A stretch of 64,000 nucleotides of DNA from Amycolatopsis balhimycina FH 1894 (GTDB taxonomy: Bacteria > Actinomycetota > Actinomycetes > Mycobacteriales > Pseudonocardiaceae). The stretch spans positions 10,243,508 through 10,307,507 of the forward strand of contig NZ_KB913037.1 in the NCBI RefSeq assembly GCF_000384295.1, written 5' to 3'. Of the stretch, positions 1 through 64,000 are shown piece by piece (within the stretch, counting starts at the first letter, position 1; every line of letters starts with the position of its first letter). Made by a program: the position numbers and the translations under genes. The notes under the pieces are model-generated. The model saw only the letters and a program-made list of their open reading frames with translations. It was not told where the DNA came from and ran no database searches.

Positions 1-136
1 GGGTGGGACTCCGGGAGATCCCCAGCTCGGTGGCCAGCTCGTGTTCCGGCGGCAGCTTGGCGCCTGCCGGGAACCGGCCGGAGCGGACGAACTCCCGGAT
101 CCGGTCGATCGCCTCGTCGGTCAACGACCTCGCCAT
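1..136 (-). CDS. GntR-family transcriptional regulator, N-terminal fragment
   Basis: The minus strand from the ATG at 136 encodes about 45 residues of a winged-helix GntR/FadR-type DNA-binding domain: a helix containing TDEAIDRIREFV, then a stretch containing AGAKLPPEHELATELGISR, the classic P-P-E-x-E-L-A recognition-helix lead-in. The rest, including the effector-binding domain, lies beyond the left edge, so the ligand and subfamily cannot be judged. FadR-type members usually repress neighbouring catabolic genes. There is an inverted repeat just upstream (158-195). Confidence 0.8.
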   Translation of the reverse strand, partial: MARSLTDEAIDRIREFVRSGRFPAGAKLPPEHELATELGISRSPT

Positions 137-157
137 CGCACTCCTCGGGCCTGGTTT

Positions 158-195
158 CCTGAGAGGCCACTCTAGCAGTCGTATGATGTCTCAGG
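158..195. promoter_or_regulatory. Inverted repeat upstream of the GntR gene, possible operator
   Basis: CCTGAGA (158-164) and TCTCAGG (189-195) form a perfect 7-bp inverted repeat around a 24-base AT-richer core, 22 bases upstream of the GntR start codon. This would suit autoregulation, but the spacing is longer than in most GntR operators. Low confidence. The rest of 137-371 shows no gene. Confidence 0.25.
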
Positions 196-371
196 CCGGG
201 GGTGCCGTTCGTCTTCGGCGATTTCGACAGATTCACCGTGATGGGGCCGCGGGGAGCGTCAATCAGTACCGAGGACATGTGATGTCTCGCCAGTCGGTGC
301 CAGGGCGTCCAGGTACTTCAGGAGCCCTTCGACACCGAGCGGGAACGTTTCGCGGATCGGCGCCGGCGACA

Positions 372-833
372 TCACGGGATCTGCGCCGCGAAGGCGATGA
401 CGAAGCAGACGAAGGCGGCGATCGCCGCCGTGGACCGCGCGACGTCGATCCGTTGCCAGCGCAGCACGGTGGCCCGCCAGTCCGGCGGCGGGTTGTCCGG
501 CTGCCAGTCGATCACCCGCATGTTGAGGGGCACCGTGCCCAGGAACGAAAACAGCAGGAACGCCACCAGCGCGGCCATTCCGGCCCAGCGGAAGCCGGCA
601 CCGTCGCCGCCGCTGCCGGCGATCAGCACGGCGGCACCGGCGAGAACCGTCGGAACCATGATGCCCGGGACGACGACGCGCAGGGTGCGCACGAGAGCGA
701 CGCGCGCGGCGACGTGCGCGTGGTCGCCGAGGCGGCGCAAGGCCGGCTGGACCCCGTACCGGACGACGAACTCCTCGCCGGCGAGGAGACCGGCCAGGGT
801 GAGCCCGGTTGCTTGCAGGACGACCGAAGGCAC
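372..833 (-). CDS. DUF1772 (anthrone-oxygenase-like) membrane protein
   Basis: A 153-residue hydrophobic protein with about four membrane segments: an N-terminal helix (PSVVLQATGLTLAGLLAG), one around VVVPGIMVPTVLAGAAVLIAG, one around WAGMAALVAFLLFSFLG, and a C-terminal AAIAAFVCFVIAFAA. Charged motifs E-E-F-V-V-R-Y-G after helix 1 and N-M-R-V-I-D-W before the last loop are typical of DUF1772 proteins, whose biochemical role is mostly unknown; some relatives act near polyketide oxidations. The GTG start at 833 is chosen because AGGAG lies 5 bases upstream. The longer open frame upstream is the shadow of the TetR gene. It is a likely target of the adjacent TetR regulator, since the operator at 847-874 sits directly before it. 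Confidence 0.7.
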   Translation of the reverse strand: MPSVVLQATGLTLAGLLAGEEFVVRYGVQPALRRLGDHAHVAARVALVRTLRVVVPGIMVPTVLAGAAVLIAGSGGDGAGFRWAGMAALVAFLLFSFLGTVPLNMRVIDWQPDNPPPDWRATVLRWQRIDVARSTAAIAAFVCFVIAFAAQIP

Positions 834-846
834 GGCGACTCCTAAA

Positions 847-874
847 GCTACAGTGACAGTAAAGTTACTGTAGC
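847..874. promoter_or_regulatory. TetR-type operator (nested inverted repeats)
   Basis: GCTACAGT (847-854) pairs with ACTGTAGC (867-874). Inside, ACAGTAA-AG-TTACTGT (856-871) is a perfect 16-bp palindrome. The site lies in the 58-bp gap between the TetR gene (ends 892) and the DUF1772 gene (starts 833) and overlaps the AT-rich stretch where the promoter should be. It is the best-supported operator in this end of the window. Confidence 0.65.
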
Positions 875-891
875 AAAAAGTTTGTTCTCGC

Positions 892-1533
892 TCAGGCAAG
901 GCCGCTTTCGAGCAGGGAAGCCGCACGCCGGACTTGCCCGGCCACGGTGGCAACCGCCTCCGCGATCGGCCGGCCCGGACGCAGGTGGGTGCGCAGGGCG
1001 TGCACCTGGATGCGCCACAGCCCGATGAGTGCCGCCGCGGTGATCTGGACTTCGGGATCGGTGGGCTCGAGCCCGGTTCGCGAAGCGAGTGCTTCGGCGG
1101 CGATGTCGACATACCGGTAGGCGACGTCGCTGCGGTAGGCCCGCAGCGAAGGTGTGTCGCGGATGAGGTCACCGAACCTGCGGTAGGTGGTGAGCGCGTC
1201 GTCGTGGTCTCCGGCCGCGGTCAGGGTCGTTTCGAGGCCGGCCAGTTCGCCGTCGAGGACCCGCAGCATCGCGCCGACCGGCGGGAGCGCGGGATCCGCG
1301 AGGTGGTGGCGCAGCGCGCCGGCCGTGGCCTCGAGCCGATCCAGGAGGAGGGCCTCCTTGCTCGGGAAGTAGTTGAAGACCGTCTTTTCGGACACGCCGC
1401 ACGCTTCGGCCACGTCGGCGACGCGGACCGGCTCGAAGCCGCGTTCGAGGAACATGGTCATCGCGGTGTCGGACAGCTGCCGGCGCATCGCGCGCTTCTT
1501 CCGCTCGCGCAAGCCCTCTTCCGTGCGGGTCAT
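892..1533 (-). CDS. TetR/AcrR-family transcriptional repressor
   Basis: 213 residues. The N-terminal helix-turn-helix is complete: RRQLSDTAMTMFLERGFEPVR, then VADVAEACGVSEKTVFNYFPSKEALL, the standard TetR signature with F-N-Y-F-x-S-K-E in the recognition helix and linker. The C-terminal two thirds is an all-helical ligand/dimerisation domain resembling the MftR-like C-terminal group. It probably represses the DUF1772 gene 58 bases downstream through the palindrome at 847-874, and perhaps itself. The ATG at 1533 follows the stop of the NTF2-like gene by 48 bases. The ligand is unknown. Confidence 0.9.
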   Translation of the reverse strand: MTRTEEGLRERKKRAMRRQLSDTAMTMFLERGFEPVRVADVAEACGVSEKTVFNYFPSKEALLLDRLEATAGALRHHLADPALPPVGAMLRVLDGELAGLETTLTAAGDHDDALTTYRRFGDLIRDTPSLRAYRSDVAYRYVDIAAEALASRTGLEPTDPEVQITAAALIGLWRIQVHALRTHLRPGRPIAEAVATVAGQVRRAASLLESGLA

Positions 1534-1581
1534 GCGCTCAGGTTACTGCGGTCACCGGAGAAATCCCGCCGCTATAAGGTT

Positions 1582-1989
1582 CTAGCGGCTGAATCCGGTC
1601 GCCACCGCGGCCGGCTCGCTCGCCGAGACGGCCTGATAGCCGGAACACAGGATGCGGAGCCAGTCGATCGCGCCGTCGCGCGCCGTGTAGTACGCCTGTT
1701 GCCCGACGAGGTGGTCGACGCCGTCGCGCTCGACTCGCAGCAGGTAACCGACGTGCCGGCAGCCGGCGATCCGGCCGGTCGTCACCGAGCACAGTTCGGT
1801 GATCCGGCGGCCGGGGCCGAACCAGCGGCCGAGGACGATCTCGCCGACGACTTCGGCGGGGTCGGTGGACGTCCAGTGACGGCCCGGGGTGAGGGCGGCG
1901 AAGTCGATCCGATCGGCCAGTACCGCGCGGAGCGCGGCCGGGTCCTGTTCGGCGAGTGCGCTGGCGAACTGTTCGCCTTCGGTGGTCAT
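1582..1989 (-). CDS. NTF2-like (SnoaL-fold) small protein
   Basis: 135 residues beginning MTTEGEQFASALAEQD, with the layout of a cone-shaped NTF2/SnoaL fold: N-terminal helices (DPAALRAVLADRIDFAALTPG), a W-T-S-T-D-P segment, then strands ending in a C-terminal AIDWLRILCSGYQ. Proteins of this group act as isomerases, hydratases or ligand-binding proteins; no catalytic set can be assigned here. The start at 1989 is 14 bases beyond the stop of the DsrE gene, so the two were probably co-transcribed behind the HD-GYP/LuxR gene. A longer frame reading through from 3300 is spurious. Confidence 0.7.
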   Translation of the reverse strand: MTTEGEQFASALAEQDPAALRAVLADRIDFAALTPGRHWTSTDPAEVVGEIVLGRWFGPGRRITELCSVTTGRIAGCRHVGYLLRVERDGVDHLVGQQAYYTARDGAIDWLRILCSGYQAVSASEPAAVATGFSR

Positions 1990-2003
1990 GGTGCTCTCCG
2001 GGG

Positions 2004-2471
2004 TCAGTAGCTGACGGTGGTGACGGGCTCGTCGCCGATCCACTCCCACATCGGGACGGTGCCGCCGAGGGCGGCGTTGGCGAGCAGGCCGTCGTCGTGG
2101 AGGTGGCGAGCGGTGAAGCAGATCGGGCAGACGAGGTACTGTGCCGATCGTTACCAATCCGACCACAGTCACGGCCGAATGGCTTTGTAGCAACGGTTGC
2201 GTGCCGCGCGGGGGTCGGCCTACTTTTGGCCGGATTGGTAAGGCCCGCCCGCGGCCTCGTACCGCTTGGCCAGGTCGGCGAGCGGCGGGCAGCCTTCGCA
2301 GGCCACCGCGTGGGCGAACCCGTCGAGGGCGAGCCGGACGGCTTCCTTGGTCAGGAACATCAGGGTCGGCCGGTGCTGTTCGGCGGCCCCGACGGCGACG
2401 AGGAACGCCACGGTGACCTTCTCGGTGTCTTCGAGTCCGGTGGTGAGGCTGATGACGGCGCGGGTCGGCAT
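2004..2471 (-). pseudogene. DsrE-family protein, disrupted by a 100-bp element
   Basis: The first 78 codons (MPTRAVISLTTGLEDTEKV..., with A-C-E-G-C and L-A-K-R-Y-E-A-A-G-G-P-Y) are a DsrE/DsrF-like domain. The element at 2139-2238 follows and ends the frame at 2220 after a few foreign residues. Beyond it the missing tail resumes: L-V-C-P-I-C-F-T-A-R then a segment with MWEWIGDEPVTTVSY, ending at 2004. Removing the element plus one TA (102 bases, exactly 34 codons) rejoins ...GGPY-LVCPICF... in frame. The cysteines on either side of the break, usually the sulfur-handling residues of this family, are separated by the insertion, so function is probably lost, though an 83-aa truncated product could still be made. 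Confidence 0.8.
2139..2238 (-). mobile_element. 100-bp MITE-like element, copy 1 (inside DsrE gene)
   Basis: An exactly 100-bp block shares 95 of 100 positions with 19853-19952 (opposite orientation in the window). It is flanked by TA on both sides (2137-2138 and 2239-2240), fitting a TA target duplication. The inverted repeat TTACCAATCCG (2151-2161) / CGGATTGGTAA (2231-2241) is perfect; one partner sits 12 bases inside one end. No transposase fits in this length, so it would be mobilised in trans if at all. Copy 2 has T-A where copy 1 has C-G in the paired arms. Confidence 0.8.
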
Positions 2472-2549
2472 GGCCGGCTCCTTGCGAGGAGGGTTCGGGT
2501 ACCGGCCCAGCCTCGCCGCGGCCGGCCGCCGGCGCATGGGGCGGATGCC

Positions 2550-4121
2550 TCATCTTCCGGCGGTACCGGGAAACGCCGTCGTGAGGCCGTGTTCGAGGGC
2601 GAACAGCCCGGCGCCGGTCCGGTTGGACACGCCGGCCTTGGCGTAGATGTGCTCGACGTGGTTGCGGACGGTCTTCTCGCTGATCGAGAGCGACCGCGCG
2701 ATGTCCCGGTTCGACCCGCCGCCGGCGAGCAGGCGCAGCACTTCGACCTCCCGCCCGGTCAGGCCCGCGGGGAAGGGCGTCCGGCGGCGGGCCGCGTGCC
2801 CGGCGGCGGACAGGACGGCGTCGACGGCGTGCGCGTCCAGCCGGCCCGCGCGCGCCTGCTGCCGCAGGATCTCGGCGGCGTCGACGGCGTCGCGCGCCGG
2901 CCGGTGCGGGCGCGGCTCGCCCAGCGCGTGGTACACGTCGGCGGCCGCCAGGAGCCGCGCGTGGGGTGCCAGTGCCGCGCCGGCCGCGCCGAGCGGGTAG
3001 CCGGAGCCGTCCAGCCGCTCGTGGTGCGCCGCGGCGACCGTGGCGACCTCCTCCAGGCCGCGGACCCGGCGCAGGATCCGGCCGGTCAGGTAGGGATGCA
3101 GCCGGACCCGCTCCCACTCGGCGTCCGACAGCGGGGCCGCCTTTTCCCAGATGCTGTTGGGCACGCCCATCCGGCCCAGGTCGTGGACGAGCCCGGCCCG
3201 CCGGACGAGCCGGACCTCCGGCTCGGGCAGGCCCGCGCGGCGAGCGGCCTCGGCGGCGAGGGCGGCGACCCCGCGGGAGTGCCCGATGGTGAACGGGCAT
3301 TTGAGGTCGGCGAAGTCGCCGATCGCGGTCAGCAGCTCGTCCAGCTCGGCGTCGCCGAGGACCCGGTCGCGGTCGGGTGCCTGCGCCAGGGCGAGCGCCC
3401 AGACGTCCTCGTCGAGAAGACCGGCGGCGATGTCCTCCGCCGCGTTCGCGAACGCGGAAACGACGGCGGGGTCGAACTGGCTGCCACTGCGTGCCTCGGC
3501 CATCGCGACGGCCGAGGCCACACCGCCACGGCGCAGGTAGACCTCGGCGACCTCGGCGAGGTGCACGATCCGTGCCTCGATCGGAAGCCGGTCACCACCG
3601 GTCCCGGCGGGCAGGCCGCTGCCGTCCCAGCGTTCGAACGTGCAGGCCAGCGCCGTGCTGACGGGCTCGCCCAGCCCCAGCCGCCCGGCGAGCCGGGCGG
3701 CCGAGGAGCAGTGGGACTGGATCAGCTCGGCCAGCCTGCCGCGGACGCCGACGAGGAACGCGGCCGTCAGCGCGCCACGGGCCAGGAGCCCGCGGTCCCG
3801 CCCCACGTGCGTGACCAGCAGGCGCAGGAAGGGCGGGCCGGTCCAGTTCACCCGGTAGGAGCCGGCCCGGAAGGCGATGTCGTCGCCGAACCAGCCGGCC
3901 AGTTCGTGGGAGTCGGCGTGACAGCCGATCCAGGCGACGAGGTTGGCGTAGAACACCGTGCCGCGCCGGCTTTCGTCCAGGCCCAGCCGGTCGGCGAGCC
4001 GGGTGGCGAGCACCGCCGAGCGCAGCATGTGCTCCATCGGCTGCCCGAGCCCCAGGTCGATGGCCAGCGAGAGGGCGGCGAGCACCTCGGCTCGCCGCGG
4101 CCCGTTCGGCGGGACGGCCAT
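2550..4121 (-). CDS. HD-GYP domain protein with C-terminal LuxR helix-turn-helix
   Basis: 523 residues. The N-terminal half is a degenerate HD-like helical region ([24 protein letters not shown]...). The central part is a clear HD-GYP domain: [17 protein letters not shown] supplies the H-D pair, followed by the H-P-Y-L-T-G-R-I-L helix and [11 protein letters not shown], the GYP signature of cyclic-di-GMP phosphodiesterases. The last 65 residues ([24 protein letters not shown], then [21 protein letters not shown]) are a LuxR/NarL DNA-binding domain. The fusion suggests transcription tied to binding or hydrolysis of a cyclic dinucleotide (inference). The start at 4121 has GGTGG upstream; the longer frame to 4208 is less likely. 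The DsrE and NTF2-like genes follow in the same direction. Confidence 0.85.
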
Positions 4122-4241
4122 GGACCACCACCTTCCCGCCTCGGCCCCGGCACGCGCCGTCGTCCACCGAGGACCACCCAGCGTCGCCCGCCGGCCCGGT
4201 GACGGCAACTCGTGACGAGACTCGGTAGCCCGGCCCCCAAG

Positions 4242-4294
4242 GTCTTGAATGACTCATTCAGGACCTCCGAAGCCCTGAATGAGTCATTCAAGAC
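4242..4294. repeat. Long intergenic hairpin, 21-bp arms
   Basis: Perfect 21-bp inverted arms at 4242-4262 and 4274-4294 (core TTGAATGACTCATTCA) with an 11-base loop, between the divergent HD-GYP and trypsin-like genes. The right arm contains the ATG used as the start of the trypsin-like gene. Similar hairpins occur at 15696, 34364, 48467 and 50225. Confidence 0.85.
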
Positions 4295-5910
4295 GTTCGC
4301 CCGGCGCCGCACCGCGGCGAACGCGTTCGGGCACCAAGGTCGCGGTCGCCGTGGCGGCTTTCACGGCCGCCGCGTTCCTCGCCCCCGCGTCGGCGAACGC
4401 GATCTCCGGCGGGCAGCCGGTCGCCGACGGCGCCGACCGGTTCGCCGCGAAGATCACCATGGACGGTGCGGCGTGTTCCGGCGCCCTGATCGCGCCGCAG
4501 TGGGTGATCACCGCCGCCTCGTGCTTCCCCGGCAGTTCCGAGCAGGCCGCGCCGCCCGCCAAGCCGGCCACGGTGGTCGTCGGCCAGGCCGACCTCCGCG
4601 GCACGAGCGGTCACGCGCTCCGCGTGTCCCAGGTGATCGCCCGGGCCGACCGCGACGTGGCCCTCGCCAAGCTGACGTACCCGGTACCGGGCGTCACCCC
4701 GCTCGCCGTCTCGGCCACCGCGCCCGGTGCGGGGGAGAGCGTGCGCGTGGACGGCTACGGCCGGACCGCCACGGAGTGGGTCCCCGACCGGCTGGCGACC
4801 GGGCAGTACACCCTGGGCCAGGCCACCGCGACGACGGTCCCGATGACCAGCCCCACCGGGAACGACATCTGTCTCGGTGACGCCGGTGGCCCGGTGCTGC
4901 GGCAGGAAAGCGGCGGCCTCCGCCTGGCCGGCATCGCGAGCCGGTCGTGGCAGCACGGCTGCCTGGCGGTCACCGAGACCCGCAGCGGCAGCACGGCCGC
5001 GCGCACCGACGACATCGGCGCGTGGATCACGCAGCAGGTCCAGCCGCGCACGATCCGGCTCACCAACCACTACTCGAAGCGCTGCCTGACGGCCCGGGCG
5101 GTGGACAACGTCAACGACGCGCCGGTGATCCAGTTCGACTGCCCGTCGGCGTTCGACGATCAGGCGTGGGACATCGAACCGAACGCGTCGGGTGGTGTGC
5201 TGCTGCGCAACCACGCCACCCAGCGGTGCCTGATCGTGCACGGCGGGAACAACGTCAACGGCGCGCCCGCGATGCAGTACGACTGCCTGCCCCAGTTCAC
5301 GGACCAGCTGTGGGACATCGTCGAGGTCGACGGCGGCGTGCAGGTCCGGAACCGGGCCACGAACCGGTGCCTGGTGGTCTTCGGGGCGAACCCCGAGAAC
5401 GGCGCGGCGGCGGCGCAGTACGACTGCCTGCCCCAGTTCTCCGACCAGGTCTGGGAAACGACCGCCGTTCCGGACGCCGTGCTGGTGACGAACCACGCCA
5501 CCCAGCGGTGCCTGATCGTGCACGGCGGGAACAACGTCGACGACGCGCCCGCGATGCAGTACGACTGCCTGCCGCAGTTCACCGACCAGCTGTGGGAGAT
5601 CGACCCGGTGGCCTCCGGTGGGGTGCTGGTGCGGAACCGCGCGACGAAGCGGTGCCTGATCGTGCACGCCGGGAACAACGTCAACGACGCGCCCGCGACG
5701 CAGTACGAGTGCTTGCCGCAGTTCGCCGACCAGCTGTGGGACCTCGTCCAGGTCCAGGGTGGTGTGCAGCTCCGGAACCGGGCGACGAACCGGTGCCTGA
5801 TCGTGCACGGCGGGACCAACGTCAACGACGCTCGCGCGGTGCAGTACGACTGCCTGCCGCAGTTGACCGACCAGATCTGGGACGTTCTCCCCGGTCCGGC
5901 CGGGCACTGA
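4279..5910 (+). CDS. Secreted trypsin-fold protein, catalytically dead, with six ricin-type repeats
   Basis: 543 residues with a signal peptide (basic RRTRS, then VAVAVAAFTAAAFLAPASANA). Residues 42-270 have the S1 trypsin fold (ISGGQPV start, CSGALIAPQWVITAASCF, RDVALAKL, CLGDAGGPVL). Two of the three catalytic residues are replaced: the His of T-A-A-H-C is Ser81 and the Ser of G-D-S-G-G-P is Ala202; Asp126 remains. Residues about 275-540 are six tandem repeats of about 45 residues with R-C-L-x-V, a Q-x-D-C step and a final Q-x-W, the ricin-B beta-trefoil pattern, enough for two trefoils. Probably a secreted or surface glycan-binding protein rather than a protease. The start codon lies in a hairpin arm (4274-4294); no better start is visible. 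Confidence 0.85.
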   Translation: MSHSRRSPGAAPRRTRSGTKVAVAVAAFTAAAFLAPASANAISGGQPVADGADRFAAKITMDGAACSGALIAPQWVITAASCFPGSSEQAAPPAKPATVVVGQADLRGTSGHALRVSQVIARADRDVALAKLTYPVPGVTPLAVSATAPGAGESVRVDGYGRTATEWVPDRLATGQYTLGQATATTVPMTSPTGNDICLGDAGGPVLRQESGGLRLAGIASRSWQHGCLAVTETRSGSTAARTDDIGAWITQQVQPRTIRLTNHYSKRCLTARAVDNVNDAPVIQFDCPSAFDDQAWDIEPNASGGVLLRNHATQRCLIVHGGNNVNGAPAMQYDCLPQFTDQLWDIVEVDGGVQVRNRATNRCLVVFGANPENGAAAAQYDCLPQFSDQVWETTAVPDAVLVTNHATQRCLIVHGGNNVDDAPAMQYDCLPQFTDQLWEIDPVASGGVLVRNRATKRCLIVHAGNNVNDAPATQYECLPQFADQLWDLVQVQGGVQLRNRATNRCLIVHGGTNVNDARAVQYDCLPQLTDQIWDVLPGPAGH

Positions 5911-5944
5911 GCGAAGCGGCCTGACGGTTCGTCCGTAGGACCCG

Positions 5945-5981
5945 GTAGGCGCCGGACGTCTTCGAGGCGTCCGGCGCCTAC
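5945..5981. terminator. Bidirectional terminator hairpin
   Basis: Arms GTAGGCGCCGGACG (5945-5958) and CGTCCGGCGCCTAC (5968-5981), 14 bp perfect with a 9-base loop, lie between the convergent trypsin-like gene and the minus-strand gene ending at 5978. Confidence 0.75.
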
Positions 5982-6601
5982 GGGCTACGCGGTGGCCGTC
6001 CCGGCACCGGGATCGGCACGGGCGGGTCGACGCGCAGCCGGACCCGTAGCTGCCCTTGCCGCTTCAGCAGGGGCTCGCTCCAGCCGACCAGTGACAGGGT
6101 GACGGCGAGCGAGCACGCGTCGGCCACGACCGATTCGATGGCACCCCGCCGCACCGCTACCGCGGTCTCGAACAGGCCGAAGACCAGGCTGATTTCGAAG
6201 GTGACGCGGGCGATCTCGGCGTCGTCGACCACCAGGCCCACGGAGGGCTGCTGGAGTGACTTGATCTCGTACGGGTCGATCAGGGTGACCATGACTTCGG
6301 GCTTCTGCGGCTGGGAAAGCGTGTCCTGCGCGGCTTTCGTCAGGGCCTGGTACTTGCCGAGCCCGGCGAGCAGCGGTCCGGACAGGCTCTCGTCGAGAAA
6401 ACCCAGCGCGGTTTCCAGGATCCTGCTGTTGAGCAGCCGGAAAGCCGGCTGCGGCAGCGTGCGGCGCCCGGACAGTTTCGCTTCGGCGATCCCGCCTCGC
6501 GGGATCCGGGTCAGCATCTCGGCGACGTGGGCTTCGTTGCTGCCGTAGCCGAACGCCATCGAGCGCACCGTCGTCCGGTCCGTGAGCTCAGGTGTGGTCA
6601 T
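5978..6601 (-). CDS. Hypothetical protein, last gene of a four-gene operon
   Basis: 207 residues that I do not recognise. There is no signal peptide or clear membrane segment. The N-terminal part (MAFGYGSNEAHVAEMLTRIPRGGIAEAK) is polar. The middle has V-M-V-T-L-I-D-P-Y-E-I-K-S-L, and alternating hydrophobic stretches (VTFEISLVFGLFETAVAV, SLAVTLSLVGW) look like beta strands. The tail is proline-rich (PPVPIPVPGRPP). The start overlaps the end of the upstream secreted-protein gene by 14 bases, so the two are almost certainly translated together. The operon gives no function. Confidence 0.6.
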   Translation of the reverse strand: MTTPELTDRTTVRSMAFGYGSNEAHVAEMLTRIPRGGIAEAKLSGRRTLPQPAFRLLNSRILETALGFLDESLSGPLLAGLGKYQALTKAAQDTLSQPQKPEVMVTLIDPYEIKSLQQPSVGLVVDDAEIARVTFEISLVFGLFETAVAVRRGAIESVVADACSLAVTLSLVGWSEPLLKRQGQLRVRLRVDPPVPIPVPGRPPRSP

Positions 6602-7016
6602 GGGGCACCTCCCGCACTGTCTGCCGGCCGTGGTCCCAGTGCACTTCCAGGGCCACCGAGTGGTGCCGGGCTTCCGGCCCGGAAGGTCCGGCTTCGATCC
6701 GCGGCGGGTCGAAGATCGGCCGCACGTCCACCGGCGACGAGCCGTCCCGGTCCCGTCGCTTCGGGCGCGGCACGACCGGCGGTGGCGGGTTCGGCTCCGG
6801 CTTTTCCGGTTCGCCGCCGGAGCTCACCGTGGTGGCGGCCGCCGCGACGGCGACCCCGCCGGCGATCGTGGCGATCACGCCGATCGTCCAGCCGGTGTTC
6901 TGACAGTCGGCGGGACTGATGAAGATGTCGCAGTTGTCGGCCGCCGCCGGGGGTGTCAGCAGGAACAGCGTGAGAAACGCGGTGACCGCGGTCAGCAGGG
7001 CGATCCGGGTCTTCAT
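6588..7016 (-). CDS. Hypothetical secreted or membrane-anchored protein
   Basis: 142 residues. A signal peptide (MKTRIALLTAVTAFLTLFLLTPPAAA) is followed by a short segment with two cysteines (DNCDIFISPADC), a second hydrophobic helix (TIGVIATIAGGVAVAAAAT), then a proline- and charge-rich tail (EPEKPEPNPPPPVVPRPKRRDRD) and a His-rich end. The topology suggests a cleaved signal, one membrane anchor and a flexible cytoplasmic tail. The start overlaps the upstream gene by 4 bases (ATGA). No family recognised. Confidence 0.65.
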   Translation of the reverse strand: MKTRIALLTAVTAFLTLFLLTPPAAADNCDIFISPADCQNTGWTIGVIATIAGGVAVAAAATTVSSGGEPEKPEPNPPPPVVPRPKRRDRDGSSPVDVRPIFDPPRIEAGPSGPEARHHSVALEVHWDHGRQTVREVPHDHT

Positions 7017-7609
7017 CGGGCTTTCTCGCCTCCTTCCCGGAGCAGCAGGACGGTGCCCGTTCCCGCGAGCAGCGTTGCGAGGAAGAACCTTCCGGATTCG
7101 TCGACCGGCGATTGGGGAGACTCCGTGGTGCCGCCGAAGAGGGCCGGAAGGTCGGCCAGGGAACCGTGGACGACGAGGAACGCGACGAGAATGCCGAAGA
7201 CCGGGGCCAGCAGCACGCGGACCCAGCGCGCCAGCAGCCGGTCGCGCACGGCGTAGAACGGACCGAGGGGCGGGTCGATCTTCGGGCCGAGGAAGACGAC
7301 GGCCGAGGCGACCAGCGCGCCGGCGGCGGTGACCGCGAACCCCGCCCCCGACGTCCCCTGGCCGCGGAGCAGGAAATAGACCAGCGGGGCCAGGGAAATC
7401 AGCAGGCGCTGAACCGGGACCGGTATTTCCTCGAGCCGTTCGAGCTGGGGGCGGAGCCGTTCGGCGATGCGGGAGCGCAGGACCGCGGCGGCGATCAGGC
7501 CGCCGCCCACGACGATGACGAACACGACGCTGCGGTGGATGATCCAGTCCAGCCAGGCCAGCAGCACGACATAGCAGGCGAACACGAGGATTCCCCGGCG
7601 CCCGCTCAT
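7013..7609 (-). CDS. Hypothetical polytopic membrane protein
   Basis: 198 residues with about five hydrophobic segments: ILVFACYVVLLAWLDWII, SVVFVIVVGGGLIAAAVL, LLISLAPLVYFLL, FAVTAAGALVASAVVFLG and VLLAPVFGILVAFLVV, plus a C-terminal FFLATLLAGTGTVLLL. The ATG at 7609 overlaps the stop of the frameshifted upstream gene by 4 bases, and its own stop overlaps the next start by 4 bases. The longer reading to 7798 is the shadow of the upstream gene. No family recognised. It could work with the secreted partner encoded next. Confidence 0.65.
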   Translation of the reverse strand: MSGRRGILVFACYVVLLAWLDWIIHRSVVFVIVVGGGLIAAAVLRSRIAERLRPQLERLEEIPVPVQRLLISLAPLVYFLLRGQGTSGAGFAVTAAGALVASAVVFLGPKIDPPLGPFYAVRDRLLARWVRVLLAPVFGILVAFLVVHGSLADLPALFGGTTESPQSPVDESGRFFLATLLAGTGTVLLLREGGEKAR

Positions 7610-8258
7610 GACCGGACCCCGATCCGGGTGGGGGAGCGGACCCGGGACACGAGCCCGATGACGGTTCCGAACATCGCGTGGCTCGCCAGGCTCACCACGA
7701 CTAAGGGAATCAGGGCCGGGGGCCGCAGGATGCTGCTCGACGGGTAGATCAGCAGCATGGCCACTTCCAGCGCCGCACCCCAGAGCAGGCCGAACCACCA
7801 GCGGGCGGGGCCGGCGACCAGCGTGTACATGATCGCGAACGTGACGCCGTTGCTGAGGTGGTACGCCCAGCCGGCGATTTCCCCCACCGGGGAGCCGAGG
7901 GGTTTTCCCGTGATGAGGCTGCCGAAGAGGGAAATGGAATAGAACGGTCCCGTGCCCAGGCCCAGCACCGCCCCGAGGACCCAGCGGGTCCGTTGTAGGC
8001 CAGCAAACCGAGGAGGCCGGCGGCGAGCCCGGACCGCAGGCGCCCGGTGATGATCGGCCGGTCGGCCTTTCCCGCCACTACCAGGAGGCAAACCAGGAAT
8101 GTCATGCCCGGCAGCGTCACGAACGAAAGTGTGTAAGGCATCCGGATGACGTCGAGGAGGTGAAGCAGCAGCGCGGCGATCGACGTGGCCGCGGCCGCCA
8201 ATGTCAGCACGAAAAGCCGAGGATCTTCGCGGTAGGCCGCGAATGATGTTTCCTTCAT
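7606..8258 (-). pseudogene. Membrane protein gene split by a frameshift near 7990
   Basis: From the ATG at 8258 the frame encodes MKETSFAAYREDPRLF, then helices up to LRSGLAAGLLGLLAYNG, after which it turns to low-quality sequence. In the next frame, from about 7990 on, a good membrane protein continues: TRWVLGAVLGLGTGPFYSI, then EIAGWAYHLSNGVTFAIMYTLVAG and further helices to the stop at 7606. Joined, it gives about 217 residues with six or seven membrane segments. The join lies in the short run between codons for Y-N and T-R and needs one inserted base. It is either a real one-base deletion or a sequencing error. It is the first gene of an operon whose other three members look intact. Confidence 0.65.
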
Positions 8259-8438
8259 GCTGCCTCCTCCCCGGAAGCGCTTTTCTTCAGGGTCGTCCGG
8301 CCGCGAGGAGAAGTTACGGGCGCCACCCGAATGGCCTTCAGCGGCGACCGGGCGGGGGGGTGCGGACTCGGCCCGCTCGATGCGCCGGCGACGTTTCGGC
8401 GGTGTCGAGCTACCTCGCGTCGACGTAGCCCGCGGCTT

Positions 8439-9404
8439 TCACGTCGTGGCCACGGCGAGGTCTTCGGGCGGGGCCCACAGCGGCGCGGCGTCCGCGCGTT
8501 CGGGGTGCTGCCAGCGGTGGCGGGCCGCGGTCTCCCGGGCGATCCCGAGGAAGGCCTCGACGGCTTCCGCCGGCTCGCCGTCCCGCCAGGCCAGCGACCA
8601 CGGGTAGACCGGCTGCAGCTCCTGGGGCCGGTGGACCGGGACGCCGCGGTCGGCGTACCGGCGGGCGTAGCTGTCGAACTCGAGCAGGTACGCGCTGTCG
8701 TTCGCCCGGCTGAGGGCGGCGTGGCAGGTGTCGAAGGTGCCGGGGTTGCCCAGCCAGCGCAGGGCGAGGCCGGTGTGCTGTTCCAGGGAGCTCAGATACC
8801 GGCCGTGCACGTTGTAGAGCGCGGTGCCGGGGCCGTCCGCGAAGACCTCGAGCGGTCGTTCGTGCACCGACACGGCCGTCCGGCGCGGGTCGCCGGGCCG
8901 CCCGACCAGCCAGAACGGCTCCAGCCGTAGCAGCGTGTGCCGCCAGCCGGCGGGGTGGGCGGCTTTCATGTCGGTGGTCACGCGGATGATCGCGACGTCG
9001 AGGTGGTCGTCGAGCAGCGCGGTGAGCTGGCGGGCGCTGTCCATCTGGCTCTGGACGAGCTGGACGCCGGGATGGGCGGCGAGGAACGCGTCGGCGACGA
9101 CCCGGCTGGTATCGAGCTCGAAGATGTGGGCGATCCGCAGGTGGTGCGGCGCGGGCTCGCGCAGCATCTGGTCCGCGGTGGCCAGCAGCTGCCGGGAGAG
9201 GTGCAGGAACCGCTCGCCGCGCGGGGTGAGCGCGACGTGCCGGCTGTCGCGCACGAACAGCAGCCCGCCGACGTCGGTTTCGAGCTTGCGGATCTGCTTG
9301 GACAGCGTGGGCTGGCTGATGAAGAGCTTGGCGGCGGCCCGCCCGAAGTGCAGTTCGTCGGCGACGGTGACGAAGTACCGCACCAACCTGAGGTCGAGGT
9401 CCAT
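8439..9404 (-). CDS. LysR-family transcriptional regulator
   Basis: 321 residues. The winged helix-turn-helix is at residues 1-60 (LRLVRYFVTVADELHFGRAA, then LFISQPTLSKQIRKLE), followed by the periplasmic-binding-like effector domain. Divergent by 138 bases from the hydrolase-SDR pair, the usual LysR arrangement, so it probably controls those two genes. The short C-terminal tail after TAARHRW (to ATT) is not part of the typical fold. The region 8259-8438 between this gene and the membrane operon shows no gene. Confidence 0.9.
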   Translation of the reverse strand: MDLDLRLVRYFVTVADELHFGRAAAKLFISQPTLSKQIRKLETDVGGLLFVRDSRHVALTPRGERFLHLSRQLLATADQMLREPAPHHLRIAHIFELDTSRVVADAFLAAHPGVQLVQSQMDSARQLTALLDDHLDVAIIRVTTDMKAAHPAGWRHTLLRLEPFWLVGRPGDPRRTAVSVHERPLEVFADGPGTALYNVHGRYLSSLEQHTGLALRWLGNPGTFDTCHAALSRANDSAYLLEFDSYARRYADRGVPVHRPQELQPVYPWSLAWRDGEPAEAVEAFLGIARETAARHRWQHPERADAAPLWAPPEDLAVATT

Positions 9405-9542
9405 GCGGGCCTTTCCACGCGAAGGAGCGAGCAGTGCGCCAACGATGCCATCACGGCTATCGATTCGTGCGCAACGGGTCTTGGCGCCGCCGCGGCGGAT
9501 CGTGTTGGCTTCGAGGGGAGTCCGCACGTACTGGAGGAACCG

Positions 9543-10343
9543 ATGGCCGAGCCGGGCACCCCTGTTGTGTTCATCCACGGTCTGTGGCTGCACGCCACCT
9601 CGTGGAACCCCTGGATCGACCACTTCCGGGCGGCCGGGTACGCGCCCGTCGCGCCCGGCTGGCCGCACGAGCCCGAAACCGTCGAGCTGGCGCGCGAGAA
9701 CGCGCAAGCCGTCGCCGACATCGGCATCGACGACGCCACCGGCCACTTCGCGTCGATCATCGCCGGTCTCGAGCGGCCCCCGGTGATCATCGGGCACTCC
9801 TTCGGCGGCCTGATCACCGAAAAGCTGCTGGGCCAGGGCATCGGCCTGGCCGGCGTCGCCATCGACCCCGCGCAGATCAAGGGCGTCCTGCCGCTGCCGC
9901 TGGCGCAGCTGCGCGCGGGCCTGCCGGCGCTGGGCAACCCGGCGAACCTCCACCGGGCCGTGTCGCTGAGCGAGAAGGAGTTCCGGTTCGGCTTCGGCAA
10001 CACCCTGACCGACGAGGAGTCGGGGGACCTGTTCCGGCGCTGGACGATCCCGTCCCCGGCCCGGCCGCTGTTCCAGGCCGCGGCCGCGAACTTCGTGCTG
10101 CATTCCGAGGCGAAGGTCGACACCCATCGGGAGGACCGCGGCCCGCTCCTGCTGATCTCCGGGACGGCGGACCACACGGTCCCGGACGTCGTCACCCGCT
10201 CGACGTTCAAGCAGTACCGGGACTCCGCCGCGGTCACCGAGCTGAAGCAGTTCGAGGGCCGCGGTCACTCGCTCACCATCGACAGCGGCTGGCGCGAAGT
10301 CGCCGACGCCGTGCTCGCCTGGCTGCGCGAGCAGGGGATCTAG
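9543..10343 (+). CDS. Alpha/beta-hydrolase
   Basis: 266 residues of a single alpha/beta-hydrolase domain: V-F-I-H-G-L-W oxyanion loop near residue 10, nucleophile elbow GHSFGG (Ser about residue 86), likely acid in S-G-T-A-D-H-T-V-P-D, and His in G-R-G-H-S-L-T-I-D. Relatives include esterases, haloperoxidase-like enzymes and C-C hydrolases; the substrate cannot be assigned. The ATG at 9543 has GGAGG upstream. It is followed after 3 bases by the SDR gene, so both are co-transcribed, presumably under the divergent LysR regulator. Confidence 0.85.
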   Translation: MAEPGTPVVFIHGLWLHATSWNPWIDHFRAAGYAPVAPGWPHEPETVELARENAQAVADIGIDDATGHFASIIAGLERPPVIIGHSFGGLITEKLLGQGIGLAGVAIDPAQIKGVLPLPLAQLRAGLPALGNPANLHRAVSLSEKEFRFGFGNTLTDEESGDLFRRWTIPSPARPLFQAAAANFVLHSEAKVDTHREDRGPLLLISGTADHTVPDVVTRSTFKQYRDSAAVTELKQFEGRGHSLTIDSGWREVADAVLAWLREQGI

Positions 10344-10346
10344 GCC

Positions 10347-11141
10347 GTGGATCTCGGTCTGGACGGCGCGGTCGCCGTCGTCACCGGAGCCAGTCGGGGC
10401 ATCGGGCTGGCCGTCACCGAAGCCCTCGTCGCGGAGGGCGCCCACGTCGTGGCCGGCGCGCGTGTCCCCGGGCCGGACCTCGAAGCGCTCGCCCAGGCGG
10501 GGAAAGTCCACGCGCTCGCTGTCGACCTCGGCACCGCCGACGGCCCGGGCCGGCTCGCGGAACTGGCACTGGCCGAGCTGGGGCGCATCGACATCCTGGT
10601 CAACAACGTCGGCGCCGTCACCCCGCGGCCGAACGGCTTCCTGCTGGTCACCGACGAAGAGTGGACCCGGTCGCTGACCTTGAACCTGCTGAGCGCGGTC
10701 CGGGCCACCCGCGCTGTGCTGCCGACGATGGTGACCGCCGGGCGGGGCAGCATCGTCACGATCGCTTCGGTCAACGCGATCCTGCCCGACCCCGGCGTCA
10801 TCGACTACAGCGCGGCGAAGGCGGCGCTGGTCAACTTCACGAAGTCGGTGTCGAAGGAGTTCGGCCCGCACGGCGTCCGCGTCAACGCGATCAACCCGGG
10901 CCCGGTCGCGACGGACCTGTGGCTCGGCACCGGCGGCGTGGCCGAGACGGTCGCCGCCACCACCGGGGCGAACCCGGGGTCCGTCGCCGAGGAGGCCGCC
11001 ACCCACGCCGTCACCGGACGCTTCACCCGGCCCGCGGAGGTCGCGAACCTCGCGGCCTTCCTGGCCAGCGACCGGGTGGCCGGCAACATCACCGGCGCCA
11101 CCCTCGCCATCGACGGCGGCTACGCCACCGAGACACACTGA
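10347..11141 (+). CDS. Short-chain dehydrogenase/reductase (SDR)
   Basis: 264 residues with every classical SDR landmark: T-G-A-S-R-G-I-G (cofactor loop, residues 14-21), N-N-V-G (NNAG variant), catalytic Ser in T-I-A-S-V-N, Y-S-A-A-K (Tyr/Lys), N-P-G-P-V-A-T-D, and a C-terminal G-A-T-L-A-I-D-G-G-Y. An NAD(P)-dependent alcohol/ketone oxidoreductase of unknown substrate. The GTG start is 3 bases after the hydrolase stop, so the two probably act in one short pathway. Confidence 0.9.
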   Translation: MDLGLDGAVAVVTGASRGIGLAVTEALVAEGAHVVAGARVPGPDLEALAQAGKVHALAVDLGTADGPGRLAELALAELGRIDILVNNVGAVTPRPNGFLLVTDEEWTRSLTLNLLSAVRATRAVLPTMVTAGRGSIVTIASVNAILPDPGVIDYSAAKAALVNFTKSVSKEFGPHGVRVNAINPGPVATDLWLGTGGVAETVAATTGANPGSVAEEAATHAVTGRFTRPAEVANLAAFLASDRVAGNITGATLAIDGGYATETH

Positions 11142-11225
11142 AGGAGAATAATCGCCGAAAAAATCGAATCACCTTGTCGCGTCGCGGAAACCACCGGCCG
11201 GTCGTAGGAGTTCCGGGGCGAACCG

Positions 11226-11255
11226 TTGACACGCGGAAAATTCCCGGTCCATAGT
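11226..11255 (+). promoter_or_regulatory. Candidate promoter for the GH35-GH29 pair
   Basis: TTGACA at 11226-11231 and CATAGT at 11250-11255 with an 18-base spacer, about 87 bases before the GTG at 11342. A good match to the vegetative actinomycete promoter pattern in a locally AT-rich stretch. Confidence 0.5.
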
Positions 11256-11291
11256 GCGGTGTCGTCGCCTCGAATTCCTTGACGGGGCGTG

Positions 11292-11312
11292 GATTCGAAT
11301 CGAATCGAATCG
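11292..11312. repeat. Tandem CGAAT repeat with GATTCGAATC palindrome
   Basis: GATTCGAATC (11292-11301) is a perfect palindrome running into three CGAAT units followed by CGA, between the candidate promoter and the GH35 start. This position suits a repressor site such as a sugar-responsive LacI or GntR operator (inference). Confidence 0.35.
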
Positions 11313-11341
11313 ACGGAAATCCGCCGGCGGAAGGGATACCC

Positions 11342-14218
11342 GTGGGGATCGGAAAGCGCTTGCAGACACTCGGGCTCTGTGGTCTGCTTCTGACCGGCCT
11401 CCTCGCGAGCGCGCCCGTCACCGAGGCGGCCGCGCGGCCGGCGCACACCGTCACCTACGACAAGTACTCGCTCGAGCTCGACGGCAAGCGCCTGTACGTC
11501 TGGTCGGGCGAGTTCCACTACTGGCGCCTGCCCAGCCCGGACCTCTGGCGGGACGTGCTGCAGAAGATGAAGGCCGCCGGGTTCAACGCCGTGTCGATCT
11601 ACTTCGACTGGGGTTTCCACTCGCCGAAGCAGGGCGTCTACGACTTCACCGGGATCCGCGACGTCGGCAAGCTGCTCGACATCGCGCGGCAGACGGGCAT
11701 CTACGTCATCGCGCGGCCCGGCCCGTACATCAACGCCGAGACCGATTCCGGCGGGTTCCCCGGCTGGCTCACCCAGCAGGCCGGGCTCGCCCGGACGAGC
11801 GCGCCCGACTACGTCGCGGCCGCCAAGGAGTGGTTCACCGCGATCGACGCCGTCCTCAAGCGGCACCAGGTCACCGACGGCGGCGGCCCGATCGTGCTGT
11901 ACCAGGTCGAAAACGAGTACAGCGGCACCGTGCTCGACGCCGGTTACATGCAGGCACTGGCCGACAAGGCGCGGGCCGACGGCATCACCGTGCCGCTGTT
12001 CCACAACGACGTCTGGCCGGGCGGGAAGTGGGCGCCGGGCAAGCCGGGCGCGCCGGACCTCTACGCCTTCGACGGCTACCCGAACCTGTTCGACTGCCGC
12101 AACCCGCAGGCATGGAAGCCCGCGCCCGACTTCCGCTGGACCCGGCCGGTCTCCCCGGACACCCCGATGTTCGTCGCGGAGTTCCAGGGCGGTTCCTTCG
12201 ACCCGTGGGGCGGTCCCGGCTACGACAAGTGCCGTGAACTGACCGACGCGTCGTTCGAGAACGTCTTCTACAAGAACAACATCGCCTCCGGCCTCACCCT
12301 GCAGAACTTCTACATGACCTACGGCGGGACCAGCTGGGGCTGGCTGCCCGACCCCAACGTGGTCTACACCTCCTACGACTACGGCGCCGCCATCTCCGAA
12401 GCGCGTCAGCTCGGGCCGAAGTACGACGAGCAGAAGCGCATCGGCTACTTCACCCAGGCCGTCGAGACGCTCACGAAGACCGACCCGGGCCCGGACATCG
12501 CGGCCGTGAACCCGGCCGTCACGCTGAAGACGCAGTCCAATCCGGACACCCGGACGCAGTTCGTGCTGGCGCAGCACAAGGACACCACCTCGACCACCCA
12601 CGAACGGACGACGTTCCCGCTGACCGTGCCCGACGGCACCTACCCGGCCGTGCCGCAGCAGGGCGCGCTGGACGTCGACGGGCGTGAGGCCAAGCTCCTC
12701 GTGGCGGGCTACGACCTCGGCGGGCAGCGGCTGGTCTACTCGACGTCGGAGCTCATGACGCACGCCCGCATCGGCGGCCGCGACACCGCGGTGCTGTACG
12801 GCGGCGCCGGGCAGGACGGCGAAACAGTGCTTCGTTATCCGAGCGAGCCGAAAGTCACCGTGCTCGACGGCAGCGTGGACCACGCGTGGGACGCCGCGCG
12901 GGGCGACCTGCGGCTCGACTACCGCCACGGCGGGCCGGCCCGCGTCCGTGTCGAGGGCGGCGGCCGGGCCCCGCTCGAGCTGCTGATCGCCGACACCGCG
13001 GCCTCGGCCGCCTTCTGGAAGCAGGACACCGCCGCCGGGCCCGTGCTCGAGCGCGGGGCGGACCTCGTCCGCACGGCCACCGCGACGGGTCCGCTGCTCG
13101 CGCTGACCGGCGACACCTCCCGCGCCGGCGACCTCGAGGTGTGGGCGCCGCCGTCGGTCCGGTGGGTGACGTGGAACGGCCGTCCGCTGCCGGTGACCCG
13201 GACCGCGGCCGGGACGCTGCGGGGCAGGCTCGACGGCTCGGCCCCGGTCACGCTGCCCGCGCTGACCGGCTGGCGCACACAGTACGAGACCCCGGAACGA
13301 CAGCCGGACTTCGACGACACCCCCTGGACGGCCGCCGACCACACCACCACGAACAACCCGGCCAAGCCACCCGCCGGCCAGCCGGTGCTCAACGCCGACG
13401 ACTACGGGTTCCACCACGGCGACGTCTGGTACCGCGGCCACTTCTCCTCGACCGGTACGGAAACGGCCGTCACGCTGAACGGGATCACCGGCAACCAGGG
13501 CGTCTACTCCGTGTGGCTGAACGGCACCTACCTGGGCAGCAGCGGCGGCGGCACGCACGAGTTCGCCATCCCCGCGGGCACGCTGAAACCGGACGACGTG
13601 CTGTCGGTGCTGCTCGAGAACATGGGGCACAACGAGGACTGGGACGTCAACGACGCGCACAAGCAGCCGCGCGGGCTGGTTTCCGCGGCTTTCACCGGCG
13701 GAACCCCGGACGTGCACTGGAAGATCCAGGGCGCCCTCGGCGGCGAAGACCTCGCGGATCCGGTGCGCGGGCCGTTCAACAACGGCGGCCTCTACGGGGA
13801 ACGCGCGGGCTGGTCGCTGCCCGGGTTCCCCGACCGCGGCTGGCAGCGGACGTCCTTGCCGGCGGCCCGCACCGAGCCGGGCGTCACCTGGTACCGCACG
13901 GAGTTCTCGCTGCACCTGCCCGCGGGCCAGGACACCGCGGTGGGGTTGCGCATCGACGACGACCCGGCGCTGGTCTACCGCGCCCAGATCTTCGTCAACG
14001 GCTGGAACCTGGGCCGGTACCTCAACAACGTCGGCCCGCAGCACGTCTTCTCGCTGCCCACGGGCATCCTGCGCGCGGACGGCCGCAACACGATCGCGAT
14101 CGCCTCGTGGGGTGACGGCCCCCGCGGCCTCGGCCGGGTCGGCCTGGTCGATCTCGGGACCCACCGCGGCGGGGTGCCGGTGGCCGACGTCCCCAGCCCG
14201 GCGTACCGAGGCCGTTGA
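11342..14218 (+). CDS. Secreted GH35 beta-galactosidase
   Basis: 958 residues. A signal peptide (IGKRLQTLGLCGLLLTGLLASAPVTEAAA) precedes the glycoside hydrolase 35 TIM barrel (S-G-E-F-H-Y-W-R near residue 55). The acid/base is E192 in Q-V-E-N-E-Y and the nucleophile is E280 in F-V-A-E-F-Q-G-G. After about residue 400 come beta-sandwich domains, ending in jelly-roll modules (e.g. W-Y-R-G-H-F, F-V-N-G-W-N-L-G-R-Y). It would remove terminal beta-galactose from plant or other glycans outside the cell. The GTG at 11342 is chosen because GGAAGGGA lies just upstream. The GH29 gene follows after 22 bases, so both probably attack a galactose/fucose-containing substrate such as a xyloglucan side chain (inference). 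Confidence 0.9.
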   Translation: MGIGKRLQTLGLCGLLLTGLLASAPVTEAAARPAHTVTYDKYSLELDGKRLYVWSGEFHYWRLPSPDLWRDVLQKMKAAGFNAVSIYFDWGFHSPKQGVYDFTGIRDVGKLLDIARQTGIYVIARPGPYINAETDSGGFPGWLTQQAGLARTSAPDYVAAAKEWFTAIDAVLKRHQVTDGGGPIVLYQVENEYSGTVLDAGYMQALADKARADGITVPLFHNDVWPGGKWAPGKPGAPDLYAFDGYPNLFDCRNPQAWKPAPDFRWTRPVSPDTPMFVAEFQGGSFDPWGGPGYDKCRELTDASFENVFYKNNIASGLTLQNFYMTYGGTSWGWLPDPNVVYTSYDYGAAISEARQLGPKYDEQKRIGYFTQAVETLTKTDPGPDIAAVNPAVTLKTQSNPDTRTQFVLAQHKDTTSTTHERTTFPLTVPDGTYPAVPQQGALDVDGREAKLLVAGYDLGGQRLVYSTSELMTHARIGGRDTAVLYGGAGQDGETVLRYPSEPKVTVLDGSVDHAWDAARGDLRLDYRHGGPARVRVEGGGRAPLELLIADTAASAAFWKQDTAAGPVLERGADLVRTATATGPLLALTGDTSRAGDLEVWAPPSVRWVTWNGRPLPVTRTAAGTLRGRLDGSAPVTLPALTGWRTQYETPERQPDFDDTPWTAADHTTTNNPAKPPAGQPVLNADDYGFHHGDVWYRGHFSSTGTETAVTLNGITGNQGVYSVWLNGTYLGSSGGGTHEFAIPAGTLKPDDVLSVLLENMGHNEDWDVNDAHKQPRGLVSAAFTGGTPDVHWKIQGALGGEDLADPVRGPFNNGGLYGERAGWSLPGFPDRGWQRTSLPAARTEPGVTWYRTEFSLHLPAGQDTAVGLRIDDDPALVYRAQIFVNGWNLGRYLNNVGPQHVFSLPTGILRADGRNTIAIASWGDGPRGLGRVGLVDLGTHRGGVPVADVPSPAYRGR

Positions 14219-14240
14219 CCCGCTCCCGAAGGGATTCGCC

Positions 14241-15671
14241 GTGTCCGAGCTTTCCCGCCGTGACCTGCTGAAGGCAACGGCCGCCACCTCGATGCTGCTG
14301 GGGCTGCCCGCCCTTTCCGGCGGTCCCGTCGCCGGAGCGTCCGCCGTCGATCCGCCGGCGTTCTTCGTGAACCTGCGGTTCGGGATGTTCCTGCACTTCA
14401 ACATGGGGACCTTCCACGACGCGGAGTGGGTGGACCCCGGCCAGGACCCGAAGTCGTTCGCGCCCACCGCGCTGGACTGCGGGCAGTGGGCGGACGCGGC
14501 CAAGGCGGCCGGGATGACCTTTGGCGTGCTGACCACCAAGCACCACGACGGCTTCTGCCTGTGGCCGTCGAAGCTGACCGGCTACACGGTGGCGAACAGC
14601 TCCTACCGCCGTGACGTCGTCGCCGAGTACGTCGCCGCGTTCCGCTCCCGGGGCCTGGTGCCCGCGTTGTACTTCTCCATCTGGGACCGGACGCAGGGGG
14701 TGGCGGCCGGCTCGGTCGGCCGGGCAGGCCTGGACTTCGTCAAGGGGCAGCTGACGGAGCTGCTGACCCGCTACGGGGACATCCCGGCGCTGGTGATCGA
14801 CGGCTGGTCGTGGCAGATGGGGCTGCGGGAGGTGCCCTACGGCGAGATCCGCGACCACATCCGGTCACTGCAGCCGCGGTGCGCGGTGGTCTGCCTGACC
14901 GGGATCACCGAACCGTGGGGCACCGACGTCGTGTTCTACGAGGAGCCGAAGGGCGTGTGGACGGCGCCGGACAACACGTACGCGGCCTGCCAGGGGCAGA
15001 CGATCGCGTCCAACGGCTGGTTCTGGCACCCGAGCACGCCCACGACGTCCCTGATGACCGCGGACGAGATCGTGCACCGGCATTTGGAGGAGCTGGAGCC
15101 GCGCTGGTCGACATTCATCCTGAACTGCCCGCCGGGGCCGCGCGGGCTGCTCGACGACACCATCGTCGCCCGGCTGCGCGAGGCCGGCGCGCTGTGGCGG
15201 CCGAACCCGGCCCGCCCGCCGCTGCCGCCGCAGCCGCCGCGCCTGACCCATCCCCTGGCGCCGGTGGCGGCCACGGCCACGAGCGGCGACGCGGCGAAGG
15301 CCATCGACGGCTACAGCGACTACAACGGCGGTGCGCAGCAGACGCTGTGGCAGCCGACCGCGGCGTTGCCGCAGTCGGTGACCCTGGACCTGGGAACCGT
15401 CCGCCACGGCATCGACATGCTCACCTACCTGCCCCGCCAGGACGAGGCCGGCGGCGAGTACGTCACGACCGGCAACGTGACCGGCTTCCGGGTCGAGACG
15501 AGCACCGACGGCGTCCGTTTCTCGCCGGCGGCCCGCGGCGGGTGGCCGGCGGACAAGACGATGAAGCGCGCGAAGTTCAGCCCTCGTGCGGCGCGGTATG
15601 TCCGCTTCACGGCGACGGCCGCGGTGGGCGGCTACGCGGTGGCGAGCCAGATCGACTGCGGCCGCTCCTGA
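14241..15671 (+). CDS. Secreted GH29 alpha-L-fucosidase with C-terminal F5/8-type carbohydrate-binding domain
   Basis: 476 residues. The N-terminus S-R-R-D-L-L-K followed by a hydrophobic segment is a Tat signal, implying export in folded form. The GH29 barrel is marked by F-G-M-F-L-H-F, T-K-H-H-D-G-F-C-L-W-P-S (residues 99-110) and the nucleophile region V-I-D-G-W-S-W with D187. From about residue 355 a discoidin (F5/8 type C) domain runs to the end (S-G-D-A-A-K-A-I-D-G, A-R-Y-V-R-F-T-A-T). It hydrolyses terminal alpha-L-fucose. Co-transcribed with the GH35 gene. A 25-bp-arm hairpin follows the stop. Confidence 0.88.
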   Translation: MSELSRRDLLKATAATSMLLGLPALSGGPVAGASAVDPPAFFVNLRFGMFLHFNMGTFHDAEWVDPGQDPKSFAPTALDCGQWADAAKAAGMTFGVLTTKHHDGFCLWPSKLTGYTVANSSYRRDVVAEYVAAFRSRGLVPALYFSIWDRTQGVAAGSVGRAGLDFVKGQLTELLTRYGDIPALVIDGWSWQMGLREVPYGEIRDHIRSLQPRCAVVCLTGITEPWGTDVVFYEEPKGVWTAPDNTYAACQGQTIASNGWFWHPSTPTTSLMTADEIVHRHLEELEPRWSTFILNCPPGPRGLLDDTIVARLREAGALWRPNPARPPLPPQPPRLTHPLAPVAATATSGDAAKAIDGYSDYNGGAQQTLWQPTAALPQSVTLDLGTVRHGIDMLTYLPRQDEAGGEYVTTGNVTGFRVETSTDGVRFSPAARGGWPADKTMKRAKFSPRAARYVRFTATAAVGGYAVASQIDCGRS

Positions 15672-15695
15672 CGTCTCCCGGGTCGGCCGGTAAAG

Positions 15696-15746
15696 CCGTG
15701 AATGGCACATTGAGGGACTTCAAGTCCCTCAATGTGCCATTCACGG
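15696..15746. repeat. Near-perfect intergenic hairpin, 25-bp arms
   Basis: Arms at 15696-15720 and 15722-15746 are perfect complements (core GAATGGCACATTGAGGGAC) separated by a single C. It lies 25 bases after the fucosidase stop and may act as a terminator. The outer arm is the same sequence as the hairpin at 34364-34416. Confidence 0.9.
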
Positions 15747-16033
15747 ACCGGCAACTTCTGTAGTGGAATGGCGGCGCGGCTGAAACCGGCTCGTTTCCTT
15801 GTTCCGCTATGCCGGGTGGTGTCACGTGCGCGCACCGGCGCGTGGAGCGATTCGGTGATATCCTTGCTGTGACCGAACCGATCGGTCCCTGTGAATCTCG
15901 ACCCGTCGAATTTCCTGTCCGGCGAGACCGTCCACCTCAACGGAAGCCGTCGATTCCCGACGCCTTCGTCCAGCTTTGCCGCTGCTCCACGCGAGCGCGA
16001 GCGTGCGCGTGGACCGATGTGAGGGGAATGCTC
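15747..16033. other. Gene-free leader of the orphan atpE-like gene
   Basis: No gene is seen between the hairpin and 16034. TTCGGT (15851-15856) and ACCGAA (15872-15877) form a small inverted repeat near a GATATC step. An 8-bp stem, TCCACGCG (15986-15993) / CGCGTGGA (16006-16013), sits just before the ribosome-binding site GAGGGG of the subunit c gene and could influence its translation. No clear promoter boxes. Confidence 0.4.
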
Positions 16034-16279
16034 ATGCGTGACATCGTTCTGGCCGAAACCGCCAACATCAACCCCGGCCTCGCGGCCATCGGCTACGGAC
16101 TGGGCGCCATCGGCCCGGGAATCGGCGTCGGCCTCATCTTCGCCGCCGTCATCAATGGTACCGCCCGGCAGCCGGAAGCGCGAGGGAAACTGCAGACCAT
16201 GGGTTACTCGACCTTCGTGCTGACCGAGGTGCTGGCCCTGATCGGCGTCGTCGTCTACTTCATCACCTACACCAAGTGA
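16034..16279 (+). CDS. atpE: Orphan F-type ATP synthase subunit c
   Basis: 81 residues forming two membrane helices joined by the polar loop A-R-Q-P-E-A, the hallmark of F0 subunit c. Helix 1 has the Gly/Ala pattern G-L-G-A-I-G-P-G-I-G-V-G; helix 2 carries the proton-binding Glu in F-V-L-T-E-V-L-A-L-I-G. Usual c subunits are about 75-85 residues, so it is complete. The ATG at 16034 is preferred over 16028 because GAGGGG lies 7 bases upstream. No other ATP synthase gene is in the window, and the gene sits alone at the edge of the NRPS locus, convergent with its first gene. It could be an isolated paralog, or a resistant copy of a drug target (inference). Confidence 0.85.
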   Translation: MRDIVLAETANINPGLAAIGYGLGAIGPGIGVGLIFAAVINGTARQPEARGKLQTMGYSTFVLTEVLALIGVVVYFITYTK

Positions 16280-16285
16280 ACCCGT

Positions 16286-16317
16286 CGCTGCACGCGCTCG
16301 GCCGAGCGCGTGCAGCG
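16286..16317. terminator. Bidirectional terminator, 32-base perfect palindrome
   Basis: CGCTGCACGCGCTCGG and its exact complement run without a loop from 16286 to 16317, between the convergent subunit c and thioesterase genes. Confidence 0.8.
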
Positions 16318-16324
16318 TTCCGGG

Positions 16325-17086
16325 TCAGCCTGCCGGAACCGGGGCGAGTGCCGGGATCCGGGCCGGCAGGGTCCGCCAGATCTCCGGGGTGTAGAAGTGC
16401 CCGCCGGGCAGTTCCACGTGCCGGTAACCGCCGCGGGCGAGCGAGCGCCACTGCTCGGCCGCGTCCGGCACGATCACGTCGTCGTCGGCGCCGGTGAGGA
16501 CTTCCAGCGGGACATCGACCGTCGCGCCCTCGGTGTAGCCGAAGGTGTCCCGGACCCGGATGTCGGCCCGCATGAGCTCCAGGGCCATCTCGCTCAGTTC
16601 CGGGTCGTCGAGCACGTACCCGGGCAGCAGGCCGTTGGTGCGCATCCACGCCACCAGCTGCTCGTCGGTGTCCTGCTGGGCCGGGAACATGTCCCGCGGG
16701 GTGAGCCCGCGGCTCGGCGCGTTCGCCGACGACACGATCAGCGTCTCCGGGAGCGGGCCGCCGCGCCGCTGCAGGCGGTTCGCCACGTCGAACGCCATCC
16801 AGCCGCCCATGCTGTGCCCGAACAGCAGGTACGGCCGGGGTGCGGCGGCCGCGGTCACCGCGTTCGTCGCGTCCTCGGCGAGGGTGTCCCAGTCCGGGGC
16901 GAAGTCGTCGAGGAAGCGGCCGTCGCGGCCCGGGTAGCAGATCGTCACCAGCTCGACGTCGGGCGGCAGCACGTCGGCCCACGGCAGGTACGGGCCGGAG
17001 CCGCCGCCGCAGAAACCGAGGCACACCAGCGTCTTCGTCGCGTCCGGGTTGGGTCTGGCCCGCACCACGGTGTTGGGGTTGTCCAT
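16325..17086 (-). CDS. Type II thioesterase (NRPS-associated)
   Basis: 253 residues of the alpha/beta-hydrolase fold typical of external NRPS/PKS thioesterases. After an N-terminal strand with G-F-C-G-G-G-S-G comes Y-P-G-R-D-G-R-F, then the nucleophile motif G-H-S-M-G-G with Ser92, an Asp region L-T-G-A-D-D-D, and a C-terminal His in L-P-G-G-H-F. These enzymes clear misloaded or stalled carrier proteins; some relatives move aminoacyl groups between carrier proteins. It lies 13 bases after the stand-alone A-T gene in the same operon, so it may serve that carrier protein in particular. A second type II thioesterase is at 33612. Confidence 0.88.
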   Translation of the reverse strand: MDNPNTVVRARPNPDATKTLVCLGFCGGGSGPYLPWADVLPPDVELVTICYPGRDGRFLDDFAPDWDTLAEDATNAVTAAAAPRPYLLFGHSMGGWMAFDVANRLQRRGGPLPETLIVSSANAPSRGLTPRDMFPAQQDTDEQLVAWMRTNGLLPGYVLDDPELSEMALELMRADIRVRDTFGYTEGATVDVPLEVLTGADDDVIVPDAAEQWRSLARGGYRHVELPGGHFYTPEIWRTLPARIPALAPVPAG

Positions 17087-17099
17087 CGCCGTGCTCCTT

Positions 17100-18752
17100 T
17101 CAGGTCGTGGCGAGTGCCGAGACGTGCTTGGCGAGGTCGGCCAGCTTGGGGTGCCGGTACACGTCCTTCGTGGACACCGGGACGCCGAAGTTCTTCTTCA
17201 GCCGGGCGACCACGCGCAGGGCGACCAGCGAGTGCCCGCCGAGGGCGAAGAAGTCGTCGTCGGCGCCGACGCCGTCGCGGCCCAGTACCTCCGACCAGAC
17301 GTCCGCGATCAGCTCTTCGACCGGCCCGCTGGGAGCCGGGCCGCCGGAGCCGGCTTCCGGTGCGGGCAGCGCCGCGGTGTCGAGCTTGCCGTTCGGCGTG
17401 CGCGGGAGCTCGTCGAGCCGGACGAACGCGGCCGGCACCATGTACTCCGGCAGCGTCGCGGCGGCCGCCTCGCGGAGTTCGCCGCCGCCCACGTGGTAAG
17501 CGACCAGCTGCTCGTCGCGCAGCACGACCACGGCGGACGTGACACCGGGACAGTCCCGCAGCACCGCCTCGATCTCGCCGAGCTCGATCCGGTAGCCGCG
17601 CAGCTTGACCTGGCGGTCGAGCCGCCCGAGGAACTCCAGGGTCCCGCCCGCCGACCAGCGGACCTCGTCGCCGGTCCGGTACAGCCGCGAGCCGGGCTCC
17701 CCGAAGGGGTCGGGCACGAACCGGCCGGCGGTCAGGCCCGGCCGGCCGAGGTACCCGGCCGTGAGCCGGGGCCCGGACAGGTAAAGCTCGCCCGATGGCG
17801 CGGGACGCAGGGCGGAGTCGAGGATGTGGGCCCGGATCCCGGCCAGCGGGACGCCGATGTGCGGGGCCGGCCCGGTGACCCAGGTCGCCGTGGCGTCCAC
17901 TGTGGACTCCGTGGGGCCGTAGAGGTTGAGCGCCTCCAGCCCGCTTTCGGCCAGTTCGCGCCACATCGGCTCCGGGATCGGCTCGCCGCCGATGAACAGC
18001 CGCACCGCGCGGCCGGGCAGGTGCTCGCGCAGCGCCGTCCAGTGCGACGGCGTCAGGTCGAGGTCGGTCACGCCGCCTTCGTCCAGCCACGCGACCAGCC
18101 GGGCCGGGTCGGTCCGGTGGGCGTCGTCGAGGACCACGACGGTGTCCCCGCGGCACACCCGGGCCCACTGCTGCACGGACGCGTCGAACGACACGCTGGC
18201 GTTCCAGGCGACGACCCGGGGCCCGGCCGCGTACATGCCCGCCTGTTCCAGCGCGGCGACGAGCGTGGCCACCGCGCCGTGGTGCGCCGGGACGCCCTTC
18301 GGGCGGCCGGTCGAGCCGGACGTGTAGATCACGTACGCCGGATCGAGGTCCGAAACGGCGGTGTCGGGCGCAAGCGGGCCCTCCGCGCCGGGCGCGACGA
18401 CGACCGCGTCCGCCGGGAGCCAGGGCACGGCCGTCGCCGACACCAGGACCCGGATCTCCGCGTCGGCGGCCATGAAGGCCAGCCGGTCGGCCGGGTAGGC
18501 CGGGTCGAGGGGCACGTAGGCGGCGCCGGTCCGCCAGACGGCGAGCAGCGCCACGACGAGGTCGCGGCCCCGGCCGAGGGCGACCCCGACCCGGTCGCCG
18601 CGCCCGACGCCCTGGGCGCGCAGCGCGCCGGCCAGCGCTGCGGTCCGGCGGTCCAGCTCGGCGAAGGTCAGCGTGGCCGCGGTGTCCCGCACGGCGATCC
18701 GCTCGGGGGAGCGGCGGACCGCGGCGTGGAAGCGGGTGAGCAGGCCGGCCAT
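17100..18752 (-). CDS. Stand-alone NRPS adenylation-carrier (A-T) protein, Gln-like pocket
   Basis: 550 residues. The adenylation domain covers about 1-460 with A3 [12 protein letters not shown]5 L-Y-G-P-T-E, A7 Y-R-T-G-D, A8 G-R-L-D-R-Q-V-K-L-R-G-Y-R-I-E and A10 P-N-G-K-L-D. The carrier domain (about 470-545) has F-F-A-L-G-G-H-S-L. Read by hand against GrsA, the pocket is D-A-Q-D-F-G-L-V-D-K, closest to the known glutamine code DAQDLGVVDK. With no condensation domain it loads its own carrier domain for tailoring or transfer to another synthetase. The ATG overlaps the oxygenase stop by one base (TGATG), suggesting the oxygenase acts on this carrier-bound residue. Given the glutamate mutase pathway, the substrate could instead be 3-methylasparagine, an isomer of Gln (inference). 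Confidence 0.88.
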   Translation of the reverse strand: MAGLLTRFHAAVRRSPERIAVRDTAATLTFAELDRRTAALAGALRAQGVGRGDRVGVALGRGRDLVVALLAVWRTGAAYVPLDPAYPADRLAFMAADAEIRVLVSATAVPWLPADAVVVAPGAEGPLAPDTAVSDLDPAYVIYTSGSTGRPKGVPAHHGAVATLVAALEQAGMYAAGPRVVAWNASVSFDASVQQWARVCRGDTVVVLDDAHRTDPARLVAWLDEGGVTDLDLTPSHWTALREHLPGRAVRLFIGGEPIPEPMWRELAESGLEALNLYGPTESTVDATATWVTGPAPHIGVPLAGIRAHILDSALRPAPSGELYLSGPRLTAGYLGRPGLTAGRFVPDPFGEPGSRLYRTGDEVRWSAGGTLEFLGRLDRQVKLRGYRIELGEIEAVLRDCPGVTSAVVVLRDEQLVAYHVGGGELREAAAATLPEYMVPAAFVRLDELPRTPNGKLDTAALPAPEAGSGGPAPSGPVEELIADVWSEVLGRDGVGADDDFFALGGHSLVALRVVARLKKNFGVPVSTKDVYRHPKLADLAKHVSALATT

Positions 18753-19780
18753 CAGCGGGCTCCGCTCGCGGCCGGGCGCACGGTGGGCGCGCAGCCGGCG
18801 ACGTCGACGGGCTCGCCCATCGCGACGACGATCTTGCGGTCCCCGCGGAACGGGTCGCGCCCGTGGGTCGCCAGGACGTTGTCGACGAGCAGCAGGTCGC
18901 CCGGCTGCCACTGCTTGCGCACCGTCGCGGCGTCGTAGGCGGCGTCCAGCGCCGCCATCTCCTCGCGCGTCAGCGGGCTGCCGTCGCCGATCGCCGTGTT
19001 GAACGGCAGGTCTTCGCGGCCGAACTCGTCGATCAGCGTCTCCCGCAGCTCTTCGTCGAGGGACCACTCGTTCCAGAAGGCCAGGTGGTTGAACCAGACC
19101 TCTTCGCCGGTGACCGGGTGGCTGATGACGCCGGGCCGCAGCTGGCTGGTCCGCAGGTGCCCGTCGTCCTGCCAGCGGCACGCGATCAGGTTCTCGGCGC
19201 AGTAGCGTTCGACGTCGTCCCGGGTGGCCGCGGCGAACGCGGTCCGCCAGTCGGTCGAGATGTGCTCGGAGTAGCTGCGGTTCAGCAGCCAGCCGTGCGC
19301 GCGGACCTTCGCCACGAGCTCCGGCGGCAGCGCGCGCAGCACCTGCCGGACGTCCGCCACCGGCGTCGCCCCGCCCTCGGGCGGCGCGATCAGGCAGGAG
19401 AACATCAGCAGCCCGGGGAAGGTGAGCGTGTAGCTGTTCTCGTTGTGCATCCGGATCCGCTGCGCGGCCGGGAGATCGGTCGACGAGAAGACGCCGTTGC
19501 CGAAGTCGCTGCGCGGCGTCGCCTTCTCGCGGTACGGCGTGCGGGCCGGCATCAGCGTGTCGCGCACCTGCCCGAAGTCCTCGACGCTCGCGATCGGCAG
19601 GCCACGCAGGTGCACCGCGCCGTGGCGGTGCAACGCCGCCCGCAGCGACGGCGCCGCCGCGGCGAGCCAGGACACGGCCTCGGAGAGGCCGGTCAGCCCG
19701 CGCACTTCGGCGCTCGCCGGCTCGCCGGGTCCGACCACCCAGTCGAGCGGCAGGAATTCTTTGACGCCCAGGGAACCCAT
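18752..19780 (-). CDS. TauD/SyrP-type Fe(II)/2-oxoglutarate oxygenase
   Basis: 342 residues of the TauD/TfdA superfamily. The iron ligands are visible as H112-x-E114 (in M-H-N-E-N-S-Y) and a distal H306 in T-H-G-R-D-P-F, followed by the Arg that binds 2-oxoglutarate. The H-N-E triad and the A-P-P-E-G-G-A-T-P loop match the SyrP-like group that hydroxylates carrier-bound amino acids in NRPS pathways. The start at 19780 has AAAGGA 6 bases upstream; the longer GTG start at 19816 is less likely. First gene of the minus-strand operon with A-T and thioesterase. Probable job: hydroxylation of the residue on the A-T protein. Site and stereochemistry unknown. Confidence 0.85.
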   Translation of the reverse strand: MGSLGVKEFLPLDWVVGPGEPASAEVRGLTGLSEAVSWLAAAAPSLRAALHRHGAVHLRGLPIASVEDFGQVRDTLMPARTPYREKATPRSDFGNGVFSSTDLPAAQRIRMHNENSYTLTFPGLLMFSCLIAPPEGGATPVADVRQVLRALPPELVAKVRAHGWLLNRSYSEHISTDWRTAFAAATRDDVERYCAENLIACRWQDDGHLRTSQLRPGVISHPVTGEEVWFNHLAFWNEWSLDEELRETLIDEFGREDLPFNTAIGDGSPLTREEMAALDAAYDAATVRKQWQPGDLLLVDNVLATHGRDPFRGDRKIVVAMGEPVDVAGCAPTVRPAASGAR

Positions 19781-19852
19781 CGCATGTCCTTTCACCGCAC
19801 CGCCGCGGGTGTCCACTGTGGAACCACCCGATTCGCTCGTGAGCCGACGTTA

Positions 19853-19952
19853 CTAATCCGGCCAAAAGTAGGCCGACCCCCGCGCGGCACGTAACCGTTG
19901 CTACGAAGCCATTCGGCCGTGACTGTGGTCGGATTAGTAACTATCGGCACAG
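19853..19952 (+). mobile_element. 100-bp MITE-like element, copy 2 (divergent promoter region of the NRPS locus)
   Basis: Exactly 100 bp between TA dinucleotides (19851-19852, 19953-19954), 95% identical to 2139-2238. Inverted repeat TTACTAATCCG (19850-19860) / CGGATTAGTAA (19930-19940). It fills about a third of the 317-bp gap between the divergent oxygenase (19780) and mutase (20098) genes, so it may separate or carry regulatory signals for both operons. The flank 19781-19849 shows no gene; 19953-20097 holds only the candidate promoter. Confidence 0.8.
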
Positions 19953-20084
19953 TAAGCGGCGACGCGGCCGCGCGGCGGCAGGCGGTGCGGCAGTGCGGCG
20001 GCAGTTTCGGCGTCGCCGGTGTTCTCGCCGCACTTGCCGCAAGGACTGCCGCCCGAACTGCCGGTCGGGCCCCGGTTCCGCTCC

Positions 20085-20097
20085 TAGGTTCGGCATC
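20085..20097 (+). promoter_or_regulatory. Candidate -10 box for leaderless mutase transcript
   Basis: TAGGTT at 20085-20090 ends 7 bases before the GTG at 20098, the spacing expected when transcription starts on the start codon itself. There is no convincing Shine-Dalgarno sequence before that GTG, which also suits a leaderless mRNA. No good -35 box is visible, so this is weak. Confidence 0.3.
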
Positions 20098-20526
20098 GTG
20101 ACTTCGGAACTTCGCCCGGTCGCGGTGGTCAGCAGCACGGCCTCCGACGCACACACGTGGAACCTCGTGTACCTGCAGCTTTTGCTGGAAGAACTCGGCT
20201 TCGCGGTTTCGAACCTCGGCGCGTGCGTCCCGGACGACCTGGTGGTCGGCGAGTGCCGCCGGCTGGGGCCGGACGTGGTGGTGATCAGCACCGTCAACGG
20301 GCACGGCCACGCCGACGGCCTGCGGCTGGCACCCCGGCTGCGGGCGCTGCCCGAACTGGCCGGCACGGCGCTGGTCATCGGCGGGAAGCTCGGCGTCGAC
20401 GGCACCCGCGGCGCGGCCGGTGAGCTCCGGCTGTGCGCGGCCGGGTTCGACCGCGTCTTCGGCGACGGCGACATCGGGGCCTTCCGCCGGTACCTCGCCG
20501 CTCTCGCCGTGGGGGTGGCGTCGTGA
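20098..20526 (+). CDS. Glutamate (methylaspartate) mutase S subunit, B12-binding
   Basis: 142 residues with a B12-binding Rossmann-like domain. D17-x-H19 in S-D-A-H-T-W-N supplies the lower axial His, followed by L-G-F-A-V-S-N-L-G, V-V-V-I-S-T-V-N-G-H-G, V-I-G-G-K-L-G and G-F-D-R-V-F. The typical D-x-H-x-x-G has Asn in the last place here. With the E subunit it converts L-glutamate to (2S,3S)-3-methylaspartate by an adenosylcobalamin radical rearrangement. In actinomycete clusters this pair makes methylaspartate for peptide antibiotics. The GTG at 20098 is the only sensible start. The stop overlaps the E-subunit start (GTGA). Confidence 0.88.
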   Translation: MTSELRPVAVVSSTASDAHTWNLVYLQLLLEELGFAVSNLGACVPDDLVVGECRRLGPDVVVISTVNGHGHADGLRLAPRLRALPELAGTALVIGGKLGVDGTRGAAGELRLCAAGFDRVFGDGDIGAFRRYLAALAVGVAS

Positions 20527-21791
20527 CGGTGCCGTTCGGGGCGTTCGTCGCCCGGGAGCACGCGGCGGGCCGCCTGGTCGTCCAGCCGCGGATGGGGTTC
20601 GCGACGCCGTCGGCCATGCGGGCCGGCCTGCTGGGCACCCGCGCGGCCGCGGCCACCACGGTCGGCACCTTGACCCTCGACAGCTACACCCGCGTCGGCG
20701 ATCTCGCCGCGGCGGCCCGGGCGCTGGCCGAAGGCACTCCGCTCAACGGGTTCCCGCTCGTCACGCACGGCCCGGAGGTGACCCGCGCGATGCTCGACGG
20801 CGTGGTCGGCCCGGAGTTCCCGGTGCAGGTGCGGCACGGTTCGGCCCGGCCGCGGGACATCGTCGGGACGCTGGTCGCGTCCGGTCTCGACGCGACCGAG
20901 GGCGGGCCGGTGTCGTACTGCCTGCCCTACAGCCGGACCCCGCTGCGGACGGCCGTGCGGCACTGGGTGGCGGCCTGCGACCGGCTGACGGCGGTGGACG
21001 GCGTACCGCACCTGGAGACCTTCGGCGGCTGCATGCTGGGCCAGCTCTGCCCGCCGAGCATGCTGGTCGCGATCAGCGTGCTGGAGGCGATGTTCTTCGC
21101 CCGCCACGGCATCCGCAGCGTCTCGCTGAGCTACGCGCAGCAGACCGACCCGGCGCAGGACGAGGAGGCGGTGCGGGCGCTGCGCCGGCTGGCCGCGCGG
21201 CACCTGCCCGGTGTCGAGTGGCACGTGGTGCTCTACGCCTACATGGGCGTCTACCCGCGGACGCCGGACGGTGCCGCCCGGTTGCTGGCGTCCGCCGCGC
21301 GGCTCGCGGTGCGGTCCGGCGCGGCCCGCTTGATCGTGAAGACGGCCGCCGAAGCCCACCGGATCCCGACCGTCCAGGAGAACGTCGACGCGCTCGAACT
21401 CGCCGCGCGCGTCGCAGCCGAAACCCCGCGGGCGGGAGCCGAAGCCCCCGGCACCGGTCTGCACGAAGAGGCGTCGACGCTGGTCGAAGCCGTCCTGGAC
21501 CTCGGCGACGACCTCGCCGGAACGTTGCCGGCCGCGTTCGCCCGCGGCCTGCTCGACATCCCCTATTGCCTGCACCCGGACAACGCCGGCCGGGCACGCA
21601 GCTACCTCGACGCCGCCGGCCGCCTGCAGTGGGCGGACACCGGCGGCCTGCCGATCCGGCCGCCGGCTCGCGGCGTGCGGCCGTCCCGGACCGGCTCGGC
21701 GGAGCTGTTGTCCGCGCTGTGCCACGTGGAGCGGAAGTTCGACACGCCCCGGCCCGCCCGGGCCGGGGCCGGACCCGGAGGAGCGCTATGA
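20523..21791 (+). CDS. Glutamate (methylaspartate) mutase E subunit
   Basis: 422 residues, slightly shorter than clostridial GlmE (about 480). The TIM-barrel landmarks are present: L-V-V-Q-P-R-M-G-F near the start, T-L-D-S-Y-T-R, F-P-L-V-T-H-G, V-Q-V-R-H-G-S-A-R-P (arginines for substrate carboxylates), G-L-D-A-T-E-G-G-P-V-S-Y-C-L-P-Y, L-C-P-P-S-M, L-S-Y-A-Q-Q-T and I-V-K-T-A-A-E-A-H. It is the catalytic partner of the S subunit and produces 3-methylaspartate. The start overlaps the S-subunit stop and the stop overlaps the next gene (ATGA), so the block is translationally coupled. Confidence 0.9.
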   Translation: MTVPFGAFVAREHAAGRLVVQPRMGFATPSAMRAGLLGTRAAAATTVGTLTLDSYTRVGDLAAAARALAEGTPLNGFPLVTHGPEVTRAMLDGVVGPEFPVQVRHGSARPRDIVGTLVASGLDATEGGPVSYCLPYSRTPLRTAVRHWVAACDRLTAVDGVPHLETFGGCMLGQLCPPSMLVAISVLEAMFFARHGIRSVSLSYAQQTDPAQDEEAVRALRRLAARHLPGVEWHVVLYAYMGVYPRTPDGAARLLASAARLAVRSGAARLIVKTAAEAHRIPTVQENVDALELAARVAAETPRAGAEAPGTGLHEEASTLVEAVLDLGDDLAGTLPAAFARGLLDIPYCLHPDNAGRARSYLDAAGRLQWADTGGLPIRPPARGVRPSRTGSAELLSALCHVERKFDTPRPARAGAGPGGAL

Positions 21792-22783
21792 ACGACACCT
21801 ACGACGGGGAGCTGCCACCGCCGCTGCCCGTGCACCTCGCCTCACCCGTCACCCAGAGCGCGCTGCGCGTGCAGCACCAGGTGCTGGTCGCGGTCCGCGA
21901 GTTCCTCGGCGGCGAGGGGTTCACCGAACTGCTGCCGCCGGTGATCGGCCCGGTGACCGACCCCGGCGTCCGCGGCTCGAAGCAGCTGGACGTCGACTAC
22001 TACGGCCACCGCTACAAGCTGATGACCAGCGGGATCCTCTACAAGCAGGCATCGCTGCTCGGCTTCGGGAAGATCTTCTACATCGCGCCCAACGTCCGCG
22101 CGGAGCCGGTGGAGACGTGCTCGACGCGGCGGCACCTCGCGGAGTTCCACCAGATCGACGTCGAGCTGGCGGGCGCGAGCCGGGCGCAGGCCCAGGACGT
22201 CGCCGAACGGCTGCTGACGCACGTCGTGAAGCACGTGCTGGCGACGGTCCCCGGCGAGCTGACCGGGCTGGGCCGGGATCTCACGACGCTGGCCGGCGTC
22301 CTGTCCGGGACGTTCGGCCGCATGACGCACGCCGCCGCCGTCGCCCGGCTGCACGAGCTGGGCCACCCGCAGAGCCCGGACGCGGAGATCGACTGGACCG
22401 GCGAGGAACTGCTGTCCCGGACCACCGGACGCCCGTTCTTCGTCGACGACTACCCGAAGGGCTCTCGCGGTTTCTACGACCGGGAAAGCACGACCGAACC
22501 CGGCATCCTCCGCAACTTCGACCTCCTCGCGCCCGGCGGGTTCGGCGAACTGGCCAGCGGCAGCGAACGGGAGTCCGACTACGCCCGGATCGTCACGCGG
22601 ATGCGCGAGACGGGGGAGAACCCGGCCAAGTACGGCTGGTACCTCGACATGGTCCGCGAAGGCATCCCCGCCAGCGCGGGCTTCGGGCTGGGCCTGGAGC
22701 GGCTCGTCCGGTTCCTCACCGGGCTCGACGCGGTGTGGCGGGTCAACGCCTACCCGAAGGTCCCCGGGCTGGTGGCGCCGTGA
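21788..22783 (+). CDS. Archaeal-type asparagine synthetase / AsnRS-core homologue
   Basis: 331 residues: the catalytic core of a class II (Asp/Asn-type) aminoacyl-tRNA synthetase without the anticodon-binding domain. Motif 2 region: H-R-Y-K-L-M-T-S-G-I-L-Y-K-Q, I-A-P-N-V-R-A-E-P, E-F-H-Q-I-D-V-E. Later F-Y-D-R-E, G-G-F-G-E-L-A-S-G-S-E-R-E, and motif 3 G-L-G-L-E-R-L-V-R-F. This layout matches the archaeal asparagine synthetase that evolved from AsnRS and amidates aspartate via aspartyl-AMP. Placed directly after glutamate mutase, it may amidate 3-methylaspartate to 3-methylasparagine (inference). Overlaps both neighbours by 4 bases. It is unlikely to be a tRNA synthetase because no anticodon domain remains. 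Confidence 0.8.
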   Translation: MNDTYDGELPPPLPVHLASPVTQSALRVQHQVLVAVREFLGGEGFTELLPPVIGPVTDPGVRGSKQLDVDYYGHRYKLMTSGILYKQASLLGFGKIFYIAPNVRAEPVETCSTRRHLAEFHQIDVELAGASRAQAQDVAERLLTHVVKHVLATVPGELTGLGRDLTTLAGVLSGTFGRMTHAAAVARLHELGHPQSPDAEIDWTGEELLSRTTGRPFFVDDYPKGSRGFYDRESTTEPGILRNFDLLAPGGFGELASGSERESDYARIVTRMRETGENPAKYGWYLDMVREGIPASAGFGLGLERLVRFLTGLDAVWRVNAYPKVPGLVAP

Positions 22784-24015
22784 GGGCCGCCGGCTTTCCC
22801 GAGGCCGCCGTCCGGGACCGCGCCGCGCGGGGTGCCGCCGCGGTGTTCCCGGCCGAGTCCGCCTACGGCAACGAGGTGTTCGGTGCCGCGGCCGCCGATG
22901 GTGACGAGCTGGACCGGGCCAGGCTGGTGCCGCCGGTGTTCGTGCCGCTGCGGCTGGAGAAGCTGATCGAGCTGGGCCGAGAGCCACTGTTCACCGACGT
23001 CGACCTGGCCACCGTGATCGGCGGGTTCGCCTCGCCGCTGCCGCTGCTGCTCTCGGCGTTCGGGTCGACGCGGCTCGGCGGCGGCGACCTCGCGATGGCG
23101 GCGTCCCGGCAGGCCGGGCGGCTCGGCATCCCGATGGTGCTCGGCGAGAACGTCGTGCCGGTCAACGGGTACGCGAACGCCCTGCTCATCCGCGTCCGGG
23201 CCTACGCCGGCGAGGTGCCCGACGGGCTCGGCGGCGTCGTGGTCCAGCAGAGCACCGAGGACGCCGACGCCGAGGTCTGGAACCTCGTGTACAGCGATCC
23301 CTCGGCGTCGCCGCTGCTCGACGGGGGACGGCTCGGGTTCGAGCTGAAGGTGGGGCAGGGCGCCAAACCGGGCCTCGGCGGGATGACGCTGCTGGACGCG
23401 GCCGCGGCGGCGCGCGTCGACGGCCAGTACGCGCTCACCGACATCGGCTCGGCTGAACACACCCTGCGTTCCGGCAGTCCCGGCACCTTCACCGGCGAGA
23501 TCCTGCGCCAGCAGATCCGCTTGATGCGCAACAACTTCCCGCGCGCCCGGGTCTGGGTGAAGCTGCCGCCTGGCCGGGACGTCGCCGAGGCCGCCCGGGT
23601 CGCGTGGGCGGCGGGCGCGGACGCGGTCACCGTCGACGGCGCGGAAGGCGGGACGGGCTGGGCGCCCACCGCCTTCCTCGGCCACGTCGGGCTGCCGCTG
23701 GCCGAGTGCCTGCGCCGGATCGGGCCGCCGGAGGGCTGCCTGCTCGCCGGCGGCCGGATGTGGGAAGGCACGCGGGTGGTCAAGGCCCTCGCGCTGGGCG
23801 TTCGCGCGGCGGCGCTCGGCCGGGCAGCACTGGTCGCGGTGGACGAAGACCGCTCGCACGGCCTGGAGCGGCTGGTGGCGGCGCTGGCGCTGGAAGCCCG
23901 GCTGCTGATCAGCGCGCTGGGCAAGTACCGCCCGGACGCGCTGGCGGCCGACGACGTCTGGCCTGCCGGGCAACTGCCGCTTCAGCTGCCGGTCGAGGCC
24001 GTTCCCACCGCTTAG
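22780..24015 (+). CDS. FMN-binding glutamate-synthase-like protein
   Basis: 411 residues. It corresponds to the central plus FMN-binding barrel of glutamate synthase: L-G-F-E-L-K-V-G-Q-G-A-K-P-G-L-G-G around residue 190, then E-I-L-R-Q-Q-I-R-L-M-R, V-W-V-K-L-P-P-G-R-D-V, T-V-D-G-A-E-G-G-T-G-W-A-P (phosphate/FMN loop) and a C-terminal A-L-G-R-A-A-L-V-A-V. There is no N-terminal glutaminase domain and no C-terminal FAD partner, and I do not see the Cys cluster for the 3Fe-4S centre of true GltB. It is probably an FMN oxidoreductase acting on an amino or imino acid of this pathway; the exact reaction is unknown. The GTG overlaps the previous stop (GTGA). Confidence 0.75.
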   Translation: MRAAGFPEAAVRDRAARGAAAVFPAESAYGNEVFGAAAADGDELDRARLVPPVFVPLRLEKLIELGREPLFTDVDLATVIGGFASPLPLLLSAFGSTRLGGGDLAMAASRQAGRLGIPMVLGENVVPVNGYANALLIRVRAYAGEVPDGLGGVVVQQSTEDADAEVWNLVYSDPSASPLLDGGRLGFELKVGQGAKPGLGGMTLLDAAAAARVDGQYALTDIGSAEHTLRSGSPGTFTGEILRQQIRLMRNNFPRARVWVKLPPGRDVAEAARVAWAAGADAVTVDGAEGGTGWAPTAFLGHVGLPLAECLRRIGPPEGCLLAGGRMWEGTRVVKALALGVRAAALGRAALVAVDEDRSHGLERLVAALALEARLLISALGKYRPDALAADDVWPAGQLPLQLPVEAVPTA

Positions 24016-24096
24016 ATTTTCCTCAGTGGCACGGGGTTACCCGGGCCCAGCAGGTTCCGTGTCCGTCCTTTGTGGTCAGTTCGGGGTGAGCCCAGC

Positions 24097-27000
24097 ATGT
24101 CGGTGCAGGACGAGAAACCGGCCGTGACGATCGATTCCTTCGACCTCGGCGAGCTGACCGGCCCGCCGGTCGCGGTGCCGGTGCGCGTCGCGCGGATCGC
24201 GGCCCGGTGGCCGGACCGCCCGGCGCTGCGCCGCGGCGACCGCGTGCTCACCTACGGCGGGCTCGAGGAGCTGGTCGCGGCCGTGGCGGCCCGGCTGGCC
24301 GCCGCGGGCGCGGCGCCGGGTGACGTGGTCGCGGTGCGCGGCACGGACCGCTTCGACCAGGTCACCGGCCTGCTGGCGGTCTGGCGGGCCGGCGGCGTGC
24401 ACCTGGCGCTGGACCCGGCGGCGCCCGCCGGGCGCACCGAGCGGCTGATCGAGCGGGCCGGGGTCCGGCTCCTGTTGGACGGCGGCGAGGTGAAGGTCCT
24501 GAAGCCGGCAAGTGTCGCCGCGCCCGTGACTGGTGAGCAGCTCGCCTACCTCATCCACACCTCGGGCACCACCGGCGAACCGAAGGCGGTCGCCGTGGCG
24601 CACGGGCCGCTGGCCGCGCACGTCGAGGCGATCTCCGCCCGCTTCGGCCTTCGCGCCGACGACGTCGTGCTGCACTTCGCGCGGTCCACAGTGGATGTCG
24701 CCGTCGAGCAGATCACCACCGCGCTGACCACCGGGGCCTGCCTCGTCGTCCCGGAGGCGAAGCTCCTGTCCGCCGAGGAGTTCTGGCAGCTGCTCGAAAC
24801 CGAACGGGTCACCGTCGCGAACGTCGCCGCCGGCTACTTCCACGACCTCGTCGCCTCGATCGGCGCCGGCCGCGCGGTGCCGCCGTCGCTGCGGACGATG
24901 ATCTCCGGCAGCGACCGGCTCTCCCCGGCCGCGGCCGCGACCTGGCTGGAGCGTACCGGTGTCCGGCTGTTCAACGCCTACGGCCCGACGGAAGCCGTGA
25001 TCACCGCCACCGTGCACGAAGTCCGGCCCGGCAAGGGAGTCACCGTCGGCGCCCCGGTCGGCGACCGGATCGCCCACCTGCTCGACGAGCACCTGCGGCC
25101 CGTCGACGAAGGCGAGCTGTACCTGGGCGGCTCCTCCCTCGCGGCCGGGTACCTCGGCGACGGCGGCCGCACCGCCGAGCGCTTCGTGCCGGACCCGTTC
25201 ACGGGCGCCCGGATGTACCGCACCGGCGACCGCGCCCGCCGCACCGCGGACGGCGAACTGGAGTTCCTCGGCCGCGCCGACGACCAGGTGAAGATCCGCG
25301 GTTTCCGCGTCGAGCCCGGCGAGGTGGAGAACGCTCTGGCCGCGCACCCGGCCGTCGCCGCCTGCGCGGTCGTGCCCCACGAGTCCGCGAACGGCACCCA
25401 GCTCGCCGCATACGTCGTCGCCAAGGCCGAACCGCCCGGCTATCCGGAAATCCGGGACTTCCTCGCGAAATCCCTGCCGGAACACCTGATCCCCGCCAGC
25501 GTGACGCCCCTCGAACAGCTGCCGCTGACCGCCGCCGGCAAGGTCGACCGCGCCGCCCTGCCGGAACCGGCTCGCGTCGAAACCGGCTACCGGGCCCCGC
25601 GCACCCCGGCCGAGCAGCTGCTCGCCGCCATCTGGGCCGACGTCCTCGGCGTACCGCGCGTCGGCCTCGACGACAACTTCTTCCACCTCGGCGGCGACTC
25701 GCTCACCGCGGTCCGCGTGGCCGGGCGCGTGCTCGAAGTGTTCGGCCCGGTTTCGCCGTACCGCATCTTCGACGCGCCGACCCTCGAGAGCTTCGCCGCC
25801 GCGCTGCATGAAAGCGCCGGTGAAGAACGTCCCGGCCCGGTCCGCACCCCGGCCGCCGAAGCCCCGCTCTCGCGGTTCCAGCGCGGGCTCTGGCTGCTCG
25901 ACGCCTGGCAGCCGGGCACGTCCACCTACAACGTGCCCTGGGTGTTCGACTTCACCGGCCTGCTGGACGGAGACCTGCTGAAAACCGCGCTCCAGCAGGT
26001 CGTCGACCGCCACGAGACCCTGCGCACGACGTTCGAGGTCACCGGAACCCTGCCGCGCCAGGTGATCCACCCGCGGCTCGAGGTGCCGTTCCGGATCACC
26101 GAGGCCGCCGACCCGGCCGGGCTGATCGCGGCCGACGCCCGGACGCCGTTCGACCTCGAAACCGGGCCGCTGCTGCGGGCGCGCCTGGTCCGGACGTCGG
26201 CCACGACCGCGAGCCTGGTGCTCGTCTTCCACCACATCGTCTGGGACGAAGGCTCCCTCGCCGTGCTCGACCGCGAGCTGCGCGAGTGCTACACCGCGCT
26301 GCTCGAAGGCCGCGCGCCGCGGCTGCCGGACCTGGCCGTCCAGTACGCCGACTATGCGAAGTGGTTGCAGGACAACGGGATCGCCGAGACGCAGCTCGCC
26401 TACTGGGCCGAGCACCTGCGCGGCGTGGCGGACCGCCCGGCGCTGGCGCCCGATCACCCGCGACCCGCCGAACCGGCGCAGATCTGCGGCTACCACCGCT
26501 TCGCGTTCGACGCCGGCCTCGCCGCCGCGGTCCGGGAGTTCGCGCGGGACGCCGACGCCACGCCGTTCATGGTGCTGCTGGCCGGGCTGGTCCTGGCCGT
26601 GCACCGGACCGGCGGCGCGGACGACCTCGTGTTCGGCACCCCGGTCAGCGTCCGCGAACGCCCCGAGCTCGACGCGCTCATCGGCTACTTCATCACGCTC
26701 GTGCCGCTGCGGTTCCGCATCGAGCCCGAGGCGACCCTGCGGGACGTGCTCGAACACGTCCGCGGCGTTGCCCTCGACGGCTACCGCCACCAGGACGTTC
26801 CCCTCGAAGAGATCACGAGCCGGGTGCTGGGGGAGCGGTCGGGTGAGCGGAACCCGCTGTTCCAGCTGGTCTTCGAGATGCACACGGCCGACCCGAGCCC
26901 GCTGCCGTTCGGCGAGGCGCGGCTGTCGAGGCGGCTGCACGTCAACGAGCTGTCCCGGTTCGACCTGTCGTGGTCGGTCGAGGACGACGGGACCGGCTTC

Positions 27001-28806
27001 ACCGGGCGGATCGAGTACGACACCGACTTGTTCGAAGCCGCGACCCTCGCGGCGCTCGGCGAGGCCTGGCGGACGGCGGTGACCGACCTGGTCACCGACC
27101 CGGACGGCCTCCTCCGGGCGCCGGTCGCCGCCGGCCCGGACCTGCCGGTGCACGAGCTGTTCGAACGGCAGGTCCGCCGGAGCCCGGCCGCCGTCGCCCT
27201 GGTCTCCGGCGACGACGAACTGACCTACGCGGAGCTGAACGCGCGGGCCAACCGCGTCGCCCGGCGCCTGCGCGCCCACGGCGTGACCGCGGGTGCGGTG
27301 GTCGCCGTGTCGATCGAGCGTGACACCGATCTGGTGGTGGCGTTGCTGGGCGCGCTCAAGGCCGGCGCCGGGTACACGCTGCTGGACCCGGAACTGCCCG
27401 AAGCCCGCCGAGCGGACGCGATCGCCGCGGTCCAGGCCCGCCTGGTCGTGGACCGCGAGTTCGTCGCGGCGGCCGAAGGAGCCGAAGGCGACCTCGGCCT
27501 TCCCGTCACGGCCGAGGCGGTCGCGTGCGTGATGTTCACGTCGGGGTCGACCGGACGGCCGAAGGGCGTCGCCGCGTCGCACCGCGCCCTCGCCGCGACG
27601 TACCTGGACCAGGACTACGCGCTGTTCGCGCCCGGTGAGGTGTGGCTGCAGTGCTCGCCGGTGTCCTGGGACGCCTTCGGCCTGGAGGTGTATGGCCCGC
27701 TCCTGTTCGGCGGCACCTGCGTGCTGCACCCGGGCCAGCGGCCGGACCCCGAGACGATGACCGGGCTCGTCGCCCGGCACGGCGTCACGCAGCTGCAGCT
27801 GTCGGCCAGCCTGTTCAACTTCCTCGTCGACGAGTTCCCCGCGATCTTCGCCGGCCTGCGCGTGGTGTTCACCGGCGGTGAGCGCGCCTCGGTGGCGCAC
27901 GTGGCGCGGCTGCGCGAGCGGTACCCGCACGTGCGGATCGTCAACGGCTACGGGCCGGTCGAGAGCATGGGCTTCACCACCTGCCACGTCGTCGCCGACG
28001 CCGACCTGAGCACGCCGTCGATCCCGATCGGCGTCCCGGTCGCGCACAAGGACGTCCGCGTGCTCGACGACGGCTTCCGGCCGTCGGCCGAAGGGGAGCT
28101 GTACGCGACCGGCGACGGGCTGGCCCTCGGGTACGTTGGCCAGCCGGGCCTGACCGCGGAACGGTTCCTGCCCGACCCGCTCGGCCCACCCGGCTCGCGG
28201 ATGTACCGCACGGGCGACGTCGGCGGCCGGACGCCGGCGGGCACGCTGACCATCACCGGGCGCGCCGACGACCAGGTGAAGATCCGCGGCTTCCGGGTCG
28301 AGCCCGGCGAGGTCGCCGCCGCGCTGGCGCGGCACCCGAGTGTCAAGGACTGCGCCGTGGTCGCGCACGCCGGCGGGCTCGCGGCCTACCTCGTCGCCCG
28401 GGACACCCCGCCCGGCTACCAGGACGTCTGCGACCACCTCGCCACGCTGCTGCCGGACTACATGATCCCGGCGAGCGTCACCGCGCTCGGCACGCTTCCC
28501 TTGACACCCAACGGAAAGCTGGACCGCGCCGCGCTGCCGTCCCCGGAGAGCGTCGTGGTGGTGGTGCCGGCCGAGCCGGCCGTCACCGCGGCCGAACGGC
28601 TGGTCGCGGCGGTGTGGGCCGAGGTGCTCGGAGTCGACGCGGTCGGCATGGACGACAGCTTCTTCCGGCTCGGCGGCAACTCCCTGGCCGCGGTCCGCGT
28701 CGCCCTGCGCCTGTCCACCGAGACCGGCACCCGGGTCGCGCCGCGGCTGGTGTTCGCGGCCAGGACCGTCCGCGCGCTGGCCCAGCGGCTGGAGGTGCGG
28801 GCATGA
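24097..28806 (+). CDS. NRPS1: A-T-C-A-T, loading module plus module 2
   Basis: 1569 residues. A1 (about 15-500; A3 H-T-S-G-T-T-G-E-P-K-A at 153), T1 (G-G-D-S-L at 531), C (about 600-1020; H-H-I-V-W-D-E at 711), A2 (about 1035-1480; F-T-S-G-S-T-G at 1146), T2 (G-G-N-S-L at 1525). The absence of an N-terminal C domain marks it as the first synthetase. Hand-read pockets are D-V-E-N-I-G-A-I-T-K for A1 (nearest I recall is the ornithine code DMENLGLINK, weak) and D-A-L-Q-F-G-G-G-F-K for A2 (no match). The C motif has Glu where H-H-x-x-x-D-G has Gly, and T2 has G-G-N-S. The ATG at 24097 is preceded by GGGGTGAG; a TTG start at 24070 is less likely. Confidence 0.92.
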   Translation: MSVQDEKPAVTIDSFDLGELTGPPVAVPVRVARIAARWPDRPALRRGDRVLTYGGLEELVAAVAARLAAAGAAPGDVVAVRGTDRFDQVTGLLAVWRAGGVHLALDPAAPAGRTERLIERAGVRLLLDGGEVKVLKPASVAAPVTGEQLAYLIHTSGTTGEPKAVAVAHGPLAAHVEAISARFGLRADDVVLHFARSTVDVAVEQITTALTTGACLVVPEAKLLSAEEFWQLLETERVTVANVAAGYFHDLVASIGAGRAVPPSLRTMISGSDRLSPAAAATWLERTGVRLFNAYGPTEAVITATVHEVRPGKGVTVGAPVGDRIAHLLDEHLRPVDEGELYLGGSSLAAGYLGDGGRTAERFVPDPFTGARMYRTGDRARRTADGELEFLGRADDQVKIRGFRVEPGEVENALAAHPAVAACAVVPHESANGTQLAAYVVAKAEPPGYPEIRDFLAKSLPEHLIPASVTPLEQLPLTAAGKVDRAALPEPARVETGYRAPRTPAEQLLAAIWADVLGVPRVGLDDNFFHLGGDSLTAVRVAGRVLEVFGPVSPYRIFDAPTLESFAAALHESAGEERPGPVRTPAAEAPLSRFQRGLWLLDAWQPGTSTYNVPWVFDFTGLLDGDLLKTALQQVVDRHETLRTTFEVTGTLPRQVIHPRLEVPFRITEAADPAGLIAADARTPFDLETGPLLRARLVRTSATTASLVLVFHHIVWDEGSLAVLDRELRECYTALLEGRAPRLPDLAVQYADYAKWLQDNGIAETQLAYWAEHLRGVADRPALAPDHPRPAEPAQICGYHRFAFDAGLAAAVREFARDADATPFMVLLAGLVLAVHRTGGADDLVFGTPVSVRERPELDALIGYFITLVPLRFRIEPEATLRDVLEHVRGVALDGYRHQDVPLEEITSRVLGERSGERNPLFQLVFEMHTADPSPLPFGEARLSRRLHVNELSRFDLSWSVEDDGTGFTGRIEYDTDLFEAATLAALGEAWRTAVTDLVTDPDGLLRAPVAAGPDLPVHELFERQVRRSPAAVALVSGDDELTYAELNARANRVARRLRAHGVTAGAVVAVSIERDTDLVVALLGALKAGAGYTLLDPELPEARRADAIAAVQARLVVDREFVAAAEGAEGDLGLPVTAEAVACVMFTSGSTGRPKGVAASHRALAATYLDQDYALFAPGEVWLQCSPVSWDAFGLEVYGPLLFGGTCVLHPGQRPDPETMTGLVARHGVTQLQLSASLFNFLVDEFPAIFAGLRVVFTGGERASVAHVARLRERYPHVRIVNGYGPVESMGFTTCHVVADADLSTPSIPIGVPVAHKDVRVLDDGFRPSAEGELYATGDGLALGYVGQPGLTAERFLPDPLGPPGSRMYRTGDVGGRTPAGTLTITGRADDQVKIRGFRVEPGEVAAALARHPSVKDCAVVAHAGGLAAYLVARDTPPGYQDVCDHLATLLPDYMIPASVTALGTLPLTPNGKLDRAALPSPESVVVVVPAEPAVTAAERLVAAVWAEVLGVDAVGMDDSFFRLGGNSLAAVRVALRLSTETGTRVAPRLVFAARTVRALAQRLEVRA

Positions 28807-31800
28807 CCGGCCGCACCTCTCCGGTTTCCGGGCTCCAGCGCGGCCTGTGGTTCCTCGATCGCTGGAACCCTGGCTCCGCCGCCTACACCGTGCCCTGGGT
28901 GTTCACCTTCGACGCAGCCGTCGACCCGGACGTCCTCGAGCGGAGCATCGCCGGGATCGTCCGGCGGCACGAAGTCCTGCGCACCACGTTCTCCTTCGGC
29001 CCCGACGGTCCACAGCAGACGGTCCACGACGACGTCCGGATCCCGCTGGACCGGGGTGAGCCCGAGCTGACCGCCGGGTTCGACCTCACCACCGGGCCGC
29101 TGCTGCGCGCGACGCTGGTGGACGCGACGACGCTGGTCCTCGTCGTGCACCACATCGTCTGGGACGGCTGGTCGGCCGGGGTGTTCGAGCGGGAGCTGGC
29201 GGAGTTCTACACCGCGGCCGTCGAAGGCCGCGAGCCCGTGCTGCCCGAGCTGACCACCCAGTACGCCGGCTACGCCGCCGAGGCCGTGGTTCATGACGAC
29301 CAGCTGGCCTACTGGCGCGAGCAGCTCCAGGGCGCACCCGGACGCCTCGCGGTGCCCACCGACCGGGAAGCGCCCGCACAGCAGGACTTCGCCGGGGACA
29401 CCCGGGAGTTCGCGCTCCCGGCCGGGCTCGCGGCCCGGATCGGCGAGCTGGCGGCCGAGGAGGACGCGACGCCGTTCGTCGTCCAGCTGGCCGCGTTCGC
29501 CGCGCTCCTGAACCGCTACACCGGCGCGGCCGACCTGGTCGTCGGCACCCCGGTGACCACCCGCGACCGGCCGGAGCTGGCCGACCTGATCGGCTACTTC
29601 GTCAACATCCTGCCGCTGCGGCTGAAGATCGACCGCGCGGCGAGCTTCCGCGACCTCGTGGAGCACGTGCGTGACACCGCGTTCGACGCTTACGCCTGCC
29701 TGGACGTGCCGTTCGACGTCGTGGTCGACGCGCTGGCCCTCGAACGCACGCCCCGGCACGCACCGCTGGTGCAGGTCGTCTTCGGCGCGCACGCCGAAGA
29801 CCCCGCGCCGCTGCGGTTCGGGCCCCTCACCGCGACCCGGCGGGTGCACCACAACGGCACCAGCAAGTTCGACTTCACGTGGTCCACCTTCGACGACGGC
29901 GAGCTGCGCGGCGAGGTCGAGTACCGCACGAGCCTGTTCGACGCCGCCACGGTGGACCGGATGACCACGCACTGGCGGGCCCTGCTGACCGCCGTGCTGT
30001 CCGAACCGGACAGTCCACTGTGGAAGATCGACCTGGAGCCGGTGTGGCCGGTGGCCGTCACTGCCAGTCAGCCGCGGTGCCTGCACGAATCCTTCGAGGA
30101 CTCGGTGGACCGGTTCCCGGGCCGCCCCGCGGTGACCTTCGGCGGCGCGAGCGTCACCTACGCCGAGCTGGACCGGCGGGCCAACCGGCTCGCGCACGCC
30201 CTGATCGAGGCCGGCGTCCGGCCCGGCGACCGGGTCGGCCTGCTGCTGGACCGGACCGACGCGATCGTCGTGGCCATCCTGGCCGTGCTGAAGGCCGGTG
30301 CCGCGTACGTGCCGGTCGACCCGGCCGCCCCGGACGACCGCGCCGCGTTCGTCTTCGGCGACACCGGGGTGCGGCTGGTCGTCACCGACCAGGGCACCGA
30401 CGGGCCGTGGCCGGTGTTCGACCTCGCCAGGGACGTCTCCGCGTACTCGGCGGACCGGCCGCGGGTGCCGGTCCGGCCCGGCGATCTGGCGTACCTGATC
30501 TTCACCTCCGGCTCGACGGGCCGGCCCAAGGGCGTCGCCGTGGCCCACGAGCACGCCGGACGGCTGATGGCGTCCGGGCACGCGCACTTCGGGTTCACCG
30601 AGACCGACGTCTGGACGCTGTTCCACTCCTACGCCTTCGACTGGACGGTCTGGGAGCTGTGGGGACCGCTGCACCACGGCGGCCGGCTGGTCCTCGTGCC
30701 CTACCTCGTCAGCCGGTCGCCGGAGGCGTTCACCGCGCTGCTCGCGGACGAAGGCGTGACCATGCTCTGCCAGACACCCTCGGCCCTGCGTCAGCTCGAA
30801 ACCGAGCTTCGGACGACACCTCGCGCGTTGCCGGCGTTGCGGCAGGTGATGCTCGGCGGCGAGGCACTGGACCCGGCGGTGGTCCGCCGCTGGTTCGCGC
30901 ACGCGTCGTCCGCGCCGCTGTGCAACCTGTACGGCATCACCGAGACCACCGTGCACGTCACCACCCACGACGTGCCCGGGCCGGCCGGGTTCGAGCGCAG
31001 CCTGATCGGCACGCCGTTGCCGCACCTGAGCGCCCACGTGCTCGACGAGTGGCTGCGGCCGTGCCCGGCCGGGGTGCCGGGGGAGCTGTACATCGGGGGC
31101 GGCGCGCTCGCCCACGGCTACTGGGGCCGGGCGGGGCTCACCGCACAGCGCTTCCTGCCCGACCCGTTCTCGCCCGTGCCGGGCGCCCGGCTCTACCGCA
31201 CCGGCGACGTCGCGCGCCGGCTCGCGGGCGGTGGCCTGGAGTACGTCGGCCGGTGCGACAGCCAGGTCAAGATCCGCGGCTTCCGCATCGAGCTCGGCGA
31301 AATCGAGCACGCGCTGGGCGCGCACCCCGCGGTCGGGGCCTGCGCGGTCACCGTGCACGACGACCGGCTGGCCGCCTACGTCACCGGCGGCCCCGATCAC
31401 GCCGAACTGCGGGCACACCTGGCGAAGTCGTTGCCGGAGCACATGATCCCGGCGACGGTGACCGTGCTCGACCGGCTGCCCGTCACGGTCAACGGAAAGC
31501 TGGACCGGGCGGCGCTGCCGGCGCCCGCGCCACGGGCGGCGAACGCGTACACCGCGCCGAGCACGCCGGGGGAGCGGCTGCTCACCGAGCTGTGGTCGGA
31601 CGTGCTGGGCGTCCCGGGCGCCGGGGTGCACGACAACTTCTTCCACCTGGGCGGCGACTCCATCCGCGCGGTGCACCTGGCGGGCAAGCTGCGGGACCGC
31701 GGCTGGACGTTCACCCTGCCGGACCTGTTCGGCGCGCCGACGCCGGCCGCCCTCGCGCCGCTGCTGAAGCCGTGTGCCGGGGAAACCCCGGCGTCCCGGC

Positions 31801-33128
31801 CGTTCGCCGGACTGTCCGAAAAGGACCTGGCGAAGCTGCCCGGCGACGTCGTCGACGCCTATCCGATGGCCGCGATGCAGCTCGGGATGATCTACCACAT
31901 GGAGCTGTCCGGCGACGCCGGCGGCTACCACAACGTCAACAGCTACCGGGTCGCCGGCCGCCTCGACGAACGCGCCCTGCGCGCGGCGGTCGCCGGGGCG
32001 ATCGCCCGGCACCCGGTGCTGCGGACGACGTTCGACGTGATCGGCTACCGGCAGCCGATGCAGCTCGTGCACGCCGAAGCCCCGGCACCGGTGGAAACGG
32101 CCGACTTGCGAGGTCTTTCCGAAGCCGCGCAACGGGACGCGGTGACCGAGGTGTTCGACGGACTGTGCGCGGTGCGCTTCGACCTGCGTACCCCGCCGCT
32201 GTTCCGGGTCGTGGCCCAGCGCCTGGCCGACGACGTGTTCCAGCTGACCATCGCCGAGCACCACTCCATTTTGGACGGCTGGAGCTTCACGTCCCTGCTC
32301 ACCGAGATCCTGGAACGGCACGCCGACCCGGACGCGCCGCCCGCCCCGCCACCCGCGTCGACGTTCCGCGACTTCGTCGCCGCCGAACAGGCCGCGGTGG
32401 CGTCGGCGGAGAGCGAACGGTTCTGGCGGGACCGCCTCACCGGCGCGAACGGCGCCCTCTGGTCGTCCGGGACGGACTCGGCGGCCGCGACGGCGGAGAT
32501 CCCGCGCACCCTCGAGCGCGTGCTGCCGGACGCCCCGGCCCAGCTCGCCGCGATCGCGGCGGCGGCAGGCGTCCCGGTCAAGGCCGTCGGCCTGGCCGCG
32601 CACGTGCGGGCGCTGGCCCGGATCACCGGCCGCGACCGCGTCACCACCGGGCTTTCGGTGAACGGACGGCTGGAGGAGCGCAGCGGCACCGAGGCCTACG
32701 GGTTGTTCCTCAACACCGTGCCGCTGGTCGTGGACTGCACCGAGCGTGACCTGGTGCGCTCGGTCCACGAGGACGAGGTCGCGTTGCTGCCGCACCGCCG
32801 GGTGCCGTTCGCGCGGCTCGCCCGGCTCATGGCCGGCCCGCGGCTCGAAGCGTGCTTCGCGTTCCTGCGGTTCCACGCCCTCGGACGGCTCGCGGGCTCG
32901 GCCACCAGCATCGTCGACGACCGGATCGGCTGCGAGCCGGACATGCGCTACGAGCCGACCAACTTCGCGCTCGGCGTCGCGCTGGTGCAGGACCCGGCGT
33001 CGGGCCGGATCCTGCTGGCCGTGGACCACCTGCGGTCCCTCGTCCCGGACGAGGTCGCGGACGCCTATGTCACCGCCTACACCGAAGAACTCGCCGCGCT
33101 CGTCGCGGACAGCCGTCAGCTCATCTGA
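28803..33128 (+). CDS. NRPS2: C-A-T-C with an unpaired terminal condensation domain
   Basis: 1441 residues. C1 (about 5-430; H-H-I-V-W-D-G at 115), A (about 445-900; [11 protein letters not shown] at 566), T (G-G-D-S-I at 949), C2 (about 1015-1430; E-H-H-S-I-L-D-G at 1153). The A pocket reads D-W-W-C-M-G-L-V-H-K. The Y-G-I-T-E-T-T-V-H-V segment and the W at 239 resemble threonine-type domains (DFWNIGMVHK), so a Thr-like or other hydroxy/amino side chain is a guess. C2 starts with A-Y-P-M-A-A-M-Q-L-G-M and has no T or A after it on this polypeptide, so its acceptor must be a carrier domain elsewhere, most simply the free protein at 33349. Start overlaps NRPS1 stop (ATGA). Confidence 0.92.
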   Translation: MTGRTSPVSGLQRGLWFLDRWNPGSAAYTVPWVFTFDAAVDPDVLERSIAGIVRRHEVLRTTFSFGPDGPQQTVHDDVRIPLDRGEPELTAGFDLTTGPLLRATLVDATTLVLVVHHIVWDGWSAGVFERELAEFYTAAVEGREPVLPELTTQYAGYAAEAVVHDDQLAYWREQLQGAPGRLAVPTDREAPAQQDFAGDTREFALPAGLAARIGELAAEEDATPFVVQLAAFAALLNRYTGAADLVVGTPVTTRDRPELADLIGYFVNILPLRLKIDRAASFRDLVEHVRDTAFDAYACLDVPFDVVVDALALERTPRHAPLVQVVFGAHAEDPAPLRFGPLTATRRVHHNGTSKFDFTWSTFDDGELRGEVEYRTSLFDAATVDRMTTHWRALLTAVLSEPDSPLWKIDLEPVWPVAVTASQPRCLHESFEDSVDRFPGRPAVTFGGASVTYAELDRRANRLAHALIEAGVRPGDRVGLLLDRTDAIVVAILAVLKAGAAYVPVDPAAPDDRAAFVFGDTGVRLVVTDQGTDGPWPVFDLARDVSAYSADRPRVPVRPGDLAYLIFTSGSTGRPKGVAVAHEHAGRLMASGHAHFGFTETDVWTLFHSYAFDWTVWELWGPLHHGGRLVLVPYLVSRSPEAFTALLADEGVTMLCQTPSALRQLETELRTTPRALPALRQVMLGGEALDPAVVRRWFAHASSAPLCNLYGITETTVHVTTHDVPGPAGFERSLIGTPLPHLSAHVLDEWLRPCPAGVPGELYIGGGALAHGYWGRAGLTAQRFLPDPFSPVPGARLYRTGDVARRLAGGGLEYVGRCDSQVKIRGFRIELGEIEHALGAHPAVGACAVTVHDDRLAAYVTGGPDHAELRAHLAKSLPEHMIPATVTVLDRLPVTVNGKLDRAALPAPAPRAANAYTAPSTPGERLLTELWSDVLGVPGAGVHDNFFHLGGDSIRAVHLAGKLRDRGWTFTLPDLFGAPTPAALAPLLKPCAGETPASRPFAGLSEKDLAKLPGDVVDAYPMAAMQLGMIYHMELSGDAGGYHNVNSYRVAGRLDERALRAAVAGAIARHPVLRTTFDVIGYRQPMQLVHAEAPAPVETADLRGLSEAAQRDAVTEVFDGLCAVRFDLRTPPLFRVVAQRLADDVFQLTIAEHHSILDGWSFTSLLTEILERHADPDAPPAPPPASTFRDFVAAEQAAVASAESERFWRDRLTGANGALWSSGTDSAAATAEIPRTLERVLPDAPAQLAAIAAAAGVPVKAVGLAAHVRALARITGRDRVTTGLSVNGRLEERSGTEAYGLFLNTVPLVVDCTERDLVRSVHEDEVALLPHRRVPFARLARLMAGPRLEACFAFLRFHALGRLAGSATSIVDDRIGCEPDMRYEPTNFALGVALVQDPASGRILLAVDHLRSLVPDEVADAYVTAYTEELAALVADSRQLI

Positions 33129-33143
33129 GGAAAGGAATCCACT

Positions 33144-33338
33144 GTGGACGCGTTCAAGGACTTCACCGTCGTCGTCAACGACGAGGAGCAGTATTCGATC
33201 TGGCCGGCCGAGCTGGCCGTGCCCGCCGGCTGGCAGCCGGCCGGGAAGAGCGGGACCCGCGAGGAGTGCGTGGCCTGGGTCGACGAGATCTGGACCGACA
33301 TCCGCCCGAAGAGCCTGCGCGTCGCGCTCGGGGTCTGA
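33144..33338 (+). CDS. MbtH-like protein
   Basis: 64 residues with the conserved MbtH pattern: [30 protein letters not shown] and R-P-K-S-L-R. MbtH proteins bind NRPS adenylation domains and are needed for solubility or activity of many of them. The GTG at 33144 has GAGGAAAGGA upstream and lies inside a TCCACTGTGGA palindrome. Located between NRPS2 and the free carrier protein. It is the only MbtH copy in the window, so it presumably serves all the adenylation domains. Confidence 0.95.
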
Positions 33339-33348
33339 GGTGACCGGG

Positions 33349-33615
33349 ATGCTGGAGACGATCGCCGCGGTCTGGGCCGAGGAACTGGACGTGGCTCAGG
33401 TCCGGCCGCAGGACGGGTTCTTCGAGCTGGGCGGGCATTCGCTGACCGCGTTGCGCGTGGTGTACCGGGTGCGGGACGAGTTCTCGGTGGACCTGTCGCT
33501 GCGTGACCTGATGGCGTCGCGCACCCTCGCGGACTTCGTTTCGACGGTTCGCGCGGCGGCCGAGACACCGGCGCGGCCCGTGGTCGCGCTGGTGGGCCGC
33601 CGGGGGACGCGGTGA
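33349..33615 (+). CDS. Free-standing peptidyl/aminoacyl carrier protein
   Basis: About 88 residues of a single carrier domain: I-A-A-V-W-A-E-E-L-D-V then G-F-F-E-L-G-G-H-S-L-T-A-L with the Ser for phosphopantetheine. The ATG at 33349 is preferred because GAGGTGA lies 5 bases upstream; a GTG at 33340, two bases after the MbtH stop, would add three residues. A Pro/Arg-rich tail follows the domain. The gene overlaps the next thioesterase start (GTGA). It may accept the residue condensed by the unpaired C domain of NRPS2, or be the platform on which the P450 oxidises an amino acid. Which adenylation domain loads it is not shown by the sequence. Confidence 0.88.
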   Translation: MLETIAAVWAEELDVAQVRPQDGFFELGGHSLTALRVVYRVRDEFSVDLSLRDLMASRTLADFVSTVRAAAETPARPVVALVGRRGTR

Positions 33616-34370
33616 CGCTCGCGGCGAGTCCCCGGCCGGCGATCGCGGGCGACTGGTGCTACCGGCCGCACCCGCTGCCGGCCGGGACACCGCAGGTCGT
33701 CTGCTTCCCGCACGCGGGCGGCGACGTCACGGCGTTCGCCGGGCTGGCCGCGGCGCTGGCCCCGGAGCGGGAGGTCTGGGCGATCCGCCTGCCCGGCCGC
33801 GGCGGCCGGTTCGGCGACCCGATGCCGGGCTCCTTCACCGCACTGGTGTCGGCGGTCGTCGCCGGGCTTTCCCCGCACCTGCGGCCGGGATCGCTGTTCT
33901 ATGGCCAGAGTTTCGGTGCGTTGCTGGCGTACGAAGTCGCCCGCGGCCTGCCTGCCGGGCGGCGTCCCCGGATCGTGGTCCCGGCGTGCGCGCCTCCGCC
34001 GCCCGCGTGGCCGGGTCCGACCCCGCCGACTTCGGAGGGTGCTTCGGACTTACTCGAGAGGTGCGGCCTGGCCACGGCCTTGCCGGACGACGCGGCGATC
34101 CGCGAACTGGCGGTGTCGGCGATCCGGACGGACCTGACGGTCTGCCGCAGCTACCGCCACCGGCCGGATCCGGTGCCGGACTTCCCCATCCACGCGGTGG
34201 CCGGAGCGGCCGACCGGGCGCTGCCGCCGGCCGTGGTCGCGGGCTGGGTCGCGGCCACGACCGGCCGCTTCACCACCTCGACCGAGGACGGCGGCCACCT
34301 GCTCGCCACACCCCTGTCCGACGGCCCGGCCACCCTGCTCCGCGCCCTGCACCTTTCCCCAAGTCCGTGA
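33612..34370 (+). CDS. Type II thioesterase (second copy)
   Basis: 252 residues. Typical external thioesterase pattern: C-F-P-H-A-G-G near residue 31, R-L-P-G-R-G-G-R, nucleophile elbow Y-G-Q-S-F-G-A with Ser100, an acid region V-A-G-A-A-D-R-A-L-P, and C-terminal D-G-G-H. It removes wrong or stalled acyl groups from carrier proteins. The start overlaps the carrier-protein stop by 4 bases, suggesting these two work as a pair. Its stop codon lies inside the hairpin at 34364-34416. It is clearly different in sequence from the thioesterase at 16325, so a recent duplication is unlikely. Confidence 0.9.
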   Translation: MTLAASPRPAIAGDWCYRPHPLPAGTPQVVCFPHAGGDVTAFAGLAAALAPEREVWAIRLPGRGGRFGDPMPGSFTALVSAVVAGLSPHLRPGSLFYGQSFGALLAYEVARGLPAGRRPRIVVPACAPPPPAWPGPTPPTSEGASDLLERCGLATALPDDAAIRELAVSAIRTDLTVCRSYRHRPDPVPDFPIHAVAGAADRALPPAVVAGWVAATTGRFTTSTEDGGHLLATPLSDGPATLLRALHLSPSP

Positions 34371-34416
34371 ATGGCACATCGAGAGACTCTACGTCCCTCA
34401 ATGTGCCATTCACGGA
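34364..34416. repeat. Intergenic hairpin, 16-bp perfect outer arms
   Basis: TCCGTGAATGGCACAT (34364-34379) pairs with ATGTGCCATTCACGGA (34401-34416); the inner part pairs with mismatches. The outer arm is the same as in 15696-15746. It overlaps the thioesterase stop and precedes the P450 gene, so it may attenuate transcription inside the NRPS operon. Confidence 0.85.
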
Positions 34417-34449
34417 CCTGGACCGTCGTAGCTGCCCGAGGAGGCATCC

Positions 34450-35622
34450 GTGACCACCGCCACCGTCGACCTGACCGATCCCGGGCTGTGGGCCCGGCCC
34501 GATGCCGGCGGCATCGTCGCCGCCCTGCGGGCGCAGGCCCCGGTCCACCGCACCGAAACCGCGCTCGACGGGCCCGTCTGGTCCGTGCTCGGCTACGAAC
34601 TCGGCTCCCGTGTCCTCACCGACTCGGCCGGCTTCAGCTCCACCGGCGGCTCGCTGCTCGGGACCGGCGGCACCCCGGCCGGCTCCGGCAAGATGATGGC
34701 GCTGTCCGACGGGCCGCGGCATCGCGAACTCCGCGCCCCCGTCCTGCCGTACTTCTCGCCCAAGGGCGTGCGCGGCGCGGCCCAGAGCATCACCGAGCTG
34801 GCGGCTAAAGTCATCAGCGACGCTGTCGAGCGCGGCGAGGTGGACCTCGTCGACGTCCTCGCCACCGTGCCGCTCGTCGTCATGTGCGACCTGCTCGGCA
34901 TCCCGGGCGACGACCGCGACCTGGTCGTCTCCGTCTGCGACGAAGCCTTCCTCGCCCAGACGCCGGACGCGCGCCGCGCCGGGCACCAGAAGCTCCTGCC
35001 GTACCTGCTCGAGAAGGTCGTCCGGCGCCGCAAGCGGCCCGAAGGCGACCTGATCAGCACCCTGGCCACGCACCGGATCAACGGCAGGCTGCTGCCGATC
35101 GAAGACGTCGTGCTCAACCTCGACAACATCGTCGTGGGCGGGGTACAGACCGTGCGGCACACCGCGGCGATGAGCGTCTGGGCGCTGATGAACCACCCGG
35201 ACCAGTGGCAGGCCTTGGCCGGCGGCGCCGACCTCGACCTGGCCACCGACGAGCTGCTGCGGTTCACCTCGGTCGGCCTGCACGTGCTGCGCACCGCCAC
35301 GAAACAGGTCGAGCTCGGCGGGCACGTCGTCGAGCCGGGGGACAAGGTCGCCGTCTGGACCTGGTCGGCCGACCACGACCCGGCCGTGTTCGACCGGCCG
35401 GACGAACTGGTGCTCGACCGATCCCCGAACCGGCACCTCGCCCTCGGCGTCGGCGCGCACTACTGCATCGGTGCGCCGCTGGCGAAAGCCGAGCTCAAGG
35501 CGATCTACACCGCCCTGCTCGACCAGGTCGCCGAGCTGGAACCCACCGGCGACCCGGTGCACAACCGCTCGATCATCAACTTCGGCTTCGACCACCTCCC
35601 GGTGCGCCTGCGGGCCCGCTGA
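34450..35622 (+). CDS. Cytochrome P450
   Basis: 390 residues, usual bacterial class I length. The heme loop is L-A-L-G-V-G-A-H-Y-C-I-G with Cys339 as thiolate ligand; E-L-L-R (268-271) is the ExxR pair. The I-helix reads V-V-G-G-V-Q-T-V-R-H: Gln replaces the acidic residue usual before Thr, and this helix resembles P450s that act on carrier-bound amino acids in NRPS pathways. Likely beta-hydroxylation or related oxidation of a residue on a carrier domain (inference). The GTG at 34450 is preceded by GAGGAGG. No ferredoxin gene is nearby, so electrons must come from elsewhere. Confidence 0.9.
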   Translation: MTTATVDLTDPGLWARPDAGGIVAALRAQAPVHRTETALDGPVWSVLGYELGSRVLTDSAGFSSTGGSLLGTGGTPAGSGKMMALSDGPRHRELRAPVLPYFSPKGVRGAAQSITELAAKVISDAVERGEVDLVDVLATVPLVVMCDLLGIPGDDRDLVVSVCDEAFLAQTPDARRAGHQKLLPYLLEKVVRRRKRPEGDLISTLATHRINGRLLPIEDVVLNLDNIVVGGVQTVRHTAAMSVWALMNHPDQWQALAGGADLDLATDELLRFTSVGLHVLRTATKQVELGGHVVEPGDKVAVWTWSADHDPAVFDRPDELVLDRSPNRHLALGVGAHYCIGAPLAKAELKAIYTALLDQVAELEPTGDPVHNRSIINFGFDHLPVRLRAR

Positions 35623-35645
35623 GCGCGACGGAACGGACATCAGCC

Positions 35646-36854
35646 ATGACGACGACACAAGCGCCGCCGCGGCCTGCCGCGCTGTGGGGCCGGGTCGGCC
35701 TGCTGCTCACCGGCCAGGGCGTCTCCCTGATCGGCGACCAGGTGTTCTTCATCGCCGCCGTCTGGGCCGCCGCCCAGCTCGGCGGCACGGCCGCGGTCAC
35801 CTGGGTGACCCTGGCCGAATCGGTGCCGCGGGCGCTGGCGATGATCTTCGGCGGCGTGATCTGCGACGCCTTCGGTCCCCGCGCGGTCCTGCTGCGCACC
35901 ACCTCGGTGCGGATCGCCGTGCTGGCCGTCTCGGTCGTCGTCGCGCTGTCCGCGCAGTCGGTGCCGCTGCTGGTCGTCGTGGCCGCGCTCGAAGGCGCGA
36001 TGCTGGGCCTGGGCTCGCCGTCGTTCGGCACGCTGATGCCGCGCATGGTGCCGAAGGACCGGCTGAGCACGGCGAACTCGGTGCGCACCATGGTCGCGCG
36101 GTTCGCCCCGATCCTCGGGTCGCCGTTCGGGGCCTGGCTGGTCGCGGCCGGGCACCTCGGGATCGCGCTGGCGGTGGTCTGCGCCGGCTGCGTGGTTTCC
36201 CTGGTCTGCCTGGCCCCGGCGACGAAGGCGATCGACGCGCCGCGGACGATCTCGAACGTCCCGCTGTGGCGCCGGTCCGGCGACGGCGTCAAGCTGCTGC
36301 GGGCCGACCGGCGGCTGCGGCTGCTGTTCCTTTCCGGGCTGTGCCTGGACTTCGCCTTCGCGTGGCCGATGAACCCCGGCCTGCCCGAGGTGGTCATCGA
36401 GCGCGGCTGGGCGGTGTCCGCCGTCGGCCTCCTCATCGCCTGCTGGGCGGCGGGCGCGCTGGTGTCCGCCGGGCTCGGCGCGCTGCTCGGCGACCGCGTG
36501 CCGATGTCGGTGCGGCTCGTCGGCAGCGGGATCGGGATCGCCGTCCTGCTGCTCGGCATGGTCCTCGTGTCGTCCCTGCCCGCGATGGCCGCGATGGCCG
36601 TCGCGCTGGGCGTGTGCTCCGGCCAGAACGGCCCGGCCGCGGTGACGCTCTACCAGCAGGCCGCGCCCGCCGACCGGCTCGGCGTGGCCATGTCGATGGT
36701 TTCGCTGTCCGGCATCGGCTGCGCGCCGCTGGCCTACGCGGTTTCCGGCGCCATCGCCAGTTTCACCACCCCCGTCGTCGCCTGGATCTGCAGCGCCCTG
36801 CTCGCCTTCGGCGGGCCGGTGGCGGCGGCCCGGGCCCTGCGCCTGCCCGAGTGA
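35646..36854 (+). CDS. MFS transporter, probable product exporter
   Basis: 402 residues with about 12 membrane helices, beginning [18 protein letters not shown]. The loop between helices 2 and 3 ([15 protein letters not shown]) is the major-facilitator motif A region. The central cytoplasmic loop has W-R-R-S-G-D-G-V. It belongs to the MFS_3/enterobactin-exporter-like group. Lying inside the NRPS operon between the P450 and NRPS3, it most likely exports the peptide and could give self-protection. ATG at 35646, 23 bases after the P450 stop. Confidence 0.85.
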
Positions 36855-36867
36855 AGGGATCCCTCCC

Positions 36868-39800
36868 GTGCGTCCGTTGTCGTTCGGCCAGCAGCGCCTG
36901 TGGTTCCTCGACCAGCTTGAAGGTCCCAGCGCCACCTACAACGTCCCGTTCCCGCTGCGGCTGCGCGGCCGGCTCGACCGCCGCGCGCTACGCGAGGCCG
37001 TCGTCGACGTACTCGGCCGCCACGAAGTGCTGCGTACCGTCATCCCCGTCGCCGGCGGAGTTCCCGGCCAGCAGGTGCTGTCCGCCGAGGAAGCGACCGC
37101 ACGGCTCGGCTTCGACGTCCGGGCGGGCGACGATCTCACCGAAGCCATCGCCCGGCCGTTCGACCTCGCCGCGGACCTGCCGCTGCGCGTCACGCTGTTC
37201 GAGCTCGGCCCGGACGACCACATCCTGCTGCTCGTGCTGCACCACATCGCCTGCGACGGCTGGTCGCTCGGCCCGCTGGGCCGCGACCTGGCGGCCGCCT
37301 ACACGGCGCGGCTCGACGGCCACGCGCCGGACTGGGCGCCGCTCCCGGTGCAGTACGTCGACTTCAGCGAGTGGCAGCGCGAGGTGCTCGGCACCGAGGA
37401 CGACCCGGGCAGCCTGCTGAGCGCCCAGCTCGCGTACTGGACCGAGCGGCTCGCGGGCCTGCCCGGCCGGATGGTCCTGCCCGCCCACCGCGACGGCGGC
37501 ACGAGCGGCGCGGCGGGGCTCGTCGAGGTGGAGCTCCCGGCGGAGCTGCACGCCCGGCTCGTCGCGGTCACGCGGGCCGCGCGCTGCACGCCGTTCATGG
37601 GGCTGCAGGCGGCACTGGCCGCACTCCTGCACCGCTGGGGCGCGGGGGACGACATCGTGCTCGGCACCCCGGTGTCCGGCCGGGGCGAAGCGGCCTTGGC
37701 CGACCTGGTCGGGTTCTTCGTCAACACCTTGGTGCTGCGCACCGACCTGAGCGGTGACCCGAGCTTCGCGGAACTGCTGTCGCGGGTCCGCGACACCGGC
37801 CTCGACGCCTACGCCCACCAGGACGTGCCGTTCGACCGGCTGGTCGACCGCCTCGGCGCCGGCCGGTCGGACACCGCGCACCCGCTGTGCCAGGTGATGG
37901 TCGTCCTCCAGCACGACGACGGCTCGGCGCTCACCCTGCCCGGCCTGGACGCGACGCCGGTGCCCCTGGACCTGGCGACGGCCAAGCTCGACCTCAGCGT
38001 CGTCTTCGCCGAGCACGCGAACGGCGTTTCGTGCCAGTTCGAGTACGCCGTGGACCTCTTCGAGAAGTCCACAGTGGACGAGATGGCCGCGATGCTGGTG
38101 CGCCTGCTCGACCTCGCCCTGGCAGACCCGGACCGTCCACTCGGGACGCTCGATCTCGCGCGGGTCGCCGCCGTCGGAGCGGAAGCCGTCCCCGAGGCCG
38201 CGCCGGTGGTGTTCCGCGGGGCCCGGACCGCGCGGGAAGAAATCCTCTGCGGCCTCTTCGCCGACGTGCTCGGGCTGGACACCGTCGGCCTCGACGACGG
38301 GTTCTTCGCCCTGGGCGGGCACTCCCTGCTCGCCACCCAGCTGATCAGCCGCATCCGCACGGCGTTGCACGCCGAACTCGGCGTCCGCGCGCTGTTCCGG
38401 GCTCCGACGGTCGCCGGGATCCTCGCCACCCTCGACGCCCAGGCGCCGGGCCCGGTCCGCCCGGCGCTGGCCCGGCGGCCCCGCCCGGACCGCGTCCCGC
38501 TGTCGTCCGCCCAGCGGCGGCTGTGGTTCCTCGCCGGGGTCGAGGGCCAGGACCGCGCGTACAACATCCCGCTCACCCTCGGGCTCGCCGGGCCGGTCGA
38601 CGTCCCGGCGCTGGCGGCCGCCTGCCGGGACGTCGTCGCCCGGCACGAGTCGCTGCGGACGGTGTTCCCGCTCGAGCACGGCGAGCCGTGGCAGCACGTC
38701 CTCCCGCCGGTCGAGCACGTCCTCGAGGTCGTCGACTGCGCTCCGGCGGACCTCGGCGACCTCGCCGAGGCCGCCGGGAGCGCGCCGTTCGACCTGGCCC
38801 GCGAGATCCCGCTGCGCGCCCGCCTGTTCCGGGCCGGTGACGAAGCCGTCCTCGTGCTCTGCCTGCACCACATCGCCGCGGACGGCTGGTCGACCGGGCC
38901 GCTGATGGCCGGCCTCGCCACCGCGTACGGCGCCCGGCTCGCCGGGAAGCCGCCGGTGTGGCCGCCGCTGCCGGTGCAGTACGCGGACTACGCGCTCTGG
39001 CAGGCCGACCTGCTCGGCGACGAGGACGACCCGGACAGCCTGGCCGCCCGCCAGCTGGGCTACTGGACCGAAACCCTGGCCGGTCTGCCCGACGAGCTCG
39101 CGCTGCCGGCCGACCGGCCCCGCCCGGCGGTCCCGACCCATCGCAAGGACGTCGTCTCCGCCGGCGTCGGCGCGGCCACCCACACCGCGCTGCTGACGCT
39201 GGCCCGGGACAACCAGGCCACGCTGTTCATGGTCGTCCAGGCGGCGTTCGCGCTGCTGCTGACCCGGCTCGGCGCGGGCGAAGACGTCCCGATCGGCACC
39301 CCGGTCGCCGGTCGCGGCGACGAAGCCCTCGACGACCTCGTCGGGTTCTTCGTCAACACCCTGGTGCTGCGTACCGACACCTCGGGCGCGCCGACGTTCC
39401 GCGAGCTGCTCGCCCGCGTCCGCGACGCCGACCTCGGGGCCTTCGCCCACCAGGACCTCCCGTTCGAACGGATCGTGGAAGAGCTCAACCCGTCCCGCGT
39501 GCTGGCTCGGCACCCGCTGTTCCAGGTGCTGCTGTCGTTCCTCGGGGCGGAGACCGCCGGGGGTGGCTGGAGCCTGCCGGGGCTGACCGTGACCGCCGGC
39601 GACACCGTGTCGGGCACCGCCAAGTTCGACCTGAGTCTCACGGTCGAAGAGCGCCGCGCCGGGCTCGGCTGCAGTCTCGAGTTCGCCGTCGACCGGTTCG
39701 ACCGCGCCACCGCCCAGGACGTCGCCGACCGCTTGGTCCGCCTTCTCGAAACAGTGGCCGCGAATCCTGACTTCCGTGTGGACAGTGTCGAACTTTTGTC

Positions 39801-42800
39801 CGATGTGGACCGCCTGAAGCTGGCGCAGTGGAACGACACCGCGGCACCGGTCCCGGCCGCGACGCTGCCGGAGCTGTTCGCCCGGCAAGTGGCGCGGACG
39901 CCGAATGCGACGGCGGTGGTCTTCGAAGGCGAGTCGCTGACGTACGCGGAGTTCGACGTCCGCGTCGACCGGCTCGCGCGAGCCCTGCGCGACCGCGGGG
40001 TGGGGCCGGGTGACGTCGTCGCGGTGCAGCTGCCCCGTTCGCTCGAGCTGGTCACCGCCGTGTACGCGGTGCACCGGGCCGGTGCGGCGTACCTGCCGGT
40101 GGATCCGGGCTACCCGGCCGACCGGGTGGCGTTCATGCTCGCCGACGCCCGGCCCGCCCTGGTCCTCACCCCCGAGACGGACTTCGGCGAGCCCGGTTCC
40201 GGCTCGTCGCTGCCGGCGGTCACCCCGGGCCACCCGGCCTACGTGATCTACACGTCCGGCTCGACCGGCCGTCCCAAGGGCGTGCTGATGTCGCACGCCG
40301 GGATCGTCAACCACCTGGCGTGGATGCAGGCCGAACACCCGCTGACCGCCGGGGACCGGGTGCTGCAGAAGACGCCGTCCAGCTTCGACGTCTCGGTGCT
40401 CGAGTTCTTCCGGCCGCTGATCGCCGGGGCAGCCCTGGTCGTCGCGAGGCCCGACGGGCACCGCGATCCCGCGTACCTCCTCGGCACGATCCGGAACGAA
40501 CGGATCACCGTGCTGTACGTGGTCCCCGGCATCCTCGACGGAATCCTCGGACTGTCCGAAGCGGACTGTCCGTCGCTGCGCCAGGTCTTCTGCGGCGGGG
40601 AAGCGCTGACCACCGCGCTCGCGGACCGCTGCGCGAAGACCCTCACCGCCGAACTGGTCAACCTCTACGGCCCGACGGAGGTCGCGGTCGACGCCACCGC
40701 CCACACCGTCACCGGCATACCCGTCCCGATCGGCGCGCCGGTGTGGAACACCCGCGCGTACGTGCTGGACGGCCGGCTGAGCCCGGTGCCGCCGGGCGTG
40801 CCGGGCGAGCTGTACCTCGCCGGGGCGCAGCTGGCGGACGGCTACCTGCACCGCGGCGGCCTGACCGCCGACCGGTTCCTCGCCGACCCCTTCGGCGGGC
40901 CGGGCGAGCGGATGTACCGGACCGGGGACCTGGTCCGGTGGCGGGCCGGCGGGGTTCTGGACTACCTGGGCCGGACCGACGAGCAGGTGAAGCTGCGCGG
41001 CCTGCGCGTGGAGCCGGGCGAGATCGCGGCCGTCGCCGCCGACCACCCGGGCGTGCGCGAGGCGGCCGTCGTCCTGCGCGAGGACCGGCCGGGCGACCAG
41101 CGCCTGGTCGCCTACTTCGTGGGCGACGCCGACCCGGACGAGCTGCGAGACCACGTCGCGGCGTTCGTCCCGCGGCACCTCGTGCCGTCGGCGTTCGTCG
41201 CGCTGCCCGGACTGCCGCGGACGCCGAACGGCAAGCTGGACCGCAAGGCGCTGCCGGTGCCGGACTTGGCCGTCACCGCGACCCGCGATGCCCGCGATGC
41301 CCGTGAGGAGATCCTTTGCGGGCTCTTCGCCGACGTCCTCGGCGTCGAGCGGGTCGGCATCGACGACGGGTTCTTCGACCTCGGCGGCCACTCCCTCCTG
41401 GCGACCAAGCTGGTCAGCCGGATCCGGGCCGCGTTCGGCGCGGAGCTCGGCATCGGCGACCTCTTCGACGCTCCGACCGTCGCCACTCTCGCCCCTCGAC
41501 TGTCCACTGCGGACCCGGCGCGGCCGGCGTTGCGGCCGGTTCCGCGTCCCGAGCCGATGCCGCTTTCCTCGGCCCAGCAACGGCTCTGGTTCGTCCTGCA
41601 GTTCGGCGACGACACCGGTGCCTACGACATGCCGTGCGCGCTGCGGCTGCGGGGAACGCTCGACCGTGACGCGCTGAGCGCGGCCCTTGGTGACGTGGCG
41701 GAGCGGCACGATGTGCTGCGCACGATCTTCCCGGCCGCCGACGGGCAGCCGCGTCAGCAGATCCTGGAGGACTGGCGGCCGGAACTGACCGTCGTCGAAG
41801 GGCCGCTCGAAGCCCGGCCGTTCGACCTGACCCGCGAACCGCCGTTCCGCGCGGTATTGCGCGCCGAAGCGCCGGACGAGCACGTGCTCCTGCTGCAGCT
41901 GCACCACATCGCCGCGGACGGCTGGTCCATGGGCCCGCTGGTCGCCGACCTCGCCGAGGCCTACACCGCACGCCGGGACGGCCATGCGCCGGAGTGGGCG
42001 CCCCTGCCGGTCCAGTACGCCGATTACACGCTCTGGCAACGGGACCTGCTCGGTGACGCGGACGACCCGGACTCGCTGCTGTCCGCCCAGCTGGCCTACT
42101 GGCGGGATCAGCTGGCCGGAATCCCGGACGAGCTGCCGCTGCCGTTCGACCGGCCGCGCCCCGCGGTGGCGTCGCACCGCGGGGACTCCGTGCCGGTCGA
42201 GATCGGCGCCGAGCTGAGCGACCGGCTCCGGGCGCTGGCCGGCTCCGCGCAGGCGACGCTGTTCATGGTGCTGCAGGCCGCGCTCGCCACGGTGCTGACC
42301 CGATCGGGCGCGGGGGAGGACGTCCCCATCGGCACCGCGATAGCCGGCCGCACCGACGAGGCACTGGACGGCCTGATCGGGTTCTTCGTCAACACCCTCG
42401 TCCTGCGGACCGACACCAGTGGCGCGCCGACCTTCCGCGAACTGCTCGGCCGCGTCCGCGAAACCGGCCTCGCCGCCTACGCCCGGCAGGACGTCCCGTT
42501 CGAGCGGCTGGTCCACGAGCTGAACCCGGCCCGCTCCCTGGCCCGGCACCCGCTGTTCCAGGTGTTCCTCGTCCTGCAGAACACCGGCGACGCCGATCCG
42601 GTCCTGCCGGGCCTCGACGTCACTCCCGAAGTCCTGGACTCCGACGCGGTGAAGTTCGACCTCGGGCTGAACCTCGCCGAGCACGCCGCCGGCATCACCG
42701 GCTCGCTGTCCTACGCCGCCGACCTGTTCGACCGCGCCACCGCCCAGGCGCTCGCCGGCCGCTTGGTCCGCCTCCTCGACGCGGTGACGGCGGAGCCGGA

Positions 42801-45800
42801 CACGGCAGTGGACCGGATCGACCTGCTGTCCGATGTGGACCGGCAGTCGCTCACGGCGTGGACCGCGACGGACGCGCCGGTGTCGGCGGAGACGTTGCCG
42901 GAACTGTTCTCCCGCCAGATGGCCCGGACGCCGGACGCGACGGCGGTGGTTTTCGAGGGCGAGTCGCTGACCTACGCGGAGTTCGACATCCGCGTCGACC
43001 GGCTGGCCAGAGCCCTCAGCGGCCACGGCGTCCGGCCCGGTGACGTCGTCGCCGTGCAGCTGCCGCGCTCGATCGACCTGGTCGTCGCGGTGCACGCCGT
43101 CCACCGCGCGGGTGCGGCGTACCTGCCGGTCGACCCCGGCTACCCGGCCGACCGCATCGCGTTCCTCCTCGAAGACGCCCGGCCGTCGCTGGTGCTGACC
43201 GAGGACACCGCGCTCGACGGCGACGGGCCGCTGCCCGCGATCACCGCGGCTCACCCGGCGTACGTGATCTACACGTCCGGGTCGACCGGGCGGCCCAAGG
43301 GTGTGCTGATGTCGCACGCGGGGATCGTCAACCACCTCGCGTGGATGCAGGGCGACTACCCCCTCGGCCCCGGTGACCGGCTGCTGCAGAAGACGCCGTC
43401 CGGCTTCGACGTCTCGGTGTGGGAGCTGTTCTGGCCGCTGCTGACCGGGGCGGCCCTGGTCGTCGCGCGGCCCGACGGGCACCGCGACCCCGCGTACCTC
43501 CGCGAGCTGATCCGCACCGAGAGCGTCACCGTGGCGCACTTCGTCCCGGCGATGCTCGAAGCCTTCCTCGCCGAACCGGGTGACGTGAGTTCGTTGCGGC
43601 AGCTGTTCTGCGGTGGCGAGGCACTGACTCCGGAGCTGGCGCAGCGGTGCGTGTCGGCCTTGCCCGCCCGGCTGTCCAACTTCTACGGTCCCACCGAGTT
43701 CGCCGTCGAGGCGAGCCACCACCCGTTCTCGCCCGGCGATTCCGCTGTCCCCATCGGACGTCCGGTGTGGAACACCCGCACGTACGTCCTCGACGGACGG
43801 CTCGCCCCCGTCCCGCCCGGGGTCCCCGGCGAACTCTGGCTCGCCGGGATCCAGCTCGCCGACGGCTACCTGCACCGGCCGGGCCTGACCGCCGAGCGGT
43901 TCGTGCCCGACCCGGCCGGCGGCCCGGGCACGCGGATGTACCGCACGGGTGACCTCGTGCGGTGGACGCACGGGGGAGCACTGGAGTACCTCGGCCGCAC
44001 CGACGACCAGGTCAAGCTGCGCGGGCAACGCCTCGAACCCGGCGAAGTCGCCGGCGCGGCGGCCCGGCACCCGGCCGTCGGCCAGGCCGTCGCCGTCGTG
44101 CGCGAGGACGTCCCGGGTGACCGGCGGCTCGTCGTGTACTGCACCGGTGACGCCGGACCGGCCGACGTGCGGACCCACCTCGCGACCGTCCTGCCGGAGT
44201 ACATGGTCCCGGCCGCCGTCGTCGTCCTGCCGGAGTTCCCGCTGACCCCCCACGGGAAGATCGACCGCCGGGCCCTGCCCGCACCCGACGTCCAGTCCAT
44301 TTCGGACAGTTATCGCGCGCCGCGCGACCCGGCCGAAGAGATCCTTTGCGGGCTGTATGCCGAACTGCTCGGCATCGGCCGCGTCGGGATCGACGACGGG
44401 TTCTTCGACCTCGGCGGGCATTCCCTGCTGGCGACGCGCCTGATCAGCCGCGTCCGGTCCGCGCTCGGCGCCGAACTGGGGATCCGCGACCTGTTCCAGC
44501 ACCCGACCGTCGCCGGGCTCGCGACCCGGATCGACCACGGCAGGCCCGTCCGGCCCGCCCTGCGCCCGCGGCCGGTCCCGGACCGGATCCCGCTGTCCCA
44601 CGCTCAGCAACGGCTCTGGTTCCTCAACCAGCTGCACGGCCGGGACGCCGGGTACGCCGTCGTCTGCGCGCTGAGGCTCACCGGACAGCTCGACCGCGGC
44701 GCGCTCGCCGGTGCCCTGGCCGACGTCACCGGCCGCCACGAGGCCCTGCGGACGATCTTCCCGGAGCTGGACGGCAGCCCGTGCCAGCAGATCCTCGGCG
44801 TCGCCGACGTCCCGCCGGCGGTGCGTGCCGTGGACGAGTCCGAGCTGGCCGAGGCGCTGGCGTCGGCATCGGCCGCGACCTTCGACCTCACCACCGACCG
44901 GCCGTTCCGGCCCGAGCTGCTCGTGCTCGGCGAGGACGAGCAGGTGCTCGTGCTGGTCCAGCACCACATCGTCAGCGACGGCTGGTCGATGGGCCCCCTG
45001 GTCCGGGACCTGGCGGCGGCCTACACCGCCCGCTGCGCCGGCGACAGTCCGAAGTGGACACCGCTGCCGGTCCAGTACCGCGACTACGCCCTGTGGCAGC
45101 ACGAGGTCCTGGGCGACCCGGACGACGACGGCTCGGTCCTGGGCGCCGAACTGGCCTACTGGCGCGAGCGGCTCGCCGGGCTCCCGGAAGAACTGGTGCT
45201 GCCGGCCGACCGGCCACGCCCCGCGGTGGCCGGGCACGGCGGCGACTCGGTACCGGTCGAGATCGACGCCGGTCTCCACGGCGCGCTCCGTGGCCTGGCG
45301 CGCGAGGGCGGGGTCACGCTGTTCATGGTGCTGCAGGCCGCGTTCGCCGTGCTGCTGAGCCGGCTGGGGGCCGGGGACGACGTCCCGATCGGCACCCCGG
45401 TCGCCGGCCGCACCGACGAAGCCCTCGACGACCTCGTCGGGTTCTTCGTCAACACGCTCGTCCTGCGCGTCGACACCGCGGGGGAGCCGACGTTCCGCGA
45501 ACTGCTCGCCCGCGTCCGCGAAACCGACCTGGGGGCCTTCGCCCACCAGGACGTCCCGTTCGAGCGGCTGGTGCACGAGCTCAACCCGGCCCGGTCCCTC
45601 GCGCGGCACCCGCTGTTCCAGGTGCTGTTCGTGCTGCAGAACGCCGGTGACGCCGACCTCGAGCTCCCCGGCCTGCAGGTGACCGGCGAGCCGGTCGCCG
45701 TGCGGACCGCGGCCTTCGACCTGGCGTTGTCGCTGCACGAACTGGACCCCGGCCGCCCTTCCGGCATCGGCGGCGGGCTGGCCTACCGCACCGACCTGTT

Positions 45801-48429
45801 CGACCGCGAGACCGTCGAAGGGTTCGTCACCCGGCTGGTCCGGGTGCTGGCGGCGGCGATCGCGTCGCCGGACACCCCGATCGGCGGCCTCGACCTGCTG
45901 GTGCCCGGCGAACGACGCCGGCTGCTCACCGCGCCGGACCCCGTGGACTTCGGCCCGTGGCGCCCGGTTCCGGCGCAGATCGCCGATCGCACCGGCGGCG
46001 TCGCGGTCGTGGGCGAATTCGGGGAACTCGGCTACGGCGAGCTGAACCGGCGCGCGAACCGGCTGGCCCACCACCTCGGCATCGCCCGCGGCGCGCTGGT
46101 CGGCGTCTGCCTGCCCCGCGGGCCCGAACTGCTCGTCGCCCAGCTCGCCGTCCTGCGGGCCGGGGGTGCGTACGTGCCGCTCGACCCGGGTTATCCGGCC
46201 GACCGGCTGGCCTTCATGCTCGCCGACGCCGCCGCCGGAGTCGTGATCACCACGACGGACCTCGCTCCGCGCGTCGGCGGGACCGCCAGGGTGTTGTGCC
46301 TCGACGCCGAAGCTTCCGCGATCGCCGCTCAGCCCGCCGACGCGCCTTCGGTCACGCTCAGCCCGCGCGACGCCGCGTACGTCATCTACACGTCGGGGTC
46401 GACCGGGACGCCGAAGGGCGTGGTCCTCGACCACACCGGGCTCGCCCACCTCTGCGCCTGGTACCACCGCGAATTCGGCGTCACGCCCGCGGACCGGGCC
46501 GGGCACGTCGCCGCGCTGGGGTTCGACGCCGCCGTCTTCGAGACCTGGCCTCTGCTGACCGCGGGCGCGTCGGTGCACCTGCCCTCGCAGCGCGCGCTCG
46601 ACGACACCGGCGCGCTCGCCGGGTGGCTCGCCGATTCCGGGATCACCGTGGCGTTCCTGCCCACGCCCCGCCTGGAGCTGATGCTCGACGAACCCACGTT
46701 CGCGGGTCCGGATCTGCGGGTCGTGGTCGCCGGCGGGGACCGGCTGCGCCGCCGTCCGGCCGCCCGGGCCGGCTTCCGGCTGGTCAACGGCTACGGGCCG
46801 ACCGAGTGCAGCGTGATGGCCACCGGCGCGGACGTCCTGCCCGACGGGGACGGTCCGCCGGACATCGGCGGTCCGGTGCCGAACACGCGGGTGTACGTCC
46901 TGGACCGGCGGCTGAACCCGGTGCCCGCCGGGGTGCCGGGGGAGCTGTACCTGGCCGGCGCCGGGCTCGCGCGCGGCTACCTCGGCCGGCCGGGCCTGAC
47001 CGCGCGGACGTTCGTCGCGGACCCCTTCGGCCGCGCGGGGGAGCGGATGTACCGCACCGGTGACGTCGTGCGGTGGCGGCGGGACGGCAGGCTGGACTTC
47101 CTCGGCCGGGCCGACCACCAGGTCAAGGTCCGCGGGGTACGGATCGAACTCGGCGAGATCGACGCCGTGCTCGGCCGCTGCCCCGGGGTCCGGCAGGCGG
47201 TGACGGTGCTGCGCGAAGACCGCCCCGGGCACCCGGAACTGGTCGCCTATCTCGCCGCCGGCCCCGGCGTCGCGCCGAAGGCCCACGCCGAGGCGTTCCT
47301 GCCCGGGCACATGGTGCCGTCCGCGTTCGTCGTACTGGACGCCCTCCCGCTCACGCCGAACGGGAAGCTCGACCGCACCGCGCTCCCCGCGCCGGTGAAG
47401 GCGCCGGTGGCTGCCGGCCGTGCCCCGCGCACGGCGCTGGAACGCGCGCTCTGCGGCCTGTTCACCGAGGTGCTCGACGTGCCCGAGGTGTCGGTCGACG
47501 ACGGCTTCTTCGACCTCGGCGGGCATTCGCTGCTCGCCGGGCGGCTGATCAGCCTGATCCGCCGGGAACTCGGGGCCGAACTGGGCATCCGGGTGCTGTT
47601 CGAGACCCCGACGGTCGCCGGGCTGGCCCGGCGGCTGGGGACGGGCACCGCCACCGGGACCGACCGCGACGAGCTGGCCGTGCTGCTCCCGCTGCGCTCG
47701 GCGGGCGAAGGTGCCCCGCTGTTCTGCGTCCACCCGGCCGCCGGGATCGGCTGGGTGTACTCGGGGCTGCTGGCGCACGTCGACCGGCCGGTCTACGCCC
47801 TGCAGTCCCGCGGCCTGACCCAGCCCGACCGCCGGCCGGCGACCGTCGACGAGCTGGTCAAGGACTACCTGGAGCAGATCCGCCGGGTGCGTCCGCAGGG
47901 GCCGTACCACCTGCTCGGCTGGTCGTTCGGCGCGCAGGTCGCGCACGCGATGGCCGTGCAGCTGCGGGCCCAGGGCGAGGAGATCGGGCTGCTGGCGATG
48001 CTGGACGGGTACCCGCCCACCGGGGCATCCGGGCCGGACGACCCGCTCGCGGCGTTGCTGGCCTCGCTCGGCCTTTCCGGGGTCACGGAACCGTTGGGGC
48101 TGCCTGAGTTCCGCTCGATCCTGCTCGCCGAGGGCAGCGCGCTGGCCGCGCTCGCGCCGCGAGCGGTGGACGCGCTGCCCGAGGTGTTCACCCACAACAG
48201 CGCGCTGGCGAGGTCGCACCGGCCCGCGCCGTACGACGGCGACGTGCTGTTCTTCCGCGCCACGGAAGGAAAACATGCTGCTTCTCCTGCCGTATCGGCG
48301 TGGGAGCCGTATGTCGGGGGCCGGCTGGAGGTGCACGAAGTCCGGGCCCGCCACGGCGAGCTGACACGGCCGGAGTCGTGGGCGGCGATCGGCCCGGTGG
48401 TGGCCCGCCGGTTGTCCGGCGCGCCGTGA
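36868..48429 (+). CDS. NRPS3: C-T-C-A-T-C-A-T-C-A-T-TE, terminal synthetase
   Basis: 3853 residues. Module a: C (H-H-I-A-C-D-G at 124) joined directly to T (G-G-H-S at 482), with no adenylation domain. Module b: C (666), A (A3 at 1127), T (1507). Module c: C (1679), A (2133), T (2514). Module d: C (2698), A (3172), T (3549). Thioesterase from about 3600 with nucleophile G-W-S-F-G at 3686 and His in R-A-R-H-G. Hand-read pockets: b D-V-L-Y-F-G-L-V-D-K, c D-V-W-H-F-G-F-V-E-K (both related to serine DVWHFSLVDK), d D-A-F-F-V-G-G-V-M-K (hydrophobic, Val/Leu-like). No epimerisation domains. The TE would release the chain by hydrolysis or cyclisation. The GTG start follows GAAGGGA. The acceptor module a must be loaded in trans. 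Confidence 0.93.
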
Positions 48430-48466
48430 CGACGGGTTCCGGCTGAGCGGGGCGGGCCCGGGTGCC

Positions 48467-48513
48467 GTGAACGACTCGTTCATGGCGTGGGACGTCAGGA
48501 AAGAGTCGTTCAC
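48467..48513. repeat. Intergenic hairpin after NRPS3
   Basis: GTGAACGACTC at 48467 pairs with GAGTCGTTCAC ending at 48513, with partial pairing inside. It lies between the convergent NRPS3 and XRE/NB-ARC genes and probably terminates transcription. The outer arm is shared with 50225-50271. Confidence 0.8.
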
Positions 48514-48542
48514 TGCACTCGTGCCCGCTCCGCTTGCCGGGG

Positions 48543-49754
48543 TCAGACCGCGACGCGGTGGTCGAGGCCGAGGGCGTTCACCAGGTCCAGCGTGCGGAAC
48601 CGGGTGCGGTCCTGGCCCGCCGGGCGCACCAGGCCGTGCAGGACCAGGCGGCGGACGAACCGGGCACCGGCCGCCGCCGGGATGCCCGTCAACCCGGCCA
48701 CGTCACCGACGGACCAGCCCGCGTCGAGCCCCGTCAGGCGCGCCAGCAGGGACACCTCGGCGGCGTCCAGGCCGCGGACGGCCGAGTCGAGGGTGTCGCG
48801 CAGCCCGGGCAGGTGGTCCGCGGTCAGGGCGAACGGGTCGGTCCGCACGTGCTCCAGCACGGCCGCCGGTTCGTAGACCAGGAACCAGCAGGCGGCCGCC
48901 TCCAGCGCGGCCGGGATGCCGTCGAGCCGACGGCACAGCGCGGCGACGTCCGCGGCCGTGGTCCGGTCGAGGGTGAACCCCGGCCGGACCTGGCGGACCT
49001 CGCGGACCAGCAGCCGGACGGACGGCACGGCCGCCAGTGTGGCCGGGTCACTGCTCCCGGGTTCGGGCACGGCGAGCGGCGTGAGCGGGAAGACCCGCTC
49101 GCCGGGCAGCCCGAACGGCGCCGCAGCGGTGGCGAGGATTCGCAGCCCGCGGCATTCGCGCAGCAGGACGGCCAGGTCGTCCAGCCGGACCCGGTCCGGC
49201 TCGTGGCCGTCGAGGACCAGCAGGGCCGGACGGTCGCCGATCAGGACCGCGAGCTCGCCCGGGCCACCGGTTCCCAGCAGGGGTTGTTCCCGGCCGCCGG
49301 CGGACGACCACAGCACGACGACCCCGCCCGATTCGTGCACCCCGACGGCGACCTCCTGGGCCAGCCGGCTCTTGCCGACGCCACCCAGCCCGGTGATGGT
49401 CACCAGCCGGTGGCTGCCCGCGGCCAGGAGCTCGCGCACGGCCGTGACTTCTTCGTCCCGGCCGAGCAGCGCGTTCAGCGGCGTGGGCGGTGGAGCCGGG
49501 TCGGCGCACCGCAACCGGAAGTCGCCGTCCGCCGGGTGGCAGCCCGCCGCCTCGAAGTCCGCGCGTTCGCGGCCCCGCAGGCCGAGCCCGTCCGCGATCA
49601 GCCGCACGGTGTCCCGGCGCGGCCGGTGCGCCCGGCCGGACTCGAGATCGCGGATGGCGCGAATGCTCACCGTGGACAGGTCCGCCAATTGCCGCTGGGT
49701 GGCACCACGTTTTGTGCGGTGCGCCTTCAGCAGTTCCCCGAAATTCCGCTGCAC
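48543..49754 (-). CDS. XRE helix-turn-helix / NB-ARC ATPase regulator
   Basis: 403 residues. N-terminal XRE domain (F-G-E-L-L-K-A-H-R, then T-Q-R-Q-L-A-D-L-S-T-V-S-I-R-A-I-R-D-L-E-S-G), a linker, then an NTPase domain with Walker A G-L-G-G-V-G-K-S and Walker B-like L-L-V-L-D-G-H. The C-terminal region has NB-ARC-like helices (L-D-G-I-P-A-A-L-E-A-A), but the long repeat domain of most STAND regulators is missing. The GTG at 49754 is chosen because AGGAACGGA precedes it; a GTG at 49823 would add 23 residues without a ribosome-binding site. It faces NRPS3 and is divergent from the DTPW peptide gene across a set of GATAAC sites. Likely regulator of the peptide gene and perhaps of the NRPS locus (inference). 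Confidence 0.82.
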   Translation of the reverse strand: MQRNFGELLKAHRTKRGATQRQLADLSTVSIRAIRDLESGRAHRPRRDTVRLIADGLGLRGRERADFEAAGCHPADGDFRLRCADPAPPPTPLNALLGRDEEVTAVRELLAAGSHRLVTITGLGGVGKSRLAQEVAVGVHESGGVVVLWSSAGGREQPLLGTGGPGELAVLIGDRPALLVLDGHEPDRVRLDDLAVLLRECRGLRILATAAAPFGLPGERVFPLTPLAVPEPGSSDPATLAAVPSVRLLVREVRQVRPGFTLDRTTAADVAALCRRLDGIPAALEAAACWFLVYEPAAVLEHVRTDPFALTADHLPGLRDTLDSAVRGLDAAEVSLLARLTGLDAGWSVGDVAGLTGIPAAAGARFVRRLVLHGLVRPAGQDRTRFRTLDLVNALGLDHRVAV

Positions 49755-49844
49755 GAATCGTCCGTTCCTGTCAGCGCCGTTCCCGTTTCGGGGATCCGGC
49801 GGTTCGGATGCGATTTCCACCACGGGATCAGCATCGTGAGGGCG

Positions 49845-49923
49845 GCTATCCCGGCGTTATCACGCAGCCACCGCGAGCACGATAACTCCGGCGATAACGG
49901 CCGGAACACCCCGGCGATAGCGG
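49845..49923. promoter_or_regulatory. Helically phased GATAAC/GATAGC operator array
   Basis: Five related hexamers lie between the divergent regulator and peptide genes: GCTATC (49845), GTTATC (49856), GATAAC (49881), GATAAC (49893), GATAGC (49915), the first two in the opposite orientation to the others. Start-to-start spacings are 11, 25, 12 and 22 bases, close to whole helical turns except the middle. CCGGCGATA-A/G-CGG repeats at 49888-49900 and 49911-49923. Some sites overlap the regulator's own leader, which fits autoregulation plus control of the peptide gene. Confidence 0.5.
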
Positions 49924-50001
49924 CGCGATGCCGGGCGTTCCTAACGTCGGTGGGGCAAGGAACGAACAAAATCATCGCCCCCCGAACGAAAAGAGACGAC
50001 G

Positions 50002-50205
50002 GTGCGTATTCTTCCGGCCCTCGGCGCGATCGCCACGGCGGTTCTCCTCCCGGTCCTCGCCGCCACCGCGGCCCAGGCCGCTCCCGCGGACACCCCCTGG
50101 GCAGTCTCATCCGACACCCCATGGGCGGCCGGCCCGGCGGACACCCCATGGGCGGCGCCGCTGGACACGCCGTGGGGCGCCACCTCTGCCGACACCCCGT
50201 GGTGA
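50002..50205 (+). CDS. Small secreted peptide with five DTPW repeats
   Basis: 67 residues from a GTG at 50002. Residues 1-26 are a Sec signal peptide (M-R-I-L-P-A-L-G, hydrophobic core, A-Q-A cleavage site). The mature 41 residues consist almost only of five D-T-P-W units at periods of 8, 9, 8 and 9 residues with small linkers (A-V-S-S, A-A-G-P-A, A-A-P-L, G-A-T-S-A), ending in W. There are no cysteines. The codons for the repeats differ (ccc tgg, cca tgg, ccg tgg), so the repeat is held at protein level. It could be a signal, a precursor cut into small peptides, or a wall-associated peptide; none can be shown. Divergent from the XRE/NB-ARC regulator, with the GATAAC array between. Confidence 0.7.
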   Translation: MRILPALGAIATAVLLPVLAATAAQAAPADTPWAVSSDTPWAAGPADTPWAAPLDTPWGATSADTPW

Positions 50206-50224
50206 ACCCACCCGCGGCGAGGTC

Positions 50225-50271
50225 GTGAACGACTCGTTCACCTCGTCCGACGTCAGGAAAGGGTCGTTCAC
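50225..50271. repeat. Intergenic hairpin after the DTPW gene
   Basis: GTGAACGACTCGTTCAC is itself an 8+1+8 palindrome, and its left half also pairs with GGGTCGTTCAC ending at 50271. It lies between the convergent DTPW and SARP genes and is a probable terminator. Same family as 48467-48513. Confidence 0.8.
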
Positions 50272-50295
50272 GTCATCGGGAACTCCCAGCGGTGC

Positions 50296-53145
50296 TCAGC
50301 CAGGGAGTGCTTGCAGCGCCGCGAGGTCGGCCCGGACCCGGTCGTCCGGCGCGCCGCCGGTGATCCGGCTCTGCAGCTCCAGCGCTTCCACCAGCAGCCG
50401 CTCGGCCGTTTCGCGGCGGCCGAGGTGGGCGTGGGCCAGGCCCAGCCGGTGCAGGATGCGGGCTTCGCCGGCGACGTCGCGGGCCGTGCGCGCCCGGGTC
50501 AGCAGGCCGGTCAGCAGGTCCGCCGCTTCGCTGTGCCGGCCCTGGCGCATCAGGAGCCCGCTGAGCCGGTACCGCAGCTGGACCTCGACGCGGGGCGTCC
50601 CGGTCCGGTCGCAGATCCGCAGTGCCTCGGCCAGGTACGCCCCCGCCCGCTCCTCGTCACCCGCGTCGAGCTCGGTCTGCGCGAGCCTGCCGAGCACGTA
50701 CGCCTCGCCGACCGGGTCCCCGGCCACCCGGAACTCGACGAGTGCCCGCTCGAAGCGGGCCTGGGGGTCCGCGCCGCGGGCTTCGTCGAGCAGGGCCAGG
50801 TTGCGGTGCGCCATCGCCGTTCCGTGGGCGTCGCCGAGGTCTTCGAACGTCGCCAGCGCGGCGGCCAGCGGCTCGGCCGCGGCGTCCGGCCGTGACCGGC
50901 TCAGCTGCAGTGAACCCAGCGAGCACAGCAAGGCCGCTTCACCCCGGCGGTTGGCCACCGCGCGGACGGCTTCCAGGGCCTGCCGGTGCGTGCGCTCCCA
51001 GGCATCGAAGTAGCACCGGTTCTCGAACAGCGCGACCATCGTGACCGCCAGGTCCCAGGCGCACTCGTCCAGACCTGCCTCGGCGGCCAGCGCGACGATC
51101 GAGCACAGGTTGTCCTGCTCGTCTTCGAACCACAGCAGCGGATCGGCCAGGATCCGGTCGACGGCGTCGGCGGGCGGCCGCAGCCGGGGCGCCGAACCGT
51201 GCAGCACGGTGAAGTCGCCGCCGTAGATGCGGTGGTGCGCTTCGCTGGCCAGGCCCAGCCAGCCGCTCGAGACCCTGGCCAGCGCCGCCCGGCGGCCGCT
51301 CGCCTGCTCGTGCTCGTCGAGCTGCTCGCGGGCGAACAGCCGGATGAGGTCGTGGAAGCGGTAGCGCGGGCTGCCGTCCCGTTCGATCGCCGAGATCTCC
51401 AGCATCTGCGCGTCGACGAGCCGCTCCAGCAGGTCCGCCGCCCGCAAGGGGTCGGCCTCCAGCAGCGCCGCGGCCACCCACACCGGGAAGCTGAGGCGGT
51501 CGAGGCAGCTGAGCAGCCGCAGCAGGCGCCGGGCGTCGCCGGCCAAGCCGTCGTAGGTCAGCGCGAGGCTGGCCCGCACCATCAGCTCGCCGTGCGCGAG
51601 CTCGTCGAGCCGGCGGCGTTCGTCCGAAAGCCGTTCCAGCATCCACGCGAGCGACCAGCTCGGCCGCGCGGCGAGCCGGGCGGCCACGATCCGCAGCGCC
51701 AGCGGCAACCCGCCGACCAGCCGCACCAGCGCGTCGACGGCGGCCGGTTCGGCGGCCACCCGTTCGGTCCCGATCATCGTGGCGAGCATGCCGGTCGCCT
51801 GCTCGGGATCGAGCACGTCGACGTCGAGCACGCCGGCTCCGGCCAGCCCGGTGAGCCGGACGCGGCTGGTCACCACGACGACGCAGCTGGAACTGCCCGG
51901 CAGCAGGTCGCGGACCTGGCGCTCGGAGTGGGCGTCGTCCAGCACCACGAGCATCCGCTTGCCCGCCAGCCGGTGCCGGTACATCTCCGCGCGTTCGTCG
52001 ACCGAGCCGGGCACCGCCGGGCCGGGGACGCCGAGGGCGCGCAGGAACCGGCCGAGGACGTCGAGCGGGTCGGCCGGGTGGGCGCGGGTCCCGCCGAGGT
52101 CGCAGTAGAGCTGGCCGTCGGGGCAGTGGTCCTCGGCGATCCGGTGCGCGACGTGCACCGCGAGCACGGTCTTGCCGACGCCGGGCTTGCCCGCCAGCAC
52201 CACCACCGGGGTCGCCCGGCGCCCCGGGTGACCGAGCAGCAGCCGTTCGGTGTGCTCGATGAGCGCGTCGCGGGCGGTGAAGTCGGCGATGTCGGCCGGC
52301 AGCTGGAACGGCACCACCGGCGGGTGCGCCAGCGCCGCGGGCGCTTCGGGGGCAGGGCTCCGGCGCAGCCCGGCGTCGTCGGCCAGGATCGCGGCCTCCA
52401 GCCGGCGCAGCTCGTCGCCCGGCTCGAGACCGAGCTGTTCGACGAGCAGCTCACGCCCGGCGCGGTAGGTCTCCAGCGCCTCGGCCTGCCGCCCGGACCG
52501 GAAGAGCGCGAGCATCAGCTGGCCGCGCAGCCGTTCCCGCAGCGGGTTCGCGGCCACCTGGCTCGCCAGCTCGCCGATCAGCTGGTGCTGCCTGCCGAGC
52601 CGCAGCCCGAGGTCGAAGTGGGCTTCGACGGCGTTGAGCCGTTGCTCCTCGAGGTGGCTGGCCTTGGCCTCCAGCAGCCGGCTCCCGGTCCCGCTCAGCG
52701 CGGGGCCGCGCCACAGGGCGAGCGCGGCGCCGAGCATCCGGGACGCGTCTTCCAGGGCCCCGGTCCTGGTCAGGTCGGCGGCGCCGGAGACCAGGCCGGT
52801 GAAGGTCCGGGCGTCGAGCTGCCCGTCGGCGACCTGCAGTTCGTAGCCGGGGCCGCGGGTCACGAGCGTGTCCGGGCCGACGGCCGCGGCCAGCGCGCGG
52901 CGCAGCCGGGAGACGCAGATCTGGACCTGCGTGCGCGCGGTCGCCGGGGGATCGTCGTACCAGATCGCCTCGATGAGCTGGTCCAGGCTCACCACCCGGT
53001 TCGCGTCGACCAGCAGCGCCGCGAGGACGGTCTGCTGGCGGCCGGGCGGGATGCGGAGCTCACCGCCGGCGAGGTCCCGGATCTCCAGGGGACCGAGGAT
53101 CCGGTAGACGGGCTGATCGCCCGGCGGCCCGCTGGTCAAACTCAC
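50296..53145 (-). CDS. SARP/AfsR-type regulator (DBD-BTAD-NB-ARC-TPR)
   Basis: 949 residues. The OmpR-like winged helix (residues 13-105; I-L-G-P-L-E-I-R-D, R-L-R-R-A-L) and bacterial transcriptional activation domain (to about 260) are followed by an NB-ARC ATPase with Walker A A-G-K-P-G-V-G-K-T and L-V-V-L-D-D-A-H, then TPR-like helical repeats. This is the large AfsR/SARP layout that activates secondary-metabolism promoters by binding direct repeats upstream of the -10 box. The GTG at 53145 has GAGGGA 6 bases upstream. Its position between the NRPS locus and other accessory genes makes it a candidate pathway activator; no target site was found here for it. Confidence 0.9.
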   Translation of the reverse strand: MSLTSGPPGDQPVYRILGPLEIRDLAGGELRIPPGRQQTVLAALLVDANRVVSLDQLIEAIWYDDPPATARTQVQICVSRLRRALAAAVGPDTLVTRGPGYELQVADGQLDARTFTGLVSGAADLTRTGALEDASRMLGAALALWRGPALSGTGSRLLEAKASHLEEQRLNAVEAHFDLGLRLGRQHQLIGELASQVAANPLRERLRGQLMLALFRSGRQAEALETYRAGRELLVEQLGLEPGDELRRLEAAILADDAGLRRSPAPEAPAALAHPPVVPFQLPADIADFTARDALIEHTERLLLGHPGRRATPVVVLAGKPGVGKTVLAVHVAHRIAEDHCPDGQLYCDLGGTRAHPADPLDVLGRFLRALGVPGPAVPGSVDERAEMYRHRLAGKRMLVVLDDAHSERQVRDLLPGSSSCVVVVTSRVRLTGLAGAGVLDVDVLDPEQATGMLATMIGTERVAAEPAAVDALVRLVGGLPLALRIVAARLAARPSWSLAWMLERLSDERRRLDELAHGELMVRASLALTYDGLAGDARRLLRLLSCLDRLSFPVWVAAALLEADPLRAADLLERLVDAQMLEISAIERDGSPRYRFHDLIRLFAREQLDEHEQASGRRAALARVSSGWLGLASEAHHRIYGGDFTVLHGSAPRLRPPADAVDRILADPLLWFEDEQDNLCSIVALAAEAGLDECAWDLAVTMVALFENRCYFDAWERTHRQALEAVRAVANRRGEAALLCSLGSLQLSRSRPDAAAEPLAAALATFEDLGDAHGTAMAHRNLALLDEARGADPQARFERALVEFRVAGDPVGEAYVLGRLAQTELDAGDEERAGAYLAEALRICDRTGTPRVEVQLRYRLSGLLMRQGRHSEAADLLTGLLTRARTARDVAGEARILHRLGLAHAHLGRRETAERLLVEALELQSRITGGAPDDRVRADLAALQALPG

Positions 53146-53205
53146 GCTGTTCCCTCAATGCCGATTCCGTGGCCGGCGCGGGCAGGCAGAACAAGCTGCC
53201 CGACC

Positions 53206-53616
53206 TCATCCGACTGCTCGTGAATTTTCCCCGGAACCGAAGTCTGTCTTCTGGACCGTGATAAGCCCATAGTCCGAAAGCGTGAAACTGTCGATGAAGG
53301 CGGTATTTGTACTTCCGCCGTTCGGCCCAATGGCGGCAATCACGCCGATCATCACGACCTCACCGTGCGTCACCGTCACGCTCTGCAGAGTGTGCGCCGT
53401 CGGCGACTTGGCCGCGCGGAAGCTTTCAATGGCGCAGCGGCCCCTTATCGGCGCGATTCCCGGAAAGTAAAGAACGGCGTCGGCGGTGAAAAGGGAACCG
53501 TATCCGTCGAGGTCCCCGATATCGAGATAGTGGTAGCTGAGCCGCACGTGGTCGATTCCGAGTGCGCCGGCGGCGGCACTCGGCCGACCGTGTTTCCCTG
53601 CTCCAGCTGGCGCCAT
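53206..53616 (-). CDS. NTF2/SnoaL-like protein
   Basis: 136 residues with the SnoaL-like 4-family start: a helix and V-R-L-S-Y-H-Y-L-D-I-G-D-L-D-G-Y-G-S-L-F-T, then D-A-V-L-Y-F-P-G and G-R-C-A-I-E-S-F-R, and later beta strands (V-T-H-G-E-V-V-M-I-G). The Y-H-Y-L-D-x-x-D pattern is common in polyketide cyclase/dehydratase-like members, but no reaction can be assigned. ATG at 53616 with GGAGGGA upstream. Located 60 bases before the SARP gene in the same direction, so probably co-transcribed with it. Confidence 0.75.
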   Translation of the reverse strand: MAPAGAGKHGRPSAAAGALGIDHVRLSYHYLDIGDLDGYGSLFTADAVLYFPGIAPIRGRCAIESFRAAKSPTAHTLQSVTVTHGEVVMIGVIAAIGPNGGSTNTAFIDSFTLSDYGLITVQKTDFGSGENSRAVG

Positions 53617-53648
53617 TTCGGCGTCCCTCCACTGATCGTCTTTGCGGG

Positions 53649-53732
53649 GGTCCGGGTGGCGCAGCCCCCGGCCCGGGGCGAAGCTCCGGATGTCACTGAG
53701 TCGTCCCGGGCCGGGGCTTCGTCACCCGGACC
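53649..53732. terminator. Imperfect long inverted repeat, probable terminator
   Basis: GGTCCGGGTG (53649-53658) pairs with CACCCGGACC (53723-53732), and the GC-rich inner arms (CCCCGGCCCGGG / CCCGGGCCGGGG) extend it to almost 30 bp with a few mismatches. It lies downstream of the IMPase-like gene and upstream of the NTF2-like gene, in the gap 53617-53783, which holds no gene. Confidence 0.5.
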
Positions 53733-53783
53733 GGCGGGTCCGCCCAGTCTGACCGGGCCGGCTTGCGCCCCGCTATCCGCGGG

Positions 53784-54566
53784 CTATCCCGCGGTGAGAA
53801 CGGCCAGGGCGGCGGCGTGCACCCCCGGCGCGGCGGCGAGGTAGCTCCGGCAGGCCGGAGTCCAGGGACTGCCCTCGAGGTCGGTGACCACGCCACCGGC
53901 CTCCTGGACCAGCAGCACGCCCGCCGCCTGCGAACGCACGTTGTCGAACTGCCAGTGCAGGTCCATCCGGCCCGCGGCGACCAGGGCGAGCTGCTGGCTC
54001 ACCGGCACGGAGATCCGCACGTGGAGGGCGGCCTTCGACATCACGCCGAAGGAGGCGCCCATGCGGTCCAGGAGCTCGGCGTCCTGACCGGGCTGACCTT
54101 GGCCGGTGCCGGCCAGGGCGCCGTCGAGCGACGTCTTGCCGGAGACGTGCGCCGGGACGCCGTTGAGGAACGTCCCGCCGCCTTCGAGGGCGGTGAACGT
54201 CTCGTCGAGCACCGGGAAGCAGACCACGGCCAGCACCGGGCGCCCGTCGCGGACGAGGCTCACGCCGATGTTCCAGTCCGGCATGCCGTGGACGGCGTTG
54301 ACGTTGCCGCCCACGGGATCGATCAGCCACCACTCGCCGGCGGGCAGGGGGCCCGACCCGTGTTCGTCGTCGAGCCAGCGCGCCTCCGGCCGGATCTCGG
54401 CCAACGCCGGTCGCAGCGTGTCGGCGACGGCCGTGTCGTTGTCGTGCAGGCTCGTCAGCAGTCCGGTCAGCCCGGCTTGCCGCGACTCGGGGGAGTAGCG
54501 CCGCAGCATGCGGGCGCCGGCGTGCCGCACGGCGGTGGCGGTGGCAGCGAGCAGTTCCTTGTCCAT
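53784..54566 (-). CDS. Inositol-monophosphatase-like protein with altered metal site
   Basis: 260 residues of the IMPase/FBPase fold. Recognisable elements: N-D-T-A-V-A-D helix, D-D-E-H-G (metal-binding acid region), W-W-L-I-D-P-V-G-G-N-V-N-A-V-H-G, and C-terminal A-A-G-V-L-L-V-Q-E-A-G-G-V-V-T-D. In active members the motif is D-P-x-D-G-T; here the second Asp is Gly86 and Thr is Asn88, removing a metal ligand, so classical phosphatase activity is doubtful. Divergent by 27 bases from a LysR gene that probably controls it. AGGAGG precedes the ATG at 54566. Confidence 0.82.
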   Translation of the reverse strand: MDKELLAATATAVRHAGARMLRRYSPESRQAGLTGLLTSLHDNDTAVADTLRPALAEIRPEARWLDDEHGSGPLPAGEWWLIDPVGGNVNAVHGMPDWNIGVSLVRDGRPVLAVVCFPVLDETFTALEGGGTFLNGVPAHVSGKTSLDGALAGTGQGQPGQDAELLDRMGASFGVMSKAALHVRISVPVSQQLALVAAGRMDLHWQFDNVRSQAAGVLLVQEAGGVVTDLEGSPWTPACRSYLAAAPGVHAAALAVLTAG

Positions 54567-54593
54567 GAATCCTCCTGTGGTTGTCTTGCCTTC

Positions 54594-55502
54594 GTGCAAC
54601 TCGACTTGAACCTGCTCACGGTGCTGGACGCCCTGCTCGAAGAGGGCAGCGTGCGGGGCGCGGCCGAGCGGCTGCACCTGTCCTCGCCCGCGGTCAGCCG
54701 CACCCTCGGGCGGCTGCGCGCCGTGACCGGCGACGACATCCTGGTCCGCACGGGCCACGCGATGGTGCCGACGCCGTACGCGGTGGCCGTCCGCGAGGAC
54801 GTCCACCGGCTGGTCGAGCGGGCGCGCGACGTGCTCTTGCCCGCCCGGGACCTGATCCTCGCCGAGCTGGACCGCACCTTCACGATCCAGTGCCACGACG
54901 CGCTCGCCGCTTCGGTGGTCCCGGTGCTCGTCGGCAAGCTCCGGGAGCAGGCCCCCGGCGTGCGGTTGCGGGTGCTGGCCGAGCATTCCGCCGACACGGA
55001 CGACCTGCGGCAGGGCCGCGTCGACCTGGAGCTCGGCGGAGGACGGCCGCACCTGCCCGAGTTCCGCTCCGAGACCCTCGGCCACGACCCGCTGGTCGTC
55101 GCGATGCGCCCGGGACACCCGTGTGCCGGCCACCTCGACCTGCGTTCGTACGCGGCGCAGCCGCACGTGGTCATCTCCCGGCGCGGCAAGCTCACCGCGC
55201 CGATCGACGACGTGCTGGCCGCCGAAGGACTGCGCCGCCGGGTGATCGCCGCGGTGGCGACGGTCGCCACGGCCCTGGAGCTGGCCCGCCGCGGCGACGT
55301 GCTTGTCACCTGCACCGGGGTGCTCGGCCGGCCGCTCATCGAAGCGTTCGGGCTGGTCACCCGGCCACTGCCGGTCGAGACACCGGCGGCGCCGATCTGC
55401 TGCACCTGGCACCAGCGCTACGACTCCGACCTCGCCCACGCCTGGTTCCGCGGCCAGGTGCGGGCCTCGGTCGAGGAGATCACCGCCGCCCACCCGCAGT
55501 GA
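54594..55502 (+). CDS. LysR-family transcriptional regulator
   Basis: 302 residues. Helix-turn-helix at 5-62 (L-N-L-L-T-V-L-D-A-L-L-E-E-G-S-V, then L-S-S-P-A-V-S-R-T-L-G-R-L-R), with the NodD/LinR-like variant of the wing, then the effector-binding domain with two alpha/beta subdomains. The GTG at 54594 is fixed by homology of the first residues (Q-L-D-L-N-L-L). Divergent from the IMPase-like gene with only 27 bases between the start codons, so binding there would affect both. Ligand unknown. Confidence 0.88.
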   Translation: MQLDLNLLTVLDALLEEGSVRGAAERLHLSSPAVSRTLGRLRAVTGDDILVRTGHAMVPTPYAVAVREDVHRLVERARDVLLPARDLILAELDRTFTIQCHDALAASVVPVLVGKLREQAPGVRLRVLAEHSADTDDLRQGRVDLELGGGRPHLPEFRSETLGHDPLVVAMRPGHPCAGHLDLRSYAAQPHVVISRRGKLTAPIDDVLAAEGLRRRVIAAVATVATALELARRGDVLVTCTGVLGRPLIEAFGLVTRPLPVETPAAPICCTWHQRYDSDLAHAWFRGQVRASVEEITAAHPQ

Positions 55503-55565
55503 CCGCCAGGCACACCGGCGTGGAGCCACGCCTGAGCGCTCCCGGCCCGGCGCTCGGGACCCGCG

Positions 55566-56174
55566 CTAACCGGCCAGCGGGAGGGCCACCGTGCCGGGGA
55601 ACCGCGGTGCTTCGGCCTCGTCGAGCATCGCCGCGGCGACGGTGTCCCGGCTGATCGTCGTGGTGAGGTCCAGGACGGGGGCGGCGTCCAGGCCGGCCGT
55701 GCGCCGCCCCGGGCTTTCCGGGCCGTCCGCGAGCAGCCCCGCGTGGAAGACCGTGCCCCCGGCCGCGAGGACGGTGTTGTCGGCCTCGACCTTGTCGCCG
55801 AGCCGGTCGCGCAGCAGTTTCGCAAGCACGCCGGCGGCCGGTCCCGCCACGCCGGCGGACGCGCCGGTGCCGTACGCGCCGAGCCAGATGATCCGCCGTG
55901 GTCCGGCGGCGACCACCGCCTTGGCGCCGGCGAGCAGGACCCCGGCCCGGTCCGTGCCGAGCGCGGAGAGAACGACCGAGTCCGCGCCGATGACGGCGGC
56001 GACGCTCGCCGGATCGTCCACATCGGCCGCCACGATGCGCAGACCGGCGGAGCCGGCCAGGGCGACGCGTCCGGGATCGCGGGCGATCGCGGTGACGGTG
56101 TGACCCCGGCGGAGGGCTTGTCTGGTGAGCGCGAGGCCGGTCCGGCCGGACGCCGCGAGAACGGTGAGGTCCAT
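55566..56174 (-). CDS. NAD(P)-binding Rossmann protein (NmrA/SDR-atypical type)
   Basis: 202 residues. The nucleotide-binding start T-V-L-A-A-S-G-R-T-G-L-A-L-T-R-Q-A-L matches the atypical SDR G-x-x-G-x-x-G pattern (A-S-G-R-T-G here), followed by T-A-I-A-R-D-P and V-V-L-S-A-L-G-T-D. The catalytic Y-x-x-x-K is absent, as in NmrA-like members, which may be redox sensors or reductases. ATG at 56174 chosen because the protein begins M-D-L-T-V-L-A-A-S-G directly with strand 1; the longer frame to 56243 adds unrelated residues. Confidence 0.78.
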   Translation of the reverse strand: MDLTVLAASGRTGLALTRQALRRGHTVTAIARDPGRVALAGSAGLRIVAADVDDPASVAAVIGADSVVLSALGTDRAGVLLAGAKAVVAAGPRRIIWLGAYGTGASAGVAGPAAGVLAKLLRDRLGDKVEADNTVLAAGGTVFHAGLLADGPESPGRRTAGLDAAPVLDLTTTISRDTVAAAMLDEAEAPRFPGTVALPLAG

Positions 56175-56200
56175 GTCGGCAACGCTAGGGCTCTCGCGGC

Positions 56201-56237
56201 TTGACATCAAAGACAATCCAGTAAACCAGTGATTTAC
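56201..56237. promoter_or_regulatory. AT-rich promoter/operator region between divergent genes
   Basis: TTGACA (56201-56206) on the plus strand is followed at 56221-56237 by a GTAAA...TTTAC inverted repeat (7-base spacer), the most AT-rich point of the 146-base gap between the Rossmann and GTPase genes. It suggests a promoter with an overlapping repressor site. Which gene it serves is unclear. Confidence 0.35.
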
Positions 56238-56320
56238 CGCCACGCAATCCGCCGGGGAAACCAGGTGTATTTCCGGGCAGGCCCGCGGCTCCGTCCCGTG
56301 AGGGAAAAAGGGGAGGAACC

Positions 56321-57589
56321 GTGAGCGCCGCGCTGATCGTTCTCGTCGTGGTCCTGGTCGCCGTGCTGCTCGTGCGGCGGCACCGTCGCCGGCGCGTCGC
56401 CGCGGTGGTGGCCGGGCCGCCCGGCGGGATCCCGGCGTTCCGGATCGTGACGCTGGGCCTGCAGGGCTCGGGCAAGACCTTGCTGCTGACCGGGATCTAC
56501 CGCCGCCTGCAGACCCCGGGTGACCGCGGCTTCTACCTGCGCGTCCCGCACGAGCAGCTGATCGAGCTGAACCGGTGGTACCGCAAGGCGGCCGACGTCG
56601 ACGAGGAGTGGCCGCGCGGCACGACCCGCGGCGAGCTGCGTGAATTCGAGTTCAGCGTGATGGCCGACGTCGGCGGAGCGGCCGAGCCCGTGGTCAAGCT
56701 GGGCTACCTCGAGTACCCGGGTGAGCTGCTGACCGACCCGGACGCGCCGGGCTCGACCGCCCAGGCGAAGCTGCTGCAGGCGATCGCCGGTGCCGACGCG
56801 CTCGTCGGCATCATCGACGGCTTCCGCCTGCTGCAGGCCGAACAGGGCGACCAGCGCGGCGCGCTGATGCTCGAAGCCTCCCTCGACGCCATGATCAACG
56901 CGATGCTGCCGGTGCGCAGCCCGATCGTCTTCGTGATCACCAAGTGGGACCTGCTCGACCACCTGCACCCGGACGAGAACGAGCGCCTGCGGATCGTGCG
57001 CGACCGGCTGATGGCGACGCCGGGGTTCGCCGACCTCGTCAAGGTGCACAGCGCCCGGCGGATCGTGCGGCTGATCCCGGCCACCGCGGTCGGGCACGAC
57101 TTCGCCGTCTTCTCCGGCGGCATGGTCCGGAAGAAGCCGGACGGGCGGTTCCGGCCGGGGAACGTCGAAGCCGCGTTGTCGGTGGTGGTGCCGGACATCC
57201 TGCGCCAGACCGAAGTCGCCCTCGACCGCGCCACCCGCGAAGAGCTGCTCGCGGCCGCGCAACGGCGGCTGCGGATGGGCCCGGCCGAGGCACTCCGCAC
57301 GCTCGGCGCCCACCTCACGACGCACGCCGCGCGGGTGCTGGCGTCCGCGGTCGGCGCGGGCCTGATCGCCGAATCCGGCCTGTCGCTGCTGTTCGACACG
57401 CTCGGCCCGCACGAGGACTTCGCCGGGCGCGCCGACCGGCTGGCGCGGCTCGGCGAAGCCGACCGGCTGGCCGAGCACTACGTCCAGGCCCGGCGGCGGG
57501 TGGTGGGCGAGCTGCAGCGGCAGGTCGCGGTGCTCGAGGCGAAACTGCCCGTCTCCCGCCTCGGCGGCGACCGCTGGGGCGACTGGTGA
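56321..57589 (+). CDS. Membrane-anchored P-loop GTPase-like protein
   Basis: 422 residues. One N-terminal membrane helix (residues 3-19) is followed by a basic stop (R-R-H-R-R-R-R). A P-loop G-L-Q-G-S-G-K-T sits at 46-53, a G3-like Y-L-E-Y-P-G-E at 129-135 in place of D-x-x-G, and G4 T-K-W-D at 207-210. The C-terminal third is helical (R-R-L-R-M-G-P, A-D-R-L-A-R-L-G-E-A-D-R-L-A-E-H). It resembles the poorly known double-GTPase/TRAFAC-like group of actinomycetes. GTG at 56321 with GAGGAA upstream. The stop overlaps the next gene, a membrane protein, so the two probably form a complex. Confidence 0.7.
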   Translation: MSAALIVLVVVLVAVLLVRRHRRRRVAAVVAGPPGGIPAFRIVTLGLQGSGKTLLLTGIYRRLQTPGDRGFYLRVPHEQLIELNRWYRKAADVDEEWPRGTTRGELREFEFSVMADVGGAAEPVVKLGYLEYPGELLTDPDAPGSTAQAKLLQAIAGADALVGIIDGFRLLQAEQGDQRGALMLEASLDAMINAMLPVRSPIVFVITKWDLLDHLHPDENERLRIVRDRLMATPGFADLVKVHSARRIVRLIPATAVGHDFAVFSGGMVRKKPDGRFRPGNVEAALSVVVPDILRQTEVALDRATREELLAAAQRRLRMGPAEALRTLGAHLTTHAARVLASAVGAGLIAESGLSLLFDTLGPHEDFAGRADRLARLGEADRLAEHYVQARRRVVGELQRQVAVLEAKLPVSRLGGDRWGDW

Positions 57590-58251
57590 CGGGCCGGGCG
57601 TGGCCGTTCCTGGTCGCCCGCGGGCGGCGGCGCGGCTATTCGGCGCTGCTGGTCCCGGGCTTCCTGCGGGAGCACGGGTTCCTGGAGGCCACGGCGATCC
57701 CGCTGGACGACGTGCCTTCGCGCGCCGTGGCGACGCCGCACGGCGTGCTCGTCTGGGCCGAGCACGCGGTGACGGCGGCGGAGGCCCGCGGCGAACCTCG
57801 CGACGAGTACGGCCGTCCCCTCGTGCTGCTGCACGGCTTCCTGTGCCCGGACGGCGAGCCGGTGACGGCGTCCGCGGCCCTGGCCTGGACGACGACTGCG
57901 GCGCTCACGACGTACGGCCGGTTCCTCGCCGACGAGGAAGGCTTCCGGACGGACCGTTCGGAGCCGTTCCCGATCGAGGTCGCCGCGGTGGCGCGGCCGC
58001 GGGTCGCTCCGCCGGAAGAGCCCGCGCGGCCGGTGCGCGGCCTCGTGGGGGCGGGCGCCGCCGCGCTCGTCGTGGCCGGCGCGGTGGCCGCGGTGGTCGG
58101 CTTCGCCTCGGCCGGCGACGACGCCCCGGTGCTGTCCCCGTGCGCCCGCGACGTCGTCGAACTGACCGGCACGCCGACGGTTCCGGCCGCGACCTGCGTC
58201 CGGGACGGGAAGCCCGTGCCGTACTCGCTCCCGCCGTCGCGGCGGCCGTAG
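57586..58251 (+). CDS. Hypothetical single-pass membrane protein coupled to the GTPase-like gene
   Basis: 221 residues from a GTG overlapping the GTPase stop (GTGA). The first 150 residues form a soluble domain (G-R-A-W-P-F-L-V-A-R-G-R-R-R-G-Y, V-L-L-H-G-F-L-C-P-D-G). A membrane helix follows (L-V-G-A-G-A-A-A-L-V-V-A-G-A-V-A-A-V-V-G-F), then about 50 residues with two cysteines that would face outside. I do not recognise a family. Tight coupling suggests it is the membrane partner of the GTPase-like protein. Confidence 0.6.
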   Translation: MTGRAWPFLVARGRRRGYSALLVPGFLREHGFLEATAIPLDDVPSRAVATPHGVLVWAEHAVTAAEARGEPRDEYGRPLVLLHGFLCPDGEPVTASAALAWTTTAALTTYGRFLADEEGFRTDRSEPFPIEVAAVARPRVAPPEEPARPVRGLVGAGAAALVVAGAVAAVVGFASAGDDAPVLSPCARDVVELTGTPTVPAATCVRDGKPVPYSLPPSRRP

Positions 58252-58256
58252 CGACC

Positions 58257-58272
58257 GTGGCGGAACCGCCAC
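58257..58272. terminator. Small terminator hairpin between convergent genes
   Basis: GTGGCGG (58257-58263) and CCGCCAC (58266-58272), perfect arms, between the membrane protein stop (58251) and the end of the DUF6294-like gene (58280). Confidence 0.5.
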
Positions 58273-58279
58273 ACTGCGG

Positions 58280-58681
58280 TCAGCAGCTCGAATACATCTT
58301 CAGGTGCGCGATGTGCCCCCACAGGGCGACGTCGAAGGTCGCCCAGGCGCGGAACCGGTAGTCTTCCGCGCTGCTCGGCATGGTCCGCACGAACTTGCGC
58401 CAGTCCCCGTCGACCGGGTGCTCGGTGGTGAGTGAACCCAGGATCGCCCCGCCGGCGTCGTGCAGGTCGACGTGCCGCACCACCCAGACGTCGTGGTCCT
58501 CCCGGCTGGTTACGGTTGCGTCGAAGGCGGCGGTCCCGTCGGGGAACAGCGTCCACTTGGCACCCGCCAGCATCGTGCCGGCGCCCCTCCGGATCGTCCC
58601 CCAGCCGAACTTCCAAGGTGTCCAGCCGGTGAGCCGCTCCGCCGAGGCGCTCGCCGCCTGCACGATGACCGACGGGTCCAT
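58280..58681 (-). CDS. DUF6294-like small protein, last gene of the RiPP operon
   Basis: 133 residues. A compact pattern, W-K-F-G-W-G-T-I-R-R-G-A-G-T-M, W-T-L-F-P-D-G-T-A-A-F-D-A-T-V-T-S, D-V-W-V-V-R, then W-A-T-F-D-V-A-L-W and a final C, resembles small actinomycete proteins grouped as DUF6294 (from memory). Its function is unknown; the repeating aromatic/Gly pattern suggests a beta-rich fold. There is no signal peptide. It follows the radical SAM gene by 68 bases in the same direction, so it could be a leader-binding protein, immunity factor or unrelated passenger. Confidence 0.6.
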   Translation of the reverse strand: MDPSVIVQAASASAERLTGWTPWKFGWGTIRRGAGTMLAGAKWTLFPDGTAAFDATVTSREDHDVWVVRHVDLHDAGGAILGSLTTEHPVDGDWRKFVRTMPSSAEDYRFRAWATFDVALWGHIAHLKMYSSC

Positions 58682-58749
58682 GTCACGCGCCTTCCGCTCG
58701 TCCCGGTGTTCCCGACGAACAGAGGCGCGGACGACCGGCTTGATACCGG

Positions 58750-60576
58750 TCACCGGCCGGGTGTCGCGGGCAGGGCGAGGGAGAGGGCGAGGGTGCCGTC
58801 GAGGAACATCAGCCCGCGTTCGCCGAACCGCCGGAAAGCGCCTTCGACCGCGGAAACTCCCACCGCGAGGCCGAGCTCCCGGTGCACGGCCGCGGCGGTG
58901 CGGGGGCGGTCCACACAGGCCAGGTAGATCTCGGCGAGGGTGTCGTGGAACGTGTGGGTACCGCGGGTCCCGGCGTGCCTGCCGTCGTAGATCTGAAGGA
59001 ACCCGGGAGCGCTGCGGTACAGCAGCACCGGCGGTTCTGTCTCCCAGGCCGCGGACCACGCCGAAACGGCGTCCGCCAGCGGGGCGTAGACCTCCGGTGG
59101 CAGCTCGTTCTCCGGCTCGTAGCCGAAGAAGTAGGCGATTCGCCGAATATCCACTGTGGACGGATAGACGTGCCGGTAGCTCGGCTCGGGCTCCCGGGCC
59201 CGCAAGGGGAACCGGCCGGGCTGGGTGAACAGCGGGCTGAAGCGCTCCAGCCACAGCCGGTTCGCGCCGGTCGGCGGCTGGAGGTGGACCAAGTGCGGGA
59301 CGACGGCCGCTTGCGCGGCGTACTCGTCGGCGGGCTCGCCGGGGAAACCCCAGAGGATGTTCCAGGCGACGGCGATCCCGTAGTACCGGGCCCAGCGCAG
59401 GAAGTTGACGTTCTGCGCGGCCCGGACGCCCTTGTCCATCAGCCGGAGCACCTCGGAGCTGAGCGACTCCAGGCCGGGCTGCAGCTCGGTGACGCCCGCC
59501 TGGGCGAGGAGCTTCAGCTGGGCGCGGGTCAGGTTCGCCTTGACCTCGTAGAAGATCCGGTACTCCCGGCCGGCCTCGGCCAACGCCGGCACCAGCGTCT
59601 TGAGGTAGCCCGGCTCCAGGATGTTGTCGACCGCGGCGAACCGGAAGGTGCGGTGCCGCCGCGCCTGCCGGTCCAGCTCACCGAGCACCCGGGACGGCGA
59701 TTTCGCGCGGAACCGCATGGTGGTTCCGTTGAGCCCGCAGAACGTGCAGTGGTGCTTGGCGCCCCACCAGCACCCGCGGGCCGACTCGAACGGAAGCGCG
59801 ATGTGGCCGGTCGGCAGCCCGAGCCGGGCCGCCCGTTCGAAGTACTCGTCGTAGTCCGGCACGGGCAGGTCGTCGAGCCGGTCGTGCGGCGCCTCGGACG
59901 GCGTCGCGACGACCTCGTCGCCGGCGCGCCGGGCGACGCCGGGGATCCCGCCCGGGTCCTTGTCGTTGGCCAGTGCGCCCAGCAGGCGCGGGAACGCGAC
60001 GTCACCCTCGCCGAGCACGGCGAAGTCGACGCACTCGATCGACCGGACCAGCTCCAGGCCCATCTCGCCCTCGAAGTTGGCCCCGCCGAACACGGTGACG
60101 ACGTCGGGATCGCGCTCCTTGAGCAGACGGGCGAGCGCGAACGACGCCGTGTTCTGCTGGAACGTCGAGCTGAAACAGACCACGCGGCTGCCGGCGAGTT
60201 CCCCGGCCACGGTGTCGAGGAACGCGGGAACGTCGTGCTCCCGAACGGTCGTCAGCCATTCCCGCGCCGGCAGCGAGTCGTCCAAGTAGGACAGTTCGGC
60301 GCCGAGTTCGGTGAACAGCTTCCCGTCCGGATCCGGCGCCGCCTCCCCGAACGCCGCGACGGAGAACAGCCAGTCACCCAGTTGCCGGCCGCGGTGCTCG
60401 GCCAGCGCCCGGTAGCGGTCCGCCCCGATCCGCACCGCGAAGTCGAGGTTCAGGTGCAGCGTCCGCACCGGGAGCCCGTGCTGTTCCGCGATCGCCTTGA
60501 GCAGCCCGAGCTGGATGGACGGCCGGTCGGCTTCGAGGAACGGCATGGACACGAGAACGGCGGGTGAAGCGGTCAT
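58750..60576 (-). CDS. B12-binding radical SAM enzyme, RiPP maturation type
   Basis: 608 residues. The N-terminal 200 residues form a cobalamin-binding-like domain (V-L-V-S-M-P-F, D-R-P-S-I-Q-L-G-L-L-K, F-S-S-T-F-Q-Q-N, V-F-G-G-A-N-F-E-G-E-M-G). The radical SAM cluster is C269-x7-C277-x2-C280 within R-G-C-W-W-G-A-K-H-H-C-T-F-C-G, the unusual spacing and W-W-G signature of the family known as RiPP maturation radical SAM protein 1, related to B12-dependent C-methyltransferases. Later I-L-W-G-F-P-G-E and a C-terminal helical region follow. Probable reaction: C-methylation or another radical change on a peptide substrate. The 101-aa precursor candidate lies 19 bases upstream. ATG at 60576. Confidence 0.88.
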   Translation of the reverse strand: MTASPAVLVSMPFLEADRPSIQLGLLKAIAEQHGLPVRTLHLNLDFAVRIGADRYRALAEHRGRQLGDWLFSVAAFGEAAPDPDGKLFTELGAELSYLDDSLPAREWLTTVREHDVPAFLDTVAGELAGSRVVCFSSTFQQNTASFALARLLKERDPDVVTVFGGANFEGEMGLELVRSIECVDFAVLGEGDVAFPRLLGALANDKDPGGIPGVARRAGDEVVATPSEAPHDRLDDLPVPDYDEYFERAARLGLPTGHIALPFESARGCWWGAKHHCTFCGLNGTTMRFRAKSPSRVLGELDRQARRHRTFRFAAVDNILEPGYLKTLVPALAEAGREYRIFYEVKANLTRAQLKLLAQAGVTELQPGLESLSSEVLRLMDKGVRAAQNVNFLRWARYYGIAVAWNILWGFPGEPADEYAAQAAVVPHLVHLQPPTGANRLWLERFSPLFTQPGRFPLRAREPEPSYRHVYPSTVDIRRIAYFFGYEPENELPPEVYAPLADAVSAWSAAWETEPPVLLYRSAPGFLQIYDGRHAGTRGTHTFHDTLAEIYLACVDRPRTAAAVHRELGLAVGVSAVEGAFRRFGERGLMFLDGTLALSLALPATPGR

Positions 60577-60595
60577 GGCCGGGATACCGCCTTGC

Positions 60596-60901
60596 TCACG
60601 GCTTCACCGTATAGGGTCTGATGGCGGCGTTGATCGAGTCGTTGATCGAGGCGTTGATGGAGGTGTTGAGGGAGGCTTGGATAAGCGGGGGCAGGGTCCA
60701 GTTGCCGTGCGAATACGCCGTGATCAAATCCGCTTGTTCCGGCGTGAAGGATTCGTTGAACCCGGCCTTGAGATCTTCCTTTTGCGCGGTCAAAATCCAG
60801 GCGATCCAAAGGATGGCGGACAAGAACTTGCGCTCATCCTCGTCCTCCAGGGTGCTCTTGAAGGTTTGGACGTACTGGCTGAACTTGACGACGTCGAGCA
60901 T
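60596..60901 (-). CDS. Candidate RiPP precursor with S-(L/I)-N-x tetrad core
   Basis: 101 residues from the ATG at 60901, preceded by AGGAGGGG. Residues 1-70 look like a folded leader: acidic/helical start, a hydrophobic helix at 26-39 (F-L-S-A-I-L-W-I-A-W-I-L-T-A), then F-T-P-E-Q-A-D-L-I-T-A-Y-S-H-G. Residues 77-92 are four tandem tetrads, S-L-N-T, S-I-N-A, S-I-N-D, S-I-N-A, followed by A-I-R-P and Y-T-V-K-P. This periodic Asn/Ile core next to a B12 radical SAM gene recalls proteusins such as polytheonamide, where repeated residues are methylated or epimerised. There is no obvious G-G or A-x-A cleavage site. It could instead be a conserved small protein unrelated to the enzyme. Confidence 0.7.
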   Translation of the reverse strand: MLDVVKFSQYVQTFKSTLEDEDERKFLSAILWIAWILTAQKEDLKAGFNESFTPEQADLITAYSHGNWTLPPLIQASLNTSINASINDSINAAIRPYTVKP

Positions 60902-60921
60902 TTGCCCCTCCTGTCGGGTCA

Positions 60922-63693
60922 CTATCCACTGTGTACTGATGCCAGCCTCGCGCGCACCTCGTCCGCTTCGGGATGGGCGAGGTGCGCGAGGATGTCGTGG
61001 GCCTGCTGCCACCCGGTGCGGGCGGACTCGACATCGCCCAGGTTGCGGCGGATGTTCGCGAGGTCGATGAGAACCCGGGCCTCGATCACCCGGTTCCCGT
61101 TGTGGTGCATGAGTGCCAGTGCCTTCTCGTAGCAGGCGATCGCCCGGGAATGCTCGCCGAGCTGATTGTGGGCGTAGCCGATGCTGTGCCAGCTCTGCGC
61201 CGCGCCGTCCTGATCGCCGAGCAGCGTCTGCAGGTCGAGCGCCCGCTGGCAGTACTCGATGGCCGAGGTGTGCTCGCCGAGCAGGGTGTGGAACCAGCCG
61301 ACGGCGTTGAGCGCCGTCGCCTGGCCTGCCTGGTGTTCGGCCGCGCGAAACAGCTCCAGCGCCCGTTCGGAGTGCGAGAGCGCGTCCGCGACGGCCCCTC
61401 GTCGATCGAGCAGCCAGGCGAACTGACGATGTGCGTAGGCTTGTCCCACGGCGTCATCGCTCGCGCTGTACAGGGTCAGCGCGAGCCGAAGATCGTCCTC
61501 GGCTTCGGCGTGCCTGCCGAACCTGCCGTGCGTGACGCCCCGATGCAGGTGCGCGAACGCCTGCTTGCGCTGGTCGCCGAGGCGGTGCGCGGCGGCCAGC
61601 GCCGCCGTGAGCACGTCGCTCTCGTCATGCCAATGCCCGCGCCTCGTCAGAAACCGCTGCATCGACCAGGCGAGCTCCCAGACCCGGGCGTCGAACTCGG
61701 CGTCCGCATGGACGGCCTGAAGCAGTACCCGGTGCTCGGCCTCGAACCAGGCCAGCGCCTGCCGGGCGTCGACGATCCGTTCCGGTTCGGCTCCCTCGGG
61801 CAACGGGGTCAGCGTGGGCGGCACTTCGAGCCGGGGATCGATGAACCCGTCGGCGTGGTAGGCGCTGTGGGCGTAGTGGCCGAGCATGCGGTGGACGGCG
61901 GCGGCGCGCTCGGCGGGGGACTCCTCTTCGCCGGCCAGTTCGGCGGCGTAGGCGCGCAGCAGGTCGTGCAGCGTGTAGCGGCCGGGGGCGTGCTCGGCGA
62001 TCAGGTGCGCGTGGGCGAGCTCGGTCAGGAGCGCCCGCGTGCGGCCGGTGGGCAGGCCGGCCGTACTCGCCGCCGCGCGGGTGCCGACGTCCGGGCCGGG
62101 GTGCAGGCCGAAGAGCCGGAACAGGCGGGCCGCCGCGGGGTCCAGCCGCAGGTACGACCAGGAGAACACCGCCCGCGGGTCGGTCGCTTCGTCGGCGGCG
62201 GCGAATTCGTCCAGGCCACGTGCGTCCCGCAGCTGCCCGGCCAGCGCGGCCAGGCCGAACCCGGGGTGGATCGCCGCGCGGGCCGCCACCACGGCCAGCG
62301 CCAGCGGGAGGTGGGCGCACAGGCCGATGATCTCGTCGGCCGCGGCGGGTTCGGCCGCCATCCGGTCCGCGCCGATCCGGCGGCGGAGCATCGCACGGGC
62401 CTCCGCGGTGTCGAGGAGGTCGACGGGGATGGGCTGCGCCCCGTCCGTGACCAGGCCGGTGAGCTGGTCACGGCTGGTCACGAGCACCACGCTGCCCGGC
62501 GCCCCGGGCAGCAGCGGACGCACCTGCCCGGCGTCGCGGGCGTTGTCCAGCACGACCAGGACGCGCCGGTTCGCCAGCAGGGTCCGGTACAAGCCGACCT
62601 GCGCTTCCAAGGCGCGAGGGATCCGGTCGCCCGGTACTTCGAGGGCTTCGAGGAACCCGCGGACCGCCTCGGCCGGGGGCACCGGCGAACCGGTCGGATC
62701 GAAGCCGCGCAGGTTCACGTACAGCTGGCCACCGGGGAACTCGACGGCGACCGAGTGTGCCCAGTGGACGGCGAGCGCGGTCTTGCCGACTCCGGCGGTG
62801 CCCGACAGGACGACGATCCGCGCGGCGGGCGACGGCTCGCCCCTGACCTCGTCGAGGCGGCGCAACGCACTCTCGCGACCCGCGAAACCGGGGGTGTCGG
62901 GCGGCAGCTGGGCCGGGGCGGCGGCCGGTGCGGCGCTGGGCGCGGACGGCAGCTCGCCCCGCAGGAGCGCGGCGTGCAGCGTGCGCAGTTCGGGACCCGG
63001 ATCGGTGCCGAGCGCGTCGGCCAGCCGCCGCCGGACCGCGGCGTAGCGGTCGACGGCCTCCGCGTCGCGCCCGGCGGCGTGCAGCGCGCGCATGAGCAGC
63101 GCTTCGAGCGGTTCCGCGAGCGGGTACTCCGCGGCCAGCTCGGGCATCGCGGCGATGACCGCGCCGGGCCGGCCGAGCCGCAGCTCCAGCTCGCCCCAGC
63201 GGACGGCCGCGTCGAGCCGGCGCCGGTGCCAGGTCGTGCGGACCCGGTCGGCCCAGTCGCCGTGGATGCCGGCCAGCGGGGCACCTCGCCAGGCGAGCAG
63301 GGCCTCGGCCAGCGCCGCGGCCCGGTCGGCGTCGGCGGCCCGGATATCGTTCCCGGCTTCGACCAATTGTGCGAACCGGTGCAGATCGACCGCGGCGGGG
63401 TCGATTTCCAGCACGTAACCCGCGCTTTTTCGGAGGACGCCGGCCGTGGTGCCGTCCAGCTCGTTGACCCGTTCGAGTAGCCGGCGTATTCGGCTCAGGT
63501 GGGAATACACCACATTGCGCGCTTCCTCGGGCGGGTCGTCACCCCAAACGCGGTCGATGAGTGTCTCGATCGGAACCGGGCGTCCGGCATCGACGGCCAA
63601 TGCCGCGAGAATCATCTGCTGACGTGGAGTTCCGACGTCCAGCGGCCGCCCCGCGACGCGGAGCTGCACCTCCCCGGACAGCAGAAACTCCAT
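60922..63693 (-). CDS. SARP/AfsR-type regulator of the RiPP operon
   Basis: 923 residues. SARP winged helix and BTAD (residues 1-255; L-L-S-G-E-V-Q-L, N-V-V-Y-S-H-L-S-R-I-R-R-L-L), NB-ARC with Walker A G-T-A-G-V-G-K-T and L-V-V-L-D-N-A-R, winged-helix/helical linker, and C-terminal TPRs (A-I-E-Y-C-Q-R-A-L-D-L-Q, A-I-A-C-Y-E-K-A-L-A-L). The stop at 60922 is 20 bases before the precursor start, so it is the first gene of the precursor-radical SAM-DUF6294 operon and likely its activator. A direct repeat with 11-bp period lies in the divergent gap (63752-63770). Confidence 0.9.
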   Translation of the reverse strand: MEFLLSGEVQLRVAGRPLDVGTPRQQMILAALAVDAGRPVPIETLIDRVWGDDPPEEARNVVYSHLSRIRRLLERVNELDGTTAGVLRKSAGYVLEIDPAAVDLHRFAQLVEAGNDIRAADADRAAALAEALLAWRGAPLAGIHGDWADRVRTTWHRRRLDAAVRWGELELRLGRPGAVIAAMPELAAEYPLAEPLEALLMRALHAAGRDAEAVDRYAAVRRRLADALGTDPGPELRTLHAALLRGELPSAPSAAPAAAPAQLPPDTPGFAGRESALRRLDEVRGEPSPAARIVVLSGTAGVGKTALAVHWAHSVAVEFPGGQLYVNLRGFDPTGSPVPPAEAVRGFLEALEVPGDRIPRALEAQVGLYRTLLANRRVLVVLDNARDAGQVRPLLPGAPGSVVLVTSRDQLTGLVTDGAQPIPVDLLDTAEARAMLRRRIGADRMAAEPAAADEIIGLCAHLPLALAVVAARAAIHPGFGLAALAGQLRDARGLDEFAAADEATDPRAVFSWSYLRLDPAAARLFRLFGLHPGPDVGTRAAASTAGLPTGRTRALLTELAHAHLIAEHAPGRYTLHDLLRAYAAELAGEEESPAERAAAVHRMLGHYAHSAYHADGFIDPRLEVPPTLTPLPEGAEPERIVDARQALAWFEAEHRVLLQAVHADAEFDARVWELAWSMQRFLTRRGHWHDESDVLTAALAAAHRLGDQRKQAFAHLHRGVTHGRFGRHAEAEDDLRLALTLYSASDDAVGQAYAHRQFAWLLDRRGAVADALSHSERALELFRAAEHQAGQATALNAVGWFHTLLGEHTSAIEYCQRALDLQTLLGDQDGAAQSWHSIGYAHNQLGEHSRAIACYEKALALMHHNGNRVIEARVLIDLANIRRNLGDVESARTGWQQAHDILAHLAHPEADEVRARLASVHSG

Positions 63694-63751
63694 GCGGCGG
63701 ACTCCCCGTGCTCGACCTGTCCGAACCGGCTTCGTCGATGCTGCCCGCACC

Positions 63752-63770
63752 GCAAGGTCTCTGCAAGGTC
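63752..63770. promoter_or_regulatory. SARP-type direct repeats, 11-bp period
   Basis: GCAAGGTC occurs at 63752 and again at 63763, exactly 11 bases apart, in the 135-base gap between the divergent SARP (start 63693) and sigma factor (start 63829) genes. Heptamer direct repeats at 11-bp spacing are the known binding pattern of SARP proteins. TAGAGG at 63775 could be the -10 box toward the sigma factor. Confidence 0.5.
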
Positions 63771-63828
63771 GGCGTAGAGGGCGTGGCGGAATCGTGAACC
63801 CGGGAACACGCGAGTCCGGGGAGGGACC

Positions 63829-64000
63829 ATGCAGGACGACTCGACGGCGCCATTGCTGGAAAATGCCGCGCGGGGTGCCGAATGGGCTTGGCGCGACCTG
63901 GTCGCGCGCTATTCTTCGCTGATCCACTCGGTGTGCCGGCAGTACCGGATCGGCGACGCGGACGCCCAGGACATCAGCGGCGCGGTGTGGCTGCGGCTCG
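63829..64000 (+). CDS. ECF-type RNA polymerase sigma factor, N-terminal fragment
   Basis: 57 codons up to the window edge, from an ATG with GGGGAGGG upstream. The sequence E-W-A-W-R-D-L-V-A-R-Y-S-S-L-I-H-S-V-C-R-Q-Y-R-I, then D-A-Q-D-I-S-G-A-V-W-L-R-L, is region 2 of a sigma-70 ECF factor (core binding and -10 recognition). Region 4 is beyond the edge. Divergent from the SARP regulator and possibly controlled through the repeats at 63752-63770. Confidence 0.85.
   Translation, partial: MQDDSTAPLLENAARGAEWAWRDLVARYSSLIHSVCRQYRIGDADAQDISGAVWLRL

Follow-up and report, generated by a model that had tools for sequence, protein, structure and literature searches.

PoyC, a B12 radical SAM (rSAM) enzyme of the polytheonamide (proteusin) locus, is reported to carry a Cx7Cx2C motif and to Cβ-methylate polytheonamide at Ile3 and at Val 5, 10 and 21, as given in the accessible portion of the source (PMC11285071). 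In a second system, a B12-rSAM/DUF5825 pair is reported, again in the accessible portion of the source, to C-methylate clavusporins (PMC12257519). Other enzymes of the family TIGR03975 (rSAM_ocin_1, "RiPP maturation radical SAM C-methyltransferase") adjoin short peptides that are rich in Val and Ile or repeated. One of them, in a pheganomycin-family locus on a Streptomyces globosus plasmid (H1/L170), shares 45.5% identity with the enzyme analysed here and adjoins a tiny annotated precursor with SNVKD twice, which ends in SNVKDIGIVSASNVKD. Another, in S. clavuligerus, is flanked by a DUF5825 gene and by a 39-codon ORF whose product contains VGITITVPF; we would guess that this is the clavusporin locus. 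The 39-codon ORF (L169:4803-4922), upstream of the enzyme, is unannotated. TIGR03975 and DUF5825 are each named in two open-licence papers. In that literature (subscription papers were mostly outside the search) DUF6294 is named in no paper, the phrase "RiPP maturation radical SAM" is absent, and radical SAM, SARP and RiPP are mentioned together only in a bottromycin paper. A term search of the decRiPPter main text (PMC7794033) found neither SARP nor Amycolatopsis.

The window, a 64,000-nucleotide stretch of the Amycolatopsis balhimycina FH 1894 genome, carries on its minus strand a four-gene cassette in the order SARP regulator, 101-aa ORF, 608-aa rSAM enzyme and DUF6294 gene, with intergenic gaps of 20, 19 and 68 bases in the same order. 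Its features, in window coordinates, are as follows:

60922..63693, minus strand: SARP/AfsR-type regulator (BTAD, NB-ARC, TPR), 923 aa from the ATG at 63693 (Pfam/NCBIfam search)
60905..60912, minus strand: Shine-Dalgarno stretch AGGAGGGG of the small gene (read from the sequence)
60596..60901, minus strand: 101-aa candidate RiPP precursor, P0001 (ORF and homologue comparison)
60731..60901, minus strand: putative leader region, residues 1-57, with a conserved F-xx-SFTPEQ stretch at its end (homologue alignment)
60626..60673, minus strand: four tandem S-(L/I)-N-x units, residues 77-92, within the hypervariable tail (repeat analysis)
58750..60576, minus strand: B12-type radical SAM enzyme of the TIGR03975 family, 608 aa (profile search)
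59737..59772, minus strand: Cx7Cx2C iron-sulfur motif CWWGAKHHCTFC, residues 269-280 (sequence and alignment)
58777..59031, minus strand: C-terminal RRE-like winged-helix domain, about residues 516-600 (model)
58280..58681, minus strand: DUF6294 protein, 133 aa, modelled as a beta-sandwich (Pfam and model)
63829..64000, plus strand: start of a divergent sigma-70-like gene upstream of the SARP gene, extending beyond the window (position computed from L024)

The layout given in the preliminary description, namely a 101-aa ORF with a strong ribosome-binding site, set 19 bases upstream of the enzyme gene, behind a SARP and before a DUF6294 gene, holds in the sequence, with AGGAGG five bases 5′ of the small-gene ATG. 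The BTAD match of the SARP scores 106.8 bits and the DUF6294 match 64.1 bits against a cut-off of 34.9 (both Pfam). The SARP occupies the identical position in all eight Amycolatopsis genomes with the cassette, and a gene with a similar start stands at the place of the sigma-70-like gene in seven of the eight loci, the family assignment coming from the L024 copy. Family searches of a subset of neighbour genes recognised no protease or exporter near the cassette. At another Amycolatopsis locus, a Peptidase-M8-like gene with HEMGH lies beside the cassette (L017:11193-12026) and is a possible leader protease; genes that begin similarly in L014, L018, L019 and L020 bring the count to five of the eight Amycolatopsis genomes, the L017 copy being the one searched against families. 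A search of the window's genome at E 1e-5 found no homologue of this gene.

The rSAM enzyme matches TIGR03975 over its full length (model positions 2-606 of 606) with 634.2 bits, well above the cut-off of 281.85. Its Radical_SAM domain scores 57.2 bits in Pfam and is preceded, at residues 95-198, by a B12-binding match (PF02310; 28.7 bits, E 1.3e-6) that is below the 32.1 cut-off. Cys 269, 277 and 280 form a Cx7Cx2C motif that is invariant in eight aligned enzymes, and a model of the C-terminus shows a winged helix of RRE-like form. A DUF5825-like stretch inside the enzyme (18.3 bits, Pfam) is below the cut-off of 25, and an NCBIfam glutamine C-methyltransferase model from the wider B12 rSAM superfamily matches weakly (49.1 bits, cut-off 360). 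The predicted membership in the B12 radical SAM RiPP-maturation C-methyltransferases is borne out by the family score and the domains. So is the proposed likeness to the polytheonamide B12 enzymes, through the Cx7Cx2C reported for PoyC in the accessible portion of PMC11285071, a comparison made by description and not by sequence identity.

In the 101-aa protein, SLNT, SINA, SIND and SINA stand in tandem between LIQA and AIRP. The last 31 residues show nine lag-4 identities, a score reached by 6 of 100,000 shuffles, so the four-residue periodicity is not due to chance; the same score at the best of lags 2-8 was reached by 33 of 100,000 shuffles, and four tandem S-(I/L)-N-x units arose in none of 100,000. 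The three SIN units differ from one another at one or two of 12 bases and therefore look like duplications. P0001 matched no NCBIfam model at E 1, and the 42 small proteins compared gave no Pfam match at E 0.01 and only two NCBIfam matches at that threshold, both weak, to a Tat-target model. The tetrad had been put forward as the signature of a class, a view that found no support, since the S-I-N tetrad occurs in only one of the 42 proteins, that of the window itself, and sequences such as FIKADFIKPHFIR and LIKASSIRAGTRP terminate the proteins of close relatives.

A search for the small protein over 150 genomes found it in eight (its own included), all Amycolatopsis, and gene calls place SARP, small ORF, rSAM and DUF6294 in this order in all eight. 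Close enzymes (at least 68% identical) form nine loci in 8 of 80 Amycolatopsis genomes, and enzymes at 40-45% identity occur in three further genomes of the 80. With 64 candidate places scored in each of the 80 genomes, a broad precursor profile recovered the same nine loci and one weak match, with no match in the three genomes that have only the 40-45% enzymes. A profile of the eight close small proteins, with all candidates scored, returned the same eight genomes; extended to 397 genomes of the order, with 13 candidates scored in most of those listed, it added one chance match and one true case, G400, in which SARP, small gene, rSAM and DUF6294 are all present. A short candidate precursor gene with a varying tail, adjoining its putative maturase, is found at the same nine loci in 80 genomes, the arrangement expected of a RiPP pathway. 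Checked against small-protein homologues that have no radical SAM neighbour, the earlier proposal of an enzyme-substrate pair survives within the genus, where both genes occupy the same 8 of 80 genomes; the RiPP reading of the locus is likewise supported. Scattered peptides with leader-like N-termini and differing tails in genomes without TIGR03975 (L122, L124 and L125 in G801, L123 in G826) look like another precursor-like family.

The cassette genes diverge at very uneven rates. Compared with seven relatives, the small protein shares 27-40% identity and the enzyme 80-93%, and against the closest relative the values are 93% for the enzyme, 44% for the leader and 26% for the tail. Mean identities over 28 Amycolatopsis pairs are 84% for the rSAM, 80% for the SARP, 72% for DUF6294, 39% for the leader and 35% for the tail, so the small gene evolves much more quickly than the genes around it, as would be expected of a diversifying precursor, judging from these alignments. 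F48, S51-P54, Q56 and P71 are invariant in all eight Amycolatopsis proteins. Overall conservation of the leader is modest, at a mean identity of 39% in Amycolatopsis; that the leader varies too is not what one usually sees in RiPPs, and stands out as the chief peculiarity here.

An enzyme-alignment scan of genome contigs yielded 282 relatives, from which 77 loci were taken on; with the window and three paralogue loci of its own genome these made 81 loci, all chosen for their rSAM. A precursor HMM, built at first from the eight small proteins and then iterated on 8,898 ORFs of 40-449 aa, converged on 39 hits in 38 of the 81 loci. Of these hits, 35 lie upstream of the rSAM, at gaps of no more than 210 bases, and four downstream, every hit within 500 bases of it; because the loci were all picked by their rSAM, this shows adjacency and says nothing on absence elsewhere. 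A SARP lies just upstream in 38 of the 81 loci, a precursor hit occurs in 38, both in 32, and DUF6294 in eight. In a tree of 80 enzymes, the window enzyme falls in a 39-row, wholly actinobacterial clade (SH-aLRT 99), in which 31 rows have SARP and precursor, five SARP only and three precursor only; the five SARP-only loci have an ORF in the precursor slot that is beyond the reach of the HMM. Under a permissive rule, a slot ORF of 60-170 codons was present in all 36 loci examined, out of 77. Membership in this SARP-linked clade with its own small-gene family sets the window enzyme apart from TIGR03975 at large. A record titled Rhodococcus rhodnii (L089) falls inside Kibdelosporangium (SH-aLRT 97) with shared gene order, and is perhaps mislabelled or transferred. 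The Myxococcota loci L065 and L068 form a nearby branch of the tree, but differ in having no SARP just upstream and an upstream ORF for an MQPVMGP-type repeat protein (L065:2187-2582, L068:7491-7955), likely a multi-core precursor.

Tails of the wider family include RYIKPRYIKP (L083), FIKADFIKPHFIR (L015) and AIIRS...AIIRSG (L090). The motif [IV][RKN] occurs 17 times in the eight Amycolatopsis tails, where shuffles give 4.7 (none of 5000 reaches 17), and 11 times in the other 23 definable tails, where 8.0 are expected and the excess is not significant (825 of 5000); 11 of the 42 tails had no start under the rule used and were excluded from this count. Of the 42 proteins, 12 repeat an I/V-polar dipeptide within their C-terminal 35 residues, where shuffles average 3.9 and none of 3000 gets that far; with the window protein left out the count is 11 of 41, a figure reached in 2 of 3000 shuffles. 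The first 45 residues show no excess (5 of 42, shuffle mean 4.5). Both patterns were chosen after the tails had been looked at.

The locus is best read as coding for a RiPP precursor of a new family, which an enzyme of a known family matures, probably through Ile C-methylation. It is likely that the cassette makes a ribosomal peptide in which the core of the 101-aa precursor is C-methylated. Residues 1 to about 57, ending in F-xx-SFTPEQ, would form the leader, to be bound by the RRE-like domain at the enzyme's C-terminus, and the remainder would hold the S-I-N-x core. The cobalamin and [4Fe-4S] domains would then move methyl groups from SAM, via methylcobalamin, onto unactivated core carbons, and the acceptor would most likely be the beta-carbon of the regularly spaced Ile. 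Leader removal and export would fall to genes outside the cassette, and the SARP, perhaps with the divergent sigma factor, would control expression of the putative product, whatever function that may have. This chemistry is suggested by the motif and chemistry of PoyC, by the neighbour peptides of other TIGR03975 enzymes and by the report of clavusporin C-methylation. That the small protein is the substrate of the enzyme is, in our judgement, very probable; that Ile is the exact site of methylation has, again in our judgement, somewhat less than an even chance.

A modified polar residue (Asn, Arg, Lys or Gln), or a chemistry other than methylation, would leave the small protein as the substrate. 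The residue after the Ile that follows the invariant Pro is polar in all eight Amycolatopsis proteins, and the glutamine C-methyltransferase match, weak as it is, belongs to the same superfamily; however, that polar residue itself varies, and Cx7Cx2C together with recurring Ile and Val fits the Cβ-methylation described for PoyC in the accessible portion of PMC11285071, which makes this alternative rather unlikely. The small protein could also be a helper or regulator of an enzyme whose real substrate lies elsewhere. The leader part diverges as fast as the tail, no protease or exporter was recognised among the family-searched neighbours, and three actinobacterial genomes without TIGR03975 hold weak leader-like peptides, all of which suits a helper. 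Yet the partner of an 84%-identical enzyme would hardly drop to 39% identity, the tails differ in length and often carry repeats, and another TIGR03975 enzyme adjoins an annotated RiPP precursor, so we consider a helper role improbable.

Repeats beside a B12 rSAM do recall polytheonamide, and the window enzyme resembles PoyC and PoyB in type, with Ile and Val in the putative substrate. An epimerised, polytheonamide-like proteusin is nonetheless a very remote prospect, already poorly supported: the nitrile-hydratase-like leader is absent from P0001 (NCBIfam, E 1) and from the genome (NHLP model TIGR03793, E 1), no epimerase-like gene is seen among the four cassette genes, and a simple Cys-motif flag marked no second rSAM among the genes called in L024. 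The cassette also differs from the pheganomycin-family locus, which has peptide ligase, amidinotransferase and dpg genes; the phegan_RiPP_fam precursor model matches P0014 and does not match P0001. From the clavusporin type, for which the accessible portion of PMC12257519 reports C-methylation by a B12-rSAM, it differs in missing a separate DUF5825 gene (none among the genes called from 56321 to 63693; Pfam).

The genome holds further TIGR03975 loci. At about 2.999 Mb of G000:C1 (L021:8133-10292), a second cassette comprises a SARP, a 94-aa small ORF and a TIGR03975 enzyme 68% identical to that of the window, with no DUF6294 found; its tail, SHIGVTGTD, is similar to the (I/V)GVTGT that the downstream peptides of L071 and L074 contain. 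Another locus (L023:9172-11947) pairs a TIGR03975 enzyme with DUF5825, which recalls the clavusporin system, and also encodes a peptide of 74 aa in which ALTVT(N/P)LAE occurs twice. At about 0.42 Mb of G000:C1 (L022), a TIGR03975 enzyme lies between a SARP-like gene and genes that, by eye, resemble those for carrier proteins and NRPS/PKS, and perhaps acts on a carrier-bound substrate. In the window itself, a 67-codon ORF (50002-50205, plus strand; no NCBIfam family above cut-off), which has a signal-like N-terminus and repeats DTPW five times, adjoins, on the opposite strand, a large ORF that appears SARP-like by eye.

Similar pairings of a small gene with a B12 enzyme in many actinobacteria suggest that a family of modified natural peptides has so far gone unstudied. 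Beta-methyl amino acids are rare, and the cassette family may yield peptides that contain them. A more tentative proposal, which we hold to be possible though doubtful, is an unrecognised actinobacterial RiPP family whose PoyC-like enzyme would methylate regularly spaced beta-branched residues, here every fourth, as (S-[beta-methyl-Ile]-N-x)n, while leader and core diversify around a nearly fixed enzyme. If so, one enzyme would process very different sequences, enzymes 93% identical being faced with tails as unlike as SINASINDSIN and FIKADFIKPHFIR. The 39-row clade is a ready panel of enzymes and putative substrates for studying what guides B12 radical SAM methyltransferases to one unreactive carbon rather than another.
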